A stretch of DNA of 64,000 nucleotides, taken from Rouxiella badensis. Lineage in GTDB: Bacteria > Pseudomonadota > Gammaproteobacteria > Enterobacterales > Enterobacteriaceae. Of this stretch, positions 1-64,000 are shown in pieces. Within the stretch, counting starts at the first letter, position 1. Each line of letters opens with the position of its first letter. The notes under the pieces were generated by a model that did not search any database, had not been told where the DNA came from, and worked only from the letters and a program-made list of their open reading frames with translations. The stretch spans positions 62,001-126,000 of the forward strand of contig NZ_MRWE01000001.1 of NCBI RefSeq assembly GCF_002093665.1, read 5' to 3'. Both the position numbers and the translations under genes were made by a program.

Positions 1-1
1 C

Positions 2-1369
2 GCAACCAAACTTAGCGATGCCCGTATCGTCGTCGCCATCGCACTGGGAGGCGTTTTCCTCGACGCTTACGATCTCGGTGGGCTGGCCTTCGGTATGAAA
101 GACATTACTCGCCAGTTTGGCCTGTCGCCGTCGGGCGCGGGTCTGGTGGCTTCGGCAATTACGCTCGGCGCAATCGTAGGTGCCTTGTTTGGGGGTTACC
201 TCACCGACAAAATTGGTCGCTACCGCGTCTTCATGGCCGATATGTTCTTCTTCGTCGTTGCCGCACTGGCCTGTGCATTCGCCCCTAACGAGTGGGTTCT
301 GGGCGGTTCTCGCTTCGTGATGGGCATTGGCGTCGGCATCGATTTACCGGTAGCGATGGCGTTTCTGGCCGAGTTTTCAAAGCTCTCGGGCCGCGGCAAC
401 AAAGCTTCGCGGGTCGCGATGTGGTGCCCGACCTGGTATGCGGCTATCAGCATTTCCTACCTGCTGGTTCTGTTGCTGTATGCGGTGCTTCCCGCTGACA
501 AGACCGACATCCTGTGGCGTCTGATCCTGGGCTTTGGTGCGGTGCCTGCACTGCTTATCATTGCTATCCGCCATCGTTACATGAATGAATCGCCGGTCTG
601 GACCGCCAATCAGGGCGACCTTGAAGGCGCAGCGGCAATTTTGCGTCGTTCTTATAATATCAACGTAGAAGTGGCGGCAGACGCCAATCTGCAACCGCAG
701 CCGGAAGTGCGCAAAGCGGCCTGGAGTAACTACGGCGAGCTGCTGAAAGGCATTTATCTCAAGCGTACGATCCTTGCCACCGTGACGTCGCTGGTTTCAC
801 CGTTTGCTTACAACGCCGTTGCCTTTGGTTTGCCGGTCATTCTCTCAACCTTTCTCAAACAGTCGCTGATGAGCACCATCCTATTCTCGCTGGGGCTAAA
901 TCTGTGCTTTGCGTTCGTGGGTGGGCTGCTGGCGGTGCGTCTGGTGCCTAAGTTAGGCGCGTGGAATATGACGCTGGCAGGCTATGCATTGCAGCTGATT
1001 GCGATGGTGGGTCTGGCGCTGGTGGGCCGTCCGGCTGACAGTGCCGAGGCGGCTATCTCCATCTCTATGCTTGCATTGTTCCTGTTTGGTCAAGGCATCG
1101 GTCCGGGATCGCACACCATGACTTTCGCCTCGCTGAGCTATCCCACGTCGCTGCGCGGCGTCGGGGTCGGTTTTAACCAGATTCTGGTTCGCGCCAGCTC
1201 AACGGCGTCACTGTTCCTTTTCCCCGTGCTCTCTGCCGCACTCGGCACTAGCGTATTCTGGGTTATCGCGTTTGCGCCACTGGCGGGGCTGATTGTGCTG
1301 CTGGCTATTCGTTGGGAACCTTCAGGCTATGACGTCGACGCGGAAGACTTCGAACCGGTCAAGGCATAA
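2..1369 (+). CDS. MFS transporter, metabolite:H+ symporter type (5' end outside window)
   Basis: The reading frame is open from base 2, so the true start lies upstream of the window. The visible part is about 455 residues. Major facilitator features are seen: a first membrane segment with LDAYDLGG, then the loop-2/3 motif GGYLTDKIGRYR, and about a dozen hydrophobic segments in total. The central loop contains MNESPVW, a motif typical of the metabolite:H+ symporter branch (E. coli YdfJ, ShiA and KgtP relatives). The protein would sit in the inner membrane and import a small organic compound; the substrate cannot be read from sequence. A possible hairpin (TCCGCTCC/GGAGCGGA, around 1381-1413) follows the stop codon, but without a T tract. 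The converging gene downstream is unrelated. Confidence 0.85.
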   Translation, partial: ATKLSDARIVVAIALGGVFLDAYDLGGLAFGMKDITRQFGLSPSGAGLVASAITLGAIVGALFGGYLTDKIGRYRVFMADMFFFVVAALACAFAPNEWVLGGSRFVMGIGVGIDLPVAMAFLAEFSKLSGRGNKASRVAMWCPTWYAAISISYLLVLLLYAVLPADKTDILWRLILGFGAVPALLIIAIRHRYMNESPVWTANQGDLEGAAAILRRSYNINVEVAADANLQPQPEVRKAAWSNYGELLKGIYLKRTILATVTSLVSPFAYNAVAFGLPVILSTFLKQSLMSTILFSLGLNLCFAFVGGLLAVRLVPKLGAWNMTLAGYALQLIAMVGLALVGRPADSAEAAISISMLALFLFGQGIGPGSHTMTFASLSYPTSLRGVGVGFNQILVRASSTASLFLFPVLSAALGTSVFWVIAFAPLAGLIVLLAIRWEPSGYDVDAEDFEPVKA

Positions 1370-1418
1370 AAAGTAACAGTCCGCTCCCCCGTGGATTAAA
1401 AATGGAGGAGCGGATGTA

Positions 1419-2525
1419 TCAAACTACCGGTGCGCGCGGCGCAAAGACCGGCTGTACGCCCGCCTCGGTCAGCATCGCAACCAACGCGTGCCCACCGTTC
1501 GGGCGGCTCTGCGCGAACTCGAGTTCGGTCGCCACTATCGGGCTTATCCAAAACAGGTTAACCGGATCGCCGTAGCTGCGCGGCATCTCAAGTTTTCCGA
1601 GCGGTGCGCCTAACTCCGCCGACACCACGTGACCTTCATAGCCTAACGGCGCAACCGGCGAAAGCAGCGTGTGCCCCTCCCCCAACCAACTCAGCGTCGT
1701 CCAGGGCAGTTGGGCATACTCTGACATCGCACTCGCCATCTGCACCGCATTGGCCTCATCGACGTACTCTTTGCCGACCGCAAACGCCAGTTCGATACGA
1801 CGATGATGCTCAGCCTCATCGTTAAAAATCAGCTCAATCTGCGGCATCGGGCGGATACTCATGCCCAGGGTGAAGAAGTAGAAATTCTCGTCATCTTCAT
1901 GCTGTGAAATCGCCATCGGCGGCCACGTGCCCTGATCGATAGCGTAATATTTTACCGCCGGGCCGAAGCGTTGTTCATAGCAGGCGATGAAATTACGCTG
2001 GTGTTTAGGCCAGGGATTGTGCTCGTTATGCTGCCAGTCGCGCCAGAATTGCCGGGTTTTGTCCGCCAGCGCGTATTGGGTATTGGTCGAGGCAGAGCCC
2101 AGGGGGAAGGTTAAGGAGTTCTGCTGAATGCACCCGGCGGAATAGCTGACCGAGTGGTCGATATACAGGCTCCAACCGGGGATAACCGCCAAGAGAAGTC
2201 CGTGATACCAGAGCGCCGCGCCGTCGTCGCTTTCATTCCACAGGATTTGAATCCCTTCGGGATCCAGCGGTGCCTCGGCCTCAAGGCTGCGACAATATTG
2301 CGCCGCCAACATCGGTGGCAAGCCTTCAGCCATCGCCTGCGCGTCGTCCTGTGCTGGTGCCGGAGACAGGTTTCTCACCCAGCAGCCGCGCATTCGCGGA
2401 AAGCGATCGCGTAAGTCTTCACGCGCATAGATGTAAAGATAAGCGACCCTGTCGTCCTGTTCGACCATGGCGATGAGGGTCTGTTTATCGTTGCTGACCT
2501 GAGCGAGTATTTCTGACTGGCGCAT
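1419..2525 (-). CDS. Suppressor-of-fused (SUFU) domain protein
   Basis: This 368-residue soluble protein has no signal peptide or membrane segment. Its C-terminal part contains NLFWISPIVATELEFA, which resembles the conserved end of the suppressor-of-fused domain, where an aromatic/proline stretch is followed by a conserved glutamate. Bacterial SUFU-domain proteins are widespread and mostly uncharacterised; several sit next to polymorphic toxins as presumed immunity proteins. No toxin is visible beside this gene, so that role is not supported here. The ATG start is preceded by GAGGT at a suitable distance. The gene converges with the MFS gene and is separated from abgR by about 140 bases. The family call is moderately sure; the function is unknown. 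Confidence 0.6.
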   Translation of the reverse strand: MRQSEILAQVSNDKQTLIAMVEQDDRVAYLYIYAREDLRDRFPRMRGCWVRNLSPAPAQDDAQAMAEGLPPMLAAQYCRSLEAEAPLDPEGIQILWNESDDGAALWYHGLLLAVIPGWSLYIDHSVSYSAGCIQQNSLTFPLGSASTNTQYALADKTRQFWRDWQHNEHNPWPKHQRNFIACYEQRFGPAVKYYAIDQGTWPPMAISQHEDDENFYFFTLGMSIRPMPQIELIFNDEAEHHRRIELAFAVGKEYVDEANAVQMASAMSEYAQLPWTTLSWLGEGHTLLSPVAPLGYEGHVVSAELGAPLGKLEMPRSYGDPVNLFWISPIVATELEFAQSRPNGGHALVAMLTEAGVQPVFAPRAPVV

Positions 2526-2662
2526 GCTACCTCAATAGGATTAGTCGCTTCTTATTCTATGAGATAAAGTGTAGAACGTCTTCAGCATCAGGTTAACGGG
2601 CAAAAATCCCAAAACTCGGCTTGAACGCCTTGAATAGGGTGATTTTTGCGCCATTTTTCTCA

Positions 2663-3559
2663 TTATCGGCAGTAAAGCCGGAAAAGCTGTGCTAAGTGCG
2701 CGGCCATCGGCGACAGCGTTGAGTCTTTACGTTGGATGAGATGAAAGGTTGCCTTGGGCAGAGGCAGATCAAGATCCAGCGCGACCAGGCTCTGGCCAAG
2801 CAGGGGGTCGTTGATGATATCGACCGACAGCACGCTCAGAAAATCTGTCTTCGCCAACAGGCTGGTGCAGGACATAAAGGTCTCACACACCACGCTGATT
2901 ATTGGCTCGGCTTCCATTTCGCTGAACATCTCGCTCAATAGCTTGTAATAGCTGCCGCGCGGCGTCGGCATGGTCCAGTCACAGTGCAGAAGCTCTTTTA
3001 TACTGCGAGCCTTCTCCATAGGATGTCCGCGCCGACACACCACCCGATACTCCTTATCCATAAGTTTTTCATATAACAGTTCGTTATCATAGGCGCTTTG
3101 ATAATAAGTGTTGATGGTGAAGTCCAACTCTCCCTGCCGCAGCTCCGGGATCATCGACACCAACTGCCCTTCGGCAATCCTGACCTTTACCTCGGGAAAC
3201 TCGCGATGAAAACGGTCTATGACAATCGGCATAATGGTGCGCGCAATGCTGGCCCCGACGCCGAGGTTGACCTGCCCGCTGTGCGTACCAAGGCGCTGGG
3301 CAATATCCTCCTGCGCGACGCGTAATTCCTCAAGAATCAGGCTGGCCCGCTTGAAAAAAATCTCCCCGCATTCGGTTAGTGTGACGCCCTGACGTCGACG
3401 AATAAACAGCTGTGCGCCGAGGCTGTCCTCAAGCTCCTTGATTGACTTGGTCAATGCCGGTTGAGAAAGACTCAAAAAGCGGCTGGCGGCGCGAATACTT
3501 CCCTGACGGCTCACAGCCACAAAAGCGCGCAGTTGATGCATTTTTATTTGTGATGACAT
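2663..3559 (-). CDS. abgR: LysR-type regulator AbgR
   Basis: This 298-residue LysR regulator is divergent from abgABT. The N-terminus MSSQIKMHQLRAFVAVSRQG followed by LSLSQPALTKSIKELE is the winged helix-turn-helix and is close to E. coli AbgR in sequence and length (about 302 aa). The remainder is the two-lobed effector-binding domain. An upstream in-frame extension exists, but I chose the start at 3559 because homology begins there. The 143-base gap to abgA should hold the shared control region. LysR proteins usually activate the divergent operon when bound to a ligand, so this one probably controls abgABT in response to an aminobenzoyl-glutamate-related compound; that is inference from family and position. 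Confidence 0.88.
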   Translation of the reverse strand: MSSQIKMHQLRAFVAVSRQGSIRAASRFLSLSQPALTKSIKELEDSLGAQLFIRRRQGVTLTECGEIFFKRASLILEELRVAQEDIAQRLGTHSGQVNLGVGASIARTIMPIVIDRFHREFPEVKVRIAEGQLVSMIPELRQGELDFTINTYYQSAYDNELLYEKLMDKEYRVVCRRGHPMEKARSIKELLHCDWTMPTPRGSYYKLLSEMFSEMEAEPIISVVCETFMSCTSLLAKTDFLSVLSVDIINDPLLGQSLVALDLDLPLPKATFHLIQRKDSTLSPMAAHLAQLFRLYCR

Positions 3560-3702
3560 GACCGCGACTGATAACCCCTGATTATCACCATTAAGATTTT
3601 GGCATCTTATACGCCATGGTCGCTTTGTGTACATTGAAATCAAAGTGTCACATCTCATCTTCGAAAAATATCGGTCTTACCGCGACTAAAAGAGAGCTAA
3701 TC

Positions 3703-5052
3703 ATGGTTACAGAGGCATCCGAATTGAGCGCACCATCTTCCCTACAGGCGCTGTCAAAACGCGTCGATACACTTTTTACCGATCTCCAGACCCGCCGCCG
3801 CGATTTGCATAAATATGCCGAATCCGGCTGGCTCGAGTTTCGTACCTCCACGATTGTTGCCGAGCGTCTGAGCGAACTCGGCTACAGCCTGCAACTGGGG
3901 CGTGAGGTGATCGATGCCGATTCGCGTATGGGCCTTCCGTCTGCCGAAGTCCTGCAACAGCAGGAGCAGCGCGCATTGGAACAAGGCGCAATTGCACGCT
4001 GGATGCCTCATTTCTCCGGCGGATTCACAGGAATTGTGGCAACGCTTGAGACCGGCAGACCGGGTCCGGTTATCGGCTATCGCGTGGACATGGACGCGCT
4101 GGACCTCAATGAGCTTCAGAACGATGACCATCGTCCTTATCGTGAGGGTTTTTCCTCGCTGAATGGCGGCATGATGCACGCCTGTGGCCACGATGGGCAT
4201 ACTACGATTGGGCTCGGGCTGGCACAGCTGCTGATGGAACTGCGCGATCGGCTGTGTGGCACCATTAAGCTTATCTTCCAGCCTGCCGAAGAAGGCACGC
4301 GAGGCGCAAAATCCATGGTGGCAGCAGGCGTCGTCGATGACGTCGATTTCTTTACCGCCGTGCATATCGGCACCGGTGTGCCGGCCAATCATATCGTCTG
4401 CGGCAATGATACCTTTATGGCTACCACCAAACTCGACGTCGTCTTTACCGGCGTCGCTGCGCATGCGGGCGGCAACCCTGAGCAAGGGCGTAACGCTCTG
4501 CTGGCGGCGGCACAGGCAACTCTCGGCCTGCACGCCCTGCCGCGTCACAGCGCGGGCAGCTCGCGGATTAATGTCGGCGTACTCCAGGCCGGCACCGGTC
4601 GTAACGTGGTGCCTTCGAGCGCGATGATGAAGGTCGAAACCCGTGGGGCGACTAACGAGGTGAACGAGTTTATTTATCAGCAGGCGCTGAAGGTGATTTC
4701 CGGTGCCGCCGAGATGTATCAGGTGCAGTTCGAAACCCGCCTGATGGGAGCGGCTCAGAGCAGCACGCCGACCGAGCCATGGGTGAAGTACATCCATCGT
4801 CAGGCCGAGCAGTTGGGTCTGTTTGAAGAGATTATCGACCGTCAGGAAGGCGCTGCCGGTTCAGAAGACGCCACCTACATGATGGAGCGCGTCAAATCAC
4901 TGGGCGGTCAGGCTTCTTACGTCATCTTTGGCACCGATCTTAGTGCTGGACATCACAATGAGAAATTCGATTTCGATGAGAAGGTCATGACTCAGGGAAT
5001 CAAGACGCTGGCTGCGCTGGCGCTGAATATCAACTCATTCAAGGAGCATTGA
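3703..5052 (+). CDS. abgA: p-Aminobenzoyl-glutamate hydrolase subunit A
   Basis: AbgA is one half of the cytoplasmic M20-family metallopeptidase that cleaves p-aminobenzoyl-glutamate, a folate breakdown product, to p-aminobenzoate and glutamate. The 449-residue protein has the M20 metal-site features RVDMDALDL, MMHACGHDGHT and QPAEEGTRGA, and ends in AGHHNEKFDFDE. It is collinear with E. coli AbgA (436 aa) throughout. The start at 3703 follows an AAAGAGAG ribosome site; an upstream in-frame extension to 3616 overlaps the regulator promoter region and is rejected. The abgB start lies 2 bases after the stop, so the two subunits are translationally coupled. Confidence 0.95.
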   Translation: MVTEASELSAPSSLQALSKRVDTLFTDLQTRRRDLHKYAESGWLEFRTSTIVAERLSELGYSLQLGREVIDADSRMGLPSAEVLQQQEQRALEQGAIARWMPHFSGGFTGIVATLETGRPGPVIGYRVDMDALDLNELQNDDHRPYREGFSSLNGGMMHACGHDGHTTIGLGLAQLLMELRDRLCGTIKLIFQPAEEGTRGAKSMVAAGVVDDVDFFTAVHIGTGVPANHIVCGNDTFMATTKLDVVFTGVAAHAGGNPEQGRNALLAAAQATLGLHALPRHSAGSSRINVGVLQAGTGRNVVPSSAMMKVETRGATNEVNEFIYQQALKVISGAAEMYQVQFETRLMGAAQSSTPTEPWVKYIHRQAEQLGLFEEIIDRQEGAAGSEDATYMMERVKSLGGQASYVIFGTDLSAGHHNEKFDFDEKVMTQGIKTLAALALNINSFKEH

Positions 5053-5054
5053 TT

Positions 5055-6509
5055 ATGCTTGCCAATCAAGAAATTATCAGCTTTGTTGACGATTTTATCG
5101 ATACCCAACGCGACGTATTATCGGCTATCAGCGATGAAATCTGGGACCATCCTGAAACGCGTTTCGAGGAGTCTATCTCCTCAAGACTGCTTGCCGACAA
5201 ACTTGAGGAATCAGGCTTTCAGGTCGAGCGCGGCGTCGGCGGCATGGACACCGCGTTTATTGCCAGCTTCGGCGAGGGAAAGCCGGTTATCGCTCTGCTC
5301 GGTGAGTTTGACGCGTTGGCGGGACTGAGCCAAAAGGCGGGCTGCGACAGCGAGCAGCCGCTGGTAGAGAACGGTAACGGCCACGGCTGCGGTCACAACC
5401 TGCTGGGCACTGCGGCGCTGGGTGGTACACTGGCGGTGAAGGCGTGGATGGAGAAAGAAGGCCTGAAAGGCACGGTACGATTTTACGGCTGTCCGGGCGA
5501 GGAAGGTGGCTCAGGCAAAACCTTTATGGCCCGCGAAGGCCTGTTTGACGGCGTGGACGCCGCGCTAACCTGGCACCCCGAAACCTTCAGCGGCATGTTC
5601 AGCAACCCGACGCTGGCCAATATTCAGGCCGCGTTCCACTTCAAGGGTGCCGCCGCACACGCCGCCGCCGCCCCGCATCTTGGCCGCAGCGCGCTCGACG
5701 CCCTGACGCTGATGAACACCGGTGCCAACTTCCTGCGTGAGCACATTATTCAGGAAGCACGCGTGCATTACGCGGTGACCAATGCGGGCGGTATCTCGCC
5801 GAACGTGGTACAGGCCGACGCCGAAGTGCTGTATCTGGTGCGGGCACCGCAGCTCGATCAGGCGCAGGCCATTTTTGACCGCGTAGTCGATATCGCCAAG
5901 GGCGCGGCACTGATGACCGGCACCCGCATGACGATGCGCTTCGACAAGGCCTGCTCCAACTATGCCCCCAACCATAAGCTGGAAGAAGTGATGTATCGCT
6001 ACGTTCAGGCCTTCGGCACGCCGCAATACAGTCAGGAAGAGCAGGCGTTCGCCCGTTCAATCCACGCCACACTCAGCGAACAGGACATCGATAACAGCTT
6101 GAATACGATGGCGAAAACCGGCGGCATCGCAGGCAAAGCCTTCGCCGAGACACTGCGCCATTCACCGCTAACCTCCGCCGTCGCACCCTACTGTGCCAAT
6201 GAAAATATCCTTTACGGCTCCACCGACGTCGGCGACGTAAGCTGGATAGTCCCTACCGCGCAGTGCTTTAGCCCCTGCTTCGTGGTCGGTTCACCGCTGC
6301 ATACCTGGCAGATTGTGTCACAGGGCAGAACCTCTCTTGCCCATAAAGGCATGTGTCTCGCGGCGAAAGTCATGGCCTCCACGGCCGTCGCGTTGTTCTC
6401 CGACTCGGCGCTGCTGGATGCCTGCCAGGAGGAACATCGTGCGGTGCGTGCGCGACGTCCCTATCACTGTCCGATCCCGGAAGGCATTAAGCCTTCACCT
6501 TTGAAGTAA
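5055..6509 (+). CDS. abgB: p-Aminobenzoyl-glutamate hydrolase subunit B
   Basis: AbgB is the partner subunit of AbgA in the M20-family hydrolase. The 484-residue product keeps IWDHPETRFEE, LLGEFDALAGLSQ, GHGCGHNLLGTAA and CPGEEGGSGKTF, and ends in YHCPIPEGIKPSPLK, all matching E. coli AbgB (481 aa) almost position for position. The ATG at 5055 is preceded by a perfect AAGGAG located inside the end of abgA. A TTG at 5049 in the same frame lies in the Shine-Dalgarno spacer and is not a likely start. A 133-base gap follows before abgT. Confidence 0.95.
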   Translation: MLANQEIISFVDDFIDTQRDVLSAISDEIWDHPETRFEESISSRLLADKLEESGFQVERGVGGMDTAFIASFGEGKPVIALLGEFDALAGLSQKAGCDSEQPLVENGNGHGCGHNLLGTAALGGTLAVKAWMEKEGLKGTVRFYGCPGEEGGSGKTFMAREGLFDGVDAALTWHPETFSGMFSNPTLANIQAAFHFKGAAAHAAAAPHLGRSALDALTLMNTGANFLREHIIQEARVHYAVTNAGGISPNVVQADAEVLYLVRAPQLDQAQAIFDRVVDIAKGAALMTGTRMTMRFDKACSNYAPNHKLEEVMYRYVQAFGTPQYSQEEQAFARSIHATLSEQDIDNSLNTMAKTGGIAGKAFAETLRHSPLTSAVAPYCANENILYGSTDVGDVSWIVPTAQCFSPCFVVGSPLHTWQIVSQGRTSLAHKGMCLAAKVMASTAVALFSDSALLDACQEEHRAVRARRPYHCPIPEGIKPSPLK

Positions 6510-6642
6510 AAAACGCTACAAAGATCGACTGCCCTGCTTCGACCTTTCCTCATCGTCGGGGCCGGGCATAAAAAAATAATAAAACCGCACGGCACGACCG
6601 GCGGAAATTAACGTGATCACTTTTTTCGACGAGGGGTTTTTA

Positions 6643-8172
6643 ATGAGTATTGAAGCACAGGAACAACAACATAGCCCGGGCGGCTTCTTCCGTTGGGTCG
6701 AGCGCGTAGGGAACAAAATTCCTAATCCATTCCTTCTGTTTGTCTATCTGATTGTTGTGTTAATGCTGAGCAGCGCGGTGATTTCCTGGCTAAACATCAC
6801 CGCAGTTAATCCAACCAACGGTGAGATTATCCACGTTAAAAACCTGCTCAGCGTTGAAGGGTTACAGTGGATCTTGCCTAACGTGGTCAAAAACTTCAGC
6901 GGCTTTACGCCACTGGGGTCGATTCTGGCCTTGGTGCTGGGGGCAGGACTCGCCGAACGCGTAGGGCTATTGCAAAGCCTGATGTACAAGATGGCGGCGG
7001 GAGTCAGCGCAAAGTACGCGAGCTATCTGGTTATTTTCATTGCTTTTTTCAGCCATATCTCTTCCGATGCCGCACTGGTGGTAATGCCCCCTCTGGGAGC
7101 GCTCATCTTCCTCGCCGTGGGACGTCATCCGGTTGCCGGACTGCTGGCGGCCATCGCCGGCGTCGGGTGCGGCTTTACCGCTAACCTGCTGATCGTGACG
7201 ACTGACGTGCTGTTGTCAGGTTTGAGTTCTGAGGCAGCGAAGGTTATCAACCCAGCGGTGCAGGTCAGCGTGGTTGATAACTGGTACTTTATGGCCGCAT
7301 CGGTGATTGTATTGACGCTGGTCGGCGGTATTCTGACCGACCGATTTGTCGAACCGCGCCTGCCGGCCTACGACGGCGATCGCAGCGAGGAAATGAAAAA
7401 GCTCACCGCCCTGCAGAATCGCGGGTTACGGGCCAGCGGTATCGCCGCACTGGTGTTTATCGCGTTGGTGGCCATGCTGGTAGTGCCGGAGTCGGCTCCG
7501 CTGCGTAATCCCCACACCCACGGGATAGTGCCTTCGCCGTTTATTCAGGGCATTGTGCCGCTGATTATCCTATTCTTTTTTGTCGTCTCGATCCCTTACG
7601 GCCTGGTCACGAAACAGATCCGCTCGCAGAGTGATATCCCTAATCTACTGATCGATCCAATGAAAGGCATGGCCGGTTTCATCGTGATGGTTTTCCCACT
7701 GTCCCAGTTTGTGGCGTTCTTTAACTGGAGCAATATGGGGAAATTTATGGCTATCGGCTTGACCGATGTGCTGGAGAAGCTTGGGATGACGGGTATTCCG
7801 GCGTTTGTGGGGCTTATCTTCCTGTCGGCGCTGCTGTGCATGTTTATCGCCAGCGGTTCGGCGATTTGGTCGATTCTCGCACCGATCTTTATCCCGATGT
7901 TTATGCTGATCGGGTTCCATCCCGCGTTTGCACAGATTGTATTTCGTATCGCTGACTCCTCGGTGCTGCCGCTGGCACCGATGTCGCCTTTCCTGCCGCT
8001 GTTTCTCGGGTTTCTACAGCGTTACAACAAGGACGCTAAGCTCGGCACTTACTATTCGCTGGTGCTGCCGTATCCGGTGGTGTTTTTCCTGGTCTGGCTG
8101 CTGATGCTGGTCGTCTGGTATCTGTTGGGCCTGCCGATTGGTCCGGGCGTGTATCCGCACATGCCGTCGTAA
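6643..8172 (+). CDS. abgT: p-Aminobenzoyl-glutamate transporter AbgT
   Basis: This inner-membrane importer of the AbgT family brings in p-aminobenzoyl-glutamate for AbgAB. The 509-residue, strongly hydrophobic protein contains AFFSHISSDAALVVMPP, GVGCGFTANLLIVTTDVL and MFIASGSAIWSILAPIF, and ends GLPIGPGVYPHMPS, all close to E. coli AbgT (508 aa). I chose the ATG at 6643 because GAGGGG precedes it by a normal spacing and homology begins there; a GTG at 6613 would add ten unsupported residues. It is the last gene of the abgABT operon. The next gene is on the other strand and ends 20 bases away. Confidence 0.94.
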   Translation: MSIEAQEQQHSPGGFFRWVERVGNKIPNPFLLFVYLIVVLMLSSAVISWLNITAVNPTNGEIIHVKNLLSVEGLQWILPNVVKNFSGFTPLGSILALVLGAGLAERVGLLQSLMYKMAAGVSAKYASYLVIFIAFFSHISSDAALVVMPPLGALIFLAVGRHPVAGLLAAIAGVGCGFTANLLIVTTDVLLSGLSSEAAKVINPAVQVSVVDNWYFMAASVIVLTLVGGILTDRFVEPRLPAYDGDRSEEMKKLTALQNRGLRASGIAALVFIALVAMLVVPESAPLRNPHTHGIVPSPFIQGIVPLIILFFFVVSIPYGLVTKQIRSQSDIPNLLIDPMKGMAGFIVMVFPLSQFVAFFNWSNMGKFMAIGLTDVLEKLGMTGIPAFVGLIFLSALLCMFIASGSAIWSILAPIFIPMFMLIGFHPAFAQIVFRIADSSVLPLAPMSPFLPLFLGFLQRYNKDAKLGTYYSLVLPYPVVFFLVWLLMLVVWYLLGLPIGPGVYPHMPS

Positions 8173-8191
8173 TCGTCTGAACGCCGCGGCG

Positions 8192-9073
8192 CTAGGGCAA
8201 TCGTCCGACGCGCCGCATCGCTCTTGTCCAGGAACCGTTTCTCACCGCCCAGCGCAGCACGCTGGCGATGCGACGCATTGAAAAGTCGATGCCTTTGCGG
8301 ATCAACGGCGAAAACCTGATCCCCAGCTCGTCCTGCGCCCACTGCGGCAACAGTTCAATGCCCGACCAAATCATCAGCTTACCCACGGGAACCGCGGCTC
8401 GGCTGGGTGCGGGCGCGTTTTTTAGCAGCCTTACCACTTCAAGCGTGCGCTCATCACAGCGTAAAGAGGGCCGCATGCGCTCGAGATAATCGTCGATTTC
8501 TTTCACGCTGGTGGGCACATTGACGCCCCCCAACCCCTCGACCACACGCGCGACTTCACGGTAATACTGGTCCTGCTCGGCGAGGCTGAGATTGGGATTA
8601 CGATAGCGAAGATAGGACTGGAGAAAGCTGTAGGACTCGGCAACGTGCACCCACACCAATAAATCGGGATCGCTGGCGGCATAAGGGTTGCCGTGCGCAT
8701 CGACGCCGGTCACGCCAAGATGAATGGATTTTACGCGTTCGATAAGACGCTGAGCGTCTGCAAGAGAGGCAAAAGTGGTGCCAGAAACGAATTGACTGGT
8801 GCGTCTGAGACGCCCCAGCATGTCCTGGCGAAAGTTCGAATGATCCCACACGCCCGCCAGAGCAAGAGGATGAAGCATTTGCAGCAGCAGTGCACTCACG
8901 CCGCCGCACAACATGGTCGAGAAATCGCCGTGAACTTGCCACACTACGGTGTCGGGTCCAAATAACCCGGCATCACCACGAGGCTGTTCGAAATCGATTC
9001 CTCCCAGCGCCAGGCCGGAAATGCTTAACACCTGGCGCTCTATCTTCTTACGTAAACTTTCACCAACTGGCAT
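8192..9073 (-). CDS. Oxygenase MpaB family protein (DUF2236)
   Basis: This 293-residue protein matches the MpaB/latex-clearing-protein (DUF2236) family. The N-terminal third has GLFGPDTVVWQVHGD, then LLLQMLHPLALAGVWDHSNF, with histidines like those near the haem in this family, followed by RLRRTSQF. The central part has PDLLVWVHVAESYSF and the C-terminal helix region IRKGIDFSMRRIASVLRW. Known members include rubber oxygenase and the mycophenolate-pathway enzyme MpaB'; bacterial copies like this have no established substrate. No signal peptide is evident. It lies alone between abgT and comR, on the opposite strand to abgT. The family call is good; catalysis is inferred. Confidence 0.75.
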   Translation of the reverse strand: MPVGESLRKKIERQVLSISGLALGGIDFEQPRGDAGLFGPDTVVWQVHGDFSTMLCGGVSALLLQMLHPLALAGVWDHSNFRQDMLGRLRRTSQFVSGTTFASLADAQRLIERVKSIHLGVTGVDAHGNPYAASDPDLLVWVHVAESYSFLQSYLRYRNPNLSLAEQDQYYREVARVVEGLGGVNVPTSVKEIDDYLERMRPSLRCDERTLEVVRLLKNAPAPSRAAVPVGKLMIWSGIELLPQWAQDELGIRFSPLIRKGIDFSMRRIASVLRWAVRNGSWTRAMRRVGRLP

Positions 9074-9158
9074 GACACATTGTTCTCAATATTTTCTACA
9101 ATAAGGCGTGCCTAAGGCATACAGGGATGAAAGTTTCTTCGCTACTTCAAACCATGGC

Positions 9159-9818
9159 TTAGTGGGCAATCGCGCTCGACATCGGAACGGTGCGCAGTTG
9201 CGGCCATACGTACATAAACAGGTCAATAATAGCGCCCAACTGTTCATTGCTGGCACCGTCTCGCGACTGCACCGACATTCCCTGAACGGTGGTCGCCACG
9301 TATTTCGCCAAAAGAGAACTGTCGGAATCATTCGGGAACTCGCCGCTCAGTTTTTTCTTCTCAAAAAACTCGAACAAGGTGCGCTCCTGAGACAGGTGGC
9401 GTGAACGTAGCATGTCAGAAATTTCCTGAGAAGCTGCAGACATGCCCGACGCTGCGTTAATGATAAAGCAGCCGCTCGGCGTGTCGCAGTCGGTAAACAT
9501 CTCGGCCGTGGTACGCAAATACTGCTCTACTGCCTGTTCTACCGACAAATCATCTCTGCTTAGCAGACATAAACTCTTTTCGTAAAAGGTTGCCAGATAA
9601 TGTTCAACCGATGCACGGAACAACCCTTCTTTGTTGCCAAATTCAGCATATAAAGTAGGCGCTTTCGCACCCGTTGCTTCAACTAAGTCAGCCAAAGACG
9701 TGGCTTCATAGCCATGACGCCAGAACAGGTTTAACGCTTTACTCAGAGCAGTTCCGCGATCGAACTGTTTTGGGCGACCGCGACTTTTCCGGACTAATGC
9801 CGTCTGTTCAGTGCTCAT
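9159..9818 (-). CDS. comR: TetR-family repressor ComR
   Basis: This 219-residue TetR-family regulator is very like E. coli ComR (YcfQ), the copper-responsive repressor of bhsA. KSRGRPKQFDRGTALSKAL, WRHGYEATSLADLVEATGAK and APTLYAEFGNKEGLFRA form the DNA-binding domain and match ComR almost exactly. The C-terminal ligand domain is less similar but keeps DTPSGCFIINAA. The start at 9818 is set by GGAGGGTGT directly upstream; an in-frame ATG six codons earlier falls inside that ribosome site. It is divergent from the first small-protein gene, and the first palindromic site (9864-9877) sits close to its own start, which suggests autoregulation. Its likely targets are the six promoter modules downstream. 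Confidence 0.87.
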   Translation of the reverse strand: MSTEQTALVRKSRGRPKQFDRGTALSKALNLFWRHGYEATSLADLVEATGAKAPTLYAEFGNKEGLFRASVEHYLATFYEKSLCLLSRDDLSVEQAVEQYLRTTAEMFTDCDTPSGCFIINAASGMSAASQEISDMLRSRHLSQERTLFEFFEKKKLSGEFPNDSDSSLLAKYVATTVQGMSVQSRDGASNEQLGAIIDLFMYVWPQLRTVPMSSAIAH

Positions 9819-9863
9819 ACACCCTCCTTTCATCACTCTTGTGATTATGGTTGTCGAAATAAA

Positions 9864-9933
9864 TTAACGATCATTATTAAAAATAGTTGCGCAGAAGTCC
9901 AGTAGAGATTAATATTTAATTATCGAGCGATAA
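9864..9933 (+). promoter_or_regulatory. Promoter module 1: -35/-10 flanked by two palindromic sites
   Basis: Site 1 is TTAACGATCATTAT (9864-9877) and site 2 is TTATCGAGCGATAA (9920-9933). Between them lie -35 TTGCGC (9887-9892) and -10 TAATAT (9910-9915) with a 17-base spacer. The site centres are 56 bases apart, as in the other five modules. It faces the secreted-peptide gene at 9994 and lies in the comR divergent region. Confidence 0.75.
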
Positions 9934-9993
9934 GTAAATCACTCCCTACAGAAAACTACTCAGCTATAAGACAGTAACCCAGGACCTAACATC

Positions 9994-10254
9994 ATGAGAA
10001 ACATCAAATTGATTCTTGCAGTAATGGCATTGGCCGTTGTGCCGGTTGCTAACGTTGCCGCACAGCAGACAATCATGATGCCAGTACAAACTCAGCAGGT
10101 CGCGATGGTTAACGTGACTGGCGACAGTAATGTCGTACAGCCTCCGCATGGCACTCTGAACAGGAAACCAGCACAACCTGGTATCTCGAGTTCACCGACC
10201 ATACCGCCGGCTCCTGTTGCGTCACATAACTCACCTTCCGCCATCTACTACTAA
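9994..10254 (+). CDS. Small secreted proline-rich protein, first gene of the comR-linked array
   Basis: This 86-residue protein starts with a clear Sec signal peptide (MRNIKLILAVMALAVVPVAN, cleavage after VAA). The mature part is short and proline/serine-rich (PAQPGISSSPTIPPAPVASH) and ends SAIYY. It does not have the C-terminal RI.SA.GENH.YGTAE.YK block of the BhsA-like genes that follow. However, QQVAMVNVTGDSN after the signal peptide could align with their QSIGMVSASTHGS, so it may be a diverged relative with a replaced tail. It uses the same double-site promoter and ends in a strong terminator. The function is unknown. Confidence 0.7.
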   Translation: MRNIKLILAVMALAVVPVANVAAQQTIMMPVQTQQVAMVNVTGDSNVVQPPHGTLNRKPAQPGISSSPTIPPAPVASHNSPSAIYY

Positions 10255-10283
10255 GATGTCCCTATCGAAGCCTGAGTACCCAT

Positions 10284-10318
10284 AAAGAAGGCAGAGCATT
10301 TTATGCTGCCTTCTTTTT
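10284..10318 (+). terminator. Rho-independent terminator after the secreted-peptide gene
   Basis: The stem AAGAAGGCAG pairs with CTGCCTTCTT across a short AT-rich loop and is followed by a run of T. It lies 30 bases after the stop codon at 10254. Confidence 0.85.
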
Positions 10319-10615
10319 TAACACCCTCATCCTCGTACCTCAAGAATTTATTAGCGGCTATTAAAATAAACTTTTTGGATGCCAAATCCGAATGATTATA
10401 TTGAATAACCATTGCAAGATAATGAAAAAAGCAATGAGATTGAATAAGTTATAAGCAGAAATACAGAGTACGACAGACGACCCGGCTCATTTAATGCAGA
10501 TATTTCACAACCCTTATCACCTTAGGTAATCCGCAGGCGACTTCAGGCACCCAACTGATTTATGCGCAGAAATTTCTTTCCTATTCTGTGAGTTACCCCC
10601 TCACAGCACATTTAG
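10319..10615. other. Non-coding AT-rich gap before promoter module 2
   Basis: No convincing gene is visible on either strand between the terminator and the next promoter module. Confidence 0.5.
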
Positions 10616-10685
10616 TTAACGATCATTAATAAAAAAGATTGCCAAGGTGGCCCCTGAAGATTAACATTTAATTATCGAACGTTAA
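10616..10685 (+). promoter_or_regulatory. Promoter module 2 with paired palindromic sites
   Basis: Site 1 is TTAACGATCATTAA (10616-10629) and site 2 is TTATCGAACGTTAA (10672-10685). The -35 is TTGCCA (10639-10644) and the -10 is TAACAT (10662-10667), 17 bases apart. Total span is 70 bases, identical to module 1. Confidence 0.75.
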
Positions 10686-10743
10686 CTAATAGCGTTCCGC
10701 CGAAGAAAAGAACGCATGTTCATCACCTATGGGATTAGACACC

Positions 10744-11001
10744 ATGAAAAACTTAACCATGATTTTTGCAGCACTGGCCTTGGCTACCGGTTCATTTTCA
10801 ACTTTAGCCGCGACAGAAGTCACTCAGGCTCCAGCGGGTTCACAGAAAATAGGTGTAGTATCAGCTACCTCCAGTAGCGATCTCTCAAGCCTGGAGCGTA
10901 ATCTGAACGCTAAAGCTGAAGAAGCTGGCGCAAGCTCTTTCCGCATCATTTCAGCCTCAGGTGACAACCACCTGTACGGAACGGCTGAGCTGTATAAATA
11001 A
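10744..11001 (+). CDS. BhsA-like periplasmic protein (DUF1471), copy 1
   Basis: This 85-residue protein has a Sec signal peptide (MKNLTMIFAALALATGSFST) and a mature domain of about 63 residues with SQKIGVVSATSSS, SLERNLNAKAEEAGASSFRI and the ending GDNHLYGTAELYK. This is the YhcN/BhsA/McbA (DUF1471) fold seen in E. coli BhsA (85 aa). BhsA is a stress-induced envelope protein that lowers copper permeability and affects biofilm. Of the nine copies, this is among the more divergent. It has its own promoter module and its own terminator, so it is probably monocistronic. The start at 10744 is chosen over one five codons upstream because all paralogues begin with MKN. Confidence 0.88.
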   Translation: MKNLTMIFAALALATGSFSTLAATEVTQAPAGSQKIGVVSATSSSDLSSLERNLNAKAEEAGASSFRIISASGDNHLYGTAELYK

Positions 11002-11021
11002 GCCTGATAAAGATAATGACG

Positions 11022-11046
11022 AAAGGCGGCCGTGGCCGCCTTTTTT
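11022..11046 (+). terminator. Terminator after BhsA-like copy 1
   Basis: A GC-rich stem GGCGGCC/GGCCGCC with a 2-base loop is followed by six T, 20 bases after the stop codon. Confidence 0.9.
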
Positions 11047-11460
11047 AACATCGGTAAAACCAAAGCAAGCAGAGGGTTATCGATAGCCTGCTCATTTCAT
11101 AGGGTATAAAATTTGTCTTCTTCAAAGATATTTCGTTGCTGGATAGAGTCAGGTTAATATTTAAACCAATAAAGCTGTCCTTTACTGCTCTACGCCAATT
11201 AAATAAAATATTCTTTTATTTCACACCCTACATTGTTTTATAAAAACCATAGAGCAATTAAATCAACGCCAAAAGATAATAAATGATTTTTAATTTCACC
11301 ACCGGCTCTACCAACCACAAAAACCAACCGTTTTATAAATTTAATCGATTAATTTAAATGGGGAATATAATAACAACAGAGGGACAATACTGATCTTCTT
11401 TGTGCGGGTGCTCAGGATCTTTCTGCTCTGGGCATGAAATAAAATTTATGCAGGGACAGA
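11047..11460. other. AT-rich non-coding stretch upstream of the hok locus
   Basis: The base composition drops clearly below that of the flanks. No gene of believable length is seen. The downstream end should contain the promoter of the hok mRNA. Confidence 0.5.
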
Positions 11461-11464
11461 ATGA

Positions 11465-11515
11465 GAAAAGCCCCGAACTGATATTACATCAACTCGAGGC
11501 GTCCCTTATGTCCAA
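11465..11515 (-). ncRNA. Sok-like antisense RNA (predicted)
   Basis: On the minus strand GCCTCGA pairs with TCGGGGC and is followed by TTTTCTC, an intrinsic terminator. The plus-strand context (AAAAGCCCCG ... CTCGAGGCGTCC ... ATG) has the same layout as hok/sok loci, where Sok RNA ends in this hairpin and covers the mok start. The exact 5' end is not visible; the coordinates are approximate. Confidence 0.55.
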
Positions 11516-11726
11516 CAACGTAAAGGTAGCGCCTCATATGCAGGAATGCAAGGAAAAGGAGGTCTATGTGCGCTTCACATCTATAACGATTGTTCTGCTG
11601 GTCTTTTTCATCTGTGCGAGTCTTTTAGCGTTCACCTGGATGAAAGGAAATACACTTTGTGAAATTAAGGTGAAGAGCATTTGGATAGAGGTTGTTGCAT
11701 CATTGGCCTACGAATCCGTGAGGTAA
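11508..11726 (+). CDS. Mok-like in-frame extended reading frame of the hok locus
   Basis: An ATG at 11508, inside the Sok-complementary region, opens a 72-residue frame beginning MSNNVKVAPHMQECKEKEV that runs straight into the toxin in the same frame. E. coli MokC is arranged the same way: an N-terminal extension in frame with HokC. In such loci, translation of mok is coupled to hok and is the step Sok RNA blocks. Overlap with the toxin entry is intentional. Confidence 0.55.
   Translation: MSNNVKVAPHMQECKEKEVYVRFTSITIVLLVFFICASLLAFTWMKGNTLCEIKVKSIWIEVVASLAYESVR
11568..11726 (+). CDS. hok: Hok/Gef-family type I toxin
   Basis: This 52-residue toxin starts at GTG 11568 with AAGGAGG 5 bases upstream. 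It has one membrane helix (ITIVLLVFFICASLLAFTW) and then GNTLCEIKVKSIWIEVVASL and AYES. The pattern LCEI...EV.A..AYES is the signature of Hok, HokC/Gef and relatives (about 50 aa). Hok proteins depolarise the inner membrane; synthesis is blocked by the antisense Sok RNA. The conserved cysteine is present, so it appears intact. It sits between two BhsA-like genes in an AT-rich island, which suggests later insertion into the array. The short length and the GTG start could cause it to be missed by automatic annotation. Confidence 0.85.
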   Translation: MRFTSITIVLLVFFICASLLAFTWMKGNTLCEIKVKSIWIEVVASLAYESVR

Positions 11727-11805
11727 GCAATCCAACAGGCGGGAGCTCGCTCCCGTCCGTTGGAGGTTGTCAGACAAAGGTCCAAAGCACCCGTTTAAAT
11801 TTATC

Positions 11806-11830
11806 AGCCAGCCTTCGGGCTGGCATTTTT
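11806..11830 (+). terminator. Terminator of the hok mRNA
   Basis: GCCAGCC/GGCTGGC hairpin followed by ATTTTTAT, about 80 bases after the hok stop. Confidence 0.75.
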
Positions 11831-12127
11831 ATGTCAAAAATAGCTTTTAAATCAAAATGCAGCGAAAGGAGAAAAGTGACTTATATAAAGCCATTTAAAA
11901 ACAATATATTAACAAGATATTTAAATCGGATATTTTCATCTTCACCCGTTAAATAACGCCAATTAAATTAATAATCGTTATTTAATTTGGTGGCAGGTCA
12001 GGCATACCACCACTACGCTTTATTTAATGAATATTAATAAAAGTGACCATGTGCCCTACCGAAGAGATTTCGTTGATGGACTCACAGTGGCCACGCTGAC
12101 AATTGTGCCAATAACGAGGAAATCATC
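11831..12127. other. AT-rich leader of BhsA-like copy 2 without a standard promoter module
   Basis: The 56-base double-site module of the neighbours is not recognisable here. There is an AT-rich near-palindrome around AATAATCGTTATT (about 11970-11982), which could be a diverged site. No gene seen. Confidence 0.4.
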
Positions 12128-12397
12128 GTGAAAAACATCACCATAACTTTTTATCAAACTCTGGCTGCTGTTGCGCTCATTAGTGCTTCATTTGCCGCGG
12201 TGGCGGCGACCGAGGTGAGTTCAGCACCAGCAGGTCAGGTCAGCATGGGAGTGATAAACGTCTCGGGTGGGGATCACCTGAGTGCACTTAAACATAGAAT
12301 GTCAAACGAGGCCGACGCGCAGGGCGCTACCTCCTATCGCGTAATTTTCGCCACCGGCGAAAATCATTTCTACGGCCGCGCCGAGCTGTATCGCTAA
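12128..12397 (+). CDS. BhsA-like periplasmic protein (DUF1471), copy 2
   Basis: This 89-residue protein starts at GTG with ACGAGGAAA upstream. The signal peptide ends near AAVAA. The mature domain contains QVSMGVINVSGGDHLSALKH and the C-terminal block GATSYRVIFATGENHFYGRA. The tail ELYR instead of E(L/I)YK and the changed middle make it one of the most divergent members. It lacks the repeated promoter module and follows the hok insertion, so its control may differ from the rest. Confidence 0.85.
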   Translation: MKNITITFYQTLAAVALISASFAAVAATEVSSAPAGQVSMGVINVSGGDHLSALKHRMSNEADAQGATSYRVIFATGENHFYGRAELYR

Positions 12398-12538
12398 TAA
12401 GCTTCACCGTCACGTCGGGAAATGCTTTCCCTCGCTTTGCGCTCGATCGAGGCAGCAAAAAGAGAACATCGATAAAACAGGATCAAGCATGACTAAACTA
12501 ACGCCAAACATGGGCTTACTGGCGATCCGCACAATTAG

Positions 12539-12608
12539 TTAACGATTAATACAAAAATAAATTGCACAGATTCCGATCCGATCCTATCATTAAGTTATCG
12601 AACGTTAA
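12539..12608 (+). promoter_or_regulatory. Promoter module 3 with paired palindromic sites
   Basis: Site 1 is TTAACGATTAATAC (12539-12552) and site 2 TTATCGAACGTTAA (12595-12608). The -35 TTGCAC (12562-12567) and -10 TATCAT (12585-12590) are 17 bases apart. The expected transcription start falls inside site 2. Confidence 0.8.
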
Positions 12609-12687
12609 TTAATAACGACGAAGCAGAAATTAGTCGCTGGACTCGAGCAGTATCCCGTTCGGCTAACACGATAATGAGGAAGCAATC

Positions 12688-12948
12688 ATGAAAAACCTGA
12701 CTAAAGCATTTGCTGTTATCGCCCTGAGTACAGCTTCATTCGCCACCTTTGCAGCAACAGAAGTGAGCATGGCGCCAGCAGGCGAACAAAGTATTGGTAT
12801 GGTGAGCGCATCAACTCACGGTAGCGATATCACGACTCTGCAGAACAAACTGGCTGCTAAAGCCGCCCAGGAAGGGGCAAGTTCTTATCGCATCGTTTCT
12901 GCCGGTGGTGAAAACCATATGTACGGTACTGCAGAACTCTACAAATAA
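12688..12948 (+). CDS. BhsA-like periplasmic protein (DUF1471), copy 3
   Basis: This 86-residue protein is one of six nearly identical core copies. The signal peptide MKNLTKAFAVIALSTASFAT ends at TFA|ATEV. The mature part has APAGEQSIGMVSAS, LQNKLAAKAAQEGASSYRIV and GGENHMYGTAELYK. It is predicted to be exported to the periplasm. AATGAGGAAGC precedes the ATG. It is driven by module 3; no hairpin terminator is obvious before the next copy, so transcription may read into copy 4. Confidence 0.9.
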   Translation: MKNLTKAFAVIALSTASFATFAATEVSMAPAGEQSIGMVSASTHGSDITTLQNKLAAKAAQEGASSYRIVSAGGENHMYGTAELYK

Positions 12949-13028
12949 GCATGAATCATTTTTAGCAGCAGAGTAAGAATAAAGAGGTATGGGTATTCGC
13001 ATCTTGTCAGCAGAACTTTGCCGGAGAG

Positions 13029-13067
13029 ATGTATCGGACAGTAAGACGCCTAATTTCACATCGAACG
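13029..13067 (+). promoter_or_regulatory. Diverged promoter module before copy 4
   Basis: ATGTAT (13029-13034) and TAATTT (13051-13056) occupy the -35/-10 positions, followed by the CGAACG core of site 2 (13062-13067). Blocks TATGGGTAT (12988), TATCGGACAGTA and GAAATTAAGCAAAACGA are shared with the region before the last copy but not with the standard modules. The upstream palindrome is missing. Confidence 0.5.
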
Positions 13068-13117
13068 TCAATCATGACGTCACCGAAATTAAGCAAAACG
13101 ATATAGAGGAAAATATT

Positions 13118-13378
13118 ATGAAAAACCTGACTAAAGCATTTGCGGTTATCGCCCTGACTACCGCTTCATTTGCTACTTTCGCGGCAACAGAAGTCAGCAT
13201 GGCGCCTCAAGGTGCACAGAGCATGGGTGAGGTTAGCGCTTCTACCAACAGCGGTGACTTAGGTACATTGCAAGGTAAACTGGCTGCTAAAGCCGCCCAG
13301 GAAGGGGCAAGCTCTTATCGCATCGTTTCTGCCGGTGGTGAGAACCATCTTTACGGTACGGCTGAAATTTATAAATAA
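13118..13378 (+). CDS. BhsA-like periplasmic protein (DUF1471), copy 4
   Basis: This 86-residue core copy differs from copy 3 mainly in the middle (APQGAQSMGEVSASTNSGD). It has the same signal peptide and the same C-terminal block, ending TAEIYK. I chose the start at 13118 (GAGGAAAATATT before the ATG) by alignment to the paralogues; a longer in-frame start would place the signal peptide internally. It is preceded by the diverged promoter and followed by a terminator. Confidence 0.9.
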   Translation: MKNLTKAFAVIALTTASFATFAATEVSMAPQGAQSMGEVSASTNSGDLGTLQGKLAAKAAQEGASSYRIVSAGGENHLYGTAEIYK

Positions 13379-13414
13379 TGTTTAAAATATAACGTGTTAT
13401 AAGTATGAAGAAGA

Positions 13415-13435
13415 GGCGACAGTTGTCGCCTTTTT
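13415..13435 (+). terminator. Terminator after copy 4
   Basis: GGCGACA/TGTCGCC stem with a 2-base loop and five T. Confidence 0.88.
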
Positions 13436-13496
13436 CATTTTTATATCTCCCAAAATTCCCTCACTTCCCCTCTCCAAAAAAGACCCGCACAATAGG

Positions 13497-13566
13497 TTAA
13501 CGATTGATAAAAAAACAAATTGCACAAGAATCGATCCGTCACTATCATTTAATTATCGAACGTTAA
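13497..13566 (+). promoter_or_regulatory. Promoter module 4 with paired palindromic sites
   Basis: Site 1 TTAACGATTGATAA (13497-13510), site 2 TTATCGAACGTTAA (13553-13566); -35 TTGCAC (13520-13525), -10 TATCAT (13543-13548), 17-base spacer. Confidence 0.8.
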
Positions 13567-13647
13567 TTAATATCGTAGACTCAAAAAAACAGGTTCCGAC
13601 CCTCAAAAAATAGCGGGTTCGGTCTACAGGATAATGAGGAAGCCATC

Positions 13648-13908
13648 ATGAAAACTCTGAACAAAGCATTTGCTGTTATCGCCCTGACTACCGCTTCATT
13701 CGCTACCTTTGCCGCCACTGAAGTGAGTTCAGCTCCGCAGGGAGCACAAAGCATCGGTGAGGTTAGCGCGTCCACTAACAGCGGTGATTTAAGTACGCTA
13801 CAGGGGAAACTGGCCGCTAAAGCCGCCCAGGAAGGGGCAAGCTCTTATCGCATTGTGGCCGCCGGAGGTGAGAACCATCTTTACGGTACGGCTGAAATCT
13901 ACAAATAA
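13648..13908 (+). CDS. BhsA-like periplasmic protein (DUF1471), copy 5
   Basis: This 86-residue core copy begins MKTLNKAF rather than MKNLTKAF. The mature part has SAPQGAQSIGEVSASTNSGD, LQGKLAAKAAQEGASSYRIV and GGENHLYGTAEIYK, closest to copy 4. It is driven by module 4 and closed by a terminator, so it is a self-contained unit. Confidence 0.9.
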   Translation: MKTLNKAFAVIALTTASFATFAATEVSSAPQGAQSIGEVSASTNSGDLSTLQGKLAAKAAQEGASSYRIVAAGGENHLYGTAEIYK

Positions 13909-13939
13909 GCTTTTGTAGCAAGAGCGTGAAAAAGAGAAG

Positions 13940-13961
13940 AGGCGGCATTTGCCGCCTTTTT
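13940..13961 (+). terminator. Terminator after copy 5
   Basis: GGCGGC/GCCGCC stem with an ATTT loop and a run of five T. Confidence 0.88.
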
Positions 13962-14135
13962 CGCGTTCAATTGTCAGCTAATGTCTTGTTTTCGCAAATT
14001 ATCTTTAGCTAAATCTTTCAGAGATAAAGCCATTTGTATGAGAGTGCCGAAGTTTATGTGCAAGCTTTGAGATTTAAGTTTTCGATAAGAAAAAAGAGGT
14101 AAAAAGGCAGGGTGAAAGACTAAAGGAGAACTGAA

Positions 14136-14399
14136 ATGAAAAATTTAACCAAAGTATTGGCTGTTATTGCCCTCAGTGCCGCCTCGTTCACCACCCTTGC
14201 TGCTGCTACTGCCGTTAGCTCACAGCCTAATGGCGAGCACAAGATAGGTGAAGTGAGTGCCTCAACCAACAGTGACGACCTCAGCGTACTTCAGCGTAAT
14301 CTCGCCAGTGAGGCCTCTGAAGAAGGCGCACGTTCTTATCACATCACCTCTGCAGGAGGTGAGAACCATCTTTACGGCACCGCCGAGATCTATAAATAA
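14136..14399 (+). CDS. BhsA-like periplasmic protein (DUF1471), copy 6
   Basis: This 87-residue divergent copy has signal peptide MKNLTKVLAVIALSAASFTT and mature block AVSSQPNGEHKIGEVSASTN, with SEASEEGARSYHITSAGGEN in place of the usual AAKAAQEGASSYRI. It starts behind a perfect AAAGGAGAA. The 56-base promoter module is absent; only TTTTCGATAAG about 60 bases upstream recalls half a site. This suggests a regulation or function distinct from the core copies. Confidence 0.88.
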   Translation: MKNLTKVLAVIALSAASFTTLAAATAVSSQPNGEHKIGEVSASTNSDDLSVLQRNLASEASEEGARSYHITSAGGENHLYGTAEIYK

Positions 14400-14435
14400 A
14401 TTCAGTTTAATCAATCAATTAATACAGGCACTTAT

Positions 14436-14456
14436 CGGTGGCTACGGCCACCTTTT
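14436..14456 (+). terminator. Weak terminator after copy 6
   Basis: GGTGGC/GCCACC stem with a TACG loop followed by only four T. Confidence 0.55.
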
Positions 14457-14514
14457 CCTTAATTAACGATTTCGCTGTGGACTGATCACCCCATTAAACG
14501 AACCGCACAATTAG

Positions 14515-14584
14515 TTAACGATTAATATAAAAATAGATTGCACAGAATCCGTTCAGTCTCTATCATTAACTTATCGAACGTTAA
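14515..14584 (+). promoter_or_regulatory. Promoter module 5 with paired palindromic sites
   Basis: Site 1 TTAACGATTAATAT (14515-14528), site 2 TTATCGAACGTTAA (14571-14584); -35 TTGCAC (14538-14543), -10 TATCAT (14561-14566), 17-base spacer. Nearly the same sequence as module 3. Confidence 0.8.
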
Positions 14585-14662
14585 TTAATAACGACGAACA
14601 AAAATCAATCGCTGAACTCGATAAGACAACGTTTCAGCTAACCAGATAATGAGGAAGCCATC

Positions 14663-14923
14663 ATGAAAAACCTGACTAAAGCATTTGCCGTTATCGCACT
14701 GACTACCGCTTCATTTGCGACATTCGCTGCTACCGAAGTTAGCTCAGCTCCTGCAGGTGAACAAAGCATTGGTGTCGTTAGTGCATCAACCAACGGCGGT
14801 GATCTGAGTTCGCTGCAAGCCAAACTGGCTGCTAAAGCGGCCCAGGAAGGAGCGAGTTCATACCGTATCGTCGGGGCCGGTGGTGAAAATCACATGTACG
14901 GTACCGCTGAAATCTACAAATAA
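14663..14923 (+). CDS. BhsA-like periplasmic protein (DUF1471), copy 7
   Basis: This 86-residue core copy has signal peptide MKNLTKAFAVIALTTASFAT and mature part SSAPAGEQSIGVVSASTNGG, LQAKLAAKAAQEGASSYRIV and GAGGENHMYGTAEIYK. It is very close to copies 3 and 8. It is driven by module 5. No hairpin follows; module 6 begins 24 bases after the stop, so read-through into copy 8 is possible. Confidence 0.9.
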   Translation: MKNLTKAFAVIALTTASFATFAATEVSSAPAGEQSIGVVSASTNGGDLSSLQAKLAAKAAQEGASSYRIVGAGGENHMYGTAEIYK

Positions 14924-14947
14924 GTCTTACGGTAGTAGCACAATTAG

Positions 14948-15017
14948 TTAACGGTTATTAAATAAATAATTTGCATCGGACAGAGACAAGGCTTAATATT
15001 TAATTAACGAACGATAA
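14948..15017 (+). promoter_or_regulatory. Promoter module 6 with paired palindromic sites
   Basis: Site 1 TTAACGGTTATTAA (14948-14961), site 2 TTAACGAACGATAA (15004-15017); -35 TTGCAT (14971-14976), -10 TAATAT (14994-14999), 17-base spacer. Its ATCGGACAG stretch links it to the two diverged modules. Confidence 0.78.
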
Positions 15018-15073
15018 ACAATATCGTCAGCGAAAAATTAAGTCTAATGACAACGAGAATAGGAATTAAGACC

Positions 15074-15334
15074 ATGAAAAACCTGACTAAAGCATTGGCA
15101 GTAATCGCACTGAGCACCGCATCATTCGCGACTTTCGCGGCTACCGAAGTGAGTATGGCTCCAGCGGGTGAACAGAGCATCGGTACCGTTAGCGCATCAA
15201 CCAACGGCGGTGACCTGAGTACGCTGCAAGGCAAACTGGCTGCTAAAGCCGCTCAAGAAGGCGCAACCTCATATCGCATCGTTGCGGCTGGTGGTGAAAA
15301 CCACATGTACGGTACTGCTGAAATCTACAAATAA
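15074..15334 (+). CDS. BhsA-like periplasmic protein (DUF1471), copy 8
   Basis: This 86-residue core copy has mature part SMAPAGEQSIGTVSASTNGG, LQGKLAAKAAQEGATSYRIV and AAGGENHMYGTAEIYK. I chose the start at 15074 by alignment with the paralogues and AGGAATTAAGACC upstream; a start nine codons earlier would put extra residues before the signal peptide. It is driven by module 6. Confidence 0.9.
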   Translation: MKNLTKALAVIALSTASFATFAATEVSMAPAGEQSIGTVSASTNGGDLSTLQGKLAAKAAQEGATSYRIVAAGGENHMYGTAEIYK

Positions 15335-15406
15335 GCCTTAGATTCAAATCGTCATAGAAGTATGGGTATCACACATTCGGTCGGCGCAGGTTAAAAGGTA
15401 GCCAAT

Positions 15407-15447
15407 GTGTATCGGACAGTATTGAGGCTTGATTTCACAAGCGAACG
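15407..15447 (+). promoter_or_regulatory. Diverged promoter module before copy 9
   Basis: GTGTAT (15407-15412) and TGATTT (15430-15435) are spaced 17 bases and followed by the CGAACG core (15442-15447). It shares TATGGGTAT, TATCGGACAGTA and AAATTAAGCAAAACGA with the module before copy 4. The upstream palindrome is lost. Confidence 0.5.
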
Positions 15448-15501
15448 ACAATCAATGTCGTCATAGAAATTAAGCAAAACGACAATAAATAGGACAATAA
15501 A

Positions 15502-15762
15502 ATGAAAAACCTGACTAAAGCATTTGCTGTTATCGCACTGAGTACGGCTTCATTCGCCACTTTTGCGGCGACCGAAGTCAGTTCAGCTCCAGCCGGTGAA
15601 CAAAGCATCGGTGTGGTAAGTGCAAGCACTGGGGCCAGTGATTTGACCAGCCTGCAGGGTAAACTGGCGGCCAAGGCGGCTCAGGAAGGTGCGACTTCTT
15701 ACCGCATCATTTCAGCCGGTGGTGACAATTACCTGTACGGAACCGCTGAACTGTATAAATAA
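15502..15762 (+). CDS. BhsA-like periplasmic protein (DUF1471), copy 9
   Basis: This 86-residue last copy of the array has SSAPAGEQSIGVVSASTGAS, LQGKLAAKAAQEGATSYRII and GGDNYLYGTAELYK. GDNYLYG replaces the GENH(M/L)YG of most copies. AATAGGACAATAAA precedes the ATG. It is read from the diverged promoter and closed by a strong terminator, just before the convergent ddlA. Confidence 0.9.
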   Translation: MKNLTKAFAVIALSTASFATFAATEVSSAPAGEQSIGVVSASTGASDLTSLQGKLAAKAAQEGATSYRIISAGGDNYLYGTAELYK

Positions 15763-15785
15763 GTCAGACAGCAGTCAGTAGAAGA

Positions 15786-15806
15786 GGCGGCGATTGCCGC
15801 CTTTTT
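15786..15806 (+). terminator. Terminator at the end of the bhsA-like array
   Basis: GGCGGC/GCCGCC stem, GATT loop, five T; lies between copy 9 and the convergent ddlA. Confidence 0.88.
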
Positions 15807-15818
15807 CGTTTCTATAAA

Positions 15819-16916
15819 TCAGTGCGCCGAACTTTTAAGCTGGCAGTCCTGCGAGTGTTGCTCGATAGCCAATTCTATTAGTTGGGTAATAAGTGAAGTG
15901 TAATCCAATCCGCTGGCCGCCCAGAGCTTGGGATACATGCTGATATTGGTGAAGCCAGGCAGCGTATTGATTTCATTAATCACCACCTCTCCCCCTTCCG
16001 TTAAGAACACGTCAACGCGCGCCATGCCCCGACATTCCAATGCCTGAAATGCCTGAATCGCTATCTCTCTAATCTGGTCATTAACTTCTGCAGCCAGGTC
16101 AGCCGGTACCGCAACCGATGCGCCCTGCTCGTTGATGTATTTCGTATCGTAGGAGTAGAACTCATCGTTGAGGATAACCTCACCGCAGGTGCTGGCTTTA
16201 GGGTAATCATTGCCCAACACCGCACACTCTATTTCACGCCCCTTGATTGCCGACTCGACCAATACCTTATGATCGAAGCTAAAGGCGCTGTCCAACGCTT
16301 GCTCGAAGGATGCGAGATCTTTGACCTTGCTGACCCCAACGGAGGATCCCTGATTGGCGGGTTTGATAAACAACGGCAGGCCAAGCTGCTGAACGATACT
16401 GTCGAAACTGTGCTGGCTGCGAGTGCGGCGAGTCAGGGTAATAAACGGCGCTACGTTGAGCCCGGCATCCCGCAACAGACGCTTGGTAACATCTTTATCC
16501 ATGCACACCGCTGAACCGAGCACGCCGGAACCGACGTAGGGAATGTTTGCCATCCGCAGCAGTCCCTGTAACGAACCGTCTTCTCCCAGCGTGCCATGGA
16601 CAATCGGAAAAATAACGTCAAGCTGCGACAGTGCGTGGGCATTCTGGGTGTCAATAAGCTGATTTTTTTCAAGACCGGGTACCAGCGCGACCTGCTGATT
16701 CGAGCGATTCAACGCAATTAACGACGGGTTTTCGGCGTTAATCAGATAGTTACTGGTATCATTGATGTGCCATTCGCCCTGCTTATCGATCCCCAGCAGA
16801 GTCACCTCGAAACGTTGCTTGTCCATCGCATCCACGATATTGCGTGCAGACTGCAGCGAGACTTCATGCTCCGACGATTTGCCTCCAAAGATGATACCCA
16901 CGCGTAATTTACTCAC
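15819..16916 (-). CDS. ddlA: D-alanine--D-alanine ligase A
   Basis: This cytoplasmic ATP-grasp ligase makes D-Ala-D-Ala for peptidoglycan. The 365-residue product matches E. coli DdlA (364 aa) from [19 protein letters not shown] through [29 protein letters not shown] and the metal-binding [20 protein letters not shown] chose GTG at 16916 because AAGGAG lies just upstream; a TTG five codons earlier lies next to that ribosome site. It is convergent with the small-protein array; the DHCW cupin gene lies just upstream on the same strand, 43 bases away. Confidence 0.95.
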
Positions 16917-16959
16917 TCTAGACTCCTTCAAAACTGCTCTTAATCAACATTAACCGCGC

Positions 16960-17301
16960 TTAGTCTACGATAAACAACTTTGCTCCAGAGGGCGTGGAGG
17001 ACTGATGCGCTTCTGCATTATCCGCCACCTGGTAACTCATACCGGGTTTGAGGATGAACGACCGGCCATCTTCAAGCGTGGTATGCAACTCACCTTCGAG
17101 ACAAAATAAAACGTGCCCTTTCTTACACCAGTGATCGGCCAGGTATCCCGCCGAATATTCAACAATCCTGACGCGGATTGGCTGTGCGTCATCCCCAAAG
17201 TGCTGAGTTCGCCAAAGCGCCATGCCGATTTCACCCTGATGCTCGGTAGGTTCAATTTGGCTCCAGTCGGTGGTACAAAAAGGAATAGAGGATAAATTCA
17301 T
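16960..17301 (-). CDS. DHCW-motif cupin fold protein
   Basis: This 113-residue single cupin domain contains ADHWCKKGHVLFCLEGEL and LEDGRSFILKPGMSYQV. The D-H-x-C spacing and following glycine/histidine are typical of the DHCW-motif cupin group, small cytoplasmic proteins of unknown function. The start MNLSSIPFCTTDW at 17301 is chosen as the usual family start; a longer in-frame start exists at 17358. It is on the same strand as ddlA but has no clear functional link. Confidence 0.75.
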   Translation of the reverse strand: MNLSSIPFCTTDWSQIEPTEHQGEIGMALWRTQHFGDDAQPIRVRIVEYSAGYLADHWCKKGHVLFCLEGELHTTLEDGRSFILKPGMSYQVADNAEAHQSSTPSGAKLFIVD

Positions 17302-17570
17302 TTTAGTCTCATACAATTGGGGGAATTCCAGAATAGAAGTGAATCGTCCGTCAATCAATCGGCTGATGCAAAGATTCTAAATTTGAGCCAAACCTTCAGG
17401 AAAAGGACAACTCCTAAAAGCCCCCGAACCGCAGCCAAACACCAAAAAGACTCTCTCATTCGACTATGCTTGACAGTCAGCCGCAGCAAAAGCTGAATTT
17501 CGCACCTCAATTCATGTTCAGGGGATCAACAGTGATTTCCCCCTCTGAACGGCAAAACAAGGAGCAATTC

Positions 17571-18950
17571 ATGCCTTATCAAACCATCAACCCGTTCAAC
17601 AATAAGCTCATCAAAGAATATCAAACGCATAACGATCGGCACGTCGAACAGGCTCTGGAAACGGCACATCAACTGTATAAATCCGACTGGGCACAGGGCG
17701 ATATCAAGCAACGCCTCAACGTACTGCACAAGCTGTCGGATATTATCTCGTCACGCGTAGAAGAGTTGGCGAAAGGCATCAGTATCGAAATGGGCAAACT
17801 GATTGAGCAGAGCCGTGCAGAGGTTCAGCTCACCGCCGATATCGCAAAATATTATGCCGAAAATGCGGAAGAATTTCTTAAACCGGTGTCCTATAAGTCA
17901 AACCTGGGTGAGGCCTGGGTCGAGCACAGCCCTATCGGGGTTATCATGGCCGTGGAGCCGTGGAACTTCCCGTTCTACCAGCTTATCCGCGTTCTAGCGC
18001 CCAATCTGGCATCCGGTAACAGCGTGCTGGTCAAGCACGCCAGCATCGTGCCGCACAGTGCAGAAACGTTTGAGAAACTGATTACCGAAGCGGGTGCGCC
18101 AAAAGGGGCATATACCAACCTGTTTATTTCACAAGATCAGGTATCGGCCATCATTGATGACGACCGCGTTCAAGGCGTTGCCCTGACCGGCTCTGAAAAA
18201 GCCGGGGCGGTGGTGGCATCACGTGCGGCCGGTAAACTGAAAAAATCAACGCTTGAGCTGGGCGGTAACGATATTTTTGCCGTTCTTGAAGACGCTGATA
18301 TCGACCACGCAGCCAAGGTGGGCGCTCAGGCGCGCGTTGCCAATGCCGGCCAGGTCTGTACTGCCGCCAAACGCTTTATCATTCACGAGAAGGTCGCCGA
18401 TGAATTCCTGAAAAAATTCACTCAGCACTTTAAAGAGCTGAAAATAGGTGACCCACTCGACGAGAAAACCACTCTCGGTCCGCTCTCTTCTGCTGATGCA
18501 GTTAACACGCTGACTAAACAGGTGAAAGAAGCCGTTAAACATGGGGCGAAAGTGCTCGTTGGGGGTGAACCGGTAAGCAACAATCCGGGTAACTTCTTTG
18601 AGGCCACTGTCCTCACCGGGATCACGCGCGACAATCCGGCCTACTTTGAAGAGTTCTTTGGCCCGGTGGCGCAGGTCTACGTGGTGAAAAATGACGAGGA
18701 GCTGGTGAAACTGGCCAATGATTCGCATTACGGTCTTGGCGGTGCGCTGTTTACCCGCGATCTCACTCGTGCTCGTAAGCTGGCCTCGAAAATCGAGACC
18801 GGGATGATTTACGTGAATTCACTCACCAATACTGCGCCGGAACTGCCTTTCGGTGGCGTGAAACGTTCAGGCTTTGGCCGAGAACTTTCAGACTTGGGTA
18901 TCAAAGAATTTGTGAATCAGAAACTGGTCGTTCTGGCCGAAAAATCCTGA
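17571..18950 (+). CDS. NAD(P)-dependent aldehyde (succinate-semialdehyde-type) dehydrogenase
   Basis: This 459-residue enzyme belongs to the aldehyde dehydrogenase superfamily. The cofactor and active-site segments are visible: VEPWNFPFYQLIRVLAPNL, ALTGSEKAGAVV, the catalytic glutamate in LELGGND, the catalytic cysteine in NAGQVCTAAKRF, and EEFFGPVAQVY. The closest well-known relative is E. coli Sad/YneI, which oxidises succinate semialdehyde. The start at 17571 follows AAGGAG. It stands alone with its own terminator; the substrate is inferred from the subfamily. Confidence 0.85.
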   Translation: MPYQTINPFNNKLIKEYQTHNDRHVEQALETAHQLYKSDWAQGDIKQRLNVLHKLSDIISSRVEELAKGISIEMGKLIEQSRAEVQLTADIAKYYAENAEEFLKPVSYKSNLGEAWVEHSPIGVIMAVEPWNFPFYQLIRVLAPNLASGNSVLVKHASIVPHSAETFEKLITEAGAPKGAYTNLFISQDQVSAIIDDDRVQGVALTGSEKAGAVVASRAAGKLKKSTLELGGNDIFAVLEDADIDHAAKVGAQARVANAGQVCTAAKRFIIHEKVADEFLKKFTQHFKELKIGDPLDEKTTLGPLSSADAVNTLTKQVKEAVKHGAKVLVGGEPVSNNPGNFFEATVLTGITRDNPAYFEEFFGPVAQVYVVKNDEELVKLANDSHYGLGGALFTRDLTRARKLASKIETGMIYVNSLTNTAPELPFGGVKRSGFGRELSDLGIKEFVNQKLVVLAEKS

Positions 18951-18962
18951 CGGTCATCCAGC

Positions 18963-18989
18963 CGCCCTCCCCTTCGGGAGGGCGTTTTT
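18963..18989 (+). terminator. Terminator after the aldehyde dehydrogenase
   Basis: CGCCCTCCC/GGGAGGGCG stem with a CTTC loop followed by TTTTTC. It touches the stop codon of the convergent permease gene. Confidence 0.9.
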
Positions 18990-19912
18990 CATTCCGAACG
19001 GTACAGCTCAATCTTCGGACGTTTATTTTGTTCCGGTTTATACAAATCAATTTCATCACCGATGATATATTTTGCGCGTAACATCGACGAAATTTTGTCC
19101 ATTGCCATCACGATCACCACCAGAATCATCGTAATGAACATCACCACGTCCCAGTTCCACAGCCGCATATTTTCGGCGTAGACCAGACCCACCCCACCCG
19201 CACCGACAAATCCCAACACTGCTGCAGAGCGGGTGTTTGATTCAATCTGATAAAGCGAGAGGGCCAAAAAGGTCGGGAACGACTGGGTGAAAATGCCAAA
19301 ACGGTGGGTTTGCAGCGGATTAGCCCCCAACGCGCGCAGTCCACGGCTCGGTGAACGCTCTACGGCTTCATGCCCCTCCGCATAGAGTTTCCCCAACAGA
19401 CCCAAATCTTGCATGATGATGGCCAGCGCGCCGGCCAGCGGTCCCATCCCCACGGCACGGACGAAAATCAGCCCCCAGATGGCCATGTCCAGTCCGCGCA
19501 AGACGTCCATAATGCGGCGCACAACCAGTGAAATTGGGCGCAGGAAAGGCGTGGACATCACATTGCGCGCCGCCAAAAATGACAGCGGTAGGGCTAGAAT
19601 AGTGGCGGTTACGGTTCCGGCAAACACAATCGCCAAGGTAATCGCTATCTGCGTAAAGTAATACATCAGCGGCCACTGTGAGAAATTCTGCCAGACGAAC
19701 ATGCGCAAAAAGTATTTCCCTATCTCACCGCAGCCGTGCGTGAACTGGCCCACGGAGATACCGTAGAAATGGAAGAACACCAGGTAATAAAGCACGATAG
19801 CCGCAACTGAAATGGCCAACACGCGTAAGGTCCGGCGCTGCGCCGTAAAAAGATGGCGATGTTGCTGACGAATGCTCGCAACTTCAGTGGCGCTCAAAGA
19901 ATCGGTAAGCAT
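18989..19912 (-). CDS. phnE: Phosphonate-type ABC transporter permease (second PhnE)
   Basis: This 307-residue inner-membrane permease has about six hydrophobic segments and the PhnE signature ESNTRSAAVLGFVGAGGVGL near the C-terminus, plus PFLRPISLVVRRIMDVLRGL in the middle. The start codon overlaps the stop of the preceding permease (TGATG), which means tight coupling. Together the two PhnE-like proteins form the membrane channel of a phnCDEE importer. The substrate could be a phosphonate, phosphite or phosphate ester; no C-P lyase or other catabolic genes are in the window, so it cannot be fixed. Confidence 0.87.
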   Translation of the reverse strand: MLTDSLSATEVASIRQQHRHLFTAQRRTLRVLAISVAAIVLYYLVFFHFYGISVGQFTHGCGEIGKYFLRMFVWQNFSQWPLMYYFTQIAITLAIVFAGTVTATILALPLSFLAARNVMSTPFLRPISLVVRRIMDVLRGLDMAIWGLIFVRAVGMGPLAGALAIIMQDLGLLGKLYAEGHEAVERSPSRGLRALGANPLQTHRFGIFTQSFPTFLALSLYQIESNTRSAAVLGFVGAGGVGLVYAENMRLWNWDVVMFITMILVVIVMAMDKISSMLRAKYIIGDEIDLYKPEQNKRPKIELYRSE

Positions 19913-20841
19913 CAGAATGTGCCCTCTACAACGCGTTTACGGAGTTTGCCCGAGGCATAGTCCATCACGGAAACCACAAAAATAATCAGCAACAGCGTCA
20001 TGCTGACCTGGTCATAGCGGTCTAGTTTGATTGATGTCATCAGCTCCTGCCCTATCCCGCCCGCGCCTACCAGACCAAGAATGGTCGACTGGCGGAAGTT
20101 AATTTCAAGGCGCATAAAGCTGTACGAGAGAAAAATGGGCTGTACCTGCGGCCACAGAGCAAAACGCATCCTTTGCAGGCGTCCTGCGCCACACGCCTTT
20201 AAGCCGCGCACCGGCTTGTCCGAGGCAGTCTCTATTGATTCATAAAACAGTTTGGTCAGGCTACCGACGGTATGCAGCGTCAGGGCGATAAAACCGGGGA
20301 TAGCGCCGATGCCAAACGCCATTACACACATCACCGCCCACGCCAATTCGGGCATGGTACGCAGGAATGCCACGAAGGTACGCACGCTAAATTTTAGCCA
20401 TTTCGGCGAATCGGTATTATTGGCCGCAATAAAGGCCAGCACGACAGCGAGCACGGTTGACAAAATGGTCGACGAAAAGGCCAGCTGAATAGTTTCCCAA
20501 ATCAATGGAAGCTGAATGTTTAAACGATAACCCCAATAGGCCAGAGAACCTTTGGTATGTCCGTCGGCAAACAGATCGTGCCAATGTAAAGTGGGCACCG
20601 TTTGACCAATATAGTCAAAAAAGTGTGGCGCATTGACGAATATCGTTTTTAAATTAAGCTCGGAAATACTCCCCGCCCATAAATAAAGGACTAACATCAA
20701 GCCAGACCAAATTAACGCCTCTCTTTTTTGCTTGCTGCGTATTTGCTGGTAATAATGATGAAATTCAGTATTCAAAATAAGGCTTCCACAGTTGATGGCG
20801 GAGATAATAATCTGCACTGCCTGATAAAAATAACGCGCCAA
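19912..20841 (-). CDS. phnE: Phosphonate-type ABC transporter permease (first PhnE)
   Basis: This permease of up to 309 residues carries the family motif FRQSTILGLVGAGGIGQEL and about six membrane segments. The ATG at 20841 has no good ribosome site and gives an unusual N-terminus. A TTG at 20775 (product LNTEFHHYYQQ, preceded by GGAAG) may be the true start, giving 287 residues. The gene is 33 bases after phnD in the longer form and overlaps the next permease by one base. Confidence 0.87.
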   Translation of the reverse strand: MARYFYQAVQIIISAINCGSLILNTEFHHYYQQIRSKQKREALIWSGLMLVLYLWAGSISELNLKTIFVNAPHFFDYIGQTVPTLHWHDLFADGHTKGSLAYWGYRLNIQLPLIWETIQLAFSSTILSTVLAVVLAFIAANNTDSPKWLKFSVRTFVAFLRTMPELAWAVMCVMAFGIGAIPGFIALTLHTVGSLTKLFYESIETASDKPVRGLKACGAGRLQRMRFALWPQVQPIFLSYSFMRLEINFRQSTILGLVGAGGIGQELMTSIKLDRYDQVSMTLLLIIFVVSVMDYASGKLRKRVVEGTF

Positions 20842-20874
20842 TAATATGGCGCGTGGTTGTCGAGAGTCTGAGGT

Positions 20875-21807
20875 TTAACGACCGCCTTCAGTCAATGCCT
20901 TTTTCATATCGATGATTTGCTGATAATCGGCCAGCGTTGCCGGACCAATATGCTGCTTACCGCCGACGGCTTTAATAAAGCAGGCGTGATCATCTTTATC
21001 CAGCTTATTAATTGCCGCCACAACTTTTGCCTTGAAATCAGCAGGCAGCGAATTGCTCACCAGAATTGGGCCATTAGGGATCAACGGCGACTCCCAGATG
21101 ATACGGATCTGTTTCATCAGGTCCGGGTGGTCCATACGCATCATGCGACCAAATGCGCCTGAGGTATAGCCGGTTGACGGGTCGCCAATCATCGATGACC
21201 AAGCAACAGCACCAGCAAACTGGCCGTTCAGCACGCCAAGAATATCCTGTTCATGACCGCCAGAGAAGGTCGTACTCGAGAAGAAATGGTTGTAGCTGTT
21301 GTCGGTAGTCCCGCCAAACATCTTCTTGAAGGCTGCGTTAGGGATAAGATAGCCCGAGGTGGAATCAGGGTCCGCAAAACCAAATGCGGTGCCTTTCAGG
21401 TCTTCTAGCTTTTTATATTTACTGTCGGCTTTAACCAGAACAACCGAGTGATAACCGCGTGACTGATCGGTGTCATCAACCAGAATACCTTCGATGCTGA
21501 CGGCTTTCGGATTATTAAGATAGACCGACGCGAAGGAAGAAGGCGACATGCTTAATACCATATCAACTTTCCCGCCCAACAGCCCCTGAATAACGCCAGA
21601 ATAGTCAGAAGAGTTACGTAATTTTGTATCTACATTCAGTTCTTTATCAAAGAACTGTTTTACACACATGTTATCGCCAATTTGCTGTGTGGCGTTCTGA
21701 CCGCCGAGAATGCCCAGATTTAACTCTTTTGGTGCATCTGCGGCCATGCTATTCATTGCTGCCATGGTCCCTGCAACGAATACCGCCAGACGTAATAGCT
21801 TCTTCAT
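20875..21807 (-). CDS. phnD: Phosphonate-type ABC transporter substrate-binding protein
   Basis: This 310-residue periplasmic binding protein has a Sec signal peptide (MKKLLRLAVFVAGTMAAMNS, then MAADAP). The mature part shows the PhnD-like fold with LNLGILGGQNATQQ, SSDYSGVIQGLLGGKVD and GFADPDSTSGYLIP; the DPDSTSGY stretch is the ligand-loop signature of phosphonate and phosphite binders. It is the second gene of the phnC-phnD-phnE-phnE operon. Ligand specificity is not readable without modelling. Confidence 0.9.
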   Translation of the reverse strand: MKKLLRLAVFVAGTMAAMNSMAADAPKELNLGILGGQNATQQIGDNMCVKQFFDKELNVDTKLRNSSDYSGVIQGLLGGKVDMVLSMSPSSFASVYLNNPKAVSIEGILVDDTDQSRGYHSVVLVKADSKYKKLEDLKGTAFGFADPDSTSGYLIPNAAFKKMFGGTTDNSYNHFFSSTTFSGGHEQDILGVLNGQFAGAVAWSSMIGDPSTGYTSGAFGRMMRMDHPDLMKQIRIIWESPLIPNGPILVSNSLPADFKAKVVAAINKLDKDDHACFIKAVGGKQHIGPATLADYQQIIDMKKALTEGGR

Positions 21808-21936
21808 GTAATAATAACCCTTGTGTAGATTGATTAAATTAGAATGAAATAGATAAATGTGAAAGCAAATACGTTATGCCATCCGTGGCATGACAAATAG
21901 AATGACGGCCAACTATTAATTGTTAACAGTTAATCA

Positions 21937-22776
21937 TTAACCGTTTACCGCTTCACTCTCTTCGCCATACAGTTGGTGCAAAATCGAATCGGTTAAATAG
22001 TCTGGATGTCCATCGTAAATAATCTCACCGTGGGCAATACCAATAACTCGGGTACAGAAATCTTTAACCAGTTCAACCGAGTGCAGGTTAACCATGACGG
22101 CGATGTTATCTTCGCTGACTTTTTTCAGCGCATTCATAATACGTAAGGTGTTTTTAGGATCTAGCGAGGCGACAGGTTCATCAGCCAGCAGAATTTTAGG
22201 GTTCTGCATCAAGGCACGACAAATTGCTACCCGTTGCATCTGACCACCGGACAGGTTTTCGGCGCGCTGTAGCGCATGGGGCAATAGGTGTAGCCAGTCG
22301 AGCAGAGAGATCGCTCGCGCACGATCTTCATCATCAAACTGGTTGAAGAAAGACCTGAAGGTTGAGGTCTGGCTCAGGCGTCCCAATAGCACATTGGTCA
22401 AGACGTCTAGACGAGGTACCAGACAGAAATCCTGAAAAATCATGCCACAGCCCGCTCGCCAGCGGCGTAATGCCTTGCCGGTCAGGCCCGCCAGCTCCTG
22501 TTTTTCACCACCGTCATAGTGGCAAACCACGCTGCCTTCACTCAGTGGAATAGTGCCATTGAGCACGTGCAGCAGCGTGGATTTTCCCGCGCCTGAGCGG
22601 CCAATCACGGCAACAAATTCACCGGCGTGGAGTTCAAAATTAATATCATTAAGCACACGACTGCCTGATTTATAAGATTTAACCAGGCCTTTAACGTCTA
22701 ACACTTTATTCTGATGCTGTGGCTCGGCCTGAGGATATTCAGCCTGTGCCAGCTTAAGTTGAGCTTGCGCCATCAT
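21937..22776 (-). CDS. phnC: Phosphonate-type ABC transporter ATP-binding protein
   Basis: This 279-residue ABC ATPase has Walker [12 protein letters not shown], signature [15 protein letters not shown], Walker [14 protein letters not shown] and the switch histidine in [10 protein letters not shown], the H-loop wording usual for PhnC. It is the first gene of the operon, with GGAGACAGC before the ATG. It is divergent from dld, and the 195-base gap must hold both promoters. Confidence 0.9.
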
Positions 22777-22971
22777 GCTGTCTCCGGTTACGTGCAGATT
22801 CTGACGTCCATTAAGCGCGACAACTATGACAGATTGATGATGTTTTAATGGACGAAAGATGACCTTCTTCCATTGATAAAACGTATCTTAAATACCTTAA
22901 ATGGCAATTAAGCCTATGATTAGAGGCAAGCTAACGGCAAAAATGTGCCGAAACAACGACAGGGAGGCAGA

Positions 22972-24690
22972 ATGACTCTTCAGCATCCGTCCACACCAGA
23001 GAGCAACGCCGCATTGATTGAGCGGCTCAAAAATATCGTCGGAGGTCGTCACGTATTGACCTCCGAAAGCCAGACCGAACGATACCGCAAAGGCTTTCGT
23101 TCCGGAGGCGGCAAGGCGCTGGCGGTTGTTTTTCCGCAGACCTTGCTCCAGCAGTGGCAGCTGCTACAGGCCTGCGTCGAGGCCGACAAAATCGTTATCA
23201 TGCAGGCCGCGAATACCGGTTTGACCGAGGGCTCAACGCCGAGCGGCGAAGATTACGATCGCGATATCATTATCTTCAGCACCTTGAAGCTCAACGGCAT
23301 TCAGCTGCTTGATGACGGTAAGCAGGTGATCGGTTTTCCCGGCAGCACGCTGTATGAGCTTGAGAAACGCCTTAAACCGCTGGGACGTGAGCCCCATTCG
23401 GTGATTGGCTCTTCCTGTATTGGCGCGTCGGTCATTGGCGGCGTGTGCAACAACTCGGGCGGATCGCTGGTGAAACGCGGCCCGGCCTATACGGAGCTGG
23501 CGCTGTATGCACAGAGAGATGAGCAGGGAAAGCTAATCCTTATCAACCATTTGGGCATTGACCTCGGCGCGACGCCGGAAGAGATCCTCACCCGTCTTGA
23601 GCAGGGGAACTATACCCCCGCCGATATTCATTACGGTGATCTACTGGCCTCCGATCACGACTATGCCGAGCGAGTGCGCGACGTCGATGCCGACACGCCT
23701 TCACGCTTCAACGCCGACAGCCGCCGCCTTTATGGAGCTTCAGGCTGCGCCGGTAAGTTAGCCATTTTTGCCGTGAGGCTCGACACCTTCGAGGCCGAAA
23801 CTCAACAACAGGTGTTTTATATCGGCACGGACAGCACCGCCGTGCTTACCGATTTACGCCGCAGCATACTCGGTGAGTTCAACAATCTGCCGGTCGCCGG
23901 TGAGTATATGCATCGCGATATTTTTGATATTACCGAGGTCTACGGCAAAGATACCTTTTTGATGATCGACAAACTCGGCACCGACAAAATGCCTGAGATA
24001 TTTACCGCCAAAGGTAAGTTCGACGCCAAAATCAGTAAGGTGCCCTTTCTGCCCAAACATTTCAGTGACCGCGTTATGCAGTGCCTGAGCCGCGCCCTTC
24101 CCAACCATCTTCCGCCACGGATGAAGAAATACCGCGATCGGTACGAACATCATCTGCTGTTGAAAATGTCCGGGGATGGCGTGGCGGAAGCGCAAAACTT
24201 CCTGACCCATTTCTTTGCCGACAGAGACGGCGACTTTTTTGTCTGCTCGGCGGATGAAGGTAAAAAGGCTTTTCTGCATCGTTTTGCGGCCGCCGGTGCT
24301 GCGGTGCGCTATCACGCCGTGCATGAAAAAGAAGTGGAAGATATTTTGGCGCTGGATATCGCCTTGCGACGCAACGATCGCGACTGGTTTGAAGTGCTCC
24401 CGCCCGACATTGACCAGCAGTTAGTGGCAAAACTGTATTACGGCCACTTTATGTGCCACGTTTTCCATCAGGATTACATCGTCAAAAAAGGCGTCGATAG
24501 CAAAGCGCTTAAACATCGGATGCTGGAGATTCTGGATGCCAAAGGTGCCGAGTATCCGGCAGAGCACAACGTTGGCCATCTGTATTTCGCCAAACCGCAC
24601 CTGCAGGAGTTCTATCGTCAGGCCGACCCGACCAACAGCTTTAACCCCGGCATTGGCAAAACCAGCAAACTGAAAAACTGGCAGGCATAA
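22972..24690 (+). CDS. dld: Quinone-dependent D-lactate dehydrogenase
   Basis: This peripheral inner-membrane FAD enzyme oxidises D-lactate to pyruvate and passes electrons to quinone. The 572-residue product matches E. coli Dld (571 aa) end to end: RYRKGFRSGGGKALAVVFP, MQAANTGLTEGSTPSGEDYD, GSSCIGASVIGGVCNNSGGS, PVAGEYMHRDIFDI and YPAEHNVGHLY, ending PTNSFNPGIGKTSK. The ATG at 22972 is set by GGGAGG. It keeps the E. coli neighbourhood with yohC and pbpG, though other genes are inserted. Confidence 0.96.
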   Translation: MTLQHPSTPESNAALIERLKNIVGGRHVLTSESQTERYRKGFRSGGGKALAVVFPQTLLQQWQLLQACVEADKIVIMQAANTGLTEGSTPSGEDYDRDIIIFSTLKLNGIQLLDDGKQVIGFPGSTLYELEKRLKPLGREPHSVIGSSCIGASVIGGVCNNSGGSLVKRGPAYTELALYAQRDEQGKLILINHLGIDLGATPEEILTRLEQGNYTPADIHYGDLLASDHDYAERVRDVDADTPSRFNADSRRLYGASGCAGKLAIFAVRLDTFEAETQQQVFYIGTDSTAVLTDLRRSILGEFNNLPVAGEYMHRDIFDITEVYGKDTFLMIDKLGTDKMPEIFTAKGKFDAKISKVPFLPKHFSDRVMQCLSRALPNHLPPRMKKYRDRYEHHLLLKMSGDGVAEAQNFLTHFFADRDGDFFVCSADEGKKAFLHRFAAAGAAVRYHAVHEKEVEDILALDIALRRNDRDWFEVLPPDIDQQLVAKLYYGHFMCHVFHQDYIVKKGVDSKALKHRMLEILDAKGAEYPAEHNVGHLYFAKPHLQEFYRQADPTNSFNPGIGKTSKLKNWQA

Positions 24691-24730
24691 AAAAATAAAT
24701 CCCCGCAAGATAGCTATCCGGCGGGGATTT
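24690..24730 (-). terminator. Terminator of yohC (minus strand)
   Basis: AAATCCCCGC/GCGGGGATTT hairpin; on the minus strand it is followed by TTTATTTTTTT. It may also act weakly for dld on the plus strand. Confidence 0.85.
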
Positions 24731-24798
24731 AGGGTACTGCGTATAAGGCATCTATTACTGCTGTTACTGCATTTGAAACTGGAATAACCTGGCCTCAA

Positions 24799-25389
24799 TC
24801 AAAATATTTTAGAACCATATCCCCACATGATCACCGTCAGTGCCAGTAAAAGTTCTAGCACCAGCACGCCCATCGCCAGCGTGGAGCTGGAAAACAGGAA
24901 ACCTTCCCGATGGTCGATTTCGAGAAAATTAGGGATCCCCAGATACAGCAGATAACCGCTGTAGCACAGGCCTATCAGGCCGACGAACAGACACAGCCAC
25001 ACCAGTGGATACAGCGCGACTATCCCACTTAGGAACATCGGCGTTGCCACATAGCCAGCAAACACGATACAGCTGTTTAGACTGGGTCGACTTTCGTACC
25101 GGCGCGCCATCCAATAGATGATCCGGCCCATCAGCGCGACGGCACAAAGGATTAATACGTAGAAAGCGGCTGCGATAGAAGCTGCCGTAAGCAGGGTGAT
25201 TTGCATGTTCTGCCCATCACCAAAATTCCAACCTATCTGTGTAGTACCGATAAAGGAACACACGACAGGAATGGCCGCCATTAGCAGGACATGATGAGAA
25301 TAGACGTGAGAAACAGTTTCATGTTCACGTTGAATGCGTTGCAATTCAGGACCTGGATGTGACAGCAGTCCCCAGACATGATTTACCAT
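24799..25389 (-). CDS. yohC: Yip1-family inner membrane protein YohC
   Basis: This 196-residue membrane protein matches E. coli YohC (195 aa): HVWGLLSHPGPELQRI, ETVSHVYSHHVLLMAAIPVV, IGTTQIGWNFGDG, FAGYVATPMFLSG and SSSTLAMGVLVLELLLALTV. About five membrane helices are visible. Its function is unknown. The start at 25389 follows AAGGGGGTG; a longer in-frame start is rejected. In E. coli it lies beside pbpG and yohP; here the dehydrogenase operon separates them. Confidence 0.93.
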   Translation of the reverse strand: MVNHVWGLLSHPGPELQRIQREHETVSHVYSHHVLLMAAIPVVCSFIGTTQIGWNFGDGQNMQITLLTAASIAAAFYVLILCAVALMGRIIYWMARRYESRPSLNSCIVFAGYVATPMFLSGIVALYPLVWLCLFVGLIGLCYSGYLLYLGIPNFLEIDHREGFLFSSSTLAMGVLVLELLLALTVIMWGYGSKIF

Positions 25390-25556
25390 GATACACCCCC
25401 TTGCTCGCTGGCAGTCGCCCACAGCGGCCAAAAGTCATTCCTTTCGCTCTGTAAATTCTCAAATGCGACAGAGATAAAAAGGTGGCGACCTTATAACCAA
25501 GTATAGCTCGGGTTAGCGAGGGTGCGAGTCGTGGAAAAGGTTTTGTTAACGCACAT

Positions 25557-25583
25557 AAAAAAGGCTCCCAGTCGGGAGCCTTT
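25557..25583 (-). terminator. Terminator of the first FAD-dehydrogenase operon
   Basis: AAAGGCTCCC/GGGAGCCTTT hairpin followed on the minus strand by a T run; 18 bases after the cytochrome stop codon. Confidence 0.9.
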
Positions 25584-25600
25584 CATGACTCTTGAAACAA

Positions 25601-26911
25601 TTACTTGGTGGCAGGGTTATGCAGTGCTGCATCACCTGACAGCAGTTTACGCGCTGCCGCTGCCTGGTCCGCCGTAACCTCTGGTGCGCTGTTACCCCAG
25701 CTGTTGCGGACGTAGGTGCTCACGTCGGCCATCTGCTGGTCGGTCAGTTTCCAGCCAAACTCAGGCATTGCTGCGCTGGTCGGATTGCTGTCCGTTGCCG
25801 CGCCCTGCGCGCCTACCATCAGCACGTGCAGTACGTTGGTCGGTTCAGAGGCCTGCAACGCATTGTTGCCTTTCAGAGCAGGCACCATGCTGCGAACGCC
25901 TTCACCGTTGGACTGGTGACACGCCGCACAGTTGCTCAGGTAAATGTCTTTACCCCGTGCCATGACGTCCTGCGAGTTCACCAGCGTCTGGGTCTCGTCT
26001 TTGCTACCCGGCAAGCTCTTCAGGTAAACGGCCATCGCCGTCAGGTCCTGCTTGTTCATGTGTTGCAGAGAGTTGTGCACCGCTTCAGCCATTGGGCCCG
26101 CAGCCACAGTTTTGTCGTTGGCACCCGTTTTCAGGTAATCCACCAGCTCCTCATTGCTCCATGCGCCAACGCCCTGACGTTTGTTGCCGGTAATCTCAGG
26201 CGCCAGCCAGCCTTCAAGCTGAGCCCCCTGCAGATGAACGCCGAAGTCATCGGCACCCAGTAAGTTTTTAGGCGTGTGACATGAAGTACAGTGACCCAGA
26301 CCTTCAACCAGATAAGCACCACGGTTCCACTCGTCAGACTGCTTAGGATCGGCCTTGAACGGAGCGGTATCCAGGAACAGCAGATTCCAGCCAAACATCA
26401 TCAGACGGATGTTGTAAGGGAACGGCAGGTTGGTTTTAGGACCGTCGTAATGCACCGCCGGCACGCTATCCAGATACGCTTTCAGGTCTTTCAGGTCCTG
26501 ATCGCTGACTTTGGCATAGACGTTGTAAGGCATTGCAGGATACAGGTTCTCACCGTGAATACCTTTACCGTTACGCACCGCATCCATGAACTGCTGATCG
26601 GTCCAGCCACCGATACCGGTGTCTTTGTCAGGCGTAATGTTAGTGGCATAAATAGTACCAAACGGCGTCGCCAGTCCAAGACCACCGGCGAACGGTTTAC
26701 CGCCCGGCGCAGTGTGACAAGCCACACAGTCACCGGCCTGCGCCAGATATTGACCGCGTTCGATAGCCGTTTTACCGGTCATTCCGGTTGAGGCAGGAGC
26801 CTGGAAGGTGTAGGTCTGGTGCGAGTTATGCCAGGTTTTGTAACCGACAAAACCCAGGCCAACGACAGCAACTACGCCAACAACGCTAGCGATTGTCTTC
26901 TTAACGCCCAT
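25601..26911 (-). CDS. Triheme cytochrome c subunit of FAD sugar-acid dehydrogenase, operon 1
   Basis: This 436-residue exported cytochrome has an N-terminal signal/anchor (IASVVGVVAVVGLGFVGY) and three haem-binding sites: CVACHTAPGG, CTSCHTPKN and CAACHQSNGEG. This is the layout of the cytochrome subunit of gluconate 2-dehydrogenase and alcohol dehydrogenase, which carries electrons from the flavoprotein to ubiquinone on the periplasmic face. It lies 2 bases after the flavoprotein stop. About 53 residues after the first haem comes GIHGENLYPAMPYNVYAKVS, also typical of the family. Confidence 0.92.
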   Translation of the reverse strand: MGVKKTIASVVGVVAVVGLGFVGYKTWHNSHQTYTFQAPASTGMTGKTAIERGQYLAQAGDCVACHTAPGGKPFAGGLGLATPFGTIYATNITPDKDTGIGGWTDQQFMDAVRNGKGIHGENLYPAMPYNVYAKVSDQDLKDLKAYLDSVPAVHYDGPKTNLPFPYNIRLMMFGWNLLFLDTAPFKADPKQSDEWNRGAYLVEGLGHCTSCHTPKNLLGADDFGVHLQGAQLEGWLAPEITGNKRQGVGAWSNEELVDYLKTGANDKTVAAGPMAEAVHNSLQHMNKQDLTAMAVYLKSLPGSKDETQTLVNSQDVMARGKDIYLSNCAACHQSNGEGVRSMVPALKGNNALQASEPTNVLHVLMVGAQGAATDSNPTSAAMPEFGWKLTDQQMADVSTYVRNSWGNSAPEVTADQAAAARKLLSGDAALHNPATK

Positions 26912-26913
26912 GC

Positions 26914-28686
26914 TTACACCCTCACCAATGGACCAGGAGATTTCAGATACTGAGTCTTGATTGCCTCAGCCGCCCAAAGGGTCAGCGCCCCCACGGTACC
27001 CGTCGGGTTGTAGCCGCCGTTGTTGGCAAATGCCGATGCGCCACAAACGAAGACGTTATGCACGTCCCAGCTTTGCAGGTAGCGGTTAACGGCACTGGTC
27101 TTAGGATCATCACCCATACATGCGCCACCGGTGGTGTGCGATGACAGGTTGTCCATCGGAGAGAACGGTGCTGCGGTAGGTTCCTGACGAACAACGGTTT
27201 TTGCGCCCATTGCGTGACCAATTTCAACAGAACGGTCAGCCATGAATTTACCTGAACGCTTGTCGTTTTCGATCCAGTCGAAGGTGACGCGCAGCAGCGG
27301 TTGGCCGTGACGGTCCTTGTATTCTGGATCCAGGTCCAGGAACACATCGCGGTGTGGATAGCTGTTGCCCATCACGTAGACCGAGTTGTAGTTCTGGTAG
27401 CTGTCTTTGGCTGCCTGCTTCCACTTCGCGCCCCACTTCGGCGTGCCTGGAGGTACGGCGCCTGACAGGGTGATCGGACGACCGTTGGTTGAGTGAACCA
27501 GCGCAACGCCACCGCCGATGAAGTCATGGTTAGTGTGGTCGAAGTTGTCGCTATTGTAGTCATCAACCGCCTGAGCCAGCGCGCCTGCACCGATAAACGG
27601 GTTCAGGTTTTCGTTCTCAAAGAACACGCCCGCGCCAGAAATAGTCTGGTAGGCATAGTTACGGCCAACAACACCTTCACCGGTTTTGTGGTCGTAAGGC
27701 TGGCCAATGCCGGACAGCAGCATCAGACGCACGTTATCGAACTGATACGCGGAGATGACGACGATATCGGCAGGCTGTTCCCACTCGACGCCGTCGCTAC
27801 CAATGAAGGTAACGCCGGTTGCGGTTTTGCCGTCTGGCGCTTTATTAACGCGCAGAACTTCCGACTCGGTGATAACCGAGAAGTTAGGACGCTGCATCAC
27901 GGCGGGCAGGATACAGGCATTCGGGCTGCTCTTGGACCAGTTACCGCAACCGAAGAATTCACAGTAACCGCAGTAGGTACAAGGGGCCATGTTGATGCCC
28001 AGGGTGTTGGTGTACGCGCCTGAGGTGTTACCGGCTGGAACGGCGAACGGGTGCAGGCCCATTTCGCGCGTTGCCTTGTCGAAGATCATCGACAGTTGGG
28101 TACGCTTCAGCGGCGGCAGCGGATAGTCACGGCTGCGCGGACCTTCGAAGACGTTACCGCCGTCAATTTTTTCGCCTTTGATGTTACCGGCCTTGCCTGA
28201 GGTACCGGCAAAACGTTCAAATTTGTCGTAGAACGGTTCCAGATCGTTATAGGTTACGCCCCAGTCCTGAACCTGCATGCCTTCCAGGAATTTATCTTTA
28301 CCATAGCGTTCAACGGTGTTGGTATAGGTCTGGAAGTCGTTTGGCAGGAAGCGCCAGGTCATGGCGTTCCAGTGCGTACCCGCACCGCCGACGTTCATAC
28401 CAAACTGATAGGTATTGAACTCACGCAGCGGCAGTGCCTGCTGAATCGGGTTATTACGGAAGGTCATGGTTTCAACGGCGGTCGGCTGCAAAATAGCGCG
28501 GCGGCTGATGAAACGCAGCTCATCGGTGTCGATAGTGGTTGGGAAATCAGTACTGGTATCGCGCCATGAACCACGTTCAATCGCTACAACGTTCAACCCT
28601 GCCTGCGTCAATTCGTTGGCCATCAACGAACCCGCCCAACCCAGGCCGACGATTACCGCATCGACCTTCTCTCTTTTTTTGCTCAT
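26914..28686 (-). CDS. GMC-family FAD large subunit of sugar-acid dehydrogenase, operon 1 (gluconate 2-dehydrogenase type)
   Basis: This 590-residue flavoprotein of the GMC oxidoreductase type has an N-terminal FAD-binding motif (DAVIVGLGWAGSLMANEL), NVGGAGTHWNAMTWRFLP, the cysteine cluster CTYCGYCEFFGCG that binds an iron-sulfur centre in this group, and the C-terminal GYNPTGTVGALTLWAA. It oxidises a sugar acid in the periplasm, most likely D-gluconate to 2-ketogluconate. It lacks its own signal peptide and is expected to ride out with the small subunit encoded upstream. Specificity against 2-ketogluconate cannot be settled by eye. Confidence 0.9.
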   Translation of the reverse strand: MSKKREKVDAVIVGLGWAGSLMANELTQAGLNVVAIERGSWRDTSTDFPTTIDTDELRFISRRAILQPTAVETMTFRNNPIQQALPLREFNTYQFGMNVGGAGTHWNAMTWRFLPNDFQTYTNTVERYGKDKFLEGMQVQDWGVTYNDLEPFYDKFERFAGTSGKAGNIKGEKIDGGNVFEGPRSRDYPLPPLKRTQLSMIFDKATREMGLHPFAVPAGNTSGAYTNTLGINMAPCTYCGYCEFFGCGNWSKSSPNACILPAVMQRPNFSVITESEVLRVNKAPDGKTATGVTFIGSDGVEWEQPADIVVISAYQFDNVRLMLLSGIGQPYDHKTGEGVVGRNYAYQTISGAGVFFENENLNPFIGAGALAQAVDDYNSDNFDHTNHDFIGGGVALVHSTNGRPITLSGAVPPGTPKWGAKWKQAAKDSYQNYNSVYVMGNSYPHRDVFLDLDPEYKDRHGQPLLRVTFDWIENDKRSGKFMADRSVEIGHAMGAKTVVRQEPTAAPFSPMDNLSSHTTGGACMGDDPKTSAVNRYLQSWDVHNVFVCGASAFANNGGYNPTGTVGALTLWAAEAIKTQYLKSPGPLVRV

Positions 28687-28731
28687 AAAATTGTCTCCAG
28701 GTGAATCTTTGCCCGTTCGGTGACCGGCTTA

Positions 28732-29451
28732 TTATGATTTTTCGTAGTTGCTAACCATGCTAACGGGGATGATGTGCAGGTCTTCACCGCGGCGGTCGAT
28801 GACGTCTCGGAAGTCATACTGTGCGCCCGGGAAACCTAGCATTTTCCAGCTCGCCATATCTTTGTTACCGCCATAAATCGGATCGGCAAAGAAGCCTTCA
28901 CGCATGTTTTGAATCAACTGTGCGAAGAAGAATTTGCCGTTCACACCCGCCAGGGGAATATCGCCGGTTTCGATTTTGCTCAGCAGATCGTCCTGCTGTT
29001 CGTGGGTCAGTTCACTGAAGGTTTTGCCACTGTAGTGTGCTTTAGACGCTTCATTGATTGAGGCCAGACCCGTGCGGTAACGCTCGGCTGGGGTATCTTT
29101 ATACTGCGGACCAGCCTGAGGGATACCGTCCTGAATTACCGGACCTAGGCGATAAACGCTCACTGCCTGGCCGTAGTCTCCCGCCAGCTGACGGTCAAGA
29201 AACACCGCACAACCGGCTTCTTTACCACCAATACTCAGCTCATCGGCAGGAATAATGCGGTCAGCGATGGCTTCAACCGTCGCGACCTCAAGCGGGTTAA
29301 AGTACAGCCAGTCCCCTGCAACCACAGGCTTTGGAGGCCTGACGGCATGAACAACCCACGGCATTCCGCCCGAGATGATTTTGGCTTTGACCTTCAGAGC
29401 AGTACTGATTAACAGCACACCGAGAGAGGTCAGAAAATGTCTGCGTTTCAC
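28732..29451 (-). CDS. Gluconate 2-dehydrogenase subunit 3 (gamma), operon 1
   Basis: This 239-residue small subunit has a twin-arginine-like leader (KRRHFLTSLGVLLISTAL), which would export the folded complex through Tat. Downstream come ADRIIPADELSIGGKEAGCA, the family's conserved block, and YGGNKDMASWKMLGFPGAQY. I chose GTG at 29451 because ACAGGAG lies 8 bases upstream and the leader then begins at the proper place; an in-frame ATG far upstream adds 37 unlikely residues. It is the first gene of the operon. Confidence 0.88.
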   Translation of the reverse strand: MKRRHFLTSLGVLLISTALKVKAKIISGGMPWVVHAVRPPKPVVAGDWLYFNPLEVATVEAIADRIIPADELSIGGKEAGCAVFLDRQLAGDYGQAVSVYRLGPVIQDGIPQAGPQYKDTPAERYRTGLASINEASKAHYSGKTFSELTHEQQDDLLSKIETGDIPLAGVNGKFFFAQLIQNMREGFFADPIYGGNKDMASWKMLGFPGAQYDFRDVIDRRGEDLHIIPVSMVSNYEKS

Positions 29452-29887
29452 GATAGTTCTCCTGTTTACGCACATTACATGACGAGTGAGACTGGAGCCG
29501 AAAAAGGGCCCCGAAAAAATGTGAAGAAGATTATACGGAGATGTTAGATGAAAGTAATGCATTTCGTACCATTCGGTACATTTTAAAACACTTTAAAATC
29601 AAGTATTTATATAAATAGAATTATACGATCATAGTAAATAACATTTATTTACAGGCTTATTGGTTAAACATTACCCAAATCACGCATAATTAAACGGCGA
29701 TTAAACGAGAGACCTTATAATTACTGCGTCATAAAACGAACCAGATAATACATCTGCTTTAAGCGGTCTTAAAGCCCTATAGAAATAGATAGCATTTAGT
29801 GGCAAAAAAACCAGTGATAGCGGGAGAAATGCTTTAACTTTGTGATAGTCATTCCATGTCATAAACGTCTATTTCAAGGGGAAGTCC
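29452..29887. other. Divergent control region between dehydrogenase operon 1 and the racemase-like gene
   Basis: This is 436 AT-rich bases without a gene. An inverted repeat GTACC-N4-GGTAC (29566-29579) lies about 115 bases upstream of the small-subunit start and may be an operator. Nothing else is recognised. Confidence 0.45.
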
Positions 29888-30520
29888 GTGCGCATTCACT
29901 GCCTGCACACCGCCGAAAGCAATATTGCCGTTTTCAACGCCGCCGCCGCTCAAATTAATGTTCCCGCCGAGGTTATTACCCACCACGTCAGATCTGACTT
30001 ACTCGATGCCTGCGAAAAAGCCGGTGGACTGACCGATGAAATCTGTCAGCTCACCGCTGATTATCTTTTGGCGCTCAGTCAGGATGCCGACAGCGTCGTG
30101 CTTACCTGTTCGACGCTGGGTGCTGCCGCAGAACGCGCGGCGCTGAATTCGACTGTGCCTATTCTGCGTGTCGACAAGGCGCTGGCAGAAACCGCATTAG
30201 CGCAGGGAAAAGAAATTGCGGTGCTCTACGCCGTAGAGACGACGCGAGGCCCCACGGAACACCTTTTCTCACAGCAAGAAGGCTACGCACAGGCCAACGT
30301 CCGCTTTGAATGGGTCGCCGGGGCGTGGGACATGTTTAAGGCGGGTAACGGCGCAGGCTATTTACAGCAGATAGCGGCAAGTGCTGATAAGGCCTATGAG
30401 GCGGGTGCAGACATCGTGGTATTGGCGCAGGCGTCGATGGCAGGTGCGGCAGAATTAACCCAGTTTGGCACGCCGCTGACCAGCCCGATTTGCGGACTCA
30501 GAGCCGCTGTTTCAGCCTAA
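29888..30520 (+). CDS. Asp/Glu racemase-like protein
   Basis: This 210-residue soluble protein begins at GTG behind AAGGGGAAG. ADSVVLTCSTLGAAAE carries the first catalytic-type cysteine of the Asp/Glu racemase superfamily. At the second active-site position, ADIVVLAQASMAGAA has alanine where racemases have cysteine, so classical two-cysteine racemisation is doubtful. It could instead be a decarboxylase-, isomerase- or hydantoin-type member. It stands alone, with yohP following after about 130 bases. Confidence 0.65.
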   Translation: MRIHCLHTAESNIAVFNAAAAQINVPAEVITHHVRSDLLDACEKAGGLTDEICQLTADYLLALSQDADSVVLTCSTLGAAAERAALNSTVPILRVDKALAETALAQGKEIAVLYAVETTRGPTEHLFSQQEGYAQANVRFEWVAGAWDMFKAGNGAGYLQQIAASADKAYEAGADIVVLAQASMAGAAELTQFGTPLTSPICGLRAAVSA

Positions 30521-30651
30521 AAAAGCGCCAGGGGAATACCAGAAAATAGGGGTTACCAAGGATTTTTTTCAGACAGGGGCTATACTTGAACAAAGGATAT
30601 CATTGAGTTAGCGATGCTTATTCTGCGATGTACCCTACCTAAGGAGAAACG

Positions 30652-30735
30652 ATGAAAATTATTTTATGGATTATCGCCATTATCTTTATCGTTGGTCTGC
30701 TGACCATCACTGGCGTATTTAAGCTGATCTTTTAA
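30652..30735 (+). CDS. yohP: 27-residue membrane protein YohP
   Basis: The product MKIILWIIAIIFIVGLLTIT-GVFKLIF is a single membrane helix almost identical to E. coli YohP (27 aa), one of the small proteins found near yohC and pbpG. AAGGAGAAACG stands in front of the ATG. YohP is known as a tiny inner-membrane protein; its role is unsettled. The gene is too short for ordinary gene callers. Conservation of sequence and position makes it firm. Confidence 0.92.
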   Translation: MKIILWIIAIIFIVGLLTITGVFKLIF

Positions 30736-30763
30736 CGCCCCCTCATCTTTTACCGCTGATAAA

Positions 30764-30795
30764 GCCTATCCGACACGGCGTCTTGCCGGATAGGC
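30764..30795. repeat. REP-like palindrome
   Basis: GCCTATCCG and CGGATAGGC form a 9-bp stem around a 14-base GC-rich loop between convergent yohP and pbpG. There is no T tract, so it looks more like a REP/BIME-type element than a terminator. A genome count would show whether it is repeated. Confidence 0.55.
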
Positions 30796-30814
30796 GCTCC
30801 TGACTCAAAAATGC

Positions 30815-31756
30815 CTAGTCGGTAGCCTGCTCAACCGAAGGTTCGGTGCGGCGCTGATCCTTTTCCTTACGATATACCTTGGCAATCTGCGGCACCGGCA
30901 CGCTTTTTCCAGTTTCCATCCACGTACGCAGGCGCGCGGCATCAGCGAAGGCGGTGAACTTACCGAAAGCATCGAGCACCACCAGCGTGACCGGTTTACC
31001 ATTGATGACCGTACGCATTGCCAGGCAGTGCCCCGCTTCATCGGTATAGCCCGTCTTGGTCACCTGAATGCTCCATTTCGGATTCATGATCAGATGGTTG
31101 GTATTTCTGAACGGCAGAGCATAAGACGGATGGCTAAACACCGCCGTCTTCTCCTGTGTGGTACTCAGTTCACCAATCAGCGGATACATGCGGGTTGCCA
31201 TTAATAGACGAGTCAAGTCACGGGCGGTCGAGACGTTGTGAATAGACAGCCCCGTCGGCTCGACGTAATGGGTGTGCGTCATGCCCAGCTCTTTAGCCTT
31301 GGCGTTCATGGCGCGGATAAACGCGTCGTAGCCGCCAGGATAATGTGCAGCAAGGCTCGCAGCAGCACGGTTTTCAGAGGACATCAGCGCCAGTTGAATC
31401 ATCTGGCGGCGAGTGATTTCACTGTTCAGTTTTACGCGGGAGAACACGCCGCGCATCTCGGGGGTGTTATGGATATCAACCGAGATAACCTCATCGAGCG
31501 GCTGCCTGGCGTCAAGCGTCACCATCGCCGTCATCAGTTTGGTCAGGGAGGCAATTGGCCTGACCTGATCCGGATCGCGAGAATAAATCACTTCGTGGGT
31601 CTTGAGATCGACCACCATGGCACTGCCGGAAGCAATTTGAACAAGGGGAGCGACAACCGGCTGAGACTTGCTGGCAGCCAGGGCGTCAACAGGCATCATC
31701 ATGCTTGCATTCAGGGCTAAAAAGCTCAATACCAAAAGACGGATTTTCACATGCAT
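30815..31756 (-). CDS. pbpG: D-alanyl-D-alanine endopeptidase PBP7
   Basis: This 313-residue periplasmic peptidoglycan endopeptidase has a signal peptide ([20 protein letters not shown], then ALA). The serine-hydrolase motifs are present: SLTK ([11 protein letters not shown]), SEN ([12 protein letters not shown]) and KTG ([11 protein letters not shown]). [20 protein letters not shown] and [20 protein letters not shown] match E. coli PbpG (about 310 aa). It cleaves D-Ala-meso-DAP cross-links. Part of the conserved dld-yohC-yohP-pbpG neighbourhood. Confidence 0.95.
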
Positions 31757-32040
31757 TGCTCTGTATTTAAAAAGGTTGTCATCAATGGAGCGTCGAATAC
31801 TGCTGGCGAATTATAAGGGAGGAAAATTCTCTACGCACTCGGATTTACTGCGGGGATTTGTGACAAAGTCTGTCACAACTGAATTATTGCTGCCTTGTGT
31901 GCTCTGTGCTGGGGGGTAAGTGAACACTTTCATCGCGGCTTATCAATAAGAAAAAGCACTGCCCCTGAAGGTCAGGGTAGATTGACCGCTCAAATCATCT
32001 TGCTCATAGTAGCCATCATGTTTGCACAATAAAAAGAACA

Positions 32041-32967
32041 GTGAATATGGCTCTTTCCCCCCTTCCTCCCTTGCATACTCTGATTGCCTTCGAGGCCACG
32101 GTGCGACTCGGCAGTTTTACGCGTGCCGGTGAAGAACTCAATCTGACACAAAGTGCCGTCAGTCGGCAGATTGCCACGCTGGAGCAGTCGCTTGGCCGCA
32201 CGCTGATCCTGCGGAATCACAATGGGCTGACGCTCACCACCGCCGGGGAACGCTACCTGCATCGTGTACGCTATTTGCTCGAAGAATGCGCCGATGCCAC
32301 CGCCAAAGTGATGCGTCACGCCGGGGAGAACGAAATCAACCTGGCCTGCTCGTCGGGCATTGCCCAGTTCTGGGTCCCCCAGCGGCTTGCCGCCTTCCGT
32401 AAAGCCTACCCCGATATACGTTTCAATCTCATTATGCGTGACGGCATCACCACGCTATCCGGGTTTGAATTTGACGTGGGCATGTATTACCTCAAACAGA
32501 GCAATATCATTCACTTTGATACTATCCGTCTGTTCGACGAGGAGATGTTTCCGGTCTGCTCACCGGAATATTTGGCAGGGCGCAACGGGTTTACGCCGCA
32601 GGAGCTGCTAAGCGAAACGCTGCTGGTGCTGGAGGACGCACAGCGTCAGTGGATTGGCTGGCCAGAATGGCTGGAGCTGAACGGCCTGCCGCCAATAAAC
32701 CTGAGTAACACGCTGCGCATCAACCACTATCCGCCGCTTATCGAACTGGCGATTCAAGAAGCGGGCATTGCGCTGGCGTGGAAGCGTATCATCGACCGCC
32801 CGCTCAGGCAGGGAAGTCTGGTGCGCGCCTGCGCTGCCTCAGCGCATCAGGGCGGAGGATTTTACCTGATTACGCCGCAGCACCGTCACGAAAATCGCGC
32901 CACCCGCCTGTTCAAACGCTGGCTACTGGAATATGAAGGACTCAGCGGACAAGGACTGATTTCCTGA
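32041..32967 (+). CDS. LysR-family regulator (GcvA-like)
   Basis: This 308-residue regulator has the HTH AFEATVRLGSFTRAGEELNL followed by TQSAVSRQIATLEQ. The PPLHTLIAFEA opening and the C-terminal WPEWLELNGL are usual in the GcvA-like branch. The start could be GTG 32041 or ATG 32047; neither has a strong ribosome site. It ends 5 bases before the convergent tannase gene and is divergent from pbpG. Its target is unknown; the tannase is a possibility but the orientation does not give the classical divergent pair. Confidence 0.8.
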   Translation: MNMALSPLPPLHTLIAFEATVRLGSFTRAGEELNLTQSAVSRQIATLEQSLGRTLILRNHNGLTLTTAGERYLHRVRYLLEECADATAKVMRHAGENEINLACSSGIAQFWVPQRLAAFRKAYPDIRFNLIMRDGITTLSGFEFDVGMYYLKQSNIIHFDTIRLFDEEMFPVCSPEYLAGRNGFTPQELLSETLLVLEDAQRQWIGWPEWLELNGLPPINLSNTLRINHYPPLIELAIQEAGIALAWKRIIDRPLRQGSLVRACAASAHQGGGFYLITPQHRHENRATRLFKRWLLEYEGLSGQGLIS

Positions 32968-32971
32968 CCCT

Positions 32972-34708
32972 TTAGTTCATGAATTGATAAGGTTTAAACA
33001 GGTTATCTCCCAACCACGGATAGCTGGCAGGAACAACCGCCAGACGCTTGCGCTCATAGCTGGTCGCCTGACGGTCATCGCCTTTCCCGCGATAAACGGC
33101 ATAGTCCGGATAAGGAAAGACCGGACGCGATGGCGCATCTTCGGCGATATAATCGAGCTTCATGTCGCCTTGCAGCGGCTTAGAGGCAATTTTATTTTTC
33201 TGTTCCACCGTCGCCTGATAGCTCACCACGCCGTCGGGCACCTTGCCCTGCTCCACCCACCCAAGCATCGGCGTCAGGAAATCGACCAGGCTCGGCCCTT
33301 CTCCGGTCGAACAATGATAGACCCCGGGCAGCATATACAGCCGCTCAAACTTATCGCGGGTCACCGTGCCCATGGTCTGCGCCAGCGCCTGATGGTAGGC
33401 CAGCGTGTTGAGCGGCGAAATACTGGGATCGGCCCAGCCGTGCCAAAGAATCAGCTTGCCACCTGCGGCATAAAATGAACGCAAATCAGGATTACTGGCG
33501 TCATAGAGCGGATGCAGCCTGGTCAGTTCGACCAGCGTTTGCTGGGTAAACTTCAAATCCTTGAGGCTGTAGCTGACGGGCGGATTTTTTTCAAAATTCA
33601 GGTATTTCAGGGTCGAAAGCGCCACGCTCTGACTGTAGTTAAGATCCCCGGTCTTTTTGGGAACAAACAGCCCGGCCCAAGCCAGTTCTGAACCGGGCAA
33701 AGGCCCGCCAACGGTCAACCGCTGTCCGGTAACGGCATCACGCGGGCCGCCGTAGATTTTACGCAAGGTGCTGATTTGCATTTCCGACAGGCAGTCCTGC
33801 CCGGCAATATTATCCGCACTCAGGTCTGCACAGCTCAGCACCGACGGGTCAAAATGGCAATTTTGTGGATCGGAAATCAGCCCGTCTTTTTGGCCATCCT
33901 GGGCGTCGCACTGTGCCAGCACTGCCTTATGAATCATCGGCAATTGTCGGGCGGTGATGATAGCGTTGCCGCTGGCGTCCGTGTTGGACATCGCATTCCA
34001 ACCGTGGTCCAGCGCCTTATGGGTCTGGAAAACGGTCACCGGCGCACCGGCAATGATGCCGTTAAAATCGGTTGGATAACGCTGTGCCTCGCCGAGCGCC
34101 TCGCGCCCGCCGTCCGAGCAGCCGCTGAAATAGTTATAGGTGGGCCCACGCCCATAATAGGCACTGATGAGCTTCTTGGTGGCCACGGCGGTCAGATGCA
34201 CGCTTCGGAAGGCAAAGTCGCGCCTCTTCTGCGGATTATTGCCAAAGTTCGCCTCGCCGGCAGCGTGGCCCATGTCGGTAGCAGCAATCACAAATCCGCT
34301 GTTGTTAAGCGGAGTACAGCCTGCTGCGCCGTCTAGCTGGAGCAGCACGCGCCCGCATAATCCGCCGCAGCCGACCTGAAGATAACGCTGGGTCCAGCTG
34401 TTGATCGGCAGCAGTACGGTGAAATTGACAGTCGGCTTGAGCAGGCCTTTCACCTCGCAAAACACATCGCCTTTTACCACTTCACGCACCGACATCACCT
34501 TGCTGCCGGGTCCACCGATTGCGGAGAGATCGACGTCCGCTAAATCGGCACAGTCGGTTACCGGTTGTACCACGCCCAATGTTGCCGCACGCGCAACCGA
34601 GGGATGCAGGCAGACGCCCACAATCAGCAACGGCAATAACAGGATGAAAAAAATCTTCCAGCGGGGCAAAGTCTGCGTGGCGATATCCAATACTCGTCTC
34701 TCGGTCAA
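32972..34708 (-). CDS. Tannase/feruloyl esterase family hydrolase
   Basis: This 578-residue exported hydrolase has an N-terminal hydrophobic segment (IFFILLLPLLIVGVCLHPSV, then ARA) that acts as a signal peptide or anchor. The nucleophile elbow is GCSDGGREAL. HGWADPSISPLNTLAYHQAL and the late histidine in YMLPGVYHCSTGEG complete the usual tannase/feruloyl esterase pattern, with many cysteines for disulfides. Family members release gallate from tannins or ferulate from plant walls. The start is TTG at 34708 with AAGGA 12 bases upstream. A UbiD-type decarboxylase of gallate/protocatechuate type lies 15 kb away. Confidence 0.85.
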   Translation of the reverse strand: MTERRVLDIATQTLPRWKIFFILLLPLLIVGVCLHPSVARAATLGVVQPVTDCADLADVDLSAIGGPGSKVMSVREVVKGDVFCEVKGLLKPTVNFTVLLPINSWTQRYLQVGCGGLCGRVLLQLDGAAGCTPLNNSGFVIAATDMGHAAGEANFGNNPQKRRDFAFRSVHLTAVATKKLISAYYGRGPTYNYFSGCSDGGREALGEAQRYPTDFNGIIAGAPVTVFQTHKALDHGWNAMSNTDASGNAIITARQLPMIHKAVLAQCDAQDGQKDGLISDPQNCHFDPSVLSCADLSADNIAGQDCLSEMQISTLRKIYGGPRDAVTGQRLTVGGPLPGSELAWAGLFVPKKTGDLNYSQSVALSTLKYLNFEKNPPVSYSLKDLKFTQQTLVELTRLHPLYDASNPDLRSFYAAGGKLILWHGWADPSISPLNTLAYHQALAQTMGTVTRDKFERLYMLPGVYHCSTGEGPSLVDFLTPMLGWVEQGKVPDGVVSYQATVEQKNKIASKPLQGDMKLDYIAEDAPSRPVFPYPDYAVYRGKGDDRQATSYERKRLAVVPASYPWLGDNLFKPYQFMN

Positions 34709-34951
34709 GTAACGTTCATCCTTAATTTATAACAGTAAAATCTCCGGCATCATAATATCGCTATCGTATCAATCATTCTGAACCGCACGCCATTCCTCCC
34801 ACGCATGCCGGCATGCGACTTTTTCATTTCATTATTGCAGACAGATGACAGATGCTGCCAAAGCCTGCTCAGAGAATAAACACTCAGGCGTGAAGAACTC
34901 AACATCACCGAATAATCAAATAATTACCTATAATTCCAAGACGGGAGCACT

Positions 34952-36214
34952 ATGCCTGCGACATCCTCAAACAACGCCATCCTGTTCATCAATGCCAATC
35001 TGGTTGATGGTAATTCGGCCGAGCCATTAAAAAATCACCAGCTGTTAATTCGCCACGGCCGTATCGACGCCGTTTCCGCCACGCCCATTGACGCAGCGGA
35101 CGCAATCGTTGTCGATCTGGCGGGCAAGACGCTGATGCCAGGACTTATCGACTGCCACGTTCACGTCGTTGCCAGCAGCGCCAACCTCGGCGCCAACGCC
35201 CTCTTACCGGACTCGCTGGTCGCCGCCCGCGCATCAAAACTGATGAATGAAATGCTGATGCGCGGCTTCACCACCGTGCGCGACGTTGGCGGTGCCGACT
35301 ACGGTTTAAAGCAGGCACAGGAAGAGGGGCTGATTAACGGCCCGCGCCTGATTGTCTGCGGCAAGGCGCTGTCGCAAACCGGTGGCCATACCGACTATCG
35401 TGGCCGCTATGACCAGCGCAATGTCGATTTCTATGCCCAAAAGCTGGGTACGCTGGGTCGCGTATGTAACGGTATCGATGAAGTGCGCCGCGCCGTGCGT
35501 GAGGAAATCAAAGGCGGTGCCGAGTTTATCAAGGTGATGGCCAACGGTGGCGTCTCTTCGCCGAGCGATCCGATTGAGTTTTTGAGTTTCTCGGTCTCTG
35601 AGCTTGAAGCCATCGTTGAAGAAGCAAGCAACGCCAAAACCTACGTTAGCGCACACCTTTATACCGATGAAGCGATTCGTCGCGCGGTTGACGCCGGTGT
35701 ACGCTCGCTCGAGCACTGTAACCTGATCACTCCAGAAACCGCCGCCCACGCCGCCGCAAAAGGCGCGATGGCCTGCCCTACGCTGGTGACCTTCGAAATG
35801 CTAAAACTCGAAGGCGCGCAGTACGGCCTGCAGCCGGACTCCATCGCTAAGATTGACGACGTCAGGCTTTCGGGTCTCGACAGCCTGAAAATCATGTATG
35901 AAGCGGGCTTACCGATGGCTTACGGCAGTGACCTGCTGGGTGACATGCATACCCATCAATCCGGTGAGTTTGAAATTCGCGCGCGCGTCTTGCCGACGCA
36001 GGAGGTTATTCGCAGCGCCACCGGCATCGCGGCACAGCTGCTGCGGATGGAAGGTGAAGTGGGCTGCCTGAGCGTAGGCGCTAGCGCCGACATGATCGTC
36101 GTTGACGGCTGCCCGTTAAGCGATATCAGCCTGCTGAGTGGTCAGGGAAAACACCTGCCGCTGATTATTCGCCAGGGTGAAATCGTGAAAAACAGTGGCA
36201 TCATTGCGCGGTAA
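34952..36214 (+). CDS. Amidohydrolase (imidazolonepropionase/prolidase-like)
   Basis: This 420-residue metal-dependent amidohydrolase has metal ligands in LIDCHVHVVA, a likely carbamylated lysine in EFIKVMANGGVSSPS, histidines in VSAHLYTDEA and RSLEHCNLI, and the catalytic aspartate in MAYGSDLLGDMHTHQ. GGAGCACT precedes the ATG. Relatives hydrolyse aryl-dipeptides, Xaa-Pro dipeptides or N-acyl compounds. It sits at the left edge of the IS-bounded segment. The truncated MFS gene at the right edge (53738) could once have been its transport partner; that is speculation from position. Confidence 0.83.
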   Translation: MPATSSNNAILFINANLVDGNSAEPLKNHQLLIRHGRIDAVSATPIDAADAIVVDLAGKTLMPGLIDCHVHVVASSANLGANALLPDSLVAARASKLMNEMLMRGFTTVRDVGGADYGLKQAQEEGLINGPRLIVCGKALSQTGGHTDYRGRYDQRNVDFYAQKLGTLGRVCNGIDEVRRAVREEIKGGAEFIKVMANGGVSSPSDPIEFLSFSVSELEAIVEEASNAKTYVSAHLYTDEAIRRAVDAGVRSLEHCNLITPETAAHAAAKGAMACPTLVTFEMLKLEGAQYGLQPDSIAKIDDVRLSGLDSLKIMYEAGLPMAYGSDLLGDMHTHQSGEFEIRARVLPTQEVIRSATGIAAQLLRMEGEVGCLSVGASADMIVVDGCPLSDISLLSGQGKHLPLIIRQGEIVKNSGIIAR

Positions 36215-36277
36215 TCCGCGGCTTTAAAGCCCTGCTCGTTTGTGCATTGGCGCGGCATCATCCGCGCTGTCAGGCTG

Positions 36278-37088
36278 GGTTCTGTCGCATTAAGACGTCG
36301 TCAGGTAACATGCTGTTTTTTTTACGATGTTGCCTGACCATGTCCCTGATCCGAAAATCTTTCCAACGCCTGCATTATCCCCCCGATGTTATCGCCCAGT
36401 GTGTTCGCTGGTATCTGGCGTATTCCCTGAGCCTCCGTAATCTGGAAGAGATGATGGCCGAGCGCGGCATTATTGTTGATCATTCGACGCTTCACCGTTG
36501 GGTCATCCGCCTGGTGCCCCTGTTGGATAAGGTGTTCCGACGGTATAAACGCCCGGTGGGTCGACGCTGGCGAATGGACGAAACCTACATCAGAGTCAGA
36601 GGGCAGTGGAAATACCTGTACCGGGCCGTCGATACCGCAGGGCAGACCATCGATTTCCTGCTGACCGCCAGGCGGGATGCCGGCGCAGCACTGCGCTTCT
36701 TTCGTAAGGCTATTCGCCACCACGGTGGGCCAGAAAGGGTAACCATTGATAAAAGTAGCGCCAATACGGCAGCGTTGGCCACACTCAATGCCGACAAACC
36801 CGATGAAGAAAGCATCACGATCAGGCAGAACAAATATTTGAACAACCTTGTGGAGCAGGATCACCGGAACATCAAACGACGAACGCGACCCATGCTGGGA
36901 TTCAAATCATTCCGGCGGGCACAGACCATACTTGCGGGTATTGAGCTGGTAAACATGATCCGTAAAGGACAGCTTCATCATCAAGCTGGCGAAGGATTGT
37001 CGTCTGCAGAACAATTTTATCTGCTGGCAGCCTGAAAAAACAGGTAGCGCAGATTTCATCATCTTCACTACGTTAACGCGACAGAACC
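36278..37088 (+). mobile_element. IS6-family insertion sequence, copy A (811 bp)
   Basis: The ends are inverted repeats GGTTCTGTCGC ... GCGACAGAACC, enclosing one transposase gene. A second copy of the same length and orientation lies at 52927-53737; I count about four base differences. The 8 bases on either side (TCAGGCTG and CTTTTAGC) do not match, so there is no target duplication. Confidence 0.92.
36340..37035 (+). CDS. IS6-family transposase, copy A
   Basis: This 231-residue DDE transposase starts MSLIRKSFQRLHYPPDVIAQ. It has an N-terminal HTH region (MMAERGIIVDHSTLHRWV), DETYIRVRGQWKYLYRAVD with the first catalytic aspartate, TIDKSSANTAAL with the second, and NLVEQDHRNIKRRTRPMLGF with the glutamate. 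This matches the IS26/IS6100-type layout and length. An upstream ATG at 36310 is also possible and is the only one left in copy B. Confidence 0.92.
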   Translation: MSLIRKSFQRLHYPPDVIAQCVRWYLAYSLSLRNLEEMMAERGIIVDHSTLHRWVIRLVPLLDKVFRRYKRPVGRRWRMDETYIRVRGQWKYLYRAVDTAGQTIDFLLTARRDAGAALRFFRKAIRHHGGPERVTIDKSSANTAALATLNADKPDEESITIRQNKYLNNLVEQDHRNIKRRTRPMLGFKSFRRAQTILAGIELVNMIRKGQLHHQAGEGLSSAEQFYLLAA

Positions 37089-37189
37089 CTTTTAGCAGGG
37101 ACCAGCCGCATAGCGACGGCAGCAACCATACTCCAGAATCCTCCCAGCACTATGCAAGGGAGGTGCGAATGAGCATCGCAAGTCACTGA

Positions 37190-37345
37190 ATTATCCAAGA
37201 TAAAATCTCAATTGATACCGTTGTTCTTCGCCTCGGCTATGCCTCACAGGCAGCGTTTAGCAGAGCTTTTAAGTGCATCAATGGATATCCGCTAGGCGCT
37301 ATGCGTCAGCGACCCGCGATAGGCGTTAATACAGTCAATGAGTGA
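37190..37345 (+). pseudogene. Remnant of an AraC-family regulator (C-terminal HTH)
   Basis: A short open stretch encodes VVLRLGYASQAAFSRAFKCI followed by NGYPLGAMRQ, the second helix-turn-helix of AraC/XylS regulators. A stop codon lies in frame at 37187-37189 and nothing of the N-terminal domain is present. It lies directly right of IS copy A, so it is probably the end of a gene destroyed at the IS border. Confidence 0.75.
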
Positions 37346-37468
37346 ATGTTATCTTTATCATTTGCGGGAGTCGCTGTAGGAGGCCGCACTCAACGAATTG
37401 CAATTTCCTTAATTTCCGCTTCTGACCGGCTTCTCATCAACTGCTCTGTTTCTTAGTCGTTATTATAA

Positions 37469-37513
37469 TTTTTGCACCCGAGTGCAAAAATCGTTTGCAC
37501 TCGGGTGCAAAAA
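37469..37513. promoter_or_regulatory. Double palindromic operator upstream of the LacI-family gene
   Basis: Two inverted copies of a near-perfect palindrome with core TGCACCCGAGTGCA (37469-37490 and 37494-37513) lie 3 bases apart. Because the second is the reverse of the first, the pair also forms one long hairpin of about 20 bp with a 5-base loop. The core is typical in size and symmetry of LacI-family operators. It lies about 140 bases before the LacI gene start. Confidence 0.75.
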
Positions 37514-37653
37514 TTAACATAATCCCAACATTGCTTTTGTATGGACTTTTTTTATCGTACTTAACTGCGGGAATGTGCAATGAGAGGAGTTTCTTTTCGT
37601 CGACTTTTAACGTTCAATATCAGATCTGTATCTCTGACACTAAAATCAGGCTA

Positions 37654-38676
37654 ATGACGAAAGAAACCAAAGCGCCAAAACCTTCGAAAGCCACGGCCAG
37701 CGATGTCGCCGAACTGGCGGGCGTGTCGAAATGGACGGTGTCGCGGGCGTTTACTCCCGGCGCATCAGTCTCCGACAAAGCACAAAAAAAAGTGCTGGCG
37801 GCCGCGGAAATACTCGGTTATCGCCCTAACCTGTTGGCACGCAGTCTGACCAAGAAAAGCACACACATCATTGGCGTTGCCATTGATGAGCTGAAAAACC
37901 CGCATTCGATGATGGTTCTCGATACGGTAACAAAAGCATTACAAACTCGCGGTTATATGACGTTGCTGCTCAACATCACCGAGGGCGAAAATTATCAGGC
38001 CGTGATTACGATGGCCGATCAGCTTCAGGTTGATGGCATTTTGTTTTTAGGTAACGTGCTGACCACCCAGCTTTACGATGTCGCTCACGCCATGCATCAC
38101 ATCCCGTTGGTGCAGGTTTGTCGTAACAGTGAGGAGCACCGCGGTGTCGATATTGTGAATATTGATGGTTATCAAGCCGGTCGCGAGATCGCAGAGCTGT
38201 TTCTCGCGCAGGGTTATCAGCGGTTTGGCTACATGAAAGGACCGGATGTCGGCTCTAACCACCTGCTGCGTATGGAAGGGTTTCGTGACGGGCTGGAGGC
38301 AAAAGGCGCGACGCTGAATGTCATGATGGTCGCCGGGCATTATGATCGCAACGCAGCGTATCAACAGATCACCGGGTACTGGCAGGCAACGCCCCGCGGA
38401 GAGCGTATTGAAGCGATGTTTTGTGAGAACGATATTCTGGCCATTGGCGTGCTCGAAGCGCTGATTGCGCGGGATCAGCGGCACAGTATGGGCGTCATCG
38501 GCTTTGACGATATTGACGAGGCCAGTTCACCGGTCTGGCAGCTGACATCGTACCGTCAGCCAAGGGAAAAACTGATCGCCGAAGCGCTGAACCGGCTGAT
38601 TGATGATAATCCGGATCCCGATGGCGACTGGCGTCATGGGGAACTGATTATCAGGCAGTCACACCTGAAGAGGTAA
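37654..38676 (+). CDS. LacI-family transcriptional regulator
   Basis: This 340-residue regulator has the LacI headpiece TASDVAELAGVSKWTVSRAF, the hinge helix region LGYRPNLLARSLTKKSTHII and a periplasmic-binding-protein-like effector domain (GVIGFDDIDEASSPVWQLTS). The start at 37654 is chosen so the headpiece is N-terminal; the frame is open for another 53 codons upstream through the operator region, which is not expected to be translated. It is followed, 288 bases on, by the second FAD-dehydrogenase operon in the same direction. A role as repressor responding to a sugar acid is inferred. Confidence 0.88.
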   Translation: MTKETKAPKPSKATASDVAELAGVSKWTVSRAFTPGASVSDKAQKKVLAAAEILGYRPNLLARSLTKKSTHIIGVAIDELKNPHSMMVLDTVTKALQTRGYMTLLLNITEGENYQAVITMADQLQVDGILFLGNVLTTQLYDVAHAMHHIPLVQVCRNSEEHRGVDIVNIDGYQAGREIAELFLAQGYQRFGYMKGPDVGSNHLLRMEGFRDGLEAKGATLNVMMVAGHYDRNAAYQQITGYWQATPRGERIEAMFCENDILAIGVLEALIARDQRHSMGVIGFDDIDEASSPVWQLTSYRQPREKLIAEALNRLIDDNPDPDGDWRHGELIIRQSHLKR

Positions 38677-38964
38677 CAGAACGAACGTTGTTTCGGATCA
38701 GGATACTAAAATCTGACCGGAACAGTGATAGCAATAAAACATAATTGTGCATTTGAACTATTTATTCATTCTTAAAATAAAATACCGGGGAAACACTTCT
38801 CAGGGTTTCCTTCCTTAATATTTATCCTCTGGTGATAAATCATCAGCTTAATCATGTTTTTTAACAGGATCGGTTTTCTGTTGCCGCTCCGCAGGGATCT
38901 GCTTGCCTGAAATAAGCGGTTATAAAACAGTTAATAAAATGTCGTGCTATTGAAGGATATATTC

Positions 38965-39693
38965 ATGAACCGAAGAGAAGCGCTCTTTTCACTGAGTTCA
39001 CTGGTCGCCACCCTAACCGTGGTACCCAAACTGAGTGCGAAAGAAATGCACAATGTCCCGCTGGAAACACAGCTGACAAAAGATGTGTTGCCCGTCCCTG
39101 CCCTGCAAGGCGGCTATCAAGTATTAACCAACGAGACTGACCGCAAAAATCTGGCGGCTATTTTTGACCGGCTGATCCCCGCCGACGATCACGGTCCTTC
39201 TGCCAGTGAAGAAGGCTGCATAGAATTCATCGACAGCCAGCTCGCAAGCGACTACGGTGCAGGATCCGCGCTGTATCTGGTCGGCCCGCTGCGTCCGGAG
39301 AATGAAGAGAAACTGATGGGCAGTCCGCAATTTCTTTCCTCTCCGCGTGAGCGCTATATGACCGGACTGAAAGCCCTCGAAGCCTGGTCGCAGACTCACC
39401 ACCACGCCTCCTTTTTTAGCCTCAATGCTGATCAGATCGATGCATTTCTGACTGATATGGAAGCCGGGAAAATTAATCTCGGTGCGGATGTCAATAGTCA
39501 GGCATTTTTTGAATTAATGCTGCAAAACGTTCGTGAAGGTTATTTATCCGACCCGCTCTATGGCGGAAATAAAACCATGGCCGGATGGAAAATGATTGGC
39601 TTCCCTGGCGCCCGTTATGACTACCGTCAATATATTGACCGTCGCGGTGAAGATTTAAAATTAATTCCCGTCAGCCTGATCCCGAACGATTAA
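38965..39693 (+). CDS. Gluconate 2-dehydrogenase subunit 3 (gamma), operon 2
   Basis: This 242-residue small subunit has a twin-arginine leader (MNRREALFSLSSLVATLTVV). FDRLIPADDHGPSASEEGC matches the family's conserved block, and YGGNKTMAGWKMIGFPGARY is shared with operon 1. The ATG at 38965 follows GAAGGA. It should carry the flavoprotein out through Tat. It is clearly paralogous to the subunit of operon 1 but divergent, especially in the middle. Confidence 0.9.
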   Translation: MNRREALFSLSSLVATLTVVPKLSAKEMHNVPLETQLTKDVLPVPALQGGYQVLTNETDRKNLAAIFDRLIPADDHGPSASEEGCIEFIDSQLASDYGAGSALYLVGPLRPENEEKLMGSPQFLSSPRERYMTGLKALEAWSQTHHHASFFSLNADQIDAFLTDMEAGKINLGADVNSQAFFELMLQNVREGYLSDPLYGGNKTMAGWKMIGFPGARYDYRQYIDRRGEDLKLIPVSLIPND

Positions 39694-39708
39694 TTGCGGA
39701 GCAACAAG

Positions 39709-41478
39709 ATGCCAGAAATAAGAAATAAAACCGACGTAGTGATCGTCGGATTAGGCTGGGCGGGTTCCGTCATGGCAGAAGAACTGACCCGCGCCGGACT
39801 GAACGTTGTTGCCATTGAACGCGGTGCATGGCGCGATACGTCCACGGATTTCCCGGTGGCAGTCGATCCGGATGAATTGCGCTGGCACACCCGTCGTCAG
39901 ATCCTGCAGCCGATGAGTGTGGAAACCACCACTTTCCGTAACAACAGTAGTCAGGACGCCGCACCGGTGCGTAACTGGTCTGCCTTTCAGTATGGCTGGA
40001 ATGTCGGCGGGGCCGGTACGCACTGGGCCGGAATGTCATGGCGCTTCCTGCCATGGGATTTCCAGGCGGCGAGCCAGACGCGTGAACGCTACGGCGCAGA
40101 GAAGCTCAAAGGCTTACAGGTGCAAGACTGGGGCATTACTTACGACGAAATGCAGCCGTATTACGATCGTTTTGAGCGCATCGCGGGTACTTCGGGTATC
40201 GCCGGAAACCTAAACGGTCAGCCGCAGAAAGGCGGCAATATTTTCGAAGGACCGCGTTCGCGCGATTACCCGACGCCGCCGTTAAAAGACACGCACTGGA
40301 TGCGTAAATACCGCGAGACCACGAAAAAAATGGGCTATCACCCGTTCACTATCCCTGCCGGTAATATCTCGCAGGCGTACGTCAATCCGCTTGGCGTTAC
40401 CATGGGGCCTTGCACCTATTGTGGTTTCTGTGATTTCCACGGTTGTGGCAACTTCTCCAAATCTTCACCGCAGGCCTGTATTTTGCCCGCACTGATGCGG
40501 CGCCCGAACTTTTCCGTGCTGACCGATACCGAAGTTTTACAGGTGGTCAAACACGACGATGGCAAGACCGCTAAAGGCGTACGTTTCATCACCAAAGAAG
40601 GCGTTGAAGGTTTCCAGCCTGCGGACGTGGTGTGCATCACCGCTTACCAGATGGATAACGTGCGCATGATGCTGCTCTCGAAAATCGGTGAACCATACGA
40701 CCCGAAAACAGGCCACGGCACGGTCGGACGCAACTATAGCTATCAGACCTGCGCGACCGTCACTGGCTTCTTTGACGGCGAACGGATGAACCCGTTTATC
40801 GGCGGCGGCGCGCTGGCGGTGCAGATTGACGACTTCAACGGCGATAACTTTGATCACAGCAATCTCGATTTCATCGGCGGTGCCGGGATCATGGGATTCT
40901 CCACCGATGGCCGTCCTATCCAGCATATGGATGCGCTGCGTCCGGGCACGAAACGCTGGGGCAGTGAGTGGAAAGCCGGATACGCGCGCGATTACCAGAC
41001 CGCAGCCACCATTTTCTGTCAGGGCACCTCTATGCCGGTACGTGAAGCCTATCTCGATCTGGATCCGGTTTATAAAGACCGTCACGGACAGCCGTTGTTA
41101 CGCCTCACCTTCGACTGGAATAAAAACGACGTCAACATGTCGAGATATATCATTGATCATGCAAAAAAAATCATGCTGGAAACCGGGGGTAAATACGTCA
41201 CGTCCGAAAACCAGACCGATAAAAGCTGGAACCCGTATCAGCAGGACAGCTCGCACACTATCGGTGGCGCAGTGATGGGCGCGGATCCGACCACGTCAGC
41301 GTTGAATACCTATCTGCAAAGCTGGGATGTGCATAACGTCTTTGTGGTCGGCGCTTCCGCCTTCCCTAACAATGGCGGTTACAACCCGACGATCACTGTT
41401 GGCGCATTGGCAATTCGTGCCGCTCAGGCGATCCACCAGACTTACATCAAAAATCCGGCTCCTCTGGTGAAGGCATAA
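39709..41478 (+). CDS. GMC-family FAD large subunit of sugar-acid dehydrogenase, operon 2
   Basis: This 589-residue flavoprotein is paralogous to that of operon 1. It has VVIVGLGWAGSVMAEELTRA, NVGGAGTHWAGMSWRFLPWD, the cysteine cluster CTYCGFCDFHGCGNF and the end GYNPTITVGALAIRAAQA. I chose the ATG at 39709 (GCGGAG upstream); a TTG five codons earlier is in the spacer. The substrate may be gluconate or 2-ketogluconate; in Pantoea and Tatumella relatives both dehydrogenases occur and act in series, which would fit two copies here. Confidence 0.9.
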   Translation: MPEIRNKTDVVIVGLGWAGSVMAEELTRAGLNVVAIERGAWRDTSTDFPVAVDPDELRWHTRRQILQPMSVETTTFRNNSSQDAAPVRNWSAFQYGWNVGGAGTHWAGMSWRFLPWDFQAASQTRERYGAEKLKGLQVQDWGITYDEMQPYYDRFERIAGTSGIAGNLNGQPQKGGNIFEGPRSRDYPTPPLKDTHWMRKYRETTKKMGYHPFTIPAGNISQAYVNPLGVTMGPCTYCGFCDFHGCGNFSKSSPQACILPALMRRPNFSVLTDTEVLQVVKHDDGKTAKGVRFITKEGVEGFQPADVVCITAYQMDNVRMMLLSKIGEPYDPKTGHGTVGRNYSYQTCATVTGFFDGERMNPFIGGGALAVQIDDFNGDNFDHSNLDFIGGAGIMGFSTDGRPIQHMDALRPGTKRWGSEWKAGYARDYQTAATIFCQGTSMPVREAYLDLDPVYKDRHGQPLLRLTFDWNKNDVNMSRYIIDHAKKIMLETGGKYVTSENQTDKSWNPYQQDSSHTIGGAVMGADPTTSALNTYLQSWDVHNVFVVGASAFPNNGGYNPTITVGALAIRAAQAIHQTYIKNPAPLVKA

Positions 41479-41481
41479 ATC

Positions 41482-42810
41482 ATGAGTACAAAAAAGAAAA
41501 TTGCTTACAGCGTGGCGGCGCTGGCCGTTGTCGCTGGGATCGTCGCCTTTGGTCATCTGTGGGAAGTCATGGACAGCTCACGATCTCAGGTCGCGGATGA
41601 CACGACCCGGCTGGCGGATTTCCACAGCACCGACAGCGCTGCGATTAAACGCGGCGAATACGCCATGCGTCTCGGTGACTGCGCGGCCTGCCACGAATCG
41701 AGCTTTGCGGGCGGGTACAAAATCAGTACGCCTTTCGGCGAGTTGCAGACGTCGAACATTACGCCAGATCGCGAAACCGGTATCGGCAACATGACTGAGC
41801 GCGACTTCTTCAACGCTGTTCGTCAGGGGCGCGGCGACCACGGCTTCCTCTATCCGGCAATGCCTTACACTGCCTATGCGAAGATGAGCGATGCCGATAT
41901 GCACGATCTCTGGGCGTACATGTCCACGATGAAACCGGTGAAACATAAGGTGGATGAAAACGGCGGCATGTCGTTCCCTTATAACATCCGTTTTGCCATG
42001 CTCGGCTGGAATTTTCTGTTCTTCGATAACAGCGGTTTCACACCAGACACGGCCAAAACCGCCGCAAACGCCAATATGGACATGATTAACCGAGGCAAAT
42101 ACATCGTCGATGGCCCGGCGCACTGCAGCGTCTGCCATACCGCACGTAACGTGCTGGGTGGTGAAGTCAGCGGCGGTTATTTACAGGGCGGTAGCCTCGG
42201 TGCGTGGTATGCGCCGGATATCTCGCAGGATCCACATACCGGCATAGGTGACTGGAGCAGCGACGACATTGCGCAATACCTGAAAACCGGCTCCGACGGA
42301 AAAAGTGTTGCGGCAGGTCCGATGGCTGAAGCGGTCGAGCATTCCACGCAGTATTTCAGCGACAGAGATGCACAGGCCGTCGCGGCGTATCTCAAAATGC
42401 TGCCGTCCTCCAGAAAACCGGCACCGCAGGCATTTGCCATGGACGCCGCTAGCAAAGAACATGGCGCGCTGACGTATGAAGTGAACTGCTCGGCCTGTCA
42501 CGGCGTGAAAGGCGAAGGCATCACCGGCATGGTGCCTGCTTTTGCGGGGAATAACGCCATGCAAAACGATCCGACCAACATGATCAATGCCATGCTGAAT
42601 GGTGCCCGCGCGCCGCATACCGAAGAACGCCAGACTGCGGCCGGAATGCCGTCATTTGCGTGGAAAATGAATGATCGGCAGATAGCGGAAATCCTCACTT
42701 ATGTGCGTAATAGCTGGGGGAATCAGGGAAGTGAGGTGACGGCAGATCAGGTCAGCCATATGCGAAAACTGACCGGCGCGGCGGATAAACTCAGTACAAC
42801 GTCGAAGTAA
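41482..42810 (+). CDS. Triheme cytochrome c subunit of FAD sugar-acid dehydrogenase, operon 2
   Basis: This 442-residue cytochrome has an N-terminal signal/anchor (AYSVAALAVVAGIVAFGHLW) and three haem sites, CAACHESS, CSVCHTARN and CSACHGVKGEG. It starts 3 bases after the flavoprotein stop. The linker after the first haem (GDHGFLYPAMPYTAYAKMS) parallels operon 1. It delivers electrons to quinone at the periplasmic face. Confidence 0.91.
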   Translation: MSTKKKIAYSVAALAVVAGIVAFGHLWEVMDSSRSQVADDTTRLADFHSTDSAAIKRGEYAMRLGDCAACHESSFAGGYKISTPFGELQTSNITPDRETGIGNMTERDFFNAVRQGRGDHGFLYPAMPYTAYAKMSDADMHDLWAYMSTMKPVKHKVDENGGMSFPYNIRFAMLGWNFLFFDNSGFTPDTAKTAANANMDMINRGKYIVDGPAHCSVCHTARNVLGGEVSGGYLQGGSLGAWYAPDISQDPHTGIGDWSSDDIAQYLKTGSDGKSVAAGPMAEAVEHSTQYFSDRDAQAVAAYLKMLPSSRKPAPQAFAMDAASKEHGALTYEVNCSACHGVKGEGITGMVPAFAGNNAMQNDPTNMINAMLNGARAPHTEERQTAAGMPSFAWKMNDRQIAEILTYVRNSWGNQGSEVTADQVSHMRKLTGAADKLSTTSK

Positions 42811-42840
42811 TGAACATATCAGGGGCGGCATGATGCTCGC

Positions 42841-42856
42841 TCCTGATTAATCAGGA
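42841..42856. promoter_or_regulatory. 16-bp perfect palindrome over the ribosome site of the glyoxalase-like gene
   Basis: TCCTGATTAATCAGGA is perfectly symmetric and overlaps the AGGAG that serves the ATG at 42864. It could be an operator or a small hairpin hiding the ribosome site. Confidence 0.45.
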
Positions 42857-42863
42857 GAACATC

Positions 42864-43323
42864 ATGATTATCAGAGGAATTGGACATACTGGTGTGACAG
42901 TCTCAAGCCTGACGGAAGCAGAACAATTTTTCATTGATACGCTGGATGCCACCGTGTTGTACCGCATCGTGCCCCCGGCAAAGCAGAGCGGAAAAATAGA
43001 TGCACGCGCTGAATGATTTCTCCGAAGAGCTGAATCTGACCGACCTAGCTATGCTGCGACTGGGAAACGGCTGTAATCTTGAGTTATTCGAAACCCGTCC
43101 CGTCACGGAAAACGGCGAGACCAATATCAGTCAGTACGGTATCAGCCATTTCTCGGTGTATATGGACGATATCCGTCAGGCAGGCGAAAGTTTACAGCAA
43201 CACGTTGCCTTGATGTTTGCAGGGCCAACCGACTGTTTTGCGCAGGAAGAAGGTATAGGTAATCAGACCTGGTTCTGCCGTACGCCGTTTGGCCTGCTGA
43301 TTGAACTGATCACTCGGCGCTGA
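42864..43323 (+). pseudogene. Frameshifted VOC (glyoxalase-fold) family protein
   Basis: The first frame gives MIIRGIGHTGVTVSSLTEAE and on to VPPAKQSGKIDARAE before a stop at 43014. The rest of the domain continues in another frame from about 43000: MHALNDFSEELNLTDLAMLR, NLELFETRP, GISHFSVYMDDI, ending FCRTPFGLLIELI. Together they make one vicinal-oxygen-chelate protein of about 150 residues. The shift lies in or just after the A-run GGAAAAATAG near 42990-43000. It follows the operon-2 cytochrome and may once have been its fourth gene. Confidence 0.8.
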
Positions 43324-43587
43324 ATTATGACGAAGTCGCCACTGAGAAACGCTGGTTGCTCGAGCCTCGTGAAAAGAGAGACGTTGGCTGACTCCCCGCG
43401 GTTAATACCGGCGAATAATTCGCCACCTCATCCTGATGCCAACCTAACATTTTCGATTAATCCCCAAGTCGCTGCCGGGTCTGTTTTCCTGGATCATATC
43501 AGGCTTACCTACTCCCAATTGATTAACAAACCGTGGTGTTGGCCATATCCGCTTCTGGTACAGGGCTGCTGTTGCAGCCCTGACAAC

Positions 43588-44095
43588 TTAGACTTCAATC
43601 GACACAGAGATCTCTAACGTATCATCGACTTCAATGCCGAGATAACGCACTGTCTTTCCAGTTTCTTATGGCCTAATAGAAGTTAGATCACCCGGAGATG
43701 CTTGGTCTTCTTGTATATCAGGAAAGGTTTTGTTCTTCTCATAAAACGTGTGCTGTACAGTGAATCTTCGAGACCAAGCTTTGCTATCCACCCATGAAAA
43801 ATACAATGTATTGCTGGGTTGAAATGTGTTGGCAAGAATCGACCCGAGATTGGAACAAGTAGTCTTTACTGTGCAGATTGCCTCGCATTATTAGCGCTGG
43901 AACTGCTTCTCTTGTCCCTTTGGTTATCTCAAATTGGACGGAACTACCGGTTTTCTGCTGTAACACCGTTGCTCTGCTCGAAACAGAACTGCCATATGCA
44001 ACATCTGATACTTTAAGTTTTACCAGATCGCAGCCCCGAAGTTTACTGTCTAAAGCCATGTTGAACAGCGCTAGATCGCGCGTTTGCCTTCTAGT
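43588..44095 (-). pseudogene. Decayed tyrosine recombinase (phage/plasmid-type integrase)
   Basis: On the minus strand RDLALFNMALDSKLRGCDLV and KLKVSDVAYG begin a tyrosine recombinase catalytic domain. After FQSRVDSCQHISTQQY the frame breaks; HGWIAKLGLEDSLYSTRFMR and RRTKPFLIYKKTKHLRVI continue in a second frame, then LLLGHKKLE, and finally VRYLGIEVDDTLEIS in a third. The RRT-K and LGH..LE blocks with the later tyrosine are the family signature. The N-terminal part is missing. At least two frameshifts and a stop make it non-functional. Confidence 0.82.
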
Positions 44096-44321
44096 TCAAG
44101 TCTGATTCTAATCCCCCAGATAGGAGATATCTAAAGCGGTCTTTTTTGTCCGATGATACGGGCTTTGTTTCACGGTGCCGTTTTCATGCTCAAACCTCCT
44201 GCAATGTAGGAGATTTAAGTATGATTGTCCCTCATGAGCTATCTGCGGACATTACTTTTTGGATGAGTTGGTTTAGCAGCGTTAAAAAAACCACTAACAA
44301 TAAGCGGCTTTTTAATATAAA

Positions 44322-45116
44322 TCATTCAGAGTAGCACTGTTCCAGTGCCGGGAAGCTACCGCCTTTGACAGCGGCAATGTAGCTTTTAACCGCGCCCTGG
44401 ATGTTTTCCTCTCCCCTCATGAAATTTTTCACGAATTTTGGTGCCTTGCCGGTGATGCTCAGGCCAAGCATATCGTGAAGAACCAGTACCTGCCCGTCGG
44501 TGCCGGGGCCGATGCCGATGACCGGTATTGAAACCGCCTCGCTTAGCGCTTTTCCGAGCGAAACCGGTACTGCCTCGACCAGAACCATCACCGCACCCGC
44601 CTGCTCAAACTTTTTCGCGGTTTCGATCAACGCTTCTGCTTGCTTGCTGTCACGACCCTGAACCTTAAATCCACCAAAGACGTTAACCGACTGCGGAGTG
44701 AGTCCAATGTGAGCACACACAGGTATGCCGTTGCGCGTCAGTTGATGCACCGTGTCACACAACCACTCCCCGCCCTCAATCTTGACCATCTGAGCACCCG
44801 CCTGCATCAGTTGCGCCGAGTTGTGCAGGGCTTGCTCTGGTGAGGAACAGGTCATGAAAGAAAGGTCGGCGATGATGAAGCCACCGTTGTTTCCGCGCTT
44901 TACACAGGTCGTGTGATAAACCATATCTTCCAGTCTGACCGGCAGGGTGCTGTCATGGCCCTGCAAAATCATTCCTAACGTATCGCCGATGAGGAGCATC
45001 TCAACACCCGCCGTGCTCAGCTCGTGGGCAAACGTGGCGTCGTAGCAGGTAAGCATGGTGATCTTTTCACCGCGCTGCTTGAGGTTTTTCAGGTATGTCA
45101 GAGTGATTGATGGCAT
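44322..45116 (-). CDS. panB: 3-Methyl-2-oxobutanoate hydroxymethyltransferase (PanB)
   Basis: This 264-residue enzyme makes ketopantoate from 2-oxoisovalerate and 5,10-methylene-THF in pantothenate synthesis. Family blocks are intact: [58 protein letters not shown] and [20 protein letters not shown]. The length matches E. coli PanB (264 aa). No panC is next to it, whereas panB and panC usually form a pair. Its place between a dead integrase and IS3 remnants suggests a second, acquired copy. Confidence 0.92.
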
Positions 45117-45294
45117 GGTGTTCTCTGCTAACTCGTTGCATTAATAAAGGTGGTTGCGGGTGCGATAATACTGACTTTCGTAACGCTTAATTGTATTTCT
45201 CGATTTGCCAAATGCCTTCGAGCCCCGGCGTGCAGCAGCGCAGGTAGGGTACCTATTGCATGATATGTTGTTAATTATCCTGAATGGCCGCGCT

Positions 45295-45909
45295 TCAGAG
45301 AAACTGTTCTGCCAACAACAGAGCCGCAATAATAATCATCAGGCTGCCCGAAATCCGGCTGACATTCTGCGCCGCGCGTGGGCGCGTCCGAAGCACTGTG
45401 CCGGAGCCATAGCCCACAAGCAGGTAGACCACGCCGCAACTAATCATATGTACCAGCCCCAGCGCTATCATCTGCAGCGAAAGCGGCCAGGCGGCGTGGA
45501 CGTCGGTGAACTGTGGCAGCAGAGCCAGAAACAGCAGAAAGACCTTTGGATTAAGCCCGCTGATGCAAAAGCCCTTGAGCGCCCACTTCAGTCGCGAGCC
45601 GCTATCGTCACTCTGCCCCGCCGCCGGTGCGGGCGGGTGGCGGAGCATGCCTATGCCGATCCAGAGCAGATAGCCAGCCCCAGCTACGGTCAGGACGGTC
45701 AACACGCCCGGCACTCCCGTAATGACCGAGCCGACTCCCGCTGCCACTATGAGTGTTGCAACAAGATGGCCGCTCAGCATACCGGCAACTGCTGGTACAA
45801 CACGGCGTCCCTTGATGCCAGCTGAAATGGCGTAAGCCCAGTCAGCACCCGGTGTGATAACAAAAAGCGTGGAAACAGCCCAGAACGCGGCGAACATGCT
45901 CAATGACAT
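45295..45909 (-). CDS. LysE-family translocator
   Basis: This 204-residue inner-membrane exporter of the LysE/RhtB type has the N-terminal STLFVITPGADWAYAISAGI, GAGYLLWIGIGMLR, and GLNPKVFLLFLALLPQF, where the NPK motif is the family hallmark. About six membrane helices. Members export amino acids or homoserine lactones. It is divergent from the Lrp-family gene, the classical regulator-exporter arrangement. Confidence 0.88.
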   Translation of the reverse strand: MSLSMFAAFWAVSTLFVITPGADWAYAISAGIKGRRVVPAVAGMLSGHLVATLIVAAGVGSVITGVPGVLTVLTVAGAGYLLWIGIGMLRHPPAPAAGQSDDSGSRLKWALKGFCISGLNPKVFLLFLALLPQFTDVHAAWPLSLQMIALGLVHMISCGVVYLLVGYGSGTVLRTRPRAAQNVSRISGSLMIIIAALLLAEQFL

Positions 45910-46087
45910 GCGCCGTTATCCTTATTGACCCGACCTCTGACCTGCCCTTTATAAACGTCTGATACCTGCATATAGAGAAACCTTTACCTGAATATTTGCT
46001 TATAATTAAAGAAAGAATATCGCTTTTTATGCGGGATATGCTTTCATATTTAACTCAAAAATGTAAATAATCGGGAGGTTTTAATTA

Positions 46088-46540
46088 ATGGATAGGGCAG
46101 ACTGCAATATTATTGCTGAGCTTCAGCAGGACGGGAGGATTTCGCTCACTGACTTGGCAGAACGGGTTGGGATCAGCCTGTCATCCTGCCAGCGTCGTGT
46201 CAGAGCGCTTGAACAGGAAGGCGTGATCAGCGGCTACCGGGCGAATCTCGATCCGTCCCGATTCGGACTGAACTTTTCAGCCTTAGTCTTCGTTACCCTG
46301 CGCGAGGGAGATCGACAGACGGTCAGCGCCTTTGAGGCGACAGTAAAAGAGATACCGCAAATTATCCAGGCGCAGCGACTGTTTGGCGATCCGGATTATC
46401 TGCTTCACGTTATCACCCGGGACCTTCATGCTTTTCAGCAGTTGTATGATGAAAAACTCTCCGGTATGTCAGGCGTGCAGCGACTTACCTCAACGCTGGT
46501 TATGAAAACGGTCGTGAAAGATCGCGCGCTGCCTATCTGA
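46088..46540 (+). CDS. Lrp/AsnC-family transcriptional regulator
   Basis: This 150-residue regulator has an N-terminal HTH (IIAELQQDGRISLTDLAERV then GISLSSCQRRVRALEQEGVI) and a C-terminal RAM domain (FGDPDYLLHVITRDL). It is divergent from the LysE exporter with 178 bases between, so it probably controls that gene in response to an amino acid. The ATG is preceded by GGGAGG. Confidence 0.88.
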   Translation: MDRADCNIIAELQQDGRISLTDLAERVGISLSSCQRRVRALEQEGVISGYRANLDPSRFGLNFSALVFVTLREGDRQTVSAFEATVKEIPQIIQAQRLFGDPDYLLHVITRDLHAFQQLYDEKLSGMSGVQRLTSTLVMKTVVKDRALPI

Positions 46541-46871
46541 GGCGTTGCAGGACGTCAGATTCGATATCTTTAAAACGTTTTTTAGCGCGGAGAAACCGTT
46601 GTGCTGAGGATCTGTACAAAAGTCGAACTTCCGCTTCTGGCACACAGCAGACAAGCACGTGACGCTGAAGGTCTGCTGAGAGCGATGTATAGACTTTCAT
46701 ACCTGTTGAATTTGATGATAACGGGGAGATCCCAACTATCGAGTCAATCCTAAAAGCTAGGCCGCTAGCACGCCTTCTTACCTCATTTCTCCTCCAACTG
46801 TACACTTTGGTTATTTTATCCAGTGTCAGTAATCTTGACCTGCTCCCCGTTGATTAATACACCGTGATGTT
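46541..46871. other. Gap without a recognisable gene
   Basis: A minus-strand open frame covers part of it but has no family signature or ribosome site. The right end (TGACCCTGACCCC at about 46873) begins an IS3 remnant. Confidence 0.4.
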
Positions 46872-47220
46872 AGTGACCCTGACCCCGAATATGATCCAGT
46901 CATAATCAGGAATAACCGGCTTCATGTTGGTTGTGTCTTCTGGCAACCGGCAGACTTCTCAGCAAATTCTGACGGGGTCATCCAGCCCAGCGCAGAATGG
47001 GGACGCCTCTGGTTATAGTGTATGCGCCAGGCCTCGATTTTGCACCGTGCATCCTCCAAAGACATAAACCCGTTCTCGTTCAGACATTCCTGCCGTTGAA
47101 GGACTCCACCGTCGCGTTGTCCGTCGGTGTTCCCGGGCGTGACAAGTCGATTCTGATGCCTCTTTCGTACACCCATCTGTCCAGCATTTTCCCTACAAAT
47201 TCAGAACCATGATACCTATT
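46872..47220 (-). pseudogene. IS3-family remnant 1: end of orfB transposase
   Basis: On the minus strand the sequence reads YHGSEFVGKMLDRWVYERGI then SRPGTPTDNATVESFNGR, and after a small deletion/frameshift QECLNENGFMSLEDARCKIE, AWRIHYNQRRPHSALGWMTP and SEFAEKS. These are the last two catalytic blocks of an IS3 orfB transposase. The beginning is missing. The terminus GTGACCCTGACCCC recurs at 52795-52840. Confidence 0.82.
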
Positions 47221-47283
47221 TAGTGCATCCAGCTAGCGTTTAAGTCAGCTGTAAAGGACGTCTGAGCGCTATGCTATTCAGCA

Positions 47284-48039
47284 TTTCTGCCACTTATTTT
47301 GAACCCAAATTCTGCCCCACGCAGATCCCCAGGCATTCGCGGGTGTACAGGTCGATAACCGTCAGCAGGCGCAGTCGTCGCCCGTCAAACAACGCATCAG
47401 AGACAAAATCCATGCCCCAGACGTGATTCGGATACAGACCCTGAGGCTGCGGTTGCCAGCGCTGGGCCGATTTATTGCGGCGTGGCCGTTTGAGGCGCAA
47501 CGACAGACCCTGCTCACAGTAGAGGCGGTAGATTCTTTTGTGATTATCGCGCCAGCCTTCCCGCCAGAGCATCACGTGTACCCGGCGGTACCCGTAATGA
47601 ACCCGAATTTCGGTTATCTCACGGATGCGTAGCCGCAGTGCGCTGTCGTCGGCGACCACAGAACGATATCGAAACGAGCTGCGGCTGACCCGCAGCACAA
47701 AACAGACCTGTCTCTCACTGACACTGTAGCGGGCTTGCAAATCCCTGCCCCATTCGCGCAGGCATGCCAGCGTCAGTTCTTTTTTGCCAGCACGTCCTGC
47801 AGCATCGCCTTGTCAAGGCTCAGATCGGCAACCAGCCTCTTCAGCCGCAGATTTGCCTCTTCCAGTTGCCGCATATGCTTCAGCTCCGAAGGAGAAATGC
47901 CGCCGTATTTTTTACGCCACGTATAGAAAGTGGCACCCGAAATGCCCAGCTTGCGACAGACGTCCGGCACTGACGTACCCAGTTCAGCCTGCTTCAGGGC
48001 AAAAACAATCTGCTCTTCGGTGAATCGTGACTTTTTCAT
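47284..48039 (-). pseudogene. IS3-family remnant 2: orfA and the start of orfB
   Basis: orfA (47773-48039, 88 residues) is intact: MKKSRFTEEQIVFALKQAEL, the HTH KLGISGATFYTWRKKYGG and a leucine zipper, ending QDVLAKKN. orfB runs from about 47740 to 47294 (VSRSSFRYRSV, HYGYRRVHVMLWREGW, VWGMDFVSDALFDGRRLRLL, TRECLGICVGQNLG) and then breaks off at the join to remnant 1, losing about 35 residues. The catalytic core is therefore incomplete. Confidence 0.85.
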
Positions 48040-48114
48040 CGACACATCCTCCGTTCAGGGGAGTCAATATCATGCCGGAATTCTGTTTCTGAATGGCGCA
48101 GGATTTTGGGTCAG

Positions 48115-48304
48115 GGTTAAAACGACTTCGTGGATGCCGAAGCTATTTGTGAAGCTGCATCGTGTCCGTGAATCCCTGGTCTATTCACGCTGGCTGAATG
48201 AATACAACAGTAAGCGGCTCCATGAATCTCTGAATAACCTGACTCAGGAAGAATGCCTGCTGATGGCTGAGAAGACTGAAAACTCAAAAAGTGTGTGGAA
48301 TTAA
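48115..48304 (+). pseudogene. IS3-family remnant 3: C-terminal tail of a transposase, opposite strand
   Basis: The plus strand encodes YSRWLNEYNSKRLHESLNNL then TQEECLLMAEKTENSKSVWN and a stop. The W-N-YN-RPHESLNNLTPEE pattern is the end of an IS3 transposase of a different subgroup from remnants 1 and 2. Nothing upstream of it remains. Confidence 0.7.
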
Positions 48305-48600
48305 AACGAGTGTGCTTACAATCAGGGCTGCACTGAATGACGTTGAGAAAGACGCTTCTGGCTTTCGAAAGAAATGAATAAACTACAGAGCGGCGCGACC
48401 TAGGCCACGCGCGAATGTCACTGAAAAGATCTACAAACTTAAGTGGCGACACTTTTAAATTTGGACAAAAGGCAAAGAAATGCAAGAGGTGGCGCCTTAC
48501 ACTTATTATCCGGTTCCGGCGCTGTGGAATAAATGACCATTGAAGTTTCGAAACCGGAAAAATTCCTCGGAGCTTATCGACCAATTACCTCTTGGGCTGA
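48305..48600. other. Gap without a recognisable gene
   Basis: About 296 bases between IS3 remnant 3 and the DUF554 gene; no gene, terminator or repeat could be supported. Confidence 0.4.
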
Positions 48601-49320
48601 TTAAAAATGAATATAGCTGGTCCACAGATAGGAAATCGGCATCACCAATACTAGCGCAGGTAACATATTTGCTACCGGGAACAGCTTGATACCGCTAATA
48701 CGATAACCTGCGGCCAGCATCACCAGTCCGCCTGCCGCCGTAAAATCACCCATCATCGTGGGAGAAATCAGCGGCATGATAATACCGGCGGCGGCCACCA
48801 GGCAGAGCTGGATAATAAACTGTGGCACAGCTATCATAGCGACGGCATAACCCAGCGAGGTGGCGAAAATGGCGGCGGTAAAGAAATCCATGATGGTTTT
48901 AACCAGCAAAATCGATGGGCTACCGGTCATGCCTTCCGTCATCGCGCCAATAATGCCGGTGCCGCTGGCGCAAAACAGCACCAGTATGGCGACAAATTTC
49001 TCCTCAAATAACTCTGCGCTCATACCTTGCTTAGCAGGGGCTATTCGCTCAACCAGTTTTTTCGAAAATGCACCGAATTCACCAATCTTGCGTTCGAAGT
49101 AAATCAATTCGCCTATCGCCGCGCCAAGAATCAGCGCCAAAATTACCGCGGGCAGCGATTTGATTTTAACGATTAAAATAATGCCTAGACCAATCGAAGA
49201 AAGTCCAAAGGTTAAAGGCAGCGCGCAACGTAATCTTTCAGGTAAACGCGATCCCATGAAGGCGCCCGCCAGGCCGCCCAATACCACGGCGGCGCCATTA
49301 GCTATAGGCCCAATTAACAT
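48601..49320 (-). CDS. DUF554-family membrane protein
   Basis: This 239-residue membrane protein has about seven hydrophobic segments. GPIANGAAVVLGGLAGAFMG at the N-terminus and AGGLVMLAAGYRISGIKLFP followed by NMLPALVLVMP at the C-terminus are typical of DUF554 (YdfK-like) proteins, whose function is unknown. It is the third gene of a compact operon, 19 bases after the UbiX gene. Its position suggests a part in moving the aromatic acid or its product across the membrane; that is inference only. Confidence 0.8.
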   Translation of the reverse strand: MLIGPIANGAAVVLGGLAGAFMGSRLPERLRCALPLTFGLSSIGLGIILIVKIKSLPAVILALILGAAIGELIYFERKIGEFGAFSKKLVERIAPAKQGMSAELFEEKFVAILVLFCASGTGIIGAMTEGMTGSPSILLVKTIMDFFTAAIFATSLGYAVAMIAVPQFIIQLCLVAAAGIIMPLISPTMMGDFTAAGGLVMLAAGYRISGIKLFPVANMLPALVLVMPISYLWTSYIHF

Positions 49321-49339
49321 ATATACTCCTGATGAATGT

Positions 49340-49933
49340 TTAGTCTAAATTTTCTCTGGTCGTGTTATTTCTGTCGCCCCATCGCGGGAGGTCAGGCACG
49401 TCCAAATCAAACAAATCCAATGCGCGGCCTACGCTGTGCGTCACGATATCGTCGAGCGTTTCAGGGCGTTGATAGAAGGCCGGAACCGGCGGGAAAATAA
49501 TCCCGCCCATTTCAGTAATGCAACGCATATTGTTGATGTGAGAGAGATTTAAAGGCGTCTCTCGCACCATTAATACCAGCCGCTTGCGTTCTTTCAACAC
49601 CACGTCTGCGGCGCGAGTCAGCAGATTGTCGGTCAGGCTGTGCGCAATGGAACCTAAGGTATTCATTGAACACGGCGCGATCAGCATGCCGATCGTTTTA
49701 AACGATCCACTCGAAATCGTGGCGCCCAGATTGGTTATCGAGTGAATCTTGTCTGCCAGCGCGTTGACTTCCTGCCGCTGATAGTCGGTTTCCAGCGCGC
49801 GTGTAACTTCAGCTCCTCTGGACATCACCAGATGCACCTCGATGTCCATAGGTTTCAGCAATTGCAGGGCCTTAACACCATATTGAAAACCTGAGGCGCC
49901 GCTGATACCGATGATGATTCGCCGTGTTGTCAT
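49340..49933 (-). CDS. UbiX-family flavin prenyltransferase
   Basis: This 197-residue protein makes the prenylated FMN cofactor needed by UbiD-type decarboxylases. [20 protein letters not shown] is the N-terminal FMN-binding loop; [20 protein letters not shown] and the [13 protein letters not shown] block are family signatures. The length matches the PAD1/EcdB/KpdB group rather than a stray fragment. It starts 13 bases after the UbiD gene. Confidence 0.92.
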
Positions 49934-49946
49934 GACTCTTTACCTA

Positions 49947-51446
49947 TTATTTGAAGTCTGGAAGGAAGCGTTTAACGTCAACCTTTTTGAATTTGGAACG
50001 CTCAAAGTGATGTTTGAGATGGAACGGCACCGTGCAGTCAAAAATCACTTTGCACGAGGTGCCGACCTGCAACAGATGCGGACTAAATTCCGGCGTTTGC
50101 GACGGGTCGAGCGGGTGACAGCGCACGCCCGGGATGTTAATGGTGTCGATGTCACCCTGAAAACGAGTCTGCATCGCCCACAGCACGTCGTCGGTATCAA
50201 ACAAATCAACATCTTCATCCACCAGAATGACGTGCTTCAATTCCGGAAACGCCGAGAAGGCAAGCAGCGCAGCCTGACGTTGGCGACCTTCATCATTAAT
50301 CGAAGATTTTTTAAATTGCAGCACGGCCAAAAGCTTGCCGCCGCCCGAGGTGTGGGCATAGACATTGAGTAAACGTCCCGGCATTGCGCGCTCGACCATG
50401 TCAAGAATGCTGGCTTCGGTCGGGATCCCGGCCAGATTGACGTGCTCGCCGCTTGGCCCCAGTGTGGTTTGCAGAATCGGGTTTTTGCGGTGAGTGATAG
50501 CTTTAATCTTGATGACAGGCAGCTCGTCTTTTGACTCGCCGGTATAGCCCGGAAACTCAGGCATCGCCTTACCGGTGTTGGTGTTTTGATCCTCGCGGAT
50601 ACGCACGTTTGGCAATAACTCGCCTTCGATTACTATCTCTGCATGGGCGATAGCTTTTTCGTTGATGGTAATGCCGTTAACCAGCTCTACCGGATAGCCA
50701 CGCAACGCACCCGCAACGTTCAATTCGTCATAACCTAGTGGCGTAGTCGGTGGTTCGAAGCAGGCGGCGATACTGATAGCAGGGTCTACGCCGATACTAA
50801 TCGAAATCGGTAGCGGTTTACCGGCGGCCTCGGCCTTTTGGCGGAAAGCGTCAATGTGACGGCCCGGCGTCAACCACATGGTCAACTCATCGCGGCTTTG
50901 TACACACAGGCGGTGAATGGTGATATTGGACTCGCCCGTTTCCGGGTCAGAGGCGTAGCACATGCCCATGGTGAAATAGGGACCTGCATCTTCTTCGGTA
51001 TTAGTAGGCGCGGGCAACAGTGTGCGCAGGTCAAAATCGGAGTCGCTGGCAAGATGAATAACTTCTTGGCACACGGCTTGGCCGCGTTCAATGGTGACTG
51101 GAGGGATCGGGTTTTGTACGGAATCCTTTAATAGAAAGCCCAGTTTTTCAGGTTTGCAGTTCAGCAGATGTCCAGTACGTTCGCGGGTCGACAGAATGCC
51201 GGTCACCACGCGCACTCCCGGATAACCTTTGACATTGTTAAACATCATCGCCGGTCCTTTACGGGTTGGACGCTCACAGGTACCGCCTGCGCCAACATAG
51301 CGATAAACGCCGGAGAGTTCTGCTTCTGGGTCAACTTCTACATTAGTTTCTACGAATTCGCCTGGTAAGGTTTGCAGGAAATCAATAGCTGAACGAAGAT
51401 CGTGAACGGGTGACTCTTTTTTAGAATGGGTTGTATTTTTCATCAT
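49947..51446 (-). CDS. UbiD-family aromatic acid decarboxylase (AroY/gallate-protocatechuate type)
   Basis: This 499-residue decarboxylase depends on prenyl-FMN. It aligns closely with Klebsiella AroY (protocatechuate decarboxylase, 502 aa): AELSGVYRYVGAGGTCERPT, GPAMMFNNVKGYPGVR, DFDLRTLLPAPTNTEEDAGP, TIHRLCVQSRDEL (an active-site arginine), EIVIEGELLPNVRIREDQ (active-site glutamate), LVDEDVDLFDTDDVLWAM and CKVIFDCTVPFHLKHHFERS. It should convert gallate, protocatechuate or 4-hydroxybenzoate to the matching phenol plus CO2. First gene of the operon, divergent from a LysR gene. Confidence 0.88.
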   Translation of the reverse strand: MMKNTTHSKKESPVHDLRSAIDFLQTLPGEFVETNVEVDPEAELSGVYRYVGAGGTCERPTRKGPAMMFNNVKGYPGVRVVTGILSTRERTGHLLNCKPEKLGFLLKDSVQNPIPPVTIERGQAVCQEVIHLASDSDFDLRTLLPAPTNTEEDAGPYFTMGMCYASDPETGESNITIHRLCVQSRDELTMWLTPGRHIDAFRQKAEAAGKPLPISISIGVDPAISIAACFEPPTTPLGYDELNVAGALRGYPVELVNGITINEKAIAHAEIVIEGELLPNVRIREDQNTNTGKAMPEFPGYTGESKDELPVIKIKAITHRKNPILQTTLGPSGEHVNLAGIPTEASILDMVERAMPGRLLNVYAHTSGGGKLLAVLQFKKSSINDEGRQRQAALLAFSAFPELKHVILVDEDVDLFDTDDVLWAMQTRFQGDIDTINIPGVRCHPLDPSQTPEFSPHLLQVGTSCKVIFDCTVPFHLKHHFERSKFKKVDVKRFLPDFK

Positions 51447-51774
51447 ATTTCTCAGGTAAGTTTAAATAACCGTGGTGCGGAATTTAAATTACGCCGATAG
51501 AAATAAATTAAAAAATACCGTTTTAGTCTACGTCTAGATCATAAAAGTTGGAATAAACTATTCTTTGGGCAGATAAGTAACACAGTATTAACGATAGCAG
51601 AGTTTAATCAAGAAACGTAATGAAAGGTATAGCGCGCTCTAAAAAATTTACTTTAAAAGGTAAAGGCTTTAATTATAATTACTGTAATCAGGGAAGAGGA
51701 TGCCATTTCAGCGGCATTCCAGCGTCATTATTTAATGACAGTATAGAATAAAAAGTCTTAGATCGGAGTCATCC
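51447..51774. promoter_or_regulatory. Divergent control region, decarboxylase operon and LysR gene
   Basis: This is 328 AT-rich bases with no gene. It must contain both promoters and presumably the LysR binding site; I could not pick out one convincing T-N11-A box. Confidence 0.45.
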
Positions 51775-52677
51775 ATGGATCTCAAAAGAATGCGCTACTT
51801 CTGTACCATCGTCGAGCAAGGCTCTATCAGCCATGCGGCGCGGGTATTGAACATGGCGCAGCCGCCGCTTAGCAAGCGCATGCAGGAGCTGGAAGCCGAG
51901 ATAGGCGCACCGCTTTTTGATCGCACTAACCGAGCGTTAATACCTACAGAGGCGGGAGTTTATCTTTATCAAAATGCTAAAGAGATCCTTAACAATATTG
52001 ATAATATCAGGCTGCAAACCTTATTAATCGCCAGTCGCAATAAAAAGATTATCAGAATTGGTATTTCCTATCTTTTCCTCTCCTACTTCAGCAGTTTTAT
52101 TCATAAGCTCAGCCAGCGCTATCCTGAAATAGAAATAAATATCTCGGTTGCCGACTCAAGTCATCTCGAGTTCTTACTGGTGCAGCGAATTATTGATATT
52201 GCGTTAATTCAAAAGCCGAAAATGACAAAAGCCTTTGATGTCATTGAAATGGGGCCAATGAAGCTTGTGGCGGTTATTGCCAAAAGTTTACTGCCCGAAA
52301 AGCCCAGGAAAAGTATTACCCTAGAAGCGCTGACGCGTTTTCCACTGGTGTTATTGCACCGCGCGGGCGGTAATGGCACTTTTGAAGTATTGATCGATAG
52401 CCTGCACAAATATGCCCATGAAATAAACGTGATCATGCAGGTTTCAGAGCCTCGCCTGATTATTGAACTGTTCAATCTTGGCGTCGAAGCTGCAACTTTA
52501 TTGCCTGCTTCCGAGGTCAATTCAAAAAATCTATATAACTATCATGTGGTTGATGTTGCCTCACCGCCCTCACTGTTTGTGCCGATGGTAGTGAGGCTTA
52601 CGCACGTTATCGGTAATCCAACTATTAATGAAATATGGGAGTGGGGTTTAGAATTGCAATCTAAAGGCAGCTTTTGA
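51775..52677 (+). CDS. LysR-family regulator of the decarboxylase operon
   Basis: This 300-residue LysR regulator has MDLKRMRYFCTIVEQGSISH and ARVLNMAQPPLSKRMQELEA, a standard LysR winged helix. The effector domain is IRIGISYLFLSYFSSF onward. It is divergent from the UbiD-UbiX-DUF554 operon, so activation of that operon by an aromatic acid is the natural inference. GATCGGAG precedes the ATG. The gene is noticeably more AT-rich than the backbone genes. Confidence 0.87.
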   Translation: MDLKRMRYFCTIVEQGSISHAARVLNMAQPPLSKRMQELEAEIGAPLFDRTNRALIPTEAGVYLYQNAKEILNNIDNIRLQTLLIASRNKKIIRIGISYLFLSYFSSFIHKLSQRYPEIEINISVADSSHLEFLLVQRIIDIALIQKPKMTKAFDVIEMGPMKLVAVIAKSLLPEKPRKSITLEALTRFPLVLLHRAGGNGTFEVLIDSLHKYAHEINVIMQVSEPRLIIELFNLGVEAATLLPASEVNSKNLYNYHVVDVASPPSLFVPMVVRLTHVIGNPTINEIWEWGLELQSKGSF

Positions 52678-52789
52678 ACTTCAATTTCTAGATCAAAATC
52701 ATGCGCTTCGCTTACTGCGCGGCGGCGCAGTAAGCCCAAAGAGGCGCAGTCTTTACTGAACCCCAGATCCTGGACAATTCCAGAATGTG

Positions 52790-52900
52790 GGGTGCAGTGA
52801 CCCTGACCCTGACCCTGACCCTGACCCTGACCCTGACCCCGTACATGATCCAGCCATAATCAGGAATAACCAGCTTCATTCTGGCTACCTGCCAATTTTT
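52790..52900 (-). repeat. IS3 end remnant with expanded hexamer repeat
   Basis: Seven perfect tandem copies of TGACCC (52798-52839) lead into CGTACATGATCCAGCCATAA and on to GGAATAACCAGCTTCATTCTGG. The same end without the expansion (two hexamers) is at about 46870-46930 in IS3 remnant 1. No transposase sequence remains here. Confidence 0.8.
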
Positions 52901-52926
52901 CAGTAAATTCGAAAAGGCATTTTTAG

Positions 52927-53737
52927 GGTTCTGTCGCATTAAGACGTCGTGAGGTAACATGCTGTTTTTTTTACGATGTTGCCTGACCATATCCCTGATC
53001 CGAAAATCTTTCCAACGCCTGCATTATCCCCCCGATGTTATCGCCCAGTGTGTTCGCTGGTATCTGGCGTATTCCCTGAGCCTCCGTAATCTGGAAGAGA
53101 TGATGGCCGAGCGCGGCATTGTTGTTGATCATTCGACGCTTCACCGTTGGGTCATCCGCCTGGTGCCCCTGTTGGATAAGGTGTTCCGACGGTATAAACG
53201 CCCGGTGGGTCGACGCTGGCGAATGGACGAAACCTACATCAGAGTCAGAGGGCAGTGGAAATACCTGTACCGGGCCGTCGATACCGCAGGGCAGACCATC
53301 GATTTCCTGCTGACCGCCAGGCGGGATGCCGGCGCAGCACTGCGCTTCTTTCGTAAGGCTATTCGCCACCACGGTGGGCCAGAAAGGGTAACCATTGATA
53401 AAAGTAGCGCCAATACGGCAGCGTTGGCCACACTCAATGCCGACAAACCCGATGAAGAAAGCATCACGATCAGGCAGAACAAATATTTGAACAACCTTGT
53501 GGAGCAGGATCACCGGAACATCAAACGACGAACGCGACCCATGCTGGGATTCAAATCATTCCGGCGGGCACAGACCATACTTGCGGGTATTGAGCTGGTA
53601 AACATGATCCGTAAAGGACAGCTTCATCATCAAGCTGGCGAAGGATTGTCGTCTGCAGAACAATTTTATCTGCTGGCAGCCTGAAAAAACAGGTAGCGCA
53701 GATTTCATCATCTTCACTCCGTTAACGCGACAGAACC
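52927..53737 (+). mobile_element. IS6-family insertion sequence, copy B (811 bp)
   Basis: It has the same inverted ends (GGTTCTGTCGC/GCGACAGAACC), length and orientation as copy A. The flanking 8-mers ATTTTTAG and GGTGGGTT do not match each other, nor do they match those of copy A. The right end runs straight into the body of an MFS gene. Confidence 0.92.
52959..53684 (+). CDS. IS6-family transposase, copy B
   Basis: Identical in sequence to copy A except for one isoleucine-to-valine change near residue 49 and a change of the likely start ATG (MSLIRKSF) to ATA. Translation would have to start at the upstream ATG at 52959 (MLFFLRCCLTISLIRKSF), giving 241 residues, or not occur efficiently. 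The catalytic residues are all kept. Confidence 0.85.
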   Translation: MLFFLRCCLTISLIRKSFQRLHYPPDVIAQCVRWYLAYSLSLRNLEEMMAERGIVVDHSTLHRWVIRLVPLLDKVFRRYKRPVGRRWRMDETYIRVRGQWKYLYRAVDTAGQTIDFLLTARRDAGAALRFFRKAIRHHGGPERVTIDKSSANTAALATLNADKPDEESITIRQNKYLNNLVEQDHRNIKRRTRPMLGFKSFRRAQTILAGIELVNMIRKGQLHHQAGEGLSSAEQFYLLAA

Positions 53738-54947
53738 GGTGGGTTCCGCCACACCGATAGGCGTGCTATTTGGCGCGTTGATGGCCGGCTATCTCGGCGA
53801 TCGCATTGGCCGAAAAGCCGTGATGTGTTGGGCGCTCGCCATCTACTGCGTCATGACGCTGTTTGCCGCCCTCGCCCCCAACTACCCGAGCTTCCTGATT
53901 GCCAGGATCCTCGCGGGTGTGGGCGTGGGCGCCGAGAGCGTAATTATTGCGCCCTATCTGAGCGAGTTTATCCCGCCGAAAAAACGTGGCTGGTTTATTG
54001 GCGCGCTGGCCGGGTTCTTCTCGTTTGGCTTCGTCGGGGCGGCATTGATCGGCCGCTTTATCGTGCCGTCGTTCGAGGACGGCTGGCGCTGGGCGCAGGT
54101 GATGACCGCGCTGCCTATTGTGATGCTGCTCTGGTGGCGTCGCAGCCTCCCGGAGTCACCGCGCTTTCTGCTTAACCGTGGTCGAGTGAAAGAGGCAACT
54201 CAGGTCATTGAAAATCTTGAGAAAAAGGTCGAGCGCGCCCTCGGACGCCCGTTGCCTGCCGTCCCGATTCAGACCGAAGCCACTGAGGTTGAAACCTCGA
54301 CTCCGCCGCTCGGCTTTTTCGAGTCGATCGGCATGATGTTTACCGCCAGCATGCGCAAGCAGACGGTGGTCATCTGGCTCATCTGGTTTGTGGTCACCTT
54401 CTGCTATTACGGCTTTTTCGCCTGGATCCCGTCACTGCTCATCGCCAAGGGCTTTACCATCACCAAAAGCTTTGAATTCTCTATTATTATTTATCTGGCG
54501 CAGATACCGGGCTATTTCTCGGCGGCGGTGCTGTCAGACCGGCTGGACAGGAAGCACACCATCGCACTGTATCTGATAGGCGGCGCGATCAGCGCGTGGT
54601 TCCTCAGCCAGTCGGGCAGCCACGTGTCGATAGTGACGTCCGCCGCAGTGCTGTCGTTCTTCCTGAACGGTGCGTACGCGGGCCTTTATGCCTACACGCC
54701 GGAGAGCTTCCCTACCGCTATCCGCGCCACCGGTTGTGGTTTTGCCAGCGCCTTTGGCCGCATTGGCAGCATTCTCGCGCCAAGCATTATCGGGGTGTTT
54801 TCCGCCTCGCTGGGCTTTGCCGGGGTGTTCACCATGACCACCAGCATTTTGGTCGCAGGGGTGATTATCGTGGTCGCGTTTGGCGCAGCGACCAAAGGAA
54901 AATCACTGGAGAAAATTACCTCATCGGTAACAGAAATAACGCCTTAG
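53738..54947 (+). pseudogene. MFS transporter, 5' end removed by IS copy B
   Basis: The frame is open from the IS border and reads GSATPIGVLFGALMAGYLGD, RIGRKAVMCWALAIYC, ARILAGVGVGAESVIIAPYL and SLPESPRFLLNRGRVKEA, with a C-terminal half of about six helices (PESFPTAIRATGCGFASAFG). Comparison with full-length members suggests that roughly the first 60 residues, including membrane segment 1 and the usual start, are lost. A GTG at 53739 could start translation but has no ribosome site. It belongs to the metabolite transporter branch near NiaP/AraJ-type sugar-porter-like MFS. Probably non-functional. Confidence 0.8.
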
Positions 54948-55120
54948 CGTAAAGCCTCCCCATCATCCCCCTAGGGCGGTGCCTTCTCGCCCGCCCCTGG
55001 GGCACGATTTATCCCGCGCGCACCGTATCACCCTCCTTAAACGCAATCAGCAACAGCTCATTACTGCACCTTTACATCATAAATACACAAAGCGAACGAT
55101 TCTCAACACTTATTTGCATT

Positions 55121-55139
55121 GATAACGATAATCGTTATT
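55121..55139. promoter_or_regulatory. Fur box upstream of the siderophore receptor
   Basis: GATAACGATAATCGTTATT matches the 19-bp Fur consensus at 16 positions, by eye. It lies about 100 bases before the receptor start, in the expected promoter area. This implies iron repression. Confidence 0.85.
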
Positions 55140-55236
55140 GATAGCATTCTCATGAAAGTTATTTCAAATTACTTCTAATTATTTTTAAAACAACACAGCG
55201 CGCTTCTTGTCAGCAACGGAATGGTCCTGCTCAGTG

Positions 55237-57525
55237 ATGAAAAATATCCTGTTTTATACCAAGGTCACCTTATTTTCCGTGACCTCTTTTAGCCTGCTTA
55301 TGCCAACACTTTCCCAAGCCGAGCAAACAACAACCCTTAAAGAGGGAGATAATAAACCGCTCGTAGACAGCAAAGAGAAAAAACAGAAGGACGAAGACGA
55401 CACCATTACGGTGACCGCACAGCAACAAACCCTGCAAGCGCCGGGCGTCTCTATCATTACTCAAGACGAAATCAAGAAACACCCGCCGGCGCGCGACCTG
55501 GCCGAAATTATCCGTACCATGCCCGGCGTTAACCTGACCGGTAACTCCACCAGCGGCCAGCGCGGCAACAATCGCCAAATCGATATTCGCGGTATGGGCC
55601 CGGAAAATACCCTCGTGCTGATCGACGGCATGCCGGTGACCAGCAAGAACTCCGTGCGCTACGGCTGGCGCGGCGAGCGCGACAGCCGCGGTGACACCAA
55701 CTGGGTACCGCCAGAAATGGTGGACAGCATTCAGGTCATTCGCGGTCCTGCCGCCGCACGCTACGGCAGCGGTGCAGCAGGGGGCGTCATCAACATTATC
55801 ACCAAGCCAACCACCCCAGACTGGCACGGCACCTTCAATACCTACATGGATGCACCAACGCATAAATCCGAAGGCGCAACCAAACGCTATGACGCGAGCC
55901 TTTCAGGCGGCCTCACCGATACGCTGAGCTTTAAACTTTACGGCGGCTGGTCTAAGACTCAGGCCGATGCGCAAAACATCAACGCTGGCCATGAAGCCGC
56001 GCGTACCGGCTCTTACGCTGGAACAGTGCCTGCGGGTCGCGAAGGGGTGAAAAACGAGAACGTTAATGGCGTGCTGCACTGGGCTTTTGCGCCTAAGCAG
56101 GCGTTGGAACTCTCTGCGGGCTACAGCCGTCAGGGCAACCTGTACGCGGGGGATACGCAAAACACCAACTCCAACGCGCTGGTGACCGCCAACTATGGCA
56201 AGGAAACCAACGTACTTTACCGTCAGACGCTGAGCCTGAAACACACAGGAAGCTGGGATAACGGCGTATCGACCACCAACTATATTCAGTACGAACGCAC
56301 CCGTAACAAACGTATCAACGAAGGCCTCGCGGGCGGTACCGAGGGTATATTCAGCACCACCAATCAAGGGTTCTCTACCATTGATTTGGCCGACGTCAAC
56401 GCACATACCGAAATTAACGTGCCGCTCGATTTCTTCGTTCACCAAACCGCGACCTTCGGGGCGGAATGGAACCAGCAGCGAATGAAAGATCCAACCTCTA
56501 ACACGCAGACCGCACAGGCCGGCAGCGTTGAGGGTATATCGAGCACCGGCCGCAGCCCCTATTCTTCCGCCGATATCTATTCCCTGTTTACCGAAGACAA
56601 TATCGAGCTGACCGATACCACCACCGTGACACCGGGCCTGCGTTTCGATTATCAGACCATTACCGGCAAGAATTTCAGCCCGTCCCTGAACCTCTCGCAG
56701 GAGCTGGGCAGCGACTTCACGCTGAAAATGGGTATCGCGCGTGCCTACAAAGCGCCAAACCTGTACCAGACCAACCCTAATTACCTGCTCTACAGCAACG
56801 GTCAGGGCTGCTACGCCAGCGCCGGTTCATGCTATCTGCAGGGTAATAAAGATCTCAAAGCGGAAACCAGCGTCAACAAAGAGATTGGCATCGAATATCA
56901 CCACAATGACGTTCAGGCCGGGTTGACCTACTACCGTAATGACTACCACAATAAGATTGAAGCGGGCTACGCGTCGGAATATTCCATCAGCAGCACCTCT
57001 GACGTTTACAAGTGGGAAAACGTGCCGAAGGCTGTGGTTCAGGGTATCGAAGGGACGCTCAACTTCCCGATCAGTGAATCTGTCGCCATGCGCAACAACT
57101 TCACCTACAACATCGAGAACGTGAACAAGACCACCAACGACTATCTGTCGGTTATCCCGAAATTCACCATCAACTCGACGGTGGATTGGCAGATACGCGA
57201 CGACTGGTCGATGAGCGGAACCATGACCTGGTTCGGCAAGCAGAAGCCGAAGAAGTATAACTACAAAGGTGAAGATGCGACCGGATCCGAAACCTGGGTC
57301 GTCAGCCCTTACGCACTGTTTGGCTTGACCTCGACCTATACGGTGAACAAGTTCCTGGACGTGACGGCGGGTATCGACAACGTGCTCGACAAACGCCACT
57401 TCCGTGAAGGCAATGCGCAGACCACCGGCAACTCTACCACCGGCGCTTACCTCTACGGCGCAGGTGCCAACACCTATAACGAATCAGGCCGCGTGTTCTT
57501 TATGTCTTTGGGTATGCACTTCTGA
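55237..57525 (+). CDS. TonB-dependent catecholate siderophore receptor (FepA family)
   Basis: This 762-residue outer-membrane receptor begins with a signal peptide (MKNILFYTKVTLFSVTSFSL, then LSQA). DDTITVTAQ is the TonB box. The plug domain (LQAPGVSIITQDEIKKHPPA, TMPGVNLTGNSTSGQRGNNR, DIRGMGPENTLVLIDGMPVT, PPEMVDSIQVIRGPAAARYG) is very close to E. coli FepA. A 22-strand barrel follows, ending in the terminal phenylalanine of GMHF. It would import ferric enterobactin or related catecholates. No siderophore synthesis or esterase genes are beside it. I chose the start at 55237 over 55207 because of the signal peptide. Confidence 0.92.
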   Translation: MKNILFYTKVTLFSVTSFSLLMPTLSQAEQTTTLKEGDNKPLVDSKEKKQKDEDDTITVTAQQQTLQAPGVSIITQDEIKKHPPARDLAEIIRTMPGVNLTGNSTSGQRGNNRQIDIRGMGPENTLVLIDGMPVTSKNSVRYGWRGERDSRGDTNWVPPEMVDSIQVIRGPAAARYGSGAAGGVINIITKPTTPDWHGTFNTYMDAPTHKSEGATKRYDASLSGGLTDTLSFKLYGGWSKTQADAQNINAGHEAARTGSYAGTVPAGREGVKNENVNGVLHWAFAPKQALELSAGYSRQGNLYAGDTQNTNSNALVTANYGKETNVLYRQTLSLKHTGSWDNGVSTTNYIQYERTRNKRINEGLAGGTEGIFSTTNQGFSTIDLADVNAHTEINVPLDFFVHQTATFGAEWNQQRMKDPTSNTQTAQAGSVEGISSTGRSPYSSADIYSLFTEDNIELTDTTTVTPGLRFDYQTITGKNFSPSLNLSQELGSDFTLKMGIARAYKAPNLYQTNPNYLLYSNGQGCYASAGSCYLQGNKDLKAETSVNKEIGIEYHHNDVQAGLTYYRNDYHNKIEAGYASEYSISSTSDVYKWENVPKAVVQGIEGTLNFPISESVAMRNNFTYNIENVNKTTNDYLSVIPKFTINSTVDWQIRDDWSMSGTMTWFGKQKPKKYNYKGEDATGSETWVVSPYALFGLTSTYTVNKFLDVTAGIDNVLDKRHFREGNAQTTGNSTTGAYLYGAGANTYNESGRVFFMSLGMHF

Positions 57526-57530
57526 TATAA

Positions 57531-57558
57531 AAAAGGGCCATCGCTTGATGGCCCTTCT
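57531..57558. terminator. Bidirectional terminator between receptor and dusC
   Basis: AAGGGCCATC/GATGGCCCTT hairpin with an A run on the left and a T-rich run on the right, between two convergent genes. Confidence 0.88.
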
Positions 57559-57561
57559 CTT

Positions 57562-58494
57562 TTACAAACGCTGAATCGCGAGCGCGATATCTTTCGAGGT
57601 ATTCAAGGTTCGCACCTGAGTAAACACCTCCGTTGCCTCGCTGTACTCTTTACGCAAATATCCTAGCCACTGCTTGATGCGCGCCACGTGATACAAACCG
57701 GTGTCACCCTGCTTTTCAAGATAAGTGTACTTTTTCAACAGCGCGATGACCTGTGGCCACGGCATCTTCGGTTCATTATATTTAACCACCCGGCTAAGGT
57801 TTGGCACGTTTAGCGCGCCTCGCCCAATCATCACCGAGTCACAGCCAGTCACCTGCATACACCGCTGGGCGCTGGCATAATCCCAAATTTCACCGTTGGC
57901 AATCACCGGAATGCTCAGTCGTTGGCGAATCTCACCGATCGCCTGCCAGTTGATGCGCTCCGCCCGGTAGCCGTCCTCCTTGGTGCGACCGTGGACCGTA
58001 AGCTCCGTCGCACCGGACTGCTGCACCGCGTCGGCTATCTCGAGGCTATGAGCCAGTGAGTCCCAGCCGAGACGAATCTTCACCGTAACCGGCAGGTCAG
58101 CGGGCACCGCCTCACGCATCGCCTTCGCGCCGAGATAGATAAGCTCTGGGTCTTTCAGCAAGGTAGCACCGCCGCCGCTGCCGTTCACCGTCTTGGACGG
58201 GCAGCCACAGTTTAGGTCCACGCCGTAAGAGCCAAGTTCGATAGCTCGTGCGGCATTCTCACCCAACCATTCGGGATATTGCCCCAGCAGCTGGACCCGG
58301 ACCCGCGTGCCGGACGGCGTGCAGCTTTCGTTAAGCAGTTCGGGGCAGAGACGGTAAAAGGACTTAACCGGCAACAGTTGGTCGACCACGCGTAAAAATT
58401 CGGTGATACAAAGATCGTAGTCGTTTACTTCGCTGAGAAGTTCACGCACCAGAGGATCCAGTACGCCTTCCATCGGAGCCAGTAATACACGCAT
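57562..58494 (-). CDS. dusC: tRNA-dihydrouridine(16) synthase
   Basis: This 310-residue FMN enzyme reduces U16 of tRNA. It matches E. coli DusC (315 aa): [60 protein letters not shown] (with the catalytic cysteine) and [21 protein letters not shown] chose the start at 58494, where homology begins; ten extra in-frame codons upstream are not supported. It closes the dld/pbpG/dusC neighbourhood of E. coli on the right. Confidence 0.95.
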
Positions 58495-58561
58495 AGCCGC
58501 TCTACCCTTAAAAATGAGGCGCAATAATACGGGCGAACGGCTAGCGATGGCAATGGGCGGA

Positions 58562-59998
58562 CTATTTATAGTTGAGGCTTTCCTCCGGCTGCATCACGGG
58601 TTCAGTGCGCGTGGCACGCCGGGCGCTGATAATGGCCACCAGCGGTGCCGCGATAAACAGCAGCGACAGCCAGAAAGCCGCCTGGCTTACTCCCTGAGTC
58701 CCGCCCGGAACATAAATTCCCGACAGGTTGGCAACGGTACCGGCCAGTGCGGTGCCCATGGCGGCGGAGAAAGACTGCACCACGCTTATCGATGCTCCGG
58801 CTTTTTCTTTATCTTCTGCTGTCGCATGCTGCAACACGCGGGTCAGCAGGTGTGGCCAGCCAATTCCGGTAGCAAATCCCAGCAACGTCAGGCCCAGTAC
58901 AATCAGCCCCATGTTCATCCAGCCATCACCGAATACCACAGGCAGCGAAACCAGCAGACAAAGCAGGCTGAGGATCATGACTGGCGGCCCCAGACGGATG
59001 GCGGTGCTGGTGCGGCGCTCGGGCCACGACGCGCTCCACATCTCGCCCAACGTCCAGCCAGCGGCACCGGCGGCGGTAATGTATCCGGCCATCAGCGGCG
59101 TTTGACCGTGCAAATGCTGCAGCAGATACGGCACGTAAATATCAAAGCCCATGCCTATCATCAGCAACGCCATGGTGGCAAACAACGCGCACAGCGGCGA
59201 CGACAGGCTCAGCGCGTCGCGCGGCAGCAGGCGAACCGGGGTGGTGTACTCCCTTTTACGCAGCCACAGCACCAGCACTATCGCCGCGACGATGCCGGCG
59301 AAATTCATCCAGCCGTGAGGCGACAGGCTTCCCGCCGACACCGCCAGCACCGCGCTCGCCAGCAGCACCAACTGCAGACGCGGCAGAGGTTCAGTGACCG
59401 AACGCTTTTGCTGACGCGCCGGAAGGCTTTTCCATACCAGCAGCGCAAACAGCAGCGTGACCGGCAACAGCAGACCAAACGCATAGCGCCAGGCGTGCAG
59501 CTCCGCGAAAATGCCGCCCACCGCCGGGCCGACCAGGGTGGCGACACCCCACATCGCCGAAATTAGCGCCATCGCCCGAGGCCAAAGTTTTTCTTCAAAC
59601 ACCTGATTAACCATCGCATACGACATCGCAAACAGGAATCCGCCGCCGAGCCCTTGCACCGCTCTGCCAAGCAGCAGTATCGGCATCGACGGAGCCACCG
59701 TACAAATCGCCGCTCCAGCCATGAAAATCACCGTCGCATTCAAATAGGCCCAGCGAGGCCCACATCTGCCCAACAGACGCGCCGACAGTGCCGCGCCCAT
59801 GATAGCGCTGACCACAAACAGCGTGGTATTCCACGCGTACCACGCCATACCGCCGATGTCCTCGACCACCGACGGCAGGATGGTAATCACGATATAACTG
59901 TTGGTGGCATACAGTGCCACGCCGCCGCTCAGGGTGATGGCACTCCCCCGATTCTCGGCCGTAAACAAACTGCCCCATCCGCTGTGACTCTCTGACAT
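58562..59998 (-). CDS. MFS drug-type transporter (14-helix-like)
   Basis: This 478-residue transporter has TMITI-type opening [20 protein letters not shown], the motif [35 protein letters not shown] and [20 protein letters not shown]. The GPAVGG motif C is typical of exporters. A charged tail follows the last helix. I chose the ATG at 59998 (AGGAAG upstream). It is divergent from a HTH regulator that very likely controls it; the exported compound is unknown. Confidence 0.83.
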
Positions 59999-60121
59999 TG
60001 CAGGCTTCCTTTTCATGACCGGCACGGCGGGATTGAAGTCACGCCGTGATTAGTTTACATTAAAACAAGTTTTTGCTTGGAATAATAATTCCTGCCCTAA
60101 TCTAGGACCTAAAGAGTAAAT

Positions 60122-60772
60122 ATGTCAAGAAAAGACTTGGAAAATTCCGAGAGTGCAAAACAGAGCGTCGCCGAGCGACTTTTGATGCTGCTCAAGACCC
60201 GAGGCGAGCTACAGGCCAGCGATGCCGGGAAAATTTTGGGTACTACAGGCGAAGCCATGCGCCAGCAGTTCGTCAAGCTGGCAAAAGAGGGGTTGGTCGA
60301 AAGCAAGGCGGTATCGCAAGGCGTCGGCCGCCCAGCGCAGTACTGGCTGTTAACGCCCGAAGGCCACGCCCGATTCCCGGATACCCACGCCAGTCTCACC
60401 GTACAGCTACTGCGCATGATCCGTTCGTCGCTGGGTGAAGCCGCACTGGACCAGCTTATCTCAACACGCGAAACCGAGACCCTCGAGAATTACCGCAGGG
60501 CGATGGTGGGCGCCGAGACGCTGGAAGAACGCCTGCAACGCTTGGCAACTCTGCGTACCGGCGAAGGCTATATGGCAAGCTGGGAAAAACAGGAGGACGA
60601 AAGCTATCTGCTGGTCGAGAATCACTGCCCTATCTGCGCGGCGGCCGCCACCTGTCAGGGATTCTGCCGGGCGGAGCGCGAGGTGTTCAGCCAGACGCTC
60701 GGCGCCAACGTTGAGCGCACCGAGCACATTTTGCAGGGCGCGAGACGCTGTGCGTACCGTATTTGGCTCTAG
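60122..60772 (+). CDS. HTH regulator with C-terminal cysteine cluster (SufR/ArsR-like)
   Basis: This 216-residue regulator has an N-terminal winged helix (LLKTRGELQASDAGKILGTT then GEAMRQQFVKLAKEGLVESK) and VGRPAQYWLLTPEGHARFPD. The C-terminal half has NHCPICAAAATCQGFCRAER and ARRCAYRIW. Four or five cysteines in this spacing resemble the Fe-S binding site of SufR-type regulators. It lies divergently to the MFS gene, with about 120 bases between, so it may sense oxidation or an Fe-S-damaging compound and control the exporter. The cluster ligation is inferred. Confidence 0.75.
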   Translation: MSRKDLENSESAKQSVAERLLMLLKTRGELQASDAGKILGTTGEAMRQQFVKLAKEGLVESKAVSQGVGRPAQYWLLTPEGHARFPDTHASLTVQLLRMIRSSLGEAALDQLISTRETETLENYRRAMVGAETLEERLQRLATLRTGEGYMASWEKQEDESYLLVENHCPICAAAATCQGFCRAEREVFSQTLGANVERTEHILQGARRCAYRIWL

Positions 60773-60794
60773 AGCACCCGCGACAAAAACAAAA

Positions 60795-60816
60795 AAGCCC
60801 TCTCGAAAGAGGGCTT
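60795..60816 (-). terminator. Terminator of rhlE
   Basis: AAGCCCTCT/AGAGGGCTT hairpin with a CGAA loop, followed on the minus strand by TTTTGTTTTTG. Confidence 0.9.
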
Positions 60817-60858
60817 AAGCACGAAACTCGCCAGGTGTGTTCTACCGGCGTTGTTCGC

Positions 60859-62259
60859 TTACTCGCCTGAAGGCTTACGGCTGCGTGCAGCACCGGCGTT
60901 AGCGCCTGAACGACGCTGACCCGCATTAGCTGCGCTGCCACGGCTTGGACGAGAGGATGGACGGCTTTCGCCTGAACCATTACCGCCATTGCCGCTGCGC
61001 TGACCGTTACCACCCTGACGAGGGGCACCGGAACGCTGGCCACCGGCGCCTTGACGCGGTGCGCCACGGCCGTTGCCACCTTGACGACCGTTAACGATCG
61101 GCTCGGCTTTGATAGACGGATCCGGCTCGTAACCAGGCAGAGCGATACGTGGGACCTCACGCTTTAACAGACGCTCAATGTCACGCAGCAGCTTGTGTTC
61201 ATCGACGCAAACCAGAGAAATCGCTTCACCGGTAGACTCTGCACGACCGGTACGACCGATGCGGTGCACGTAGTCTTCAGGGACGTTCGGCAGCTCATAG
61301 TTCACGACGTGAGGCAGCTGGTCGATGTCCAGACCGCGCGCGGCGATATCGGTCGCAACCAATACGCGAATGCCGCCGTCTTTGAAATCGGCCAGTGCAC
61401 GCGTACGTGCGCCCTGACTCTTGTTACCGTGAATTGCAGCGGCGGTGATGCCGTCTTTATTCAGCAGCTCGGCCAGATGGTTAGCGCCGTGCTTGGTGCG
61501 GGTAAACACCAGCACCTGCTGCCAATTGCCGGTACCGATCATCTGCGACAGCAGCTCTCTTTTACGGCGCTTGTCAACGAAGTGAACGCTTTGCTCAATC
61601 TGCGAAGAGGCGGTGTTGCGACGCGCGACTTCAACGGAAGCAGGGTTGGTCAGCAGTTTGCCGGCCAGTGCCTTGATTTCGTCAGAGAAAGTCGCAGAGA
61701 ACAGCAGGTTTTGACGCTTGGCAGGCAGTTTCGCCAGCACGCGACGAATATCGTGGATGAAGCCCATGTCCAGCATGCGGTCGGCTTCGTCCAGAACCAG
61801 AATCTCAACCTTGGACAGGTCAACGGCGTTCTGGTGTTCCAGATCCAGCAGGCGTCCCGGTGTTGCCACCAGAATATCGATGCCACCACGCAGTTTCATC
61901 ATTTGCGGGTTGATGCTCACACCACCAAATACCACCAGCGAACGCAGCTTCAGGTATTTGCTGTAAGCCGTCACGTTTTCGCCGATCTGTGCCGCCAGTT
62001 CGCGGGTTGGCGTCAGAATCAATGCGCGAACCGGACGACGACCTTTAATCTGTGCGTCGCCAGTGTGGCTCAGCATCTGCAAAACAGGCAGGGTAAAGCC
62101 AGCGGTTTTACCAGTACCAGTTTGTGCGCTAGCCATTAAATCACGGCCTTGCAACACAACAGGAATTGCCTGTTGTTGAATAGGCGTAGGCGCGGTATAG
62201 CCCTGCTCTTCAACAGCACGCAGAATGTCGGCACTCAGGCCGAGAGAATCAAATGACAT
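60859..62259 (-). CDS. rhlE: ATP-dependent RNA helicase RhlE
   Basis: This 466-residue DEAD-box helicase has all the motifs: Q motif ([20 protein letters not shown]), [52 protein letters not shown] and HRIGRTGR. The tail from about residue 385 is rich in glycine, arginine, serine and asparagine ([20 protein letters not shown]), as in RhlE. It acts in ribosome assembly and RNA turnover. Order next to ybhL recalls the rhlE/ybh region of E. coli. Confidence 0.95.
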
Positions 62260-62619
62260 ATAAGGAAAAGCTCCAATCCACTCTAACCCGAACAGGTTCG
62301 GTGCAGTTTCAAGAATGGATGATCAGACGAGGCAAATGAGGATTACCACGAGGATTCGGCACAAACTGCAGTGCGCCAGTTGCGAGGATTCTAACAGATA
62401 TCACGCCCCCGCGTGCATTTATATGATTCAAGCTGTAAATGAATCCGTCCAATCCTGATTTAACGATATTTTCTGCCGCCGATTTGACGATGTTTGTTAT
62501 AGCATCGTTAATTATTATCACGCTCGTTTAGTTATCACTTTTTGTGATTTCATCAAAGCATTAGCTTGCTATGATTCCGAGGGTTAACTATTTCATCCAT
62601 AAGGCAACGCCGCAATACA
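62260..62619. promoter_or_regulatory. Divergent rhlE/mdtG control region
   Basis: This holds a 6-bp-stem hairpin CCGAAC-AG-GTTCGG (62288-62301) in the rhlE leader and an inverted repeat ACGATG-N10-CATCGT (62487-62508) in the AT-rich part, either of which might be regulatory. No gene is supported. Confidence 0.45.
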
Positions 62620-63822
62620 ATGGAAACCTGGAAACTAAATCTAATCTCCGTCTGGCTAGGCTGCTTCTTTACCGGTCTCGCTATGAGTGAAATCCTGCCC
62701 TTCCTGCCGCTGTATGTCGAACAACTTGGCGTTCATGACCACGAAGCTCTGAGTATCTGGTCCGGGCTGGTGTTTAGTGGCACCTTTATGGTTTCCGCCT
62801 GCGTGGCCCCGCTGTGGGGCAGTTTAGCCGACCGCAAAGGGCGAAAACTGATGCTGCTGCGCGCGGCGCTGGGTATGGCGATAGTCATGGTACTACAGGG
62901 CTTCGCGCAAAACGTCTGGCAGCTGTTTATCTTCCGCACGCTGATGGGCCTGACTTCCGGCTTTATCCCCAACGCCATGGCGCTGGTCGCCTCGCAGGTT
63001 CCACGCGACAAGAGCGGTTGGGCGTTGGGTACCCTGTCTACCGGCCAGGTTGCCGGGGTAATTATCGGACCGCTGTTGGGCGGATTCATGGCCGACCATC
63101 TCGGCCTGCGCACGGTGTTTTTCGTCACCGGTGGCCTGCTGTTTATCAGCTTCCTCATCACGCTGTTCCTGATTAAAGAGCGCGTAGTGCCGGTCAGTAA
63201 GGCCGACAGGCTCAGCGGGAAAGCGGTATTTACCACGCTGCCTTACCCAATGCTCATCATTAGCCTGTTCGTGACCACGATGATGATCCAACTCGCCAAC
63301 GGCTCCATTAGCCCGATTCTGACGCTGTTTATTCGTAACCTGTCCGGCAATACCGCTAACATCGCCTTTATCAGCGGGGTCATCGCTGCCGTGCCGGGGA
63401 TTTCCGCCCTGCTCGCCGCGCCGAAACTCGGCAAACTCGGCGACCGCATTGGCGCACACCGCGTATTAATCGCGGCTCTGGTGTTCTGCTTCATCCTGTT
63501 CTGCCTGATGGCAACCATCAGTACACCGGTGCAGCTGGGCGTTTTACGCTTCCTGTTGGGCTTCGGCGACGGTGCGCTTATGCCTGCGGTGCAGGCGCTG
63601 CTGGTCAAGTACAGCAGTGAGCAGGTCACCGGTCGAATCTTCGGATATAACCAGTCATTCATGTACCTGGGCAACGTGGCGGGCCCGCTGATAGGCTCTG
63701 GCACCTCCGCGTTGTTAGGCTTCCGCTGGGTATTTCTGGTCACCGCCATTTTGGTGCTCTTCAACGCGGTGCAAATCTGGTGGAGTTTCAGAAGGGTTCC
63801 CACCGGCGTCAGGGTTAAATAA
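62620..63822 (+). CDS. mdtG: MFS multidrug efflux protein MdtG
   Basis: This 400-residue 12-helix exporter resembles E. coli MdtG (YceE, 408 aa): [99 protein letters not shown] and [20 protein letters not shown]. MdtG gives resistance to fosfomycin and deoxycholate when overproduced in E. coli. A close paralogue cannot be ruled out. It is divergent from rhlE. Confidence 0.8.
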
Positions 63823-63860
63823 TTGAATGCGGGTCGGCCGGTAAACTAAGGGCAAAAAAA

Positions 63861-63887
63861 AGGGGAGACAGCGCGAGCTGCTCCCCT
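63861..63887 (-). terminator. Terminator of ybhL
   Basis: AGGGGAG ... CTCCCCT hairpin with an inner CAGC/GCTG stem; on the minus strand it is followed by eight T. Confidence 0.88.
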
Positions 63888-63903
63888 CTTCGACTCAATT
63901 AAT

Positions 63904-64000
63904 TTATCTTCTGCTGCCGAAAATGCGCAACAGCATCAGGAACAGGTTGATGAAATCAAGATACAGGGTCAACGCACCGACGATAGAGTATTTGCGGAAG
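63904..64000 (-). CDS. ybhL: Bax inhibitor-1 family membrane protein YbhL (3' end only)
   Basis: Only the last 32 codons are in the window: FRKYSIVGALTLYLDFINLF then LMLLRIFGSRR and the stop. This is the conserved end of the Bax-inhibitor-1/YccA-like family and matches E. coli YbhL. The rest lies beyond base 64000. Confidence 0.88.
   Translation of the reverse strand, partial: FRKYSIVGALTLYLDFINLFLMLLRIFGSRR

Follow-up and report, generated by a model that had tools for sequence, protein, structure and literature searches.

The systems closest to the locus described here include the classical VdcBCD/KpdBCD hydroxyarylic acid decarboxylase operons and the gallate system of Lactobacillus plantarum. 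The former have a UbiX and UbiD pair in common with our locus, but also a subunit D, which our operon lacks and which the host genome carries in a separate B-C-D operon. For L. plantarum, PMC4600210 and PMC8772861 describe lpdB-lpdC-lpdD and lp_2943 (GacP), that is, a UbiD/UbiX gallate decarboxylase accompanied, as here, by a candidate membrane transporter, and report that the system is induced by the acid. There, lpdC lies apart from lpdB and lpdD and LpdD is present, unlike in our operon with its missing D.

Our window is a 64,000-nucleotide stretch of Rouxiella badensis DNA (contig NZ_MRWE01000001.1, positions 62,001 to 126,000). On its minus strand, a UbiD-family decarboxylase of the AroY/LpdC type (499 aa, 49947..51446), a UbiX flavin prenyltransferase (197 aa, 49340..49933) and a DUF554 membrane protein, the proposed transporter (239 aa, 48601..49320), form a tight operon with gaps of 13 bases between UbiD and UbiX and 19 bases between UbiX and DUF554. 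The second gap (49321..49339, minus strand) contains AGGAG upstream of the DUF554 ATG, a putative ribosome-binding site. Both the operon and its 19-base gap thus stand as first read from the sequence. In profile searches, UbiD matches PF01977 (194.5 bits) and has the N- and C-domains (PF20695, PF20696); UbiX matches the Flavoprotein domain PF02441 (140.9 bits) and, at 219.4 bits against a curated cut-off of 108.9, the flavin prenyltransferase model TIGR00421; DUF554 matches PF04474 at 203.7 bits, the Pfam gathering cut-off being 25.1. A LysR-type regulator (PF00126 and PF03466; 51775..52677, plus strand) is divergent from the operon across 328 bases (51447..51774), by position presumably a shared control region. 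Relatives of this regulator occur near UbiD in many linked loci, either divergent or downstream, and it likely controls the operon. A promoter and terminator scan of 48000-53000 gave hits no more numerous than in shuffled sequences.

The solved structures closest to the window UbiD are the Klebsiella AroY protocatechuate (3,4-dihydroxybenzoate) decarboxylases 5o3m, 5o3n and 5ny5, and the match to 5o3n (690.7 bits, residues 9-497) indicates a full-length relationship to AroY, the member compared of the AroY/LpdC hydroxybenzoate decarboxylases. In this sense the enzyme is roughly AroY-like, as the sequence-only reading had it. AroY 5o3m, however, matches the lone UbiD of a Klebsiella LysR-UbiD locus (L084), which has neither UbiX nor DUF554 annotated within 6 kb and lies on the other side of the UbiD tree, where DUF554 is found in 0/8 rows (rows below 550 bits dropped; L015 and L164 labelled linked by hand and the decayed L167 and L168 labelled "no"; L016/L159, L019/L163, L050/L160 and L090/L165 each being the same place twice). 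Nor is the window UbiD a classical C subunit, since it scores 471.1 against a VdcC (NF041204) cut-off of 650. The claimed absence of D beside UbiX and UbiD was borne out. No LpdD-like PF21758 match was found in the host genome, and its single VdcD match (100.4 bits) sits on another contig (C33), close to a VdcC that scores 763.5, above its threshold of 650, and a VdcB that at 279.7 stays just short of 290. The accompanying idea that DUF554 takes the place of D has to be rejected, because four Bacillota loci (L052, L055, L069 and L076) possess DUF554 together with an LpdD-like gene, and because the host has its separate B-C-D operon. The LpdD-like gene in these loci is a cluster whose representative matches PF21758, a family that we take, from its description, to be LpdD.

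The linkage of DUF554 to UbiD is by no means confined to this strain, a restriction that would have refuted the earlier reading; it extends to Gamma-, Beta- and Alphaproteobacteria and to Bacillota. Of 79 related UbiD loci in Pseudomonadota and Bacillota, 51 have DUF554 no more than 1.5 kb from UbiD. These loci are not a random sample, having been picked for their UbiD similarity as the best 80 of 271 confirmed. The other 28 have no DUF554 within 1.5 kb, although some contigs are short; among them, L015 has one 3.8 kb away and L059 a distant one at about 6 kb. In the DUF554 tree, L059 carries the label "linked" on account of a distant UbiD paralogue at 1.5 kb, and it falls in the other branch. 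In an evenly drawn family sample (one genome per genus, 109 genomes), DUF554 adjoins UbiD at 13 of 19 places with at least 66% UbiD identity, leaving six without it, and at 0/10 below 66%. Plasmids show the same division, with linkage in 16/32 records at or above 66% and 0/28 below, as matched by eye in the 60 of 403 records listed. Conversely, DUF554 mostly occurs without UbiD. Pfam detects it in 62 of the 81 genomes sampled from Bacillota, the phylum to which G207, the source of a Paenibacillus locus, belongs, and UbiD or UbiX lies within 1.5 kb in none of the 30 best-scoring, hence not random, DUF554 loci of that sample; in the order sample, one of eight DUF554-bearing genomes shows the linkage.

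Could the adjacency reflect chance inheritance or hitch-hiking on mobile DNA, with no shared function? Insertion-sequence-type genes flank the window operon on both sides, and copies reside on plasmids. We nevertheless regard this explanation as very improbable, given that gene order differs across phyla: besides UbiD-UbiX-DUF554, UbiD-DUF554-UbiX occurs in L052, L069, L071, L075 and L076, UbiX-DUF554 is divergent from UbiD in L055, and UbiX is divergent from DUF554-UbiD in L068. Moreover, UbiD and DUF554 divergence is correlated (Mantel r 0.775, with 0/5000 permutations as high, for 28 non-redundant loci of 55). The DUF554 tree left out L096 and L088, a partial copy of the window gene. Joint decay likewise speaks against hitch-hiking. 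Three of the 13 linked family-sample places have broken genes (G121, G198 and G123); in G121 and G198 the genes decay together, while the G123 assembly, in which lysS and recJ are also broken, may be error-rich.

Elsewhere, UbiX and DUF554 are both lost, with UbiD kept, in L159, L163 and L207, whereas in L158 the UbiX-DUF554 pair is kept and UbiD is not detected. Such joint loss and retention could point to a UbiX-related role for DUF554, namely that it aids delivery or maturation of the prenylated flavin cofactor, in the manner of LpdD, instead of transporting a substrate. We consider this improbable: an LpdD-like gene is already present alongside DUF554 in the four Bacillota loci, L164 combines DUF554 and an adjoining UbiD with no UbiX in the stretch read, and an integral membrane protein would make an odd chaperone for soluble enzymes. 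In G112, only short remnants of UbiD and UbiX are left, and DUF554 and LysR keep full-length frames.

The wider neighbourhood offers clues to the substrate. An Escherichia albertii plasmid carries YhbP, UbiD, UbiX, DUF554, idi and tannase together, an E. coli plasmid has the cassette with a short tannase frame, and in Neorhizobium idi lies near the operon. The plasmid loci that add idi and tannase likely constitute a tannin-to-pyrogallol cassette, and the tannase neighbours suggest gallate as the substrate in some relatives.

What, then, does the DUF554 protein look like? The sequence-only reading gave it seven helices; the hydropathy count agrees, but in the AlphaFold2 model (mean pLDDT 92.3) we read eight, if residues 136-184 are taken as two helices and 102-132 as a single helix with a break, and if 75-91 is not counted as crossing the membrane. 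Polar residues N8, E71, E76, K141, D145 and N218 are kept in at least 90% of each DUF554 branch. No solved structure with a sequence match was found, and a Foldseek search with the model yielded nothing at an E-value of 0.001 or below. In structural alignments, however, the eight top-ranking entries are all ZIP proteins (BbZIP where named), with Z of 6.6-9.0, values that, by the tool's own caution, helical models often reach, and the next entry at 5.2; the top one spans 178 residues at 4.3 Å with a Z of 9.0. This resemblance raises the idea that DUF554 imports a metal ion, such as Mn2+, for the UbiD-prFMN site. We think this unlikely. At the sequence level, there is no Pfam match to ZIP (PF02535), and hhalign gives a probability of 0.6 over 22 columns with a ZIP profile built from 17 sequences from ZIP loci of the sampled genomes (one of them, L183, an opposite-strand frame and probably not ZIP). 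The conserved charges include a lysine, K141, and among the residues that 90% of linked DUF554s share there is no His. Control by a metal or other riboswitch is also not supported, as no Rfam riboswitch family reached threshold in 44000-58000 of the window, or the gathering threshold in 40 DUF554 loci taken with 1.5 kb on either side. All of these 40 are non-UbiD-linked; 30 belong to the phylum sample, and the order and family samples supplied the other 10. The Rfam matches in the 40 loci were tRNAs and small RNAs.

Metal import is further disfavoured by what stands beside UbiD when DUF554 is missing. Another protein with at least six transmembrane helices lies within 3 kb of UbiD in 6/52 loci with DUF554 against 12/27 without it (Fisher p 0.0017), and within 300 bases in 0/52 against 5/27 (p 0.0036), in a comparison of loci from the best 80 of 271 confirmed that ignores kinship, uses cut-offs of our choosing and includes unrelated genes (KdpA at L049). 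Those identified include the MFS, FUSC, EamA and sodium:sulfate-symporter types, some of them organic-anion transporter types. At the Paraburkholderia locus L034, a fusaric-acid-resistance-like FUSC protein is encoded between UbiD and UbiX, as might be expected if DUF554 were purely an efflux protein guarding against the acid, or against pyrogallol or catechol and their quinones, inside the cell. Yet MFS and sodium:sulfate-symporter types also adjoin UbiD, and sequence gives no direction of transport; pure efflux therefore seems to us an unlikely, if slightly better, candidate than metal import.

Taken together, the evidence makes it reasonably probable that DUF554 is a transporter in a phenolic-acid decarboxylation pathway with UbiD, UbiX and LysR, carrying acid in and/or phenol out. 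This reading draws, indirectly, on the transporter-type proteins beside UbiD in some DUF554-lacking loci, the survival of DUF554 next to LysR after the loss of UbiD and UbiX, and the conserved charged residues of a membrane protein. In such a pathway, LysR would sense the acid, UbiX would make the prenylated flavin cofactor, and UbiD would turn a hydroxylated benzoic acid, with gallate the likeliest candidate and protocatechuate a possible one, into the matching phenol, with DUF554 presumably moving the acid inward and/or the phenol outward. In the most attractive version, which by analogy with the physiology of L. plantarum lp_2943 we hold possible but doubtful, electrogenic exchange of acid anion for phenol together with proton-consuming decarboxylation would generate proton motive force.

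The linkage gives a concrete and cheap hypothesis, phenolic acid/phenol transport, to a family for which the accessible literature on DUF554 and yqgA yielded no assigned function. It may also concern E. coli, whose DUF554 protein YqgA is 54% identical over 236 columns to the window protein. Of 5426 complete E. coli genomes, 5375 contain a DNA match to DUF554. Almost every polar position that is conserved among linked DUF554s is shared by the YqgA group, T154 being Cys or Thr there, but YqgA is encoded outside UbiD operons, in E. coli PMV-1 between speC and tRNA-Phe. A review names yqgA and aaeX among the genes that have raised expression in urine biofilms and take part in forming biofilms (PMC8882828), and yqgA is down in wood-vinegar-treated E. 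coli (PMC11592125); both reports are too indirect to bear on function. More speculatively still, and with somewhat less confidence than in the exchange itself, DUF554 might constitute a new secondary-transporter family, its helices arranged in a ZIP-like way but with a Lys/Asp/Glu site that takes organic anions in place of a metal site. Its UbiD-linked branch would exchange phenolic acid for phenol and so couple tannin breakdown to proton motive force in Gram-negatives; YqgA would belong to the same branch, having lost the decarboxylase and still handling phenolic acids or phenols.

If the exchange is real, energy conservation by phenolic-acid decarboxylation would extend from lactobacilli to Gram-negative bacteria. 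For decarboxylation-coupled precursor/product exchangers, one would look for a transporter gene in the decarboxylase operon; here a membrane protein, putatively a transporter, is encoded in the operon. In L. plantarum the proposed transporter lp_2943 belongs, according to PMC4600210, to the IT superfamily, whereas the candidate in the window is DUF554.

The UbiD, UbiX and DUF554 genes, all three confirmed by Pfam, lie in that order on the minus strand at 48601-51446, separated by 13 and 19 bases; an AGGAG read in the sequence precedes the DUF554 start. The sequence-only reading had described just such a UbiX-UbiD pair followed by DUF554 after 19 bases, and had the D subunit missing from the operon. 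Both points are borne out, the second because a genome-wide profile search gave no match to LpdD-like PF21758 and the sole VdcD match of the genome is on another contig, C33, close to matches to VdcC (763.5, passing the cut-off of 650) and VdcB (279.7, slightly short of the cut-off of 290). The host therefore carries a classical B-C-D operon separate from that of the window. According to PMC10865409, LpdD is a prFMNH2-binding chaperone that reportedly matters little, if at all, for the decarboxylation of gallate, though it raised LpdC activity without UbiX co-expression. A further UbiD, 69% identical to that of the window, lies on contig C57 without DUF554 nearby, and contig C10 has the usual kind of UbiD match; the only DUF554 match in the genome is the window gene itself.

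When a collection of species genomes was scanned with UbiD, the best 80 of 271 confirmed matches yielded 79 loci, and in 51 of them DUF554 lies no more than 1.5 kb from UbiD. Linked loci number 38 of 43 in Enterobacterales, 2 of 7 in Burkholderiales and 7 of 21 in Bacillota (Caryophanales 2/8, Eubacteriales 2/7, an unnamed order 2/4, Acidaminococcales 1/2); Neisseriales, Pasteurellales, Aeromonadales and Lysobacterales contribute 1/1 each, and the remainder 0/4. In Paraburkholderia tropica (L015), DUF554 adjoins a UbiX 3.8 kb off on the opposite strand. Among 109 genomes of the window's family, one per genus, DUF554 adjoins UbiD in 13 of the 19 places where UbiD identity is at least 66%, versus none of 10 below 66%; three of the 13 contain broken genes (G121, G198 and G123, the last possibly an error-rich assembly). 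Among the plasmid records listed (60 of 403, matched by eye), linkage was seen in 16 of 32 at or above 66% and in 0 of 28 below. The linked operon is rare in E. coli, its plasmid type occurring in 2 and its chromosomal type in 5 of 5426 genomes, 5375 of which have a DNA match to DUF554. An order sample of 99 genomes holds DUF554 in 8 and a UbiD of the window kind in 4, both at one place only in the window's genome. In the phylum sample of the Paenibacillus genome G207, 62 of 81 genomes have DUF554, and neither UbiD nor UbiX lies within 1.5 kb of it at any of the 30 best-scoring loci. DUF554 is mostly away from UbiD, and linkage is a trait of one branch of the family, not of DUF554 at large.

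The 120-row DUF554 tree is deeply split, 30 phylum-sample rows without UbiD neighbours together with L059 standing opposite an 89-row branch in which 63 rows are linked and the rest are the YqgA group and a handful of further unlinked rows. E. coli YqgA (L206), encoded between speC and tRNA-Phe and 54% identical to the window DUF554, clusters with 8 unlinked rows; this cluster is nested within a supported group of 17 rows, 6 of them linked. The polar positions N8, E71, E76, K141, D145 and N218 are at least 90% conserved in linked, YqgA-group and other DUF554 proteins, whereas S119-G-T-G, E129, D134, R207, K212 and W233 are common to the first two and differ wholly or partly in the other group. 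Given these shared positions, YqgA probably handles a substrate similar to that of the linked proteins.

UbiD-DUF554 linkage is no frozen block. Besides UbiD-UbiX-DUF554, we found UbiD-DUF554-UbiX (L052, L069, L071, L075 and L076), UbiX-DUF554 divergent from UbiD (L055), DUF554-UbiD with UbiX divergent (L068) and, at L164, UbiD-DUF554 where UbiX was not found nearby. With two decayed loci scored as lacking DUF554, the UbiD tree has 15 label changes for linkage, of which branches with good support require at least 10. In a set of 28 linked loci free of redundancy, UbiD distances correlate with DUF554 distances (r 0.775, a value reached in 0 of 5000 permutations). The DUF554 of a Neorhizobium plasmid (L208) is 92% identical to that of Stenotrophomonas (L045), which suggests recent transfer between classes.

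Decoupled loci show what DUF554 does not need. In G112 (L156), the DUF554 and LysR frames are full-length, and between them only about 30 residues of the UbiD start and about 50 of the UbiX end are recognisable, which resembles an internal deletion; this genome has another UbiD elsewhere (61%). G169 keeps UbiX and DUF554 with UbiD broken, and G074 has UbiX-DUF554-YhbP, UbiD being undetected in the stretch. A role of DUF554 on the UbiX side finds its best argument in L159, L163 and L207 (Rahnella aceris pRAHAQ01), from three genera, where UbiD is kept and UbiX and DUF554 are both missing. Reduced genomes (0.6-1.2 Mb) of the window's family (L173, L174 and L175) keep a UbiD of the window kind at 55-58% identity, and on the 14.6-kb plasmid NZ_CP010908.1 (L211) of Ca. 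Pantoea carbekii, a symbiont of stink bugs, UbiD is one of nine annotated features; the stretches read at these loci have no UbiX or DUF554.

In 25 loci a NUDIX/idi gene (cluster c4, one member profile-scanned) lies close to UbiD and could supply DMAPP for UbiX, which the linkage fits. Many of these loci are at the lysS-recJ chromosomal site, which idi occupies in E. coli as well, but idi is annotated beside the operon on plasmids too (L001, L208 and L210). A YhbP-family or related small protein (NF002900 in the two members scanned) recurs near UbiD/UbiX operons, at L001:3910-4422, L007, L026, L037, L038, L040-L043, L158, L208, L210 and C33 of the window's genome. Its Neorhizobium member matches PNPOx_N, a flavin split-barrel, and the protein may serve UbiX by reducing or handling flavin.

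Among solved structures, the window UbiD is nearest to AroY protocatechuate / 3,4-dihydroxybenzoate decarboxylases (5o3n, 690.7 bits). This likeness does not fix its substrate, because the Klebsiella pneumoniae UbiD of L084, an end-to-end match to AroY 5o3m (1142.9 bits) found with LysR and without UbiX or DUF554, groups in the midpoint-rooted UbiD tree with forms from lactobacilli and enterococci, 8 rows altogether, none of which DUF554 adjoins. Tannase neighbours of relatives favour gallate as the candidate substrate. The E. albertii plasmid pEA36_2 carries YhbP, UbiD, UbiX, DUF554, idi and a 584-aa tannase (PF07519, 431 bits), and in E. coli pSCU-111-1 the tannase frame that accompanies UbiD-UbiX-DUF554-idi is just 257 aa long. 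Within about 8 kb, a tannase (PF07519) is also encoded in Mangrovibacter L009, and phmmer finds tannase-like frames in L010 and in Rahnella L003-L006. Lonepinella koalarum (L041) also has the operon.

Upstream of the window operon, a divergent LysR gene (51775-52677) is followed by an IS6-family element (52927-53737) whose inverted ends are 16 nt long. The element abuts, and cuts at its 5' end, an MFS aromatic-acid-type transporter gene (53739-54947), which is probably broken since about 57 N-terminal profile positions are missing. A FepA-family TonB-dependent siderophore receptor is encoded close by at 55207-57525, and iron is bound by pyrogallol and catechols; but in Pantoea-type loci the TonB receptor is another one, followed in L028 by a HemS gene, so there is no consistent link to the operon.

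Ignoring the relatedness of loci, another protein with at least six predicted TM segments occurs within 3 kb of UbiD in 12 of 27 loci without DUF554 versus 6 of 52 with it (p 0.0017), and within 300 bases in 5 of 27 versus 0 of 52 (p 0.0036). Such neighbours, where identified in DUF554-less loci, include FUSC between UbiD and UbiX (L034), MFS (L040, L079 and L050), EamA (L049, whose count also includes an unrelated KdpA) and sodium:sulfate-symporter types (PF00939; L067 and L064), which fall in the broad IT superfamily that also holds Lactobacillus plantarum lp_2943. According to PMC4600210, restated in PMC8772861, adding gallate to gallate-induced L. plantarum cells generated a membrane potential and a pH gradient, and lp_2943 was the only ion-transporter gene to be induced. 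By analogy, DUF554 could bring the gallate anion in and move pyrogallol out.

The AlphaFold2 model of the window DUF554 (52 sequences; mean pLDDT 92.3, pTM 0.86) had no Foldseek match in the PDB at E 0.001 or better. With a second structural aligner, ZIP entries fill all eight top rows (Z 6.6-9.0, the next row 5.2), the best alignment spanning 178 residues at 4.3 A. This likeness is a hint only, since helical models often reach such Z, and profile comparison found no DUF554-ZIP homology. ZIP metal ligands sit on the two middle helices; the DUF554 model helices taken as their counterparts (102-132 and 136-158) carry the S119-G-T-G break and K141/D145. A Lys in place of the metal-binding set would be a better match for an organic anion than for a metal.

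The literature searched, partial and mostly outside subscription papers, gave no function for DUF554, yqgA, ydfK or PF04474, and by title or abstract no paper that uses the term DUF554 concerns this subject; searches for work on AroY/UbiX operons, gallate transport or UbiD gene context likewise turned up nothing about DUF554, which at that coverage does not establish absence. Decarboxylase operons that include their transporter are a known kind of system; what is new here is a candidate transporter from a family of unknown function.
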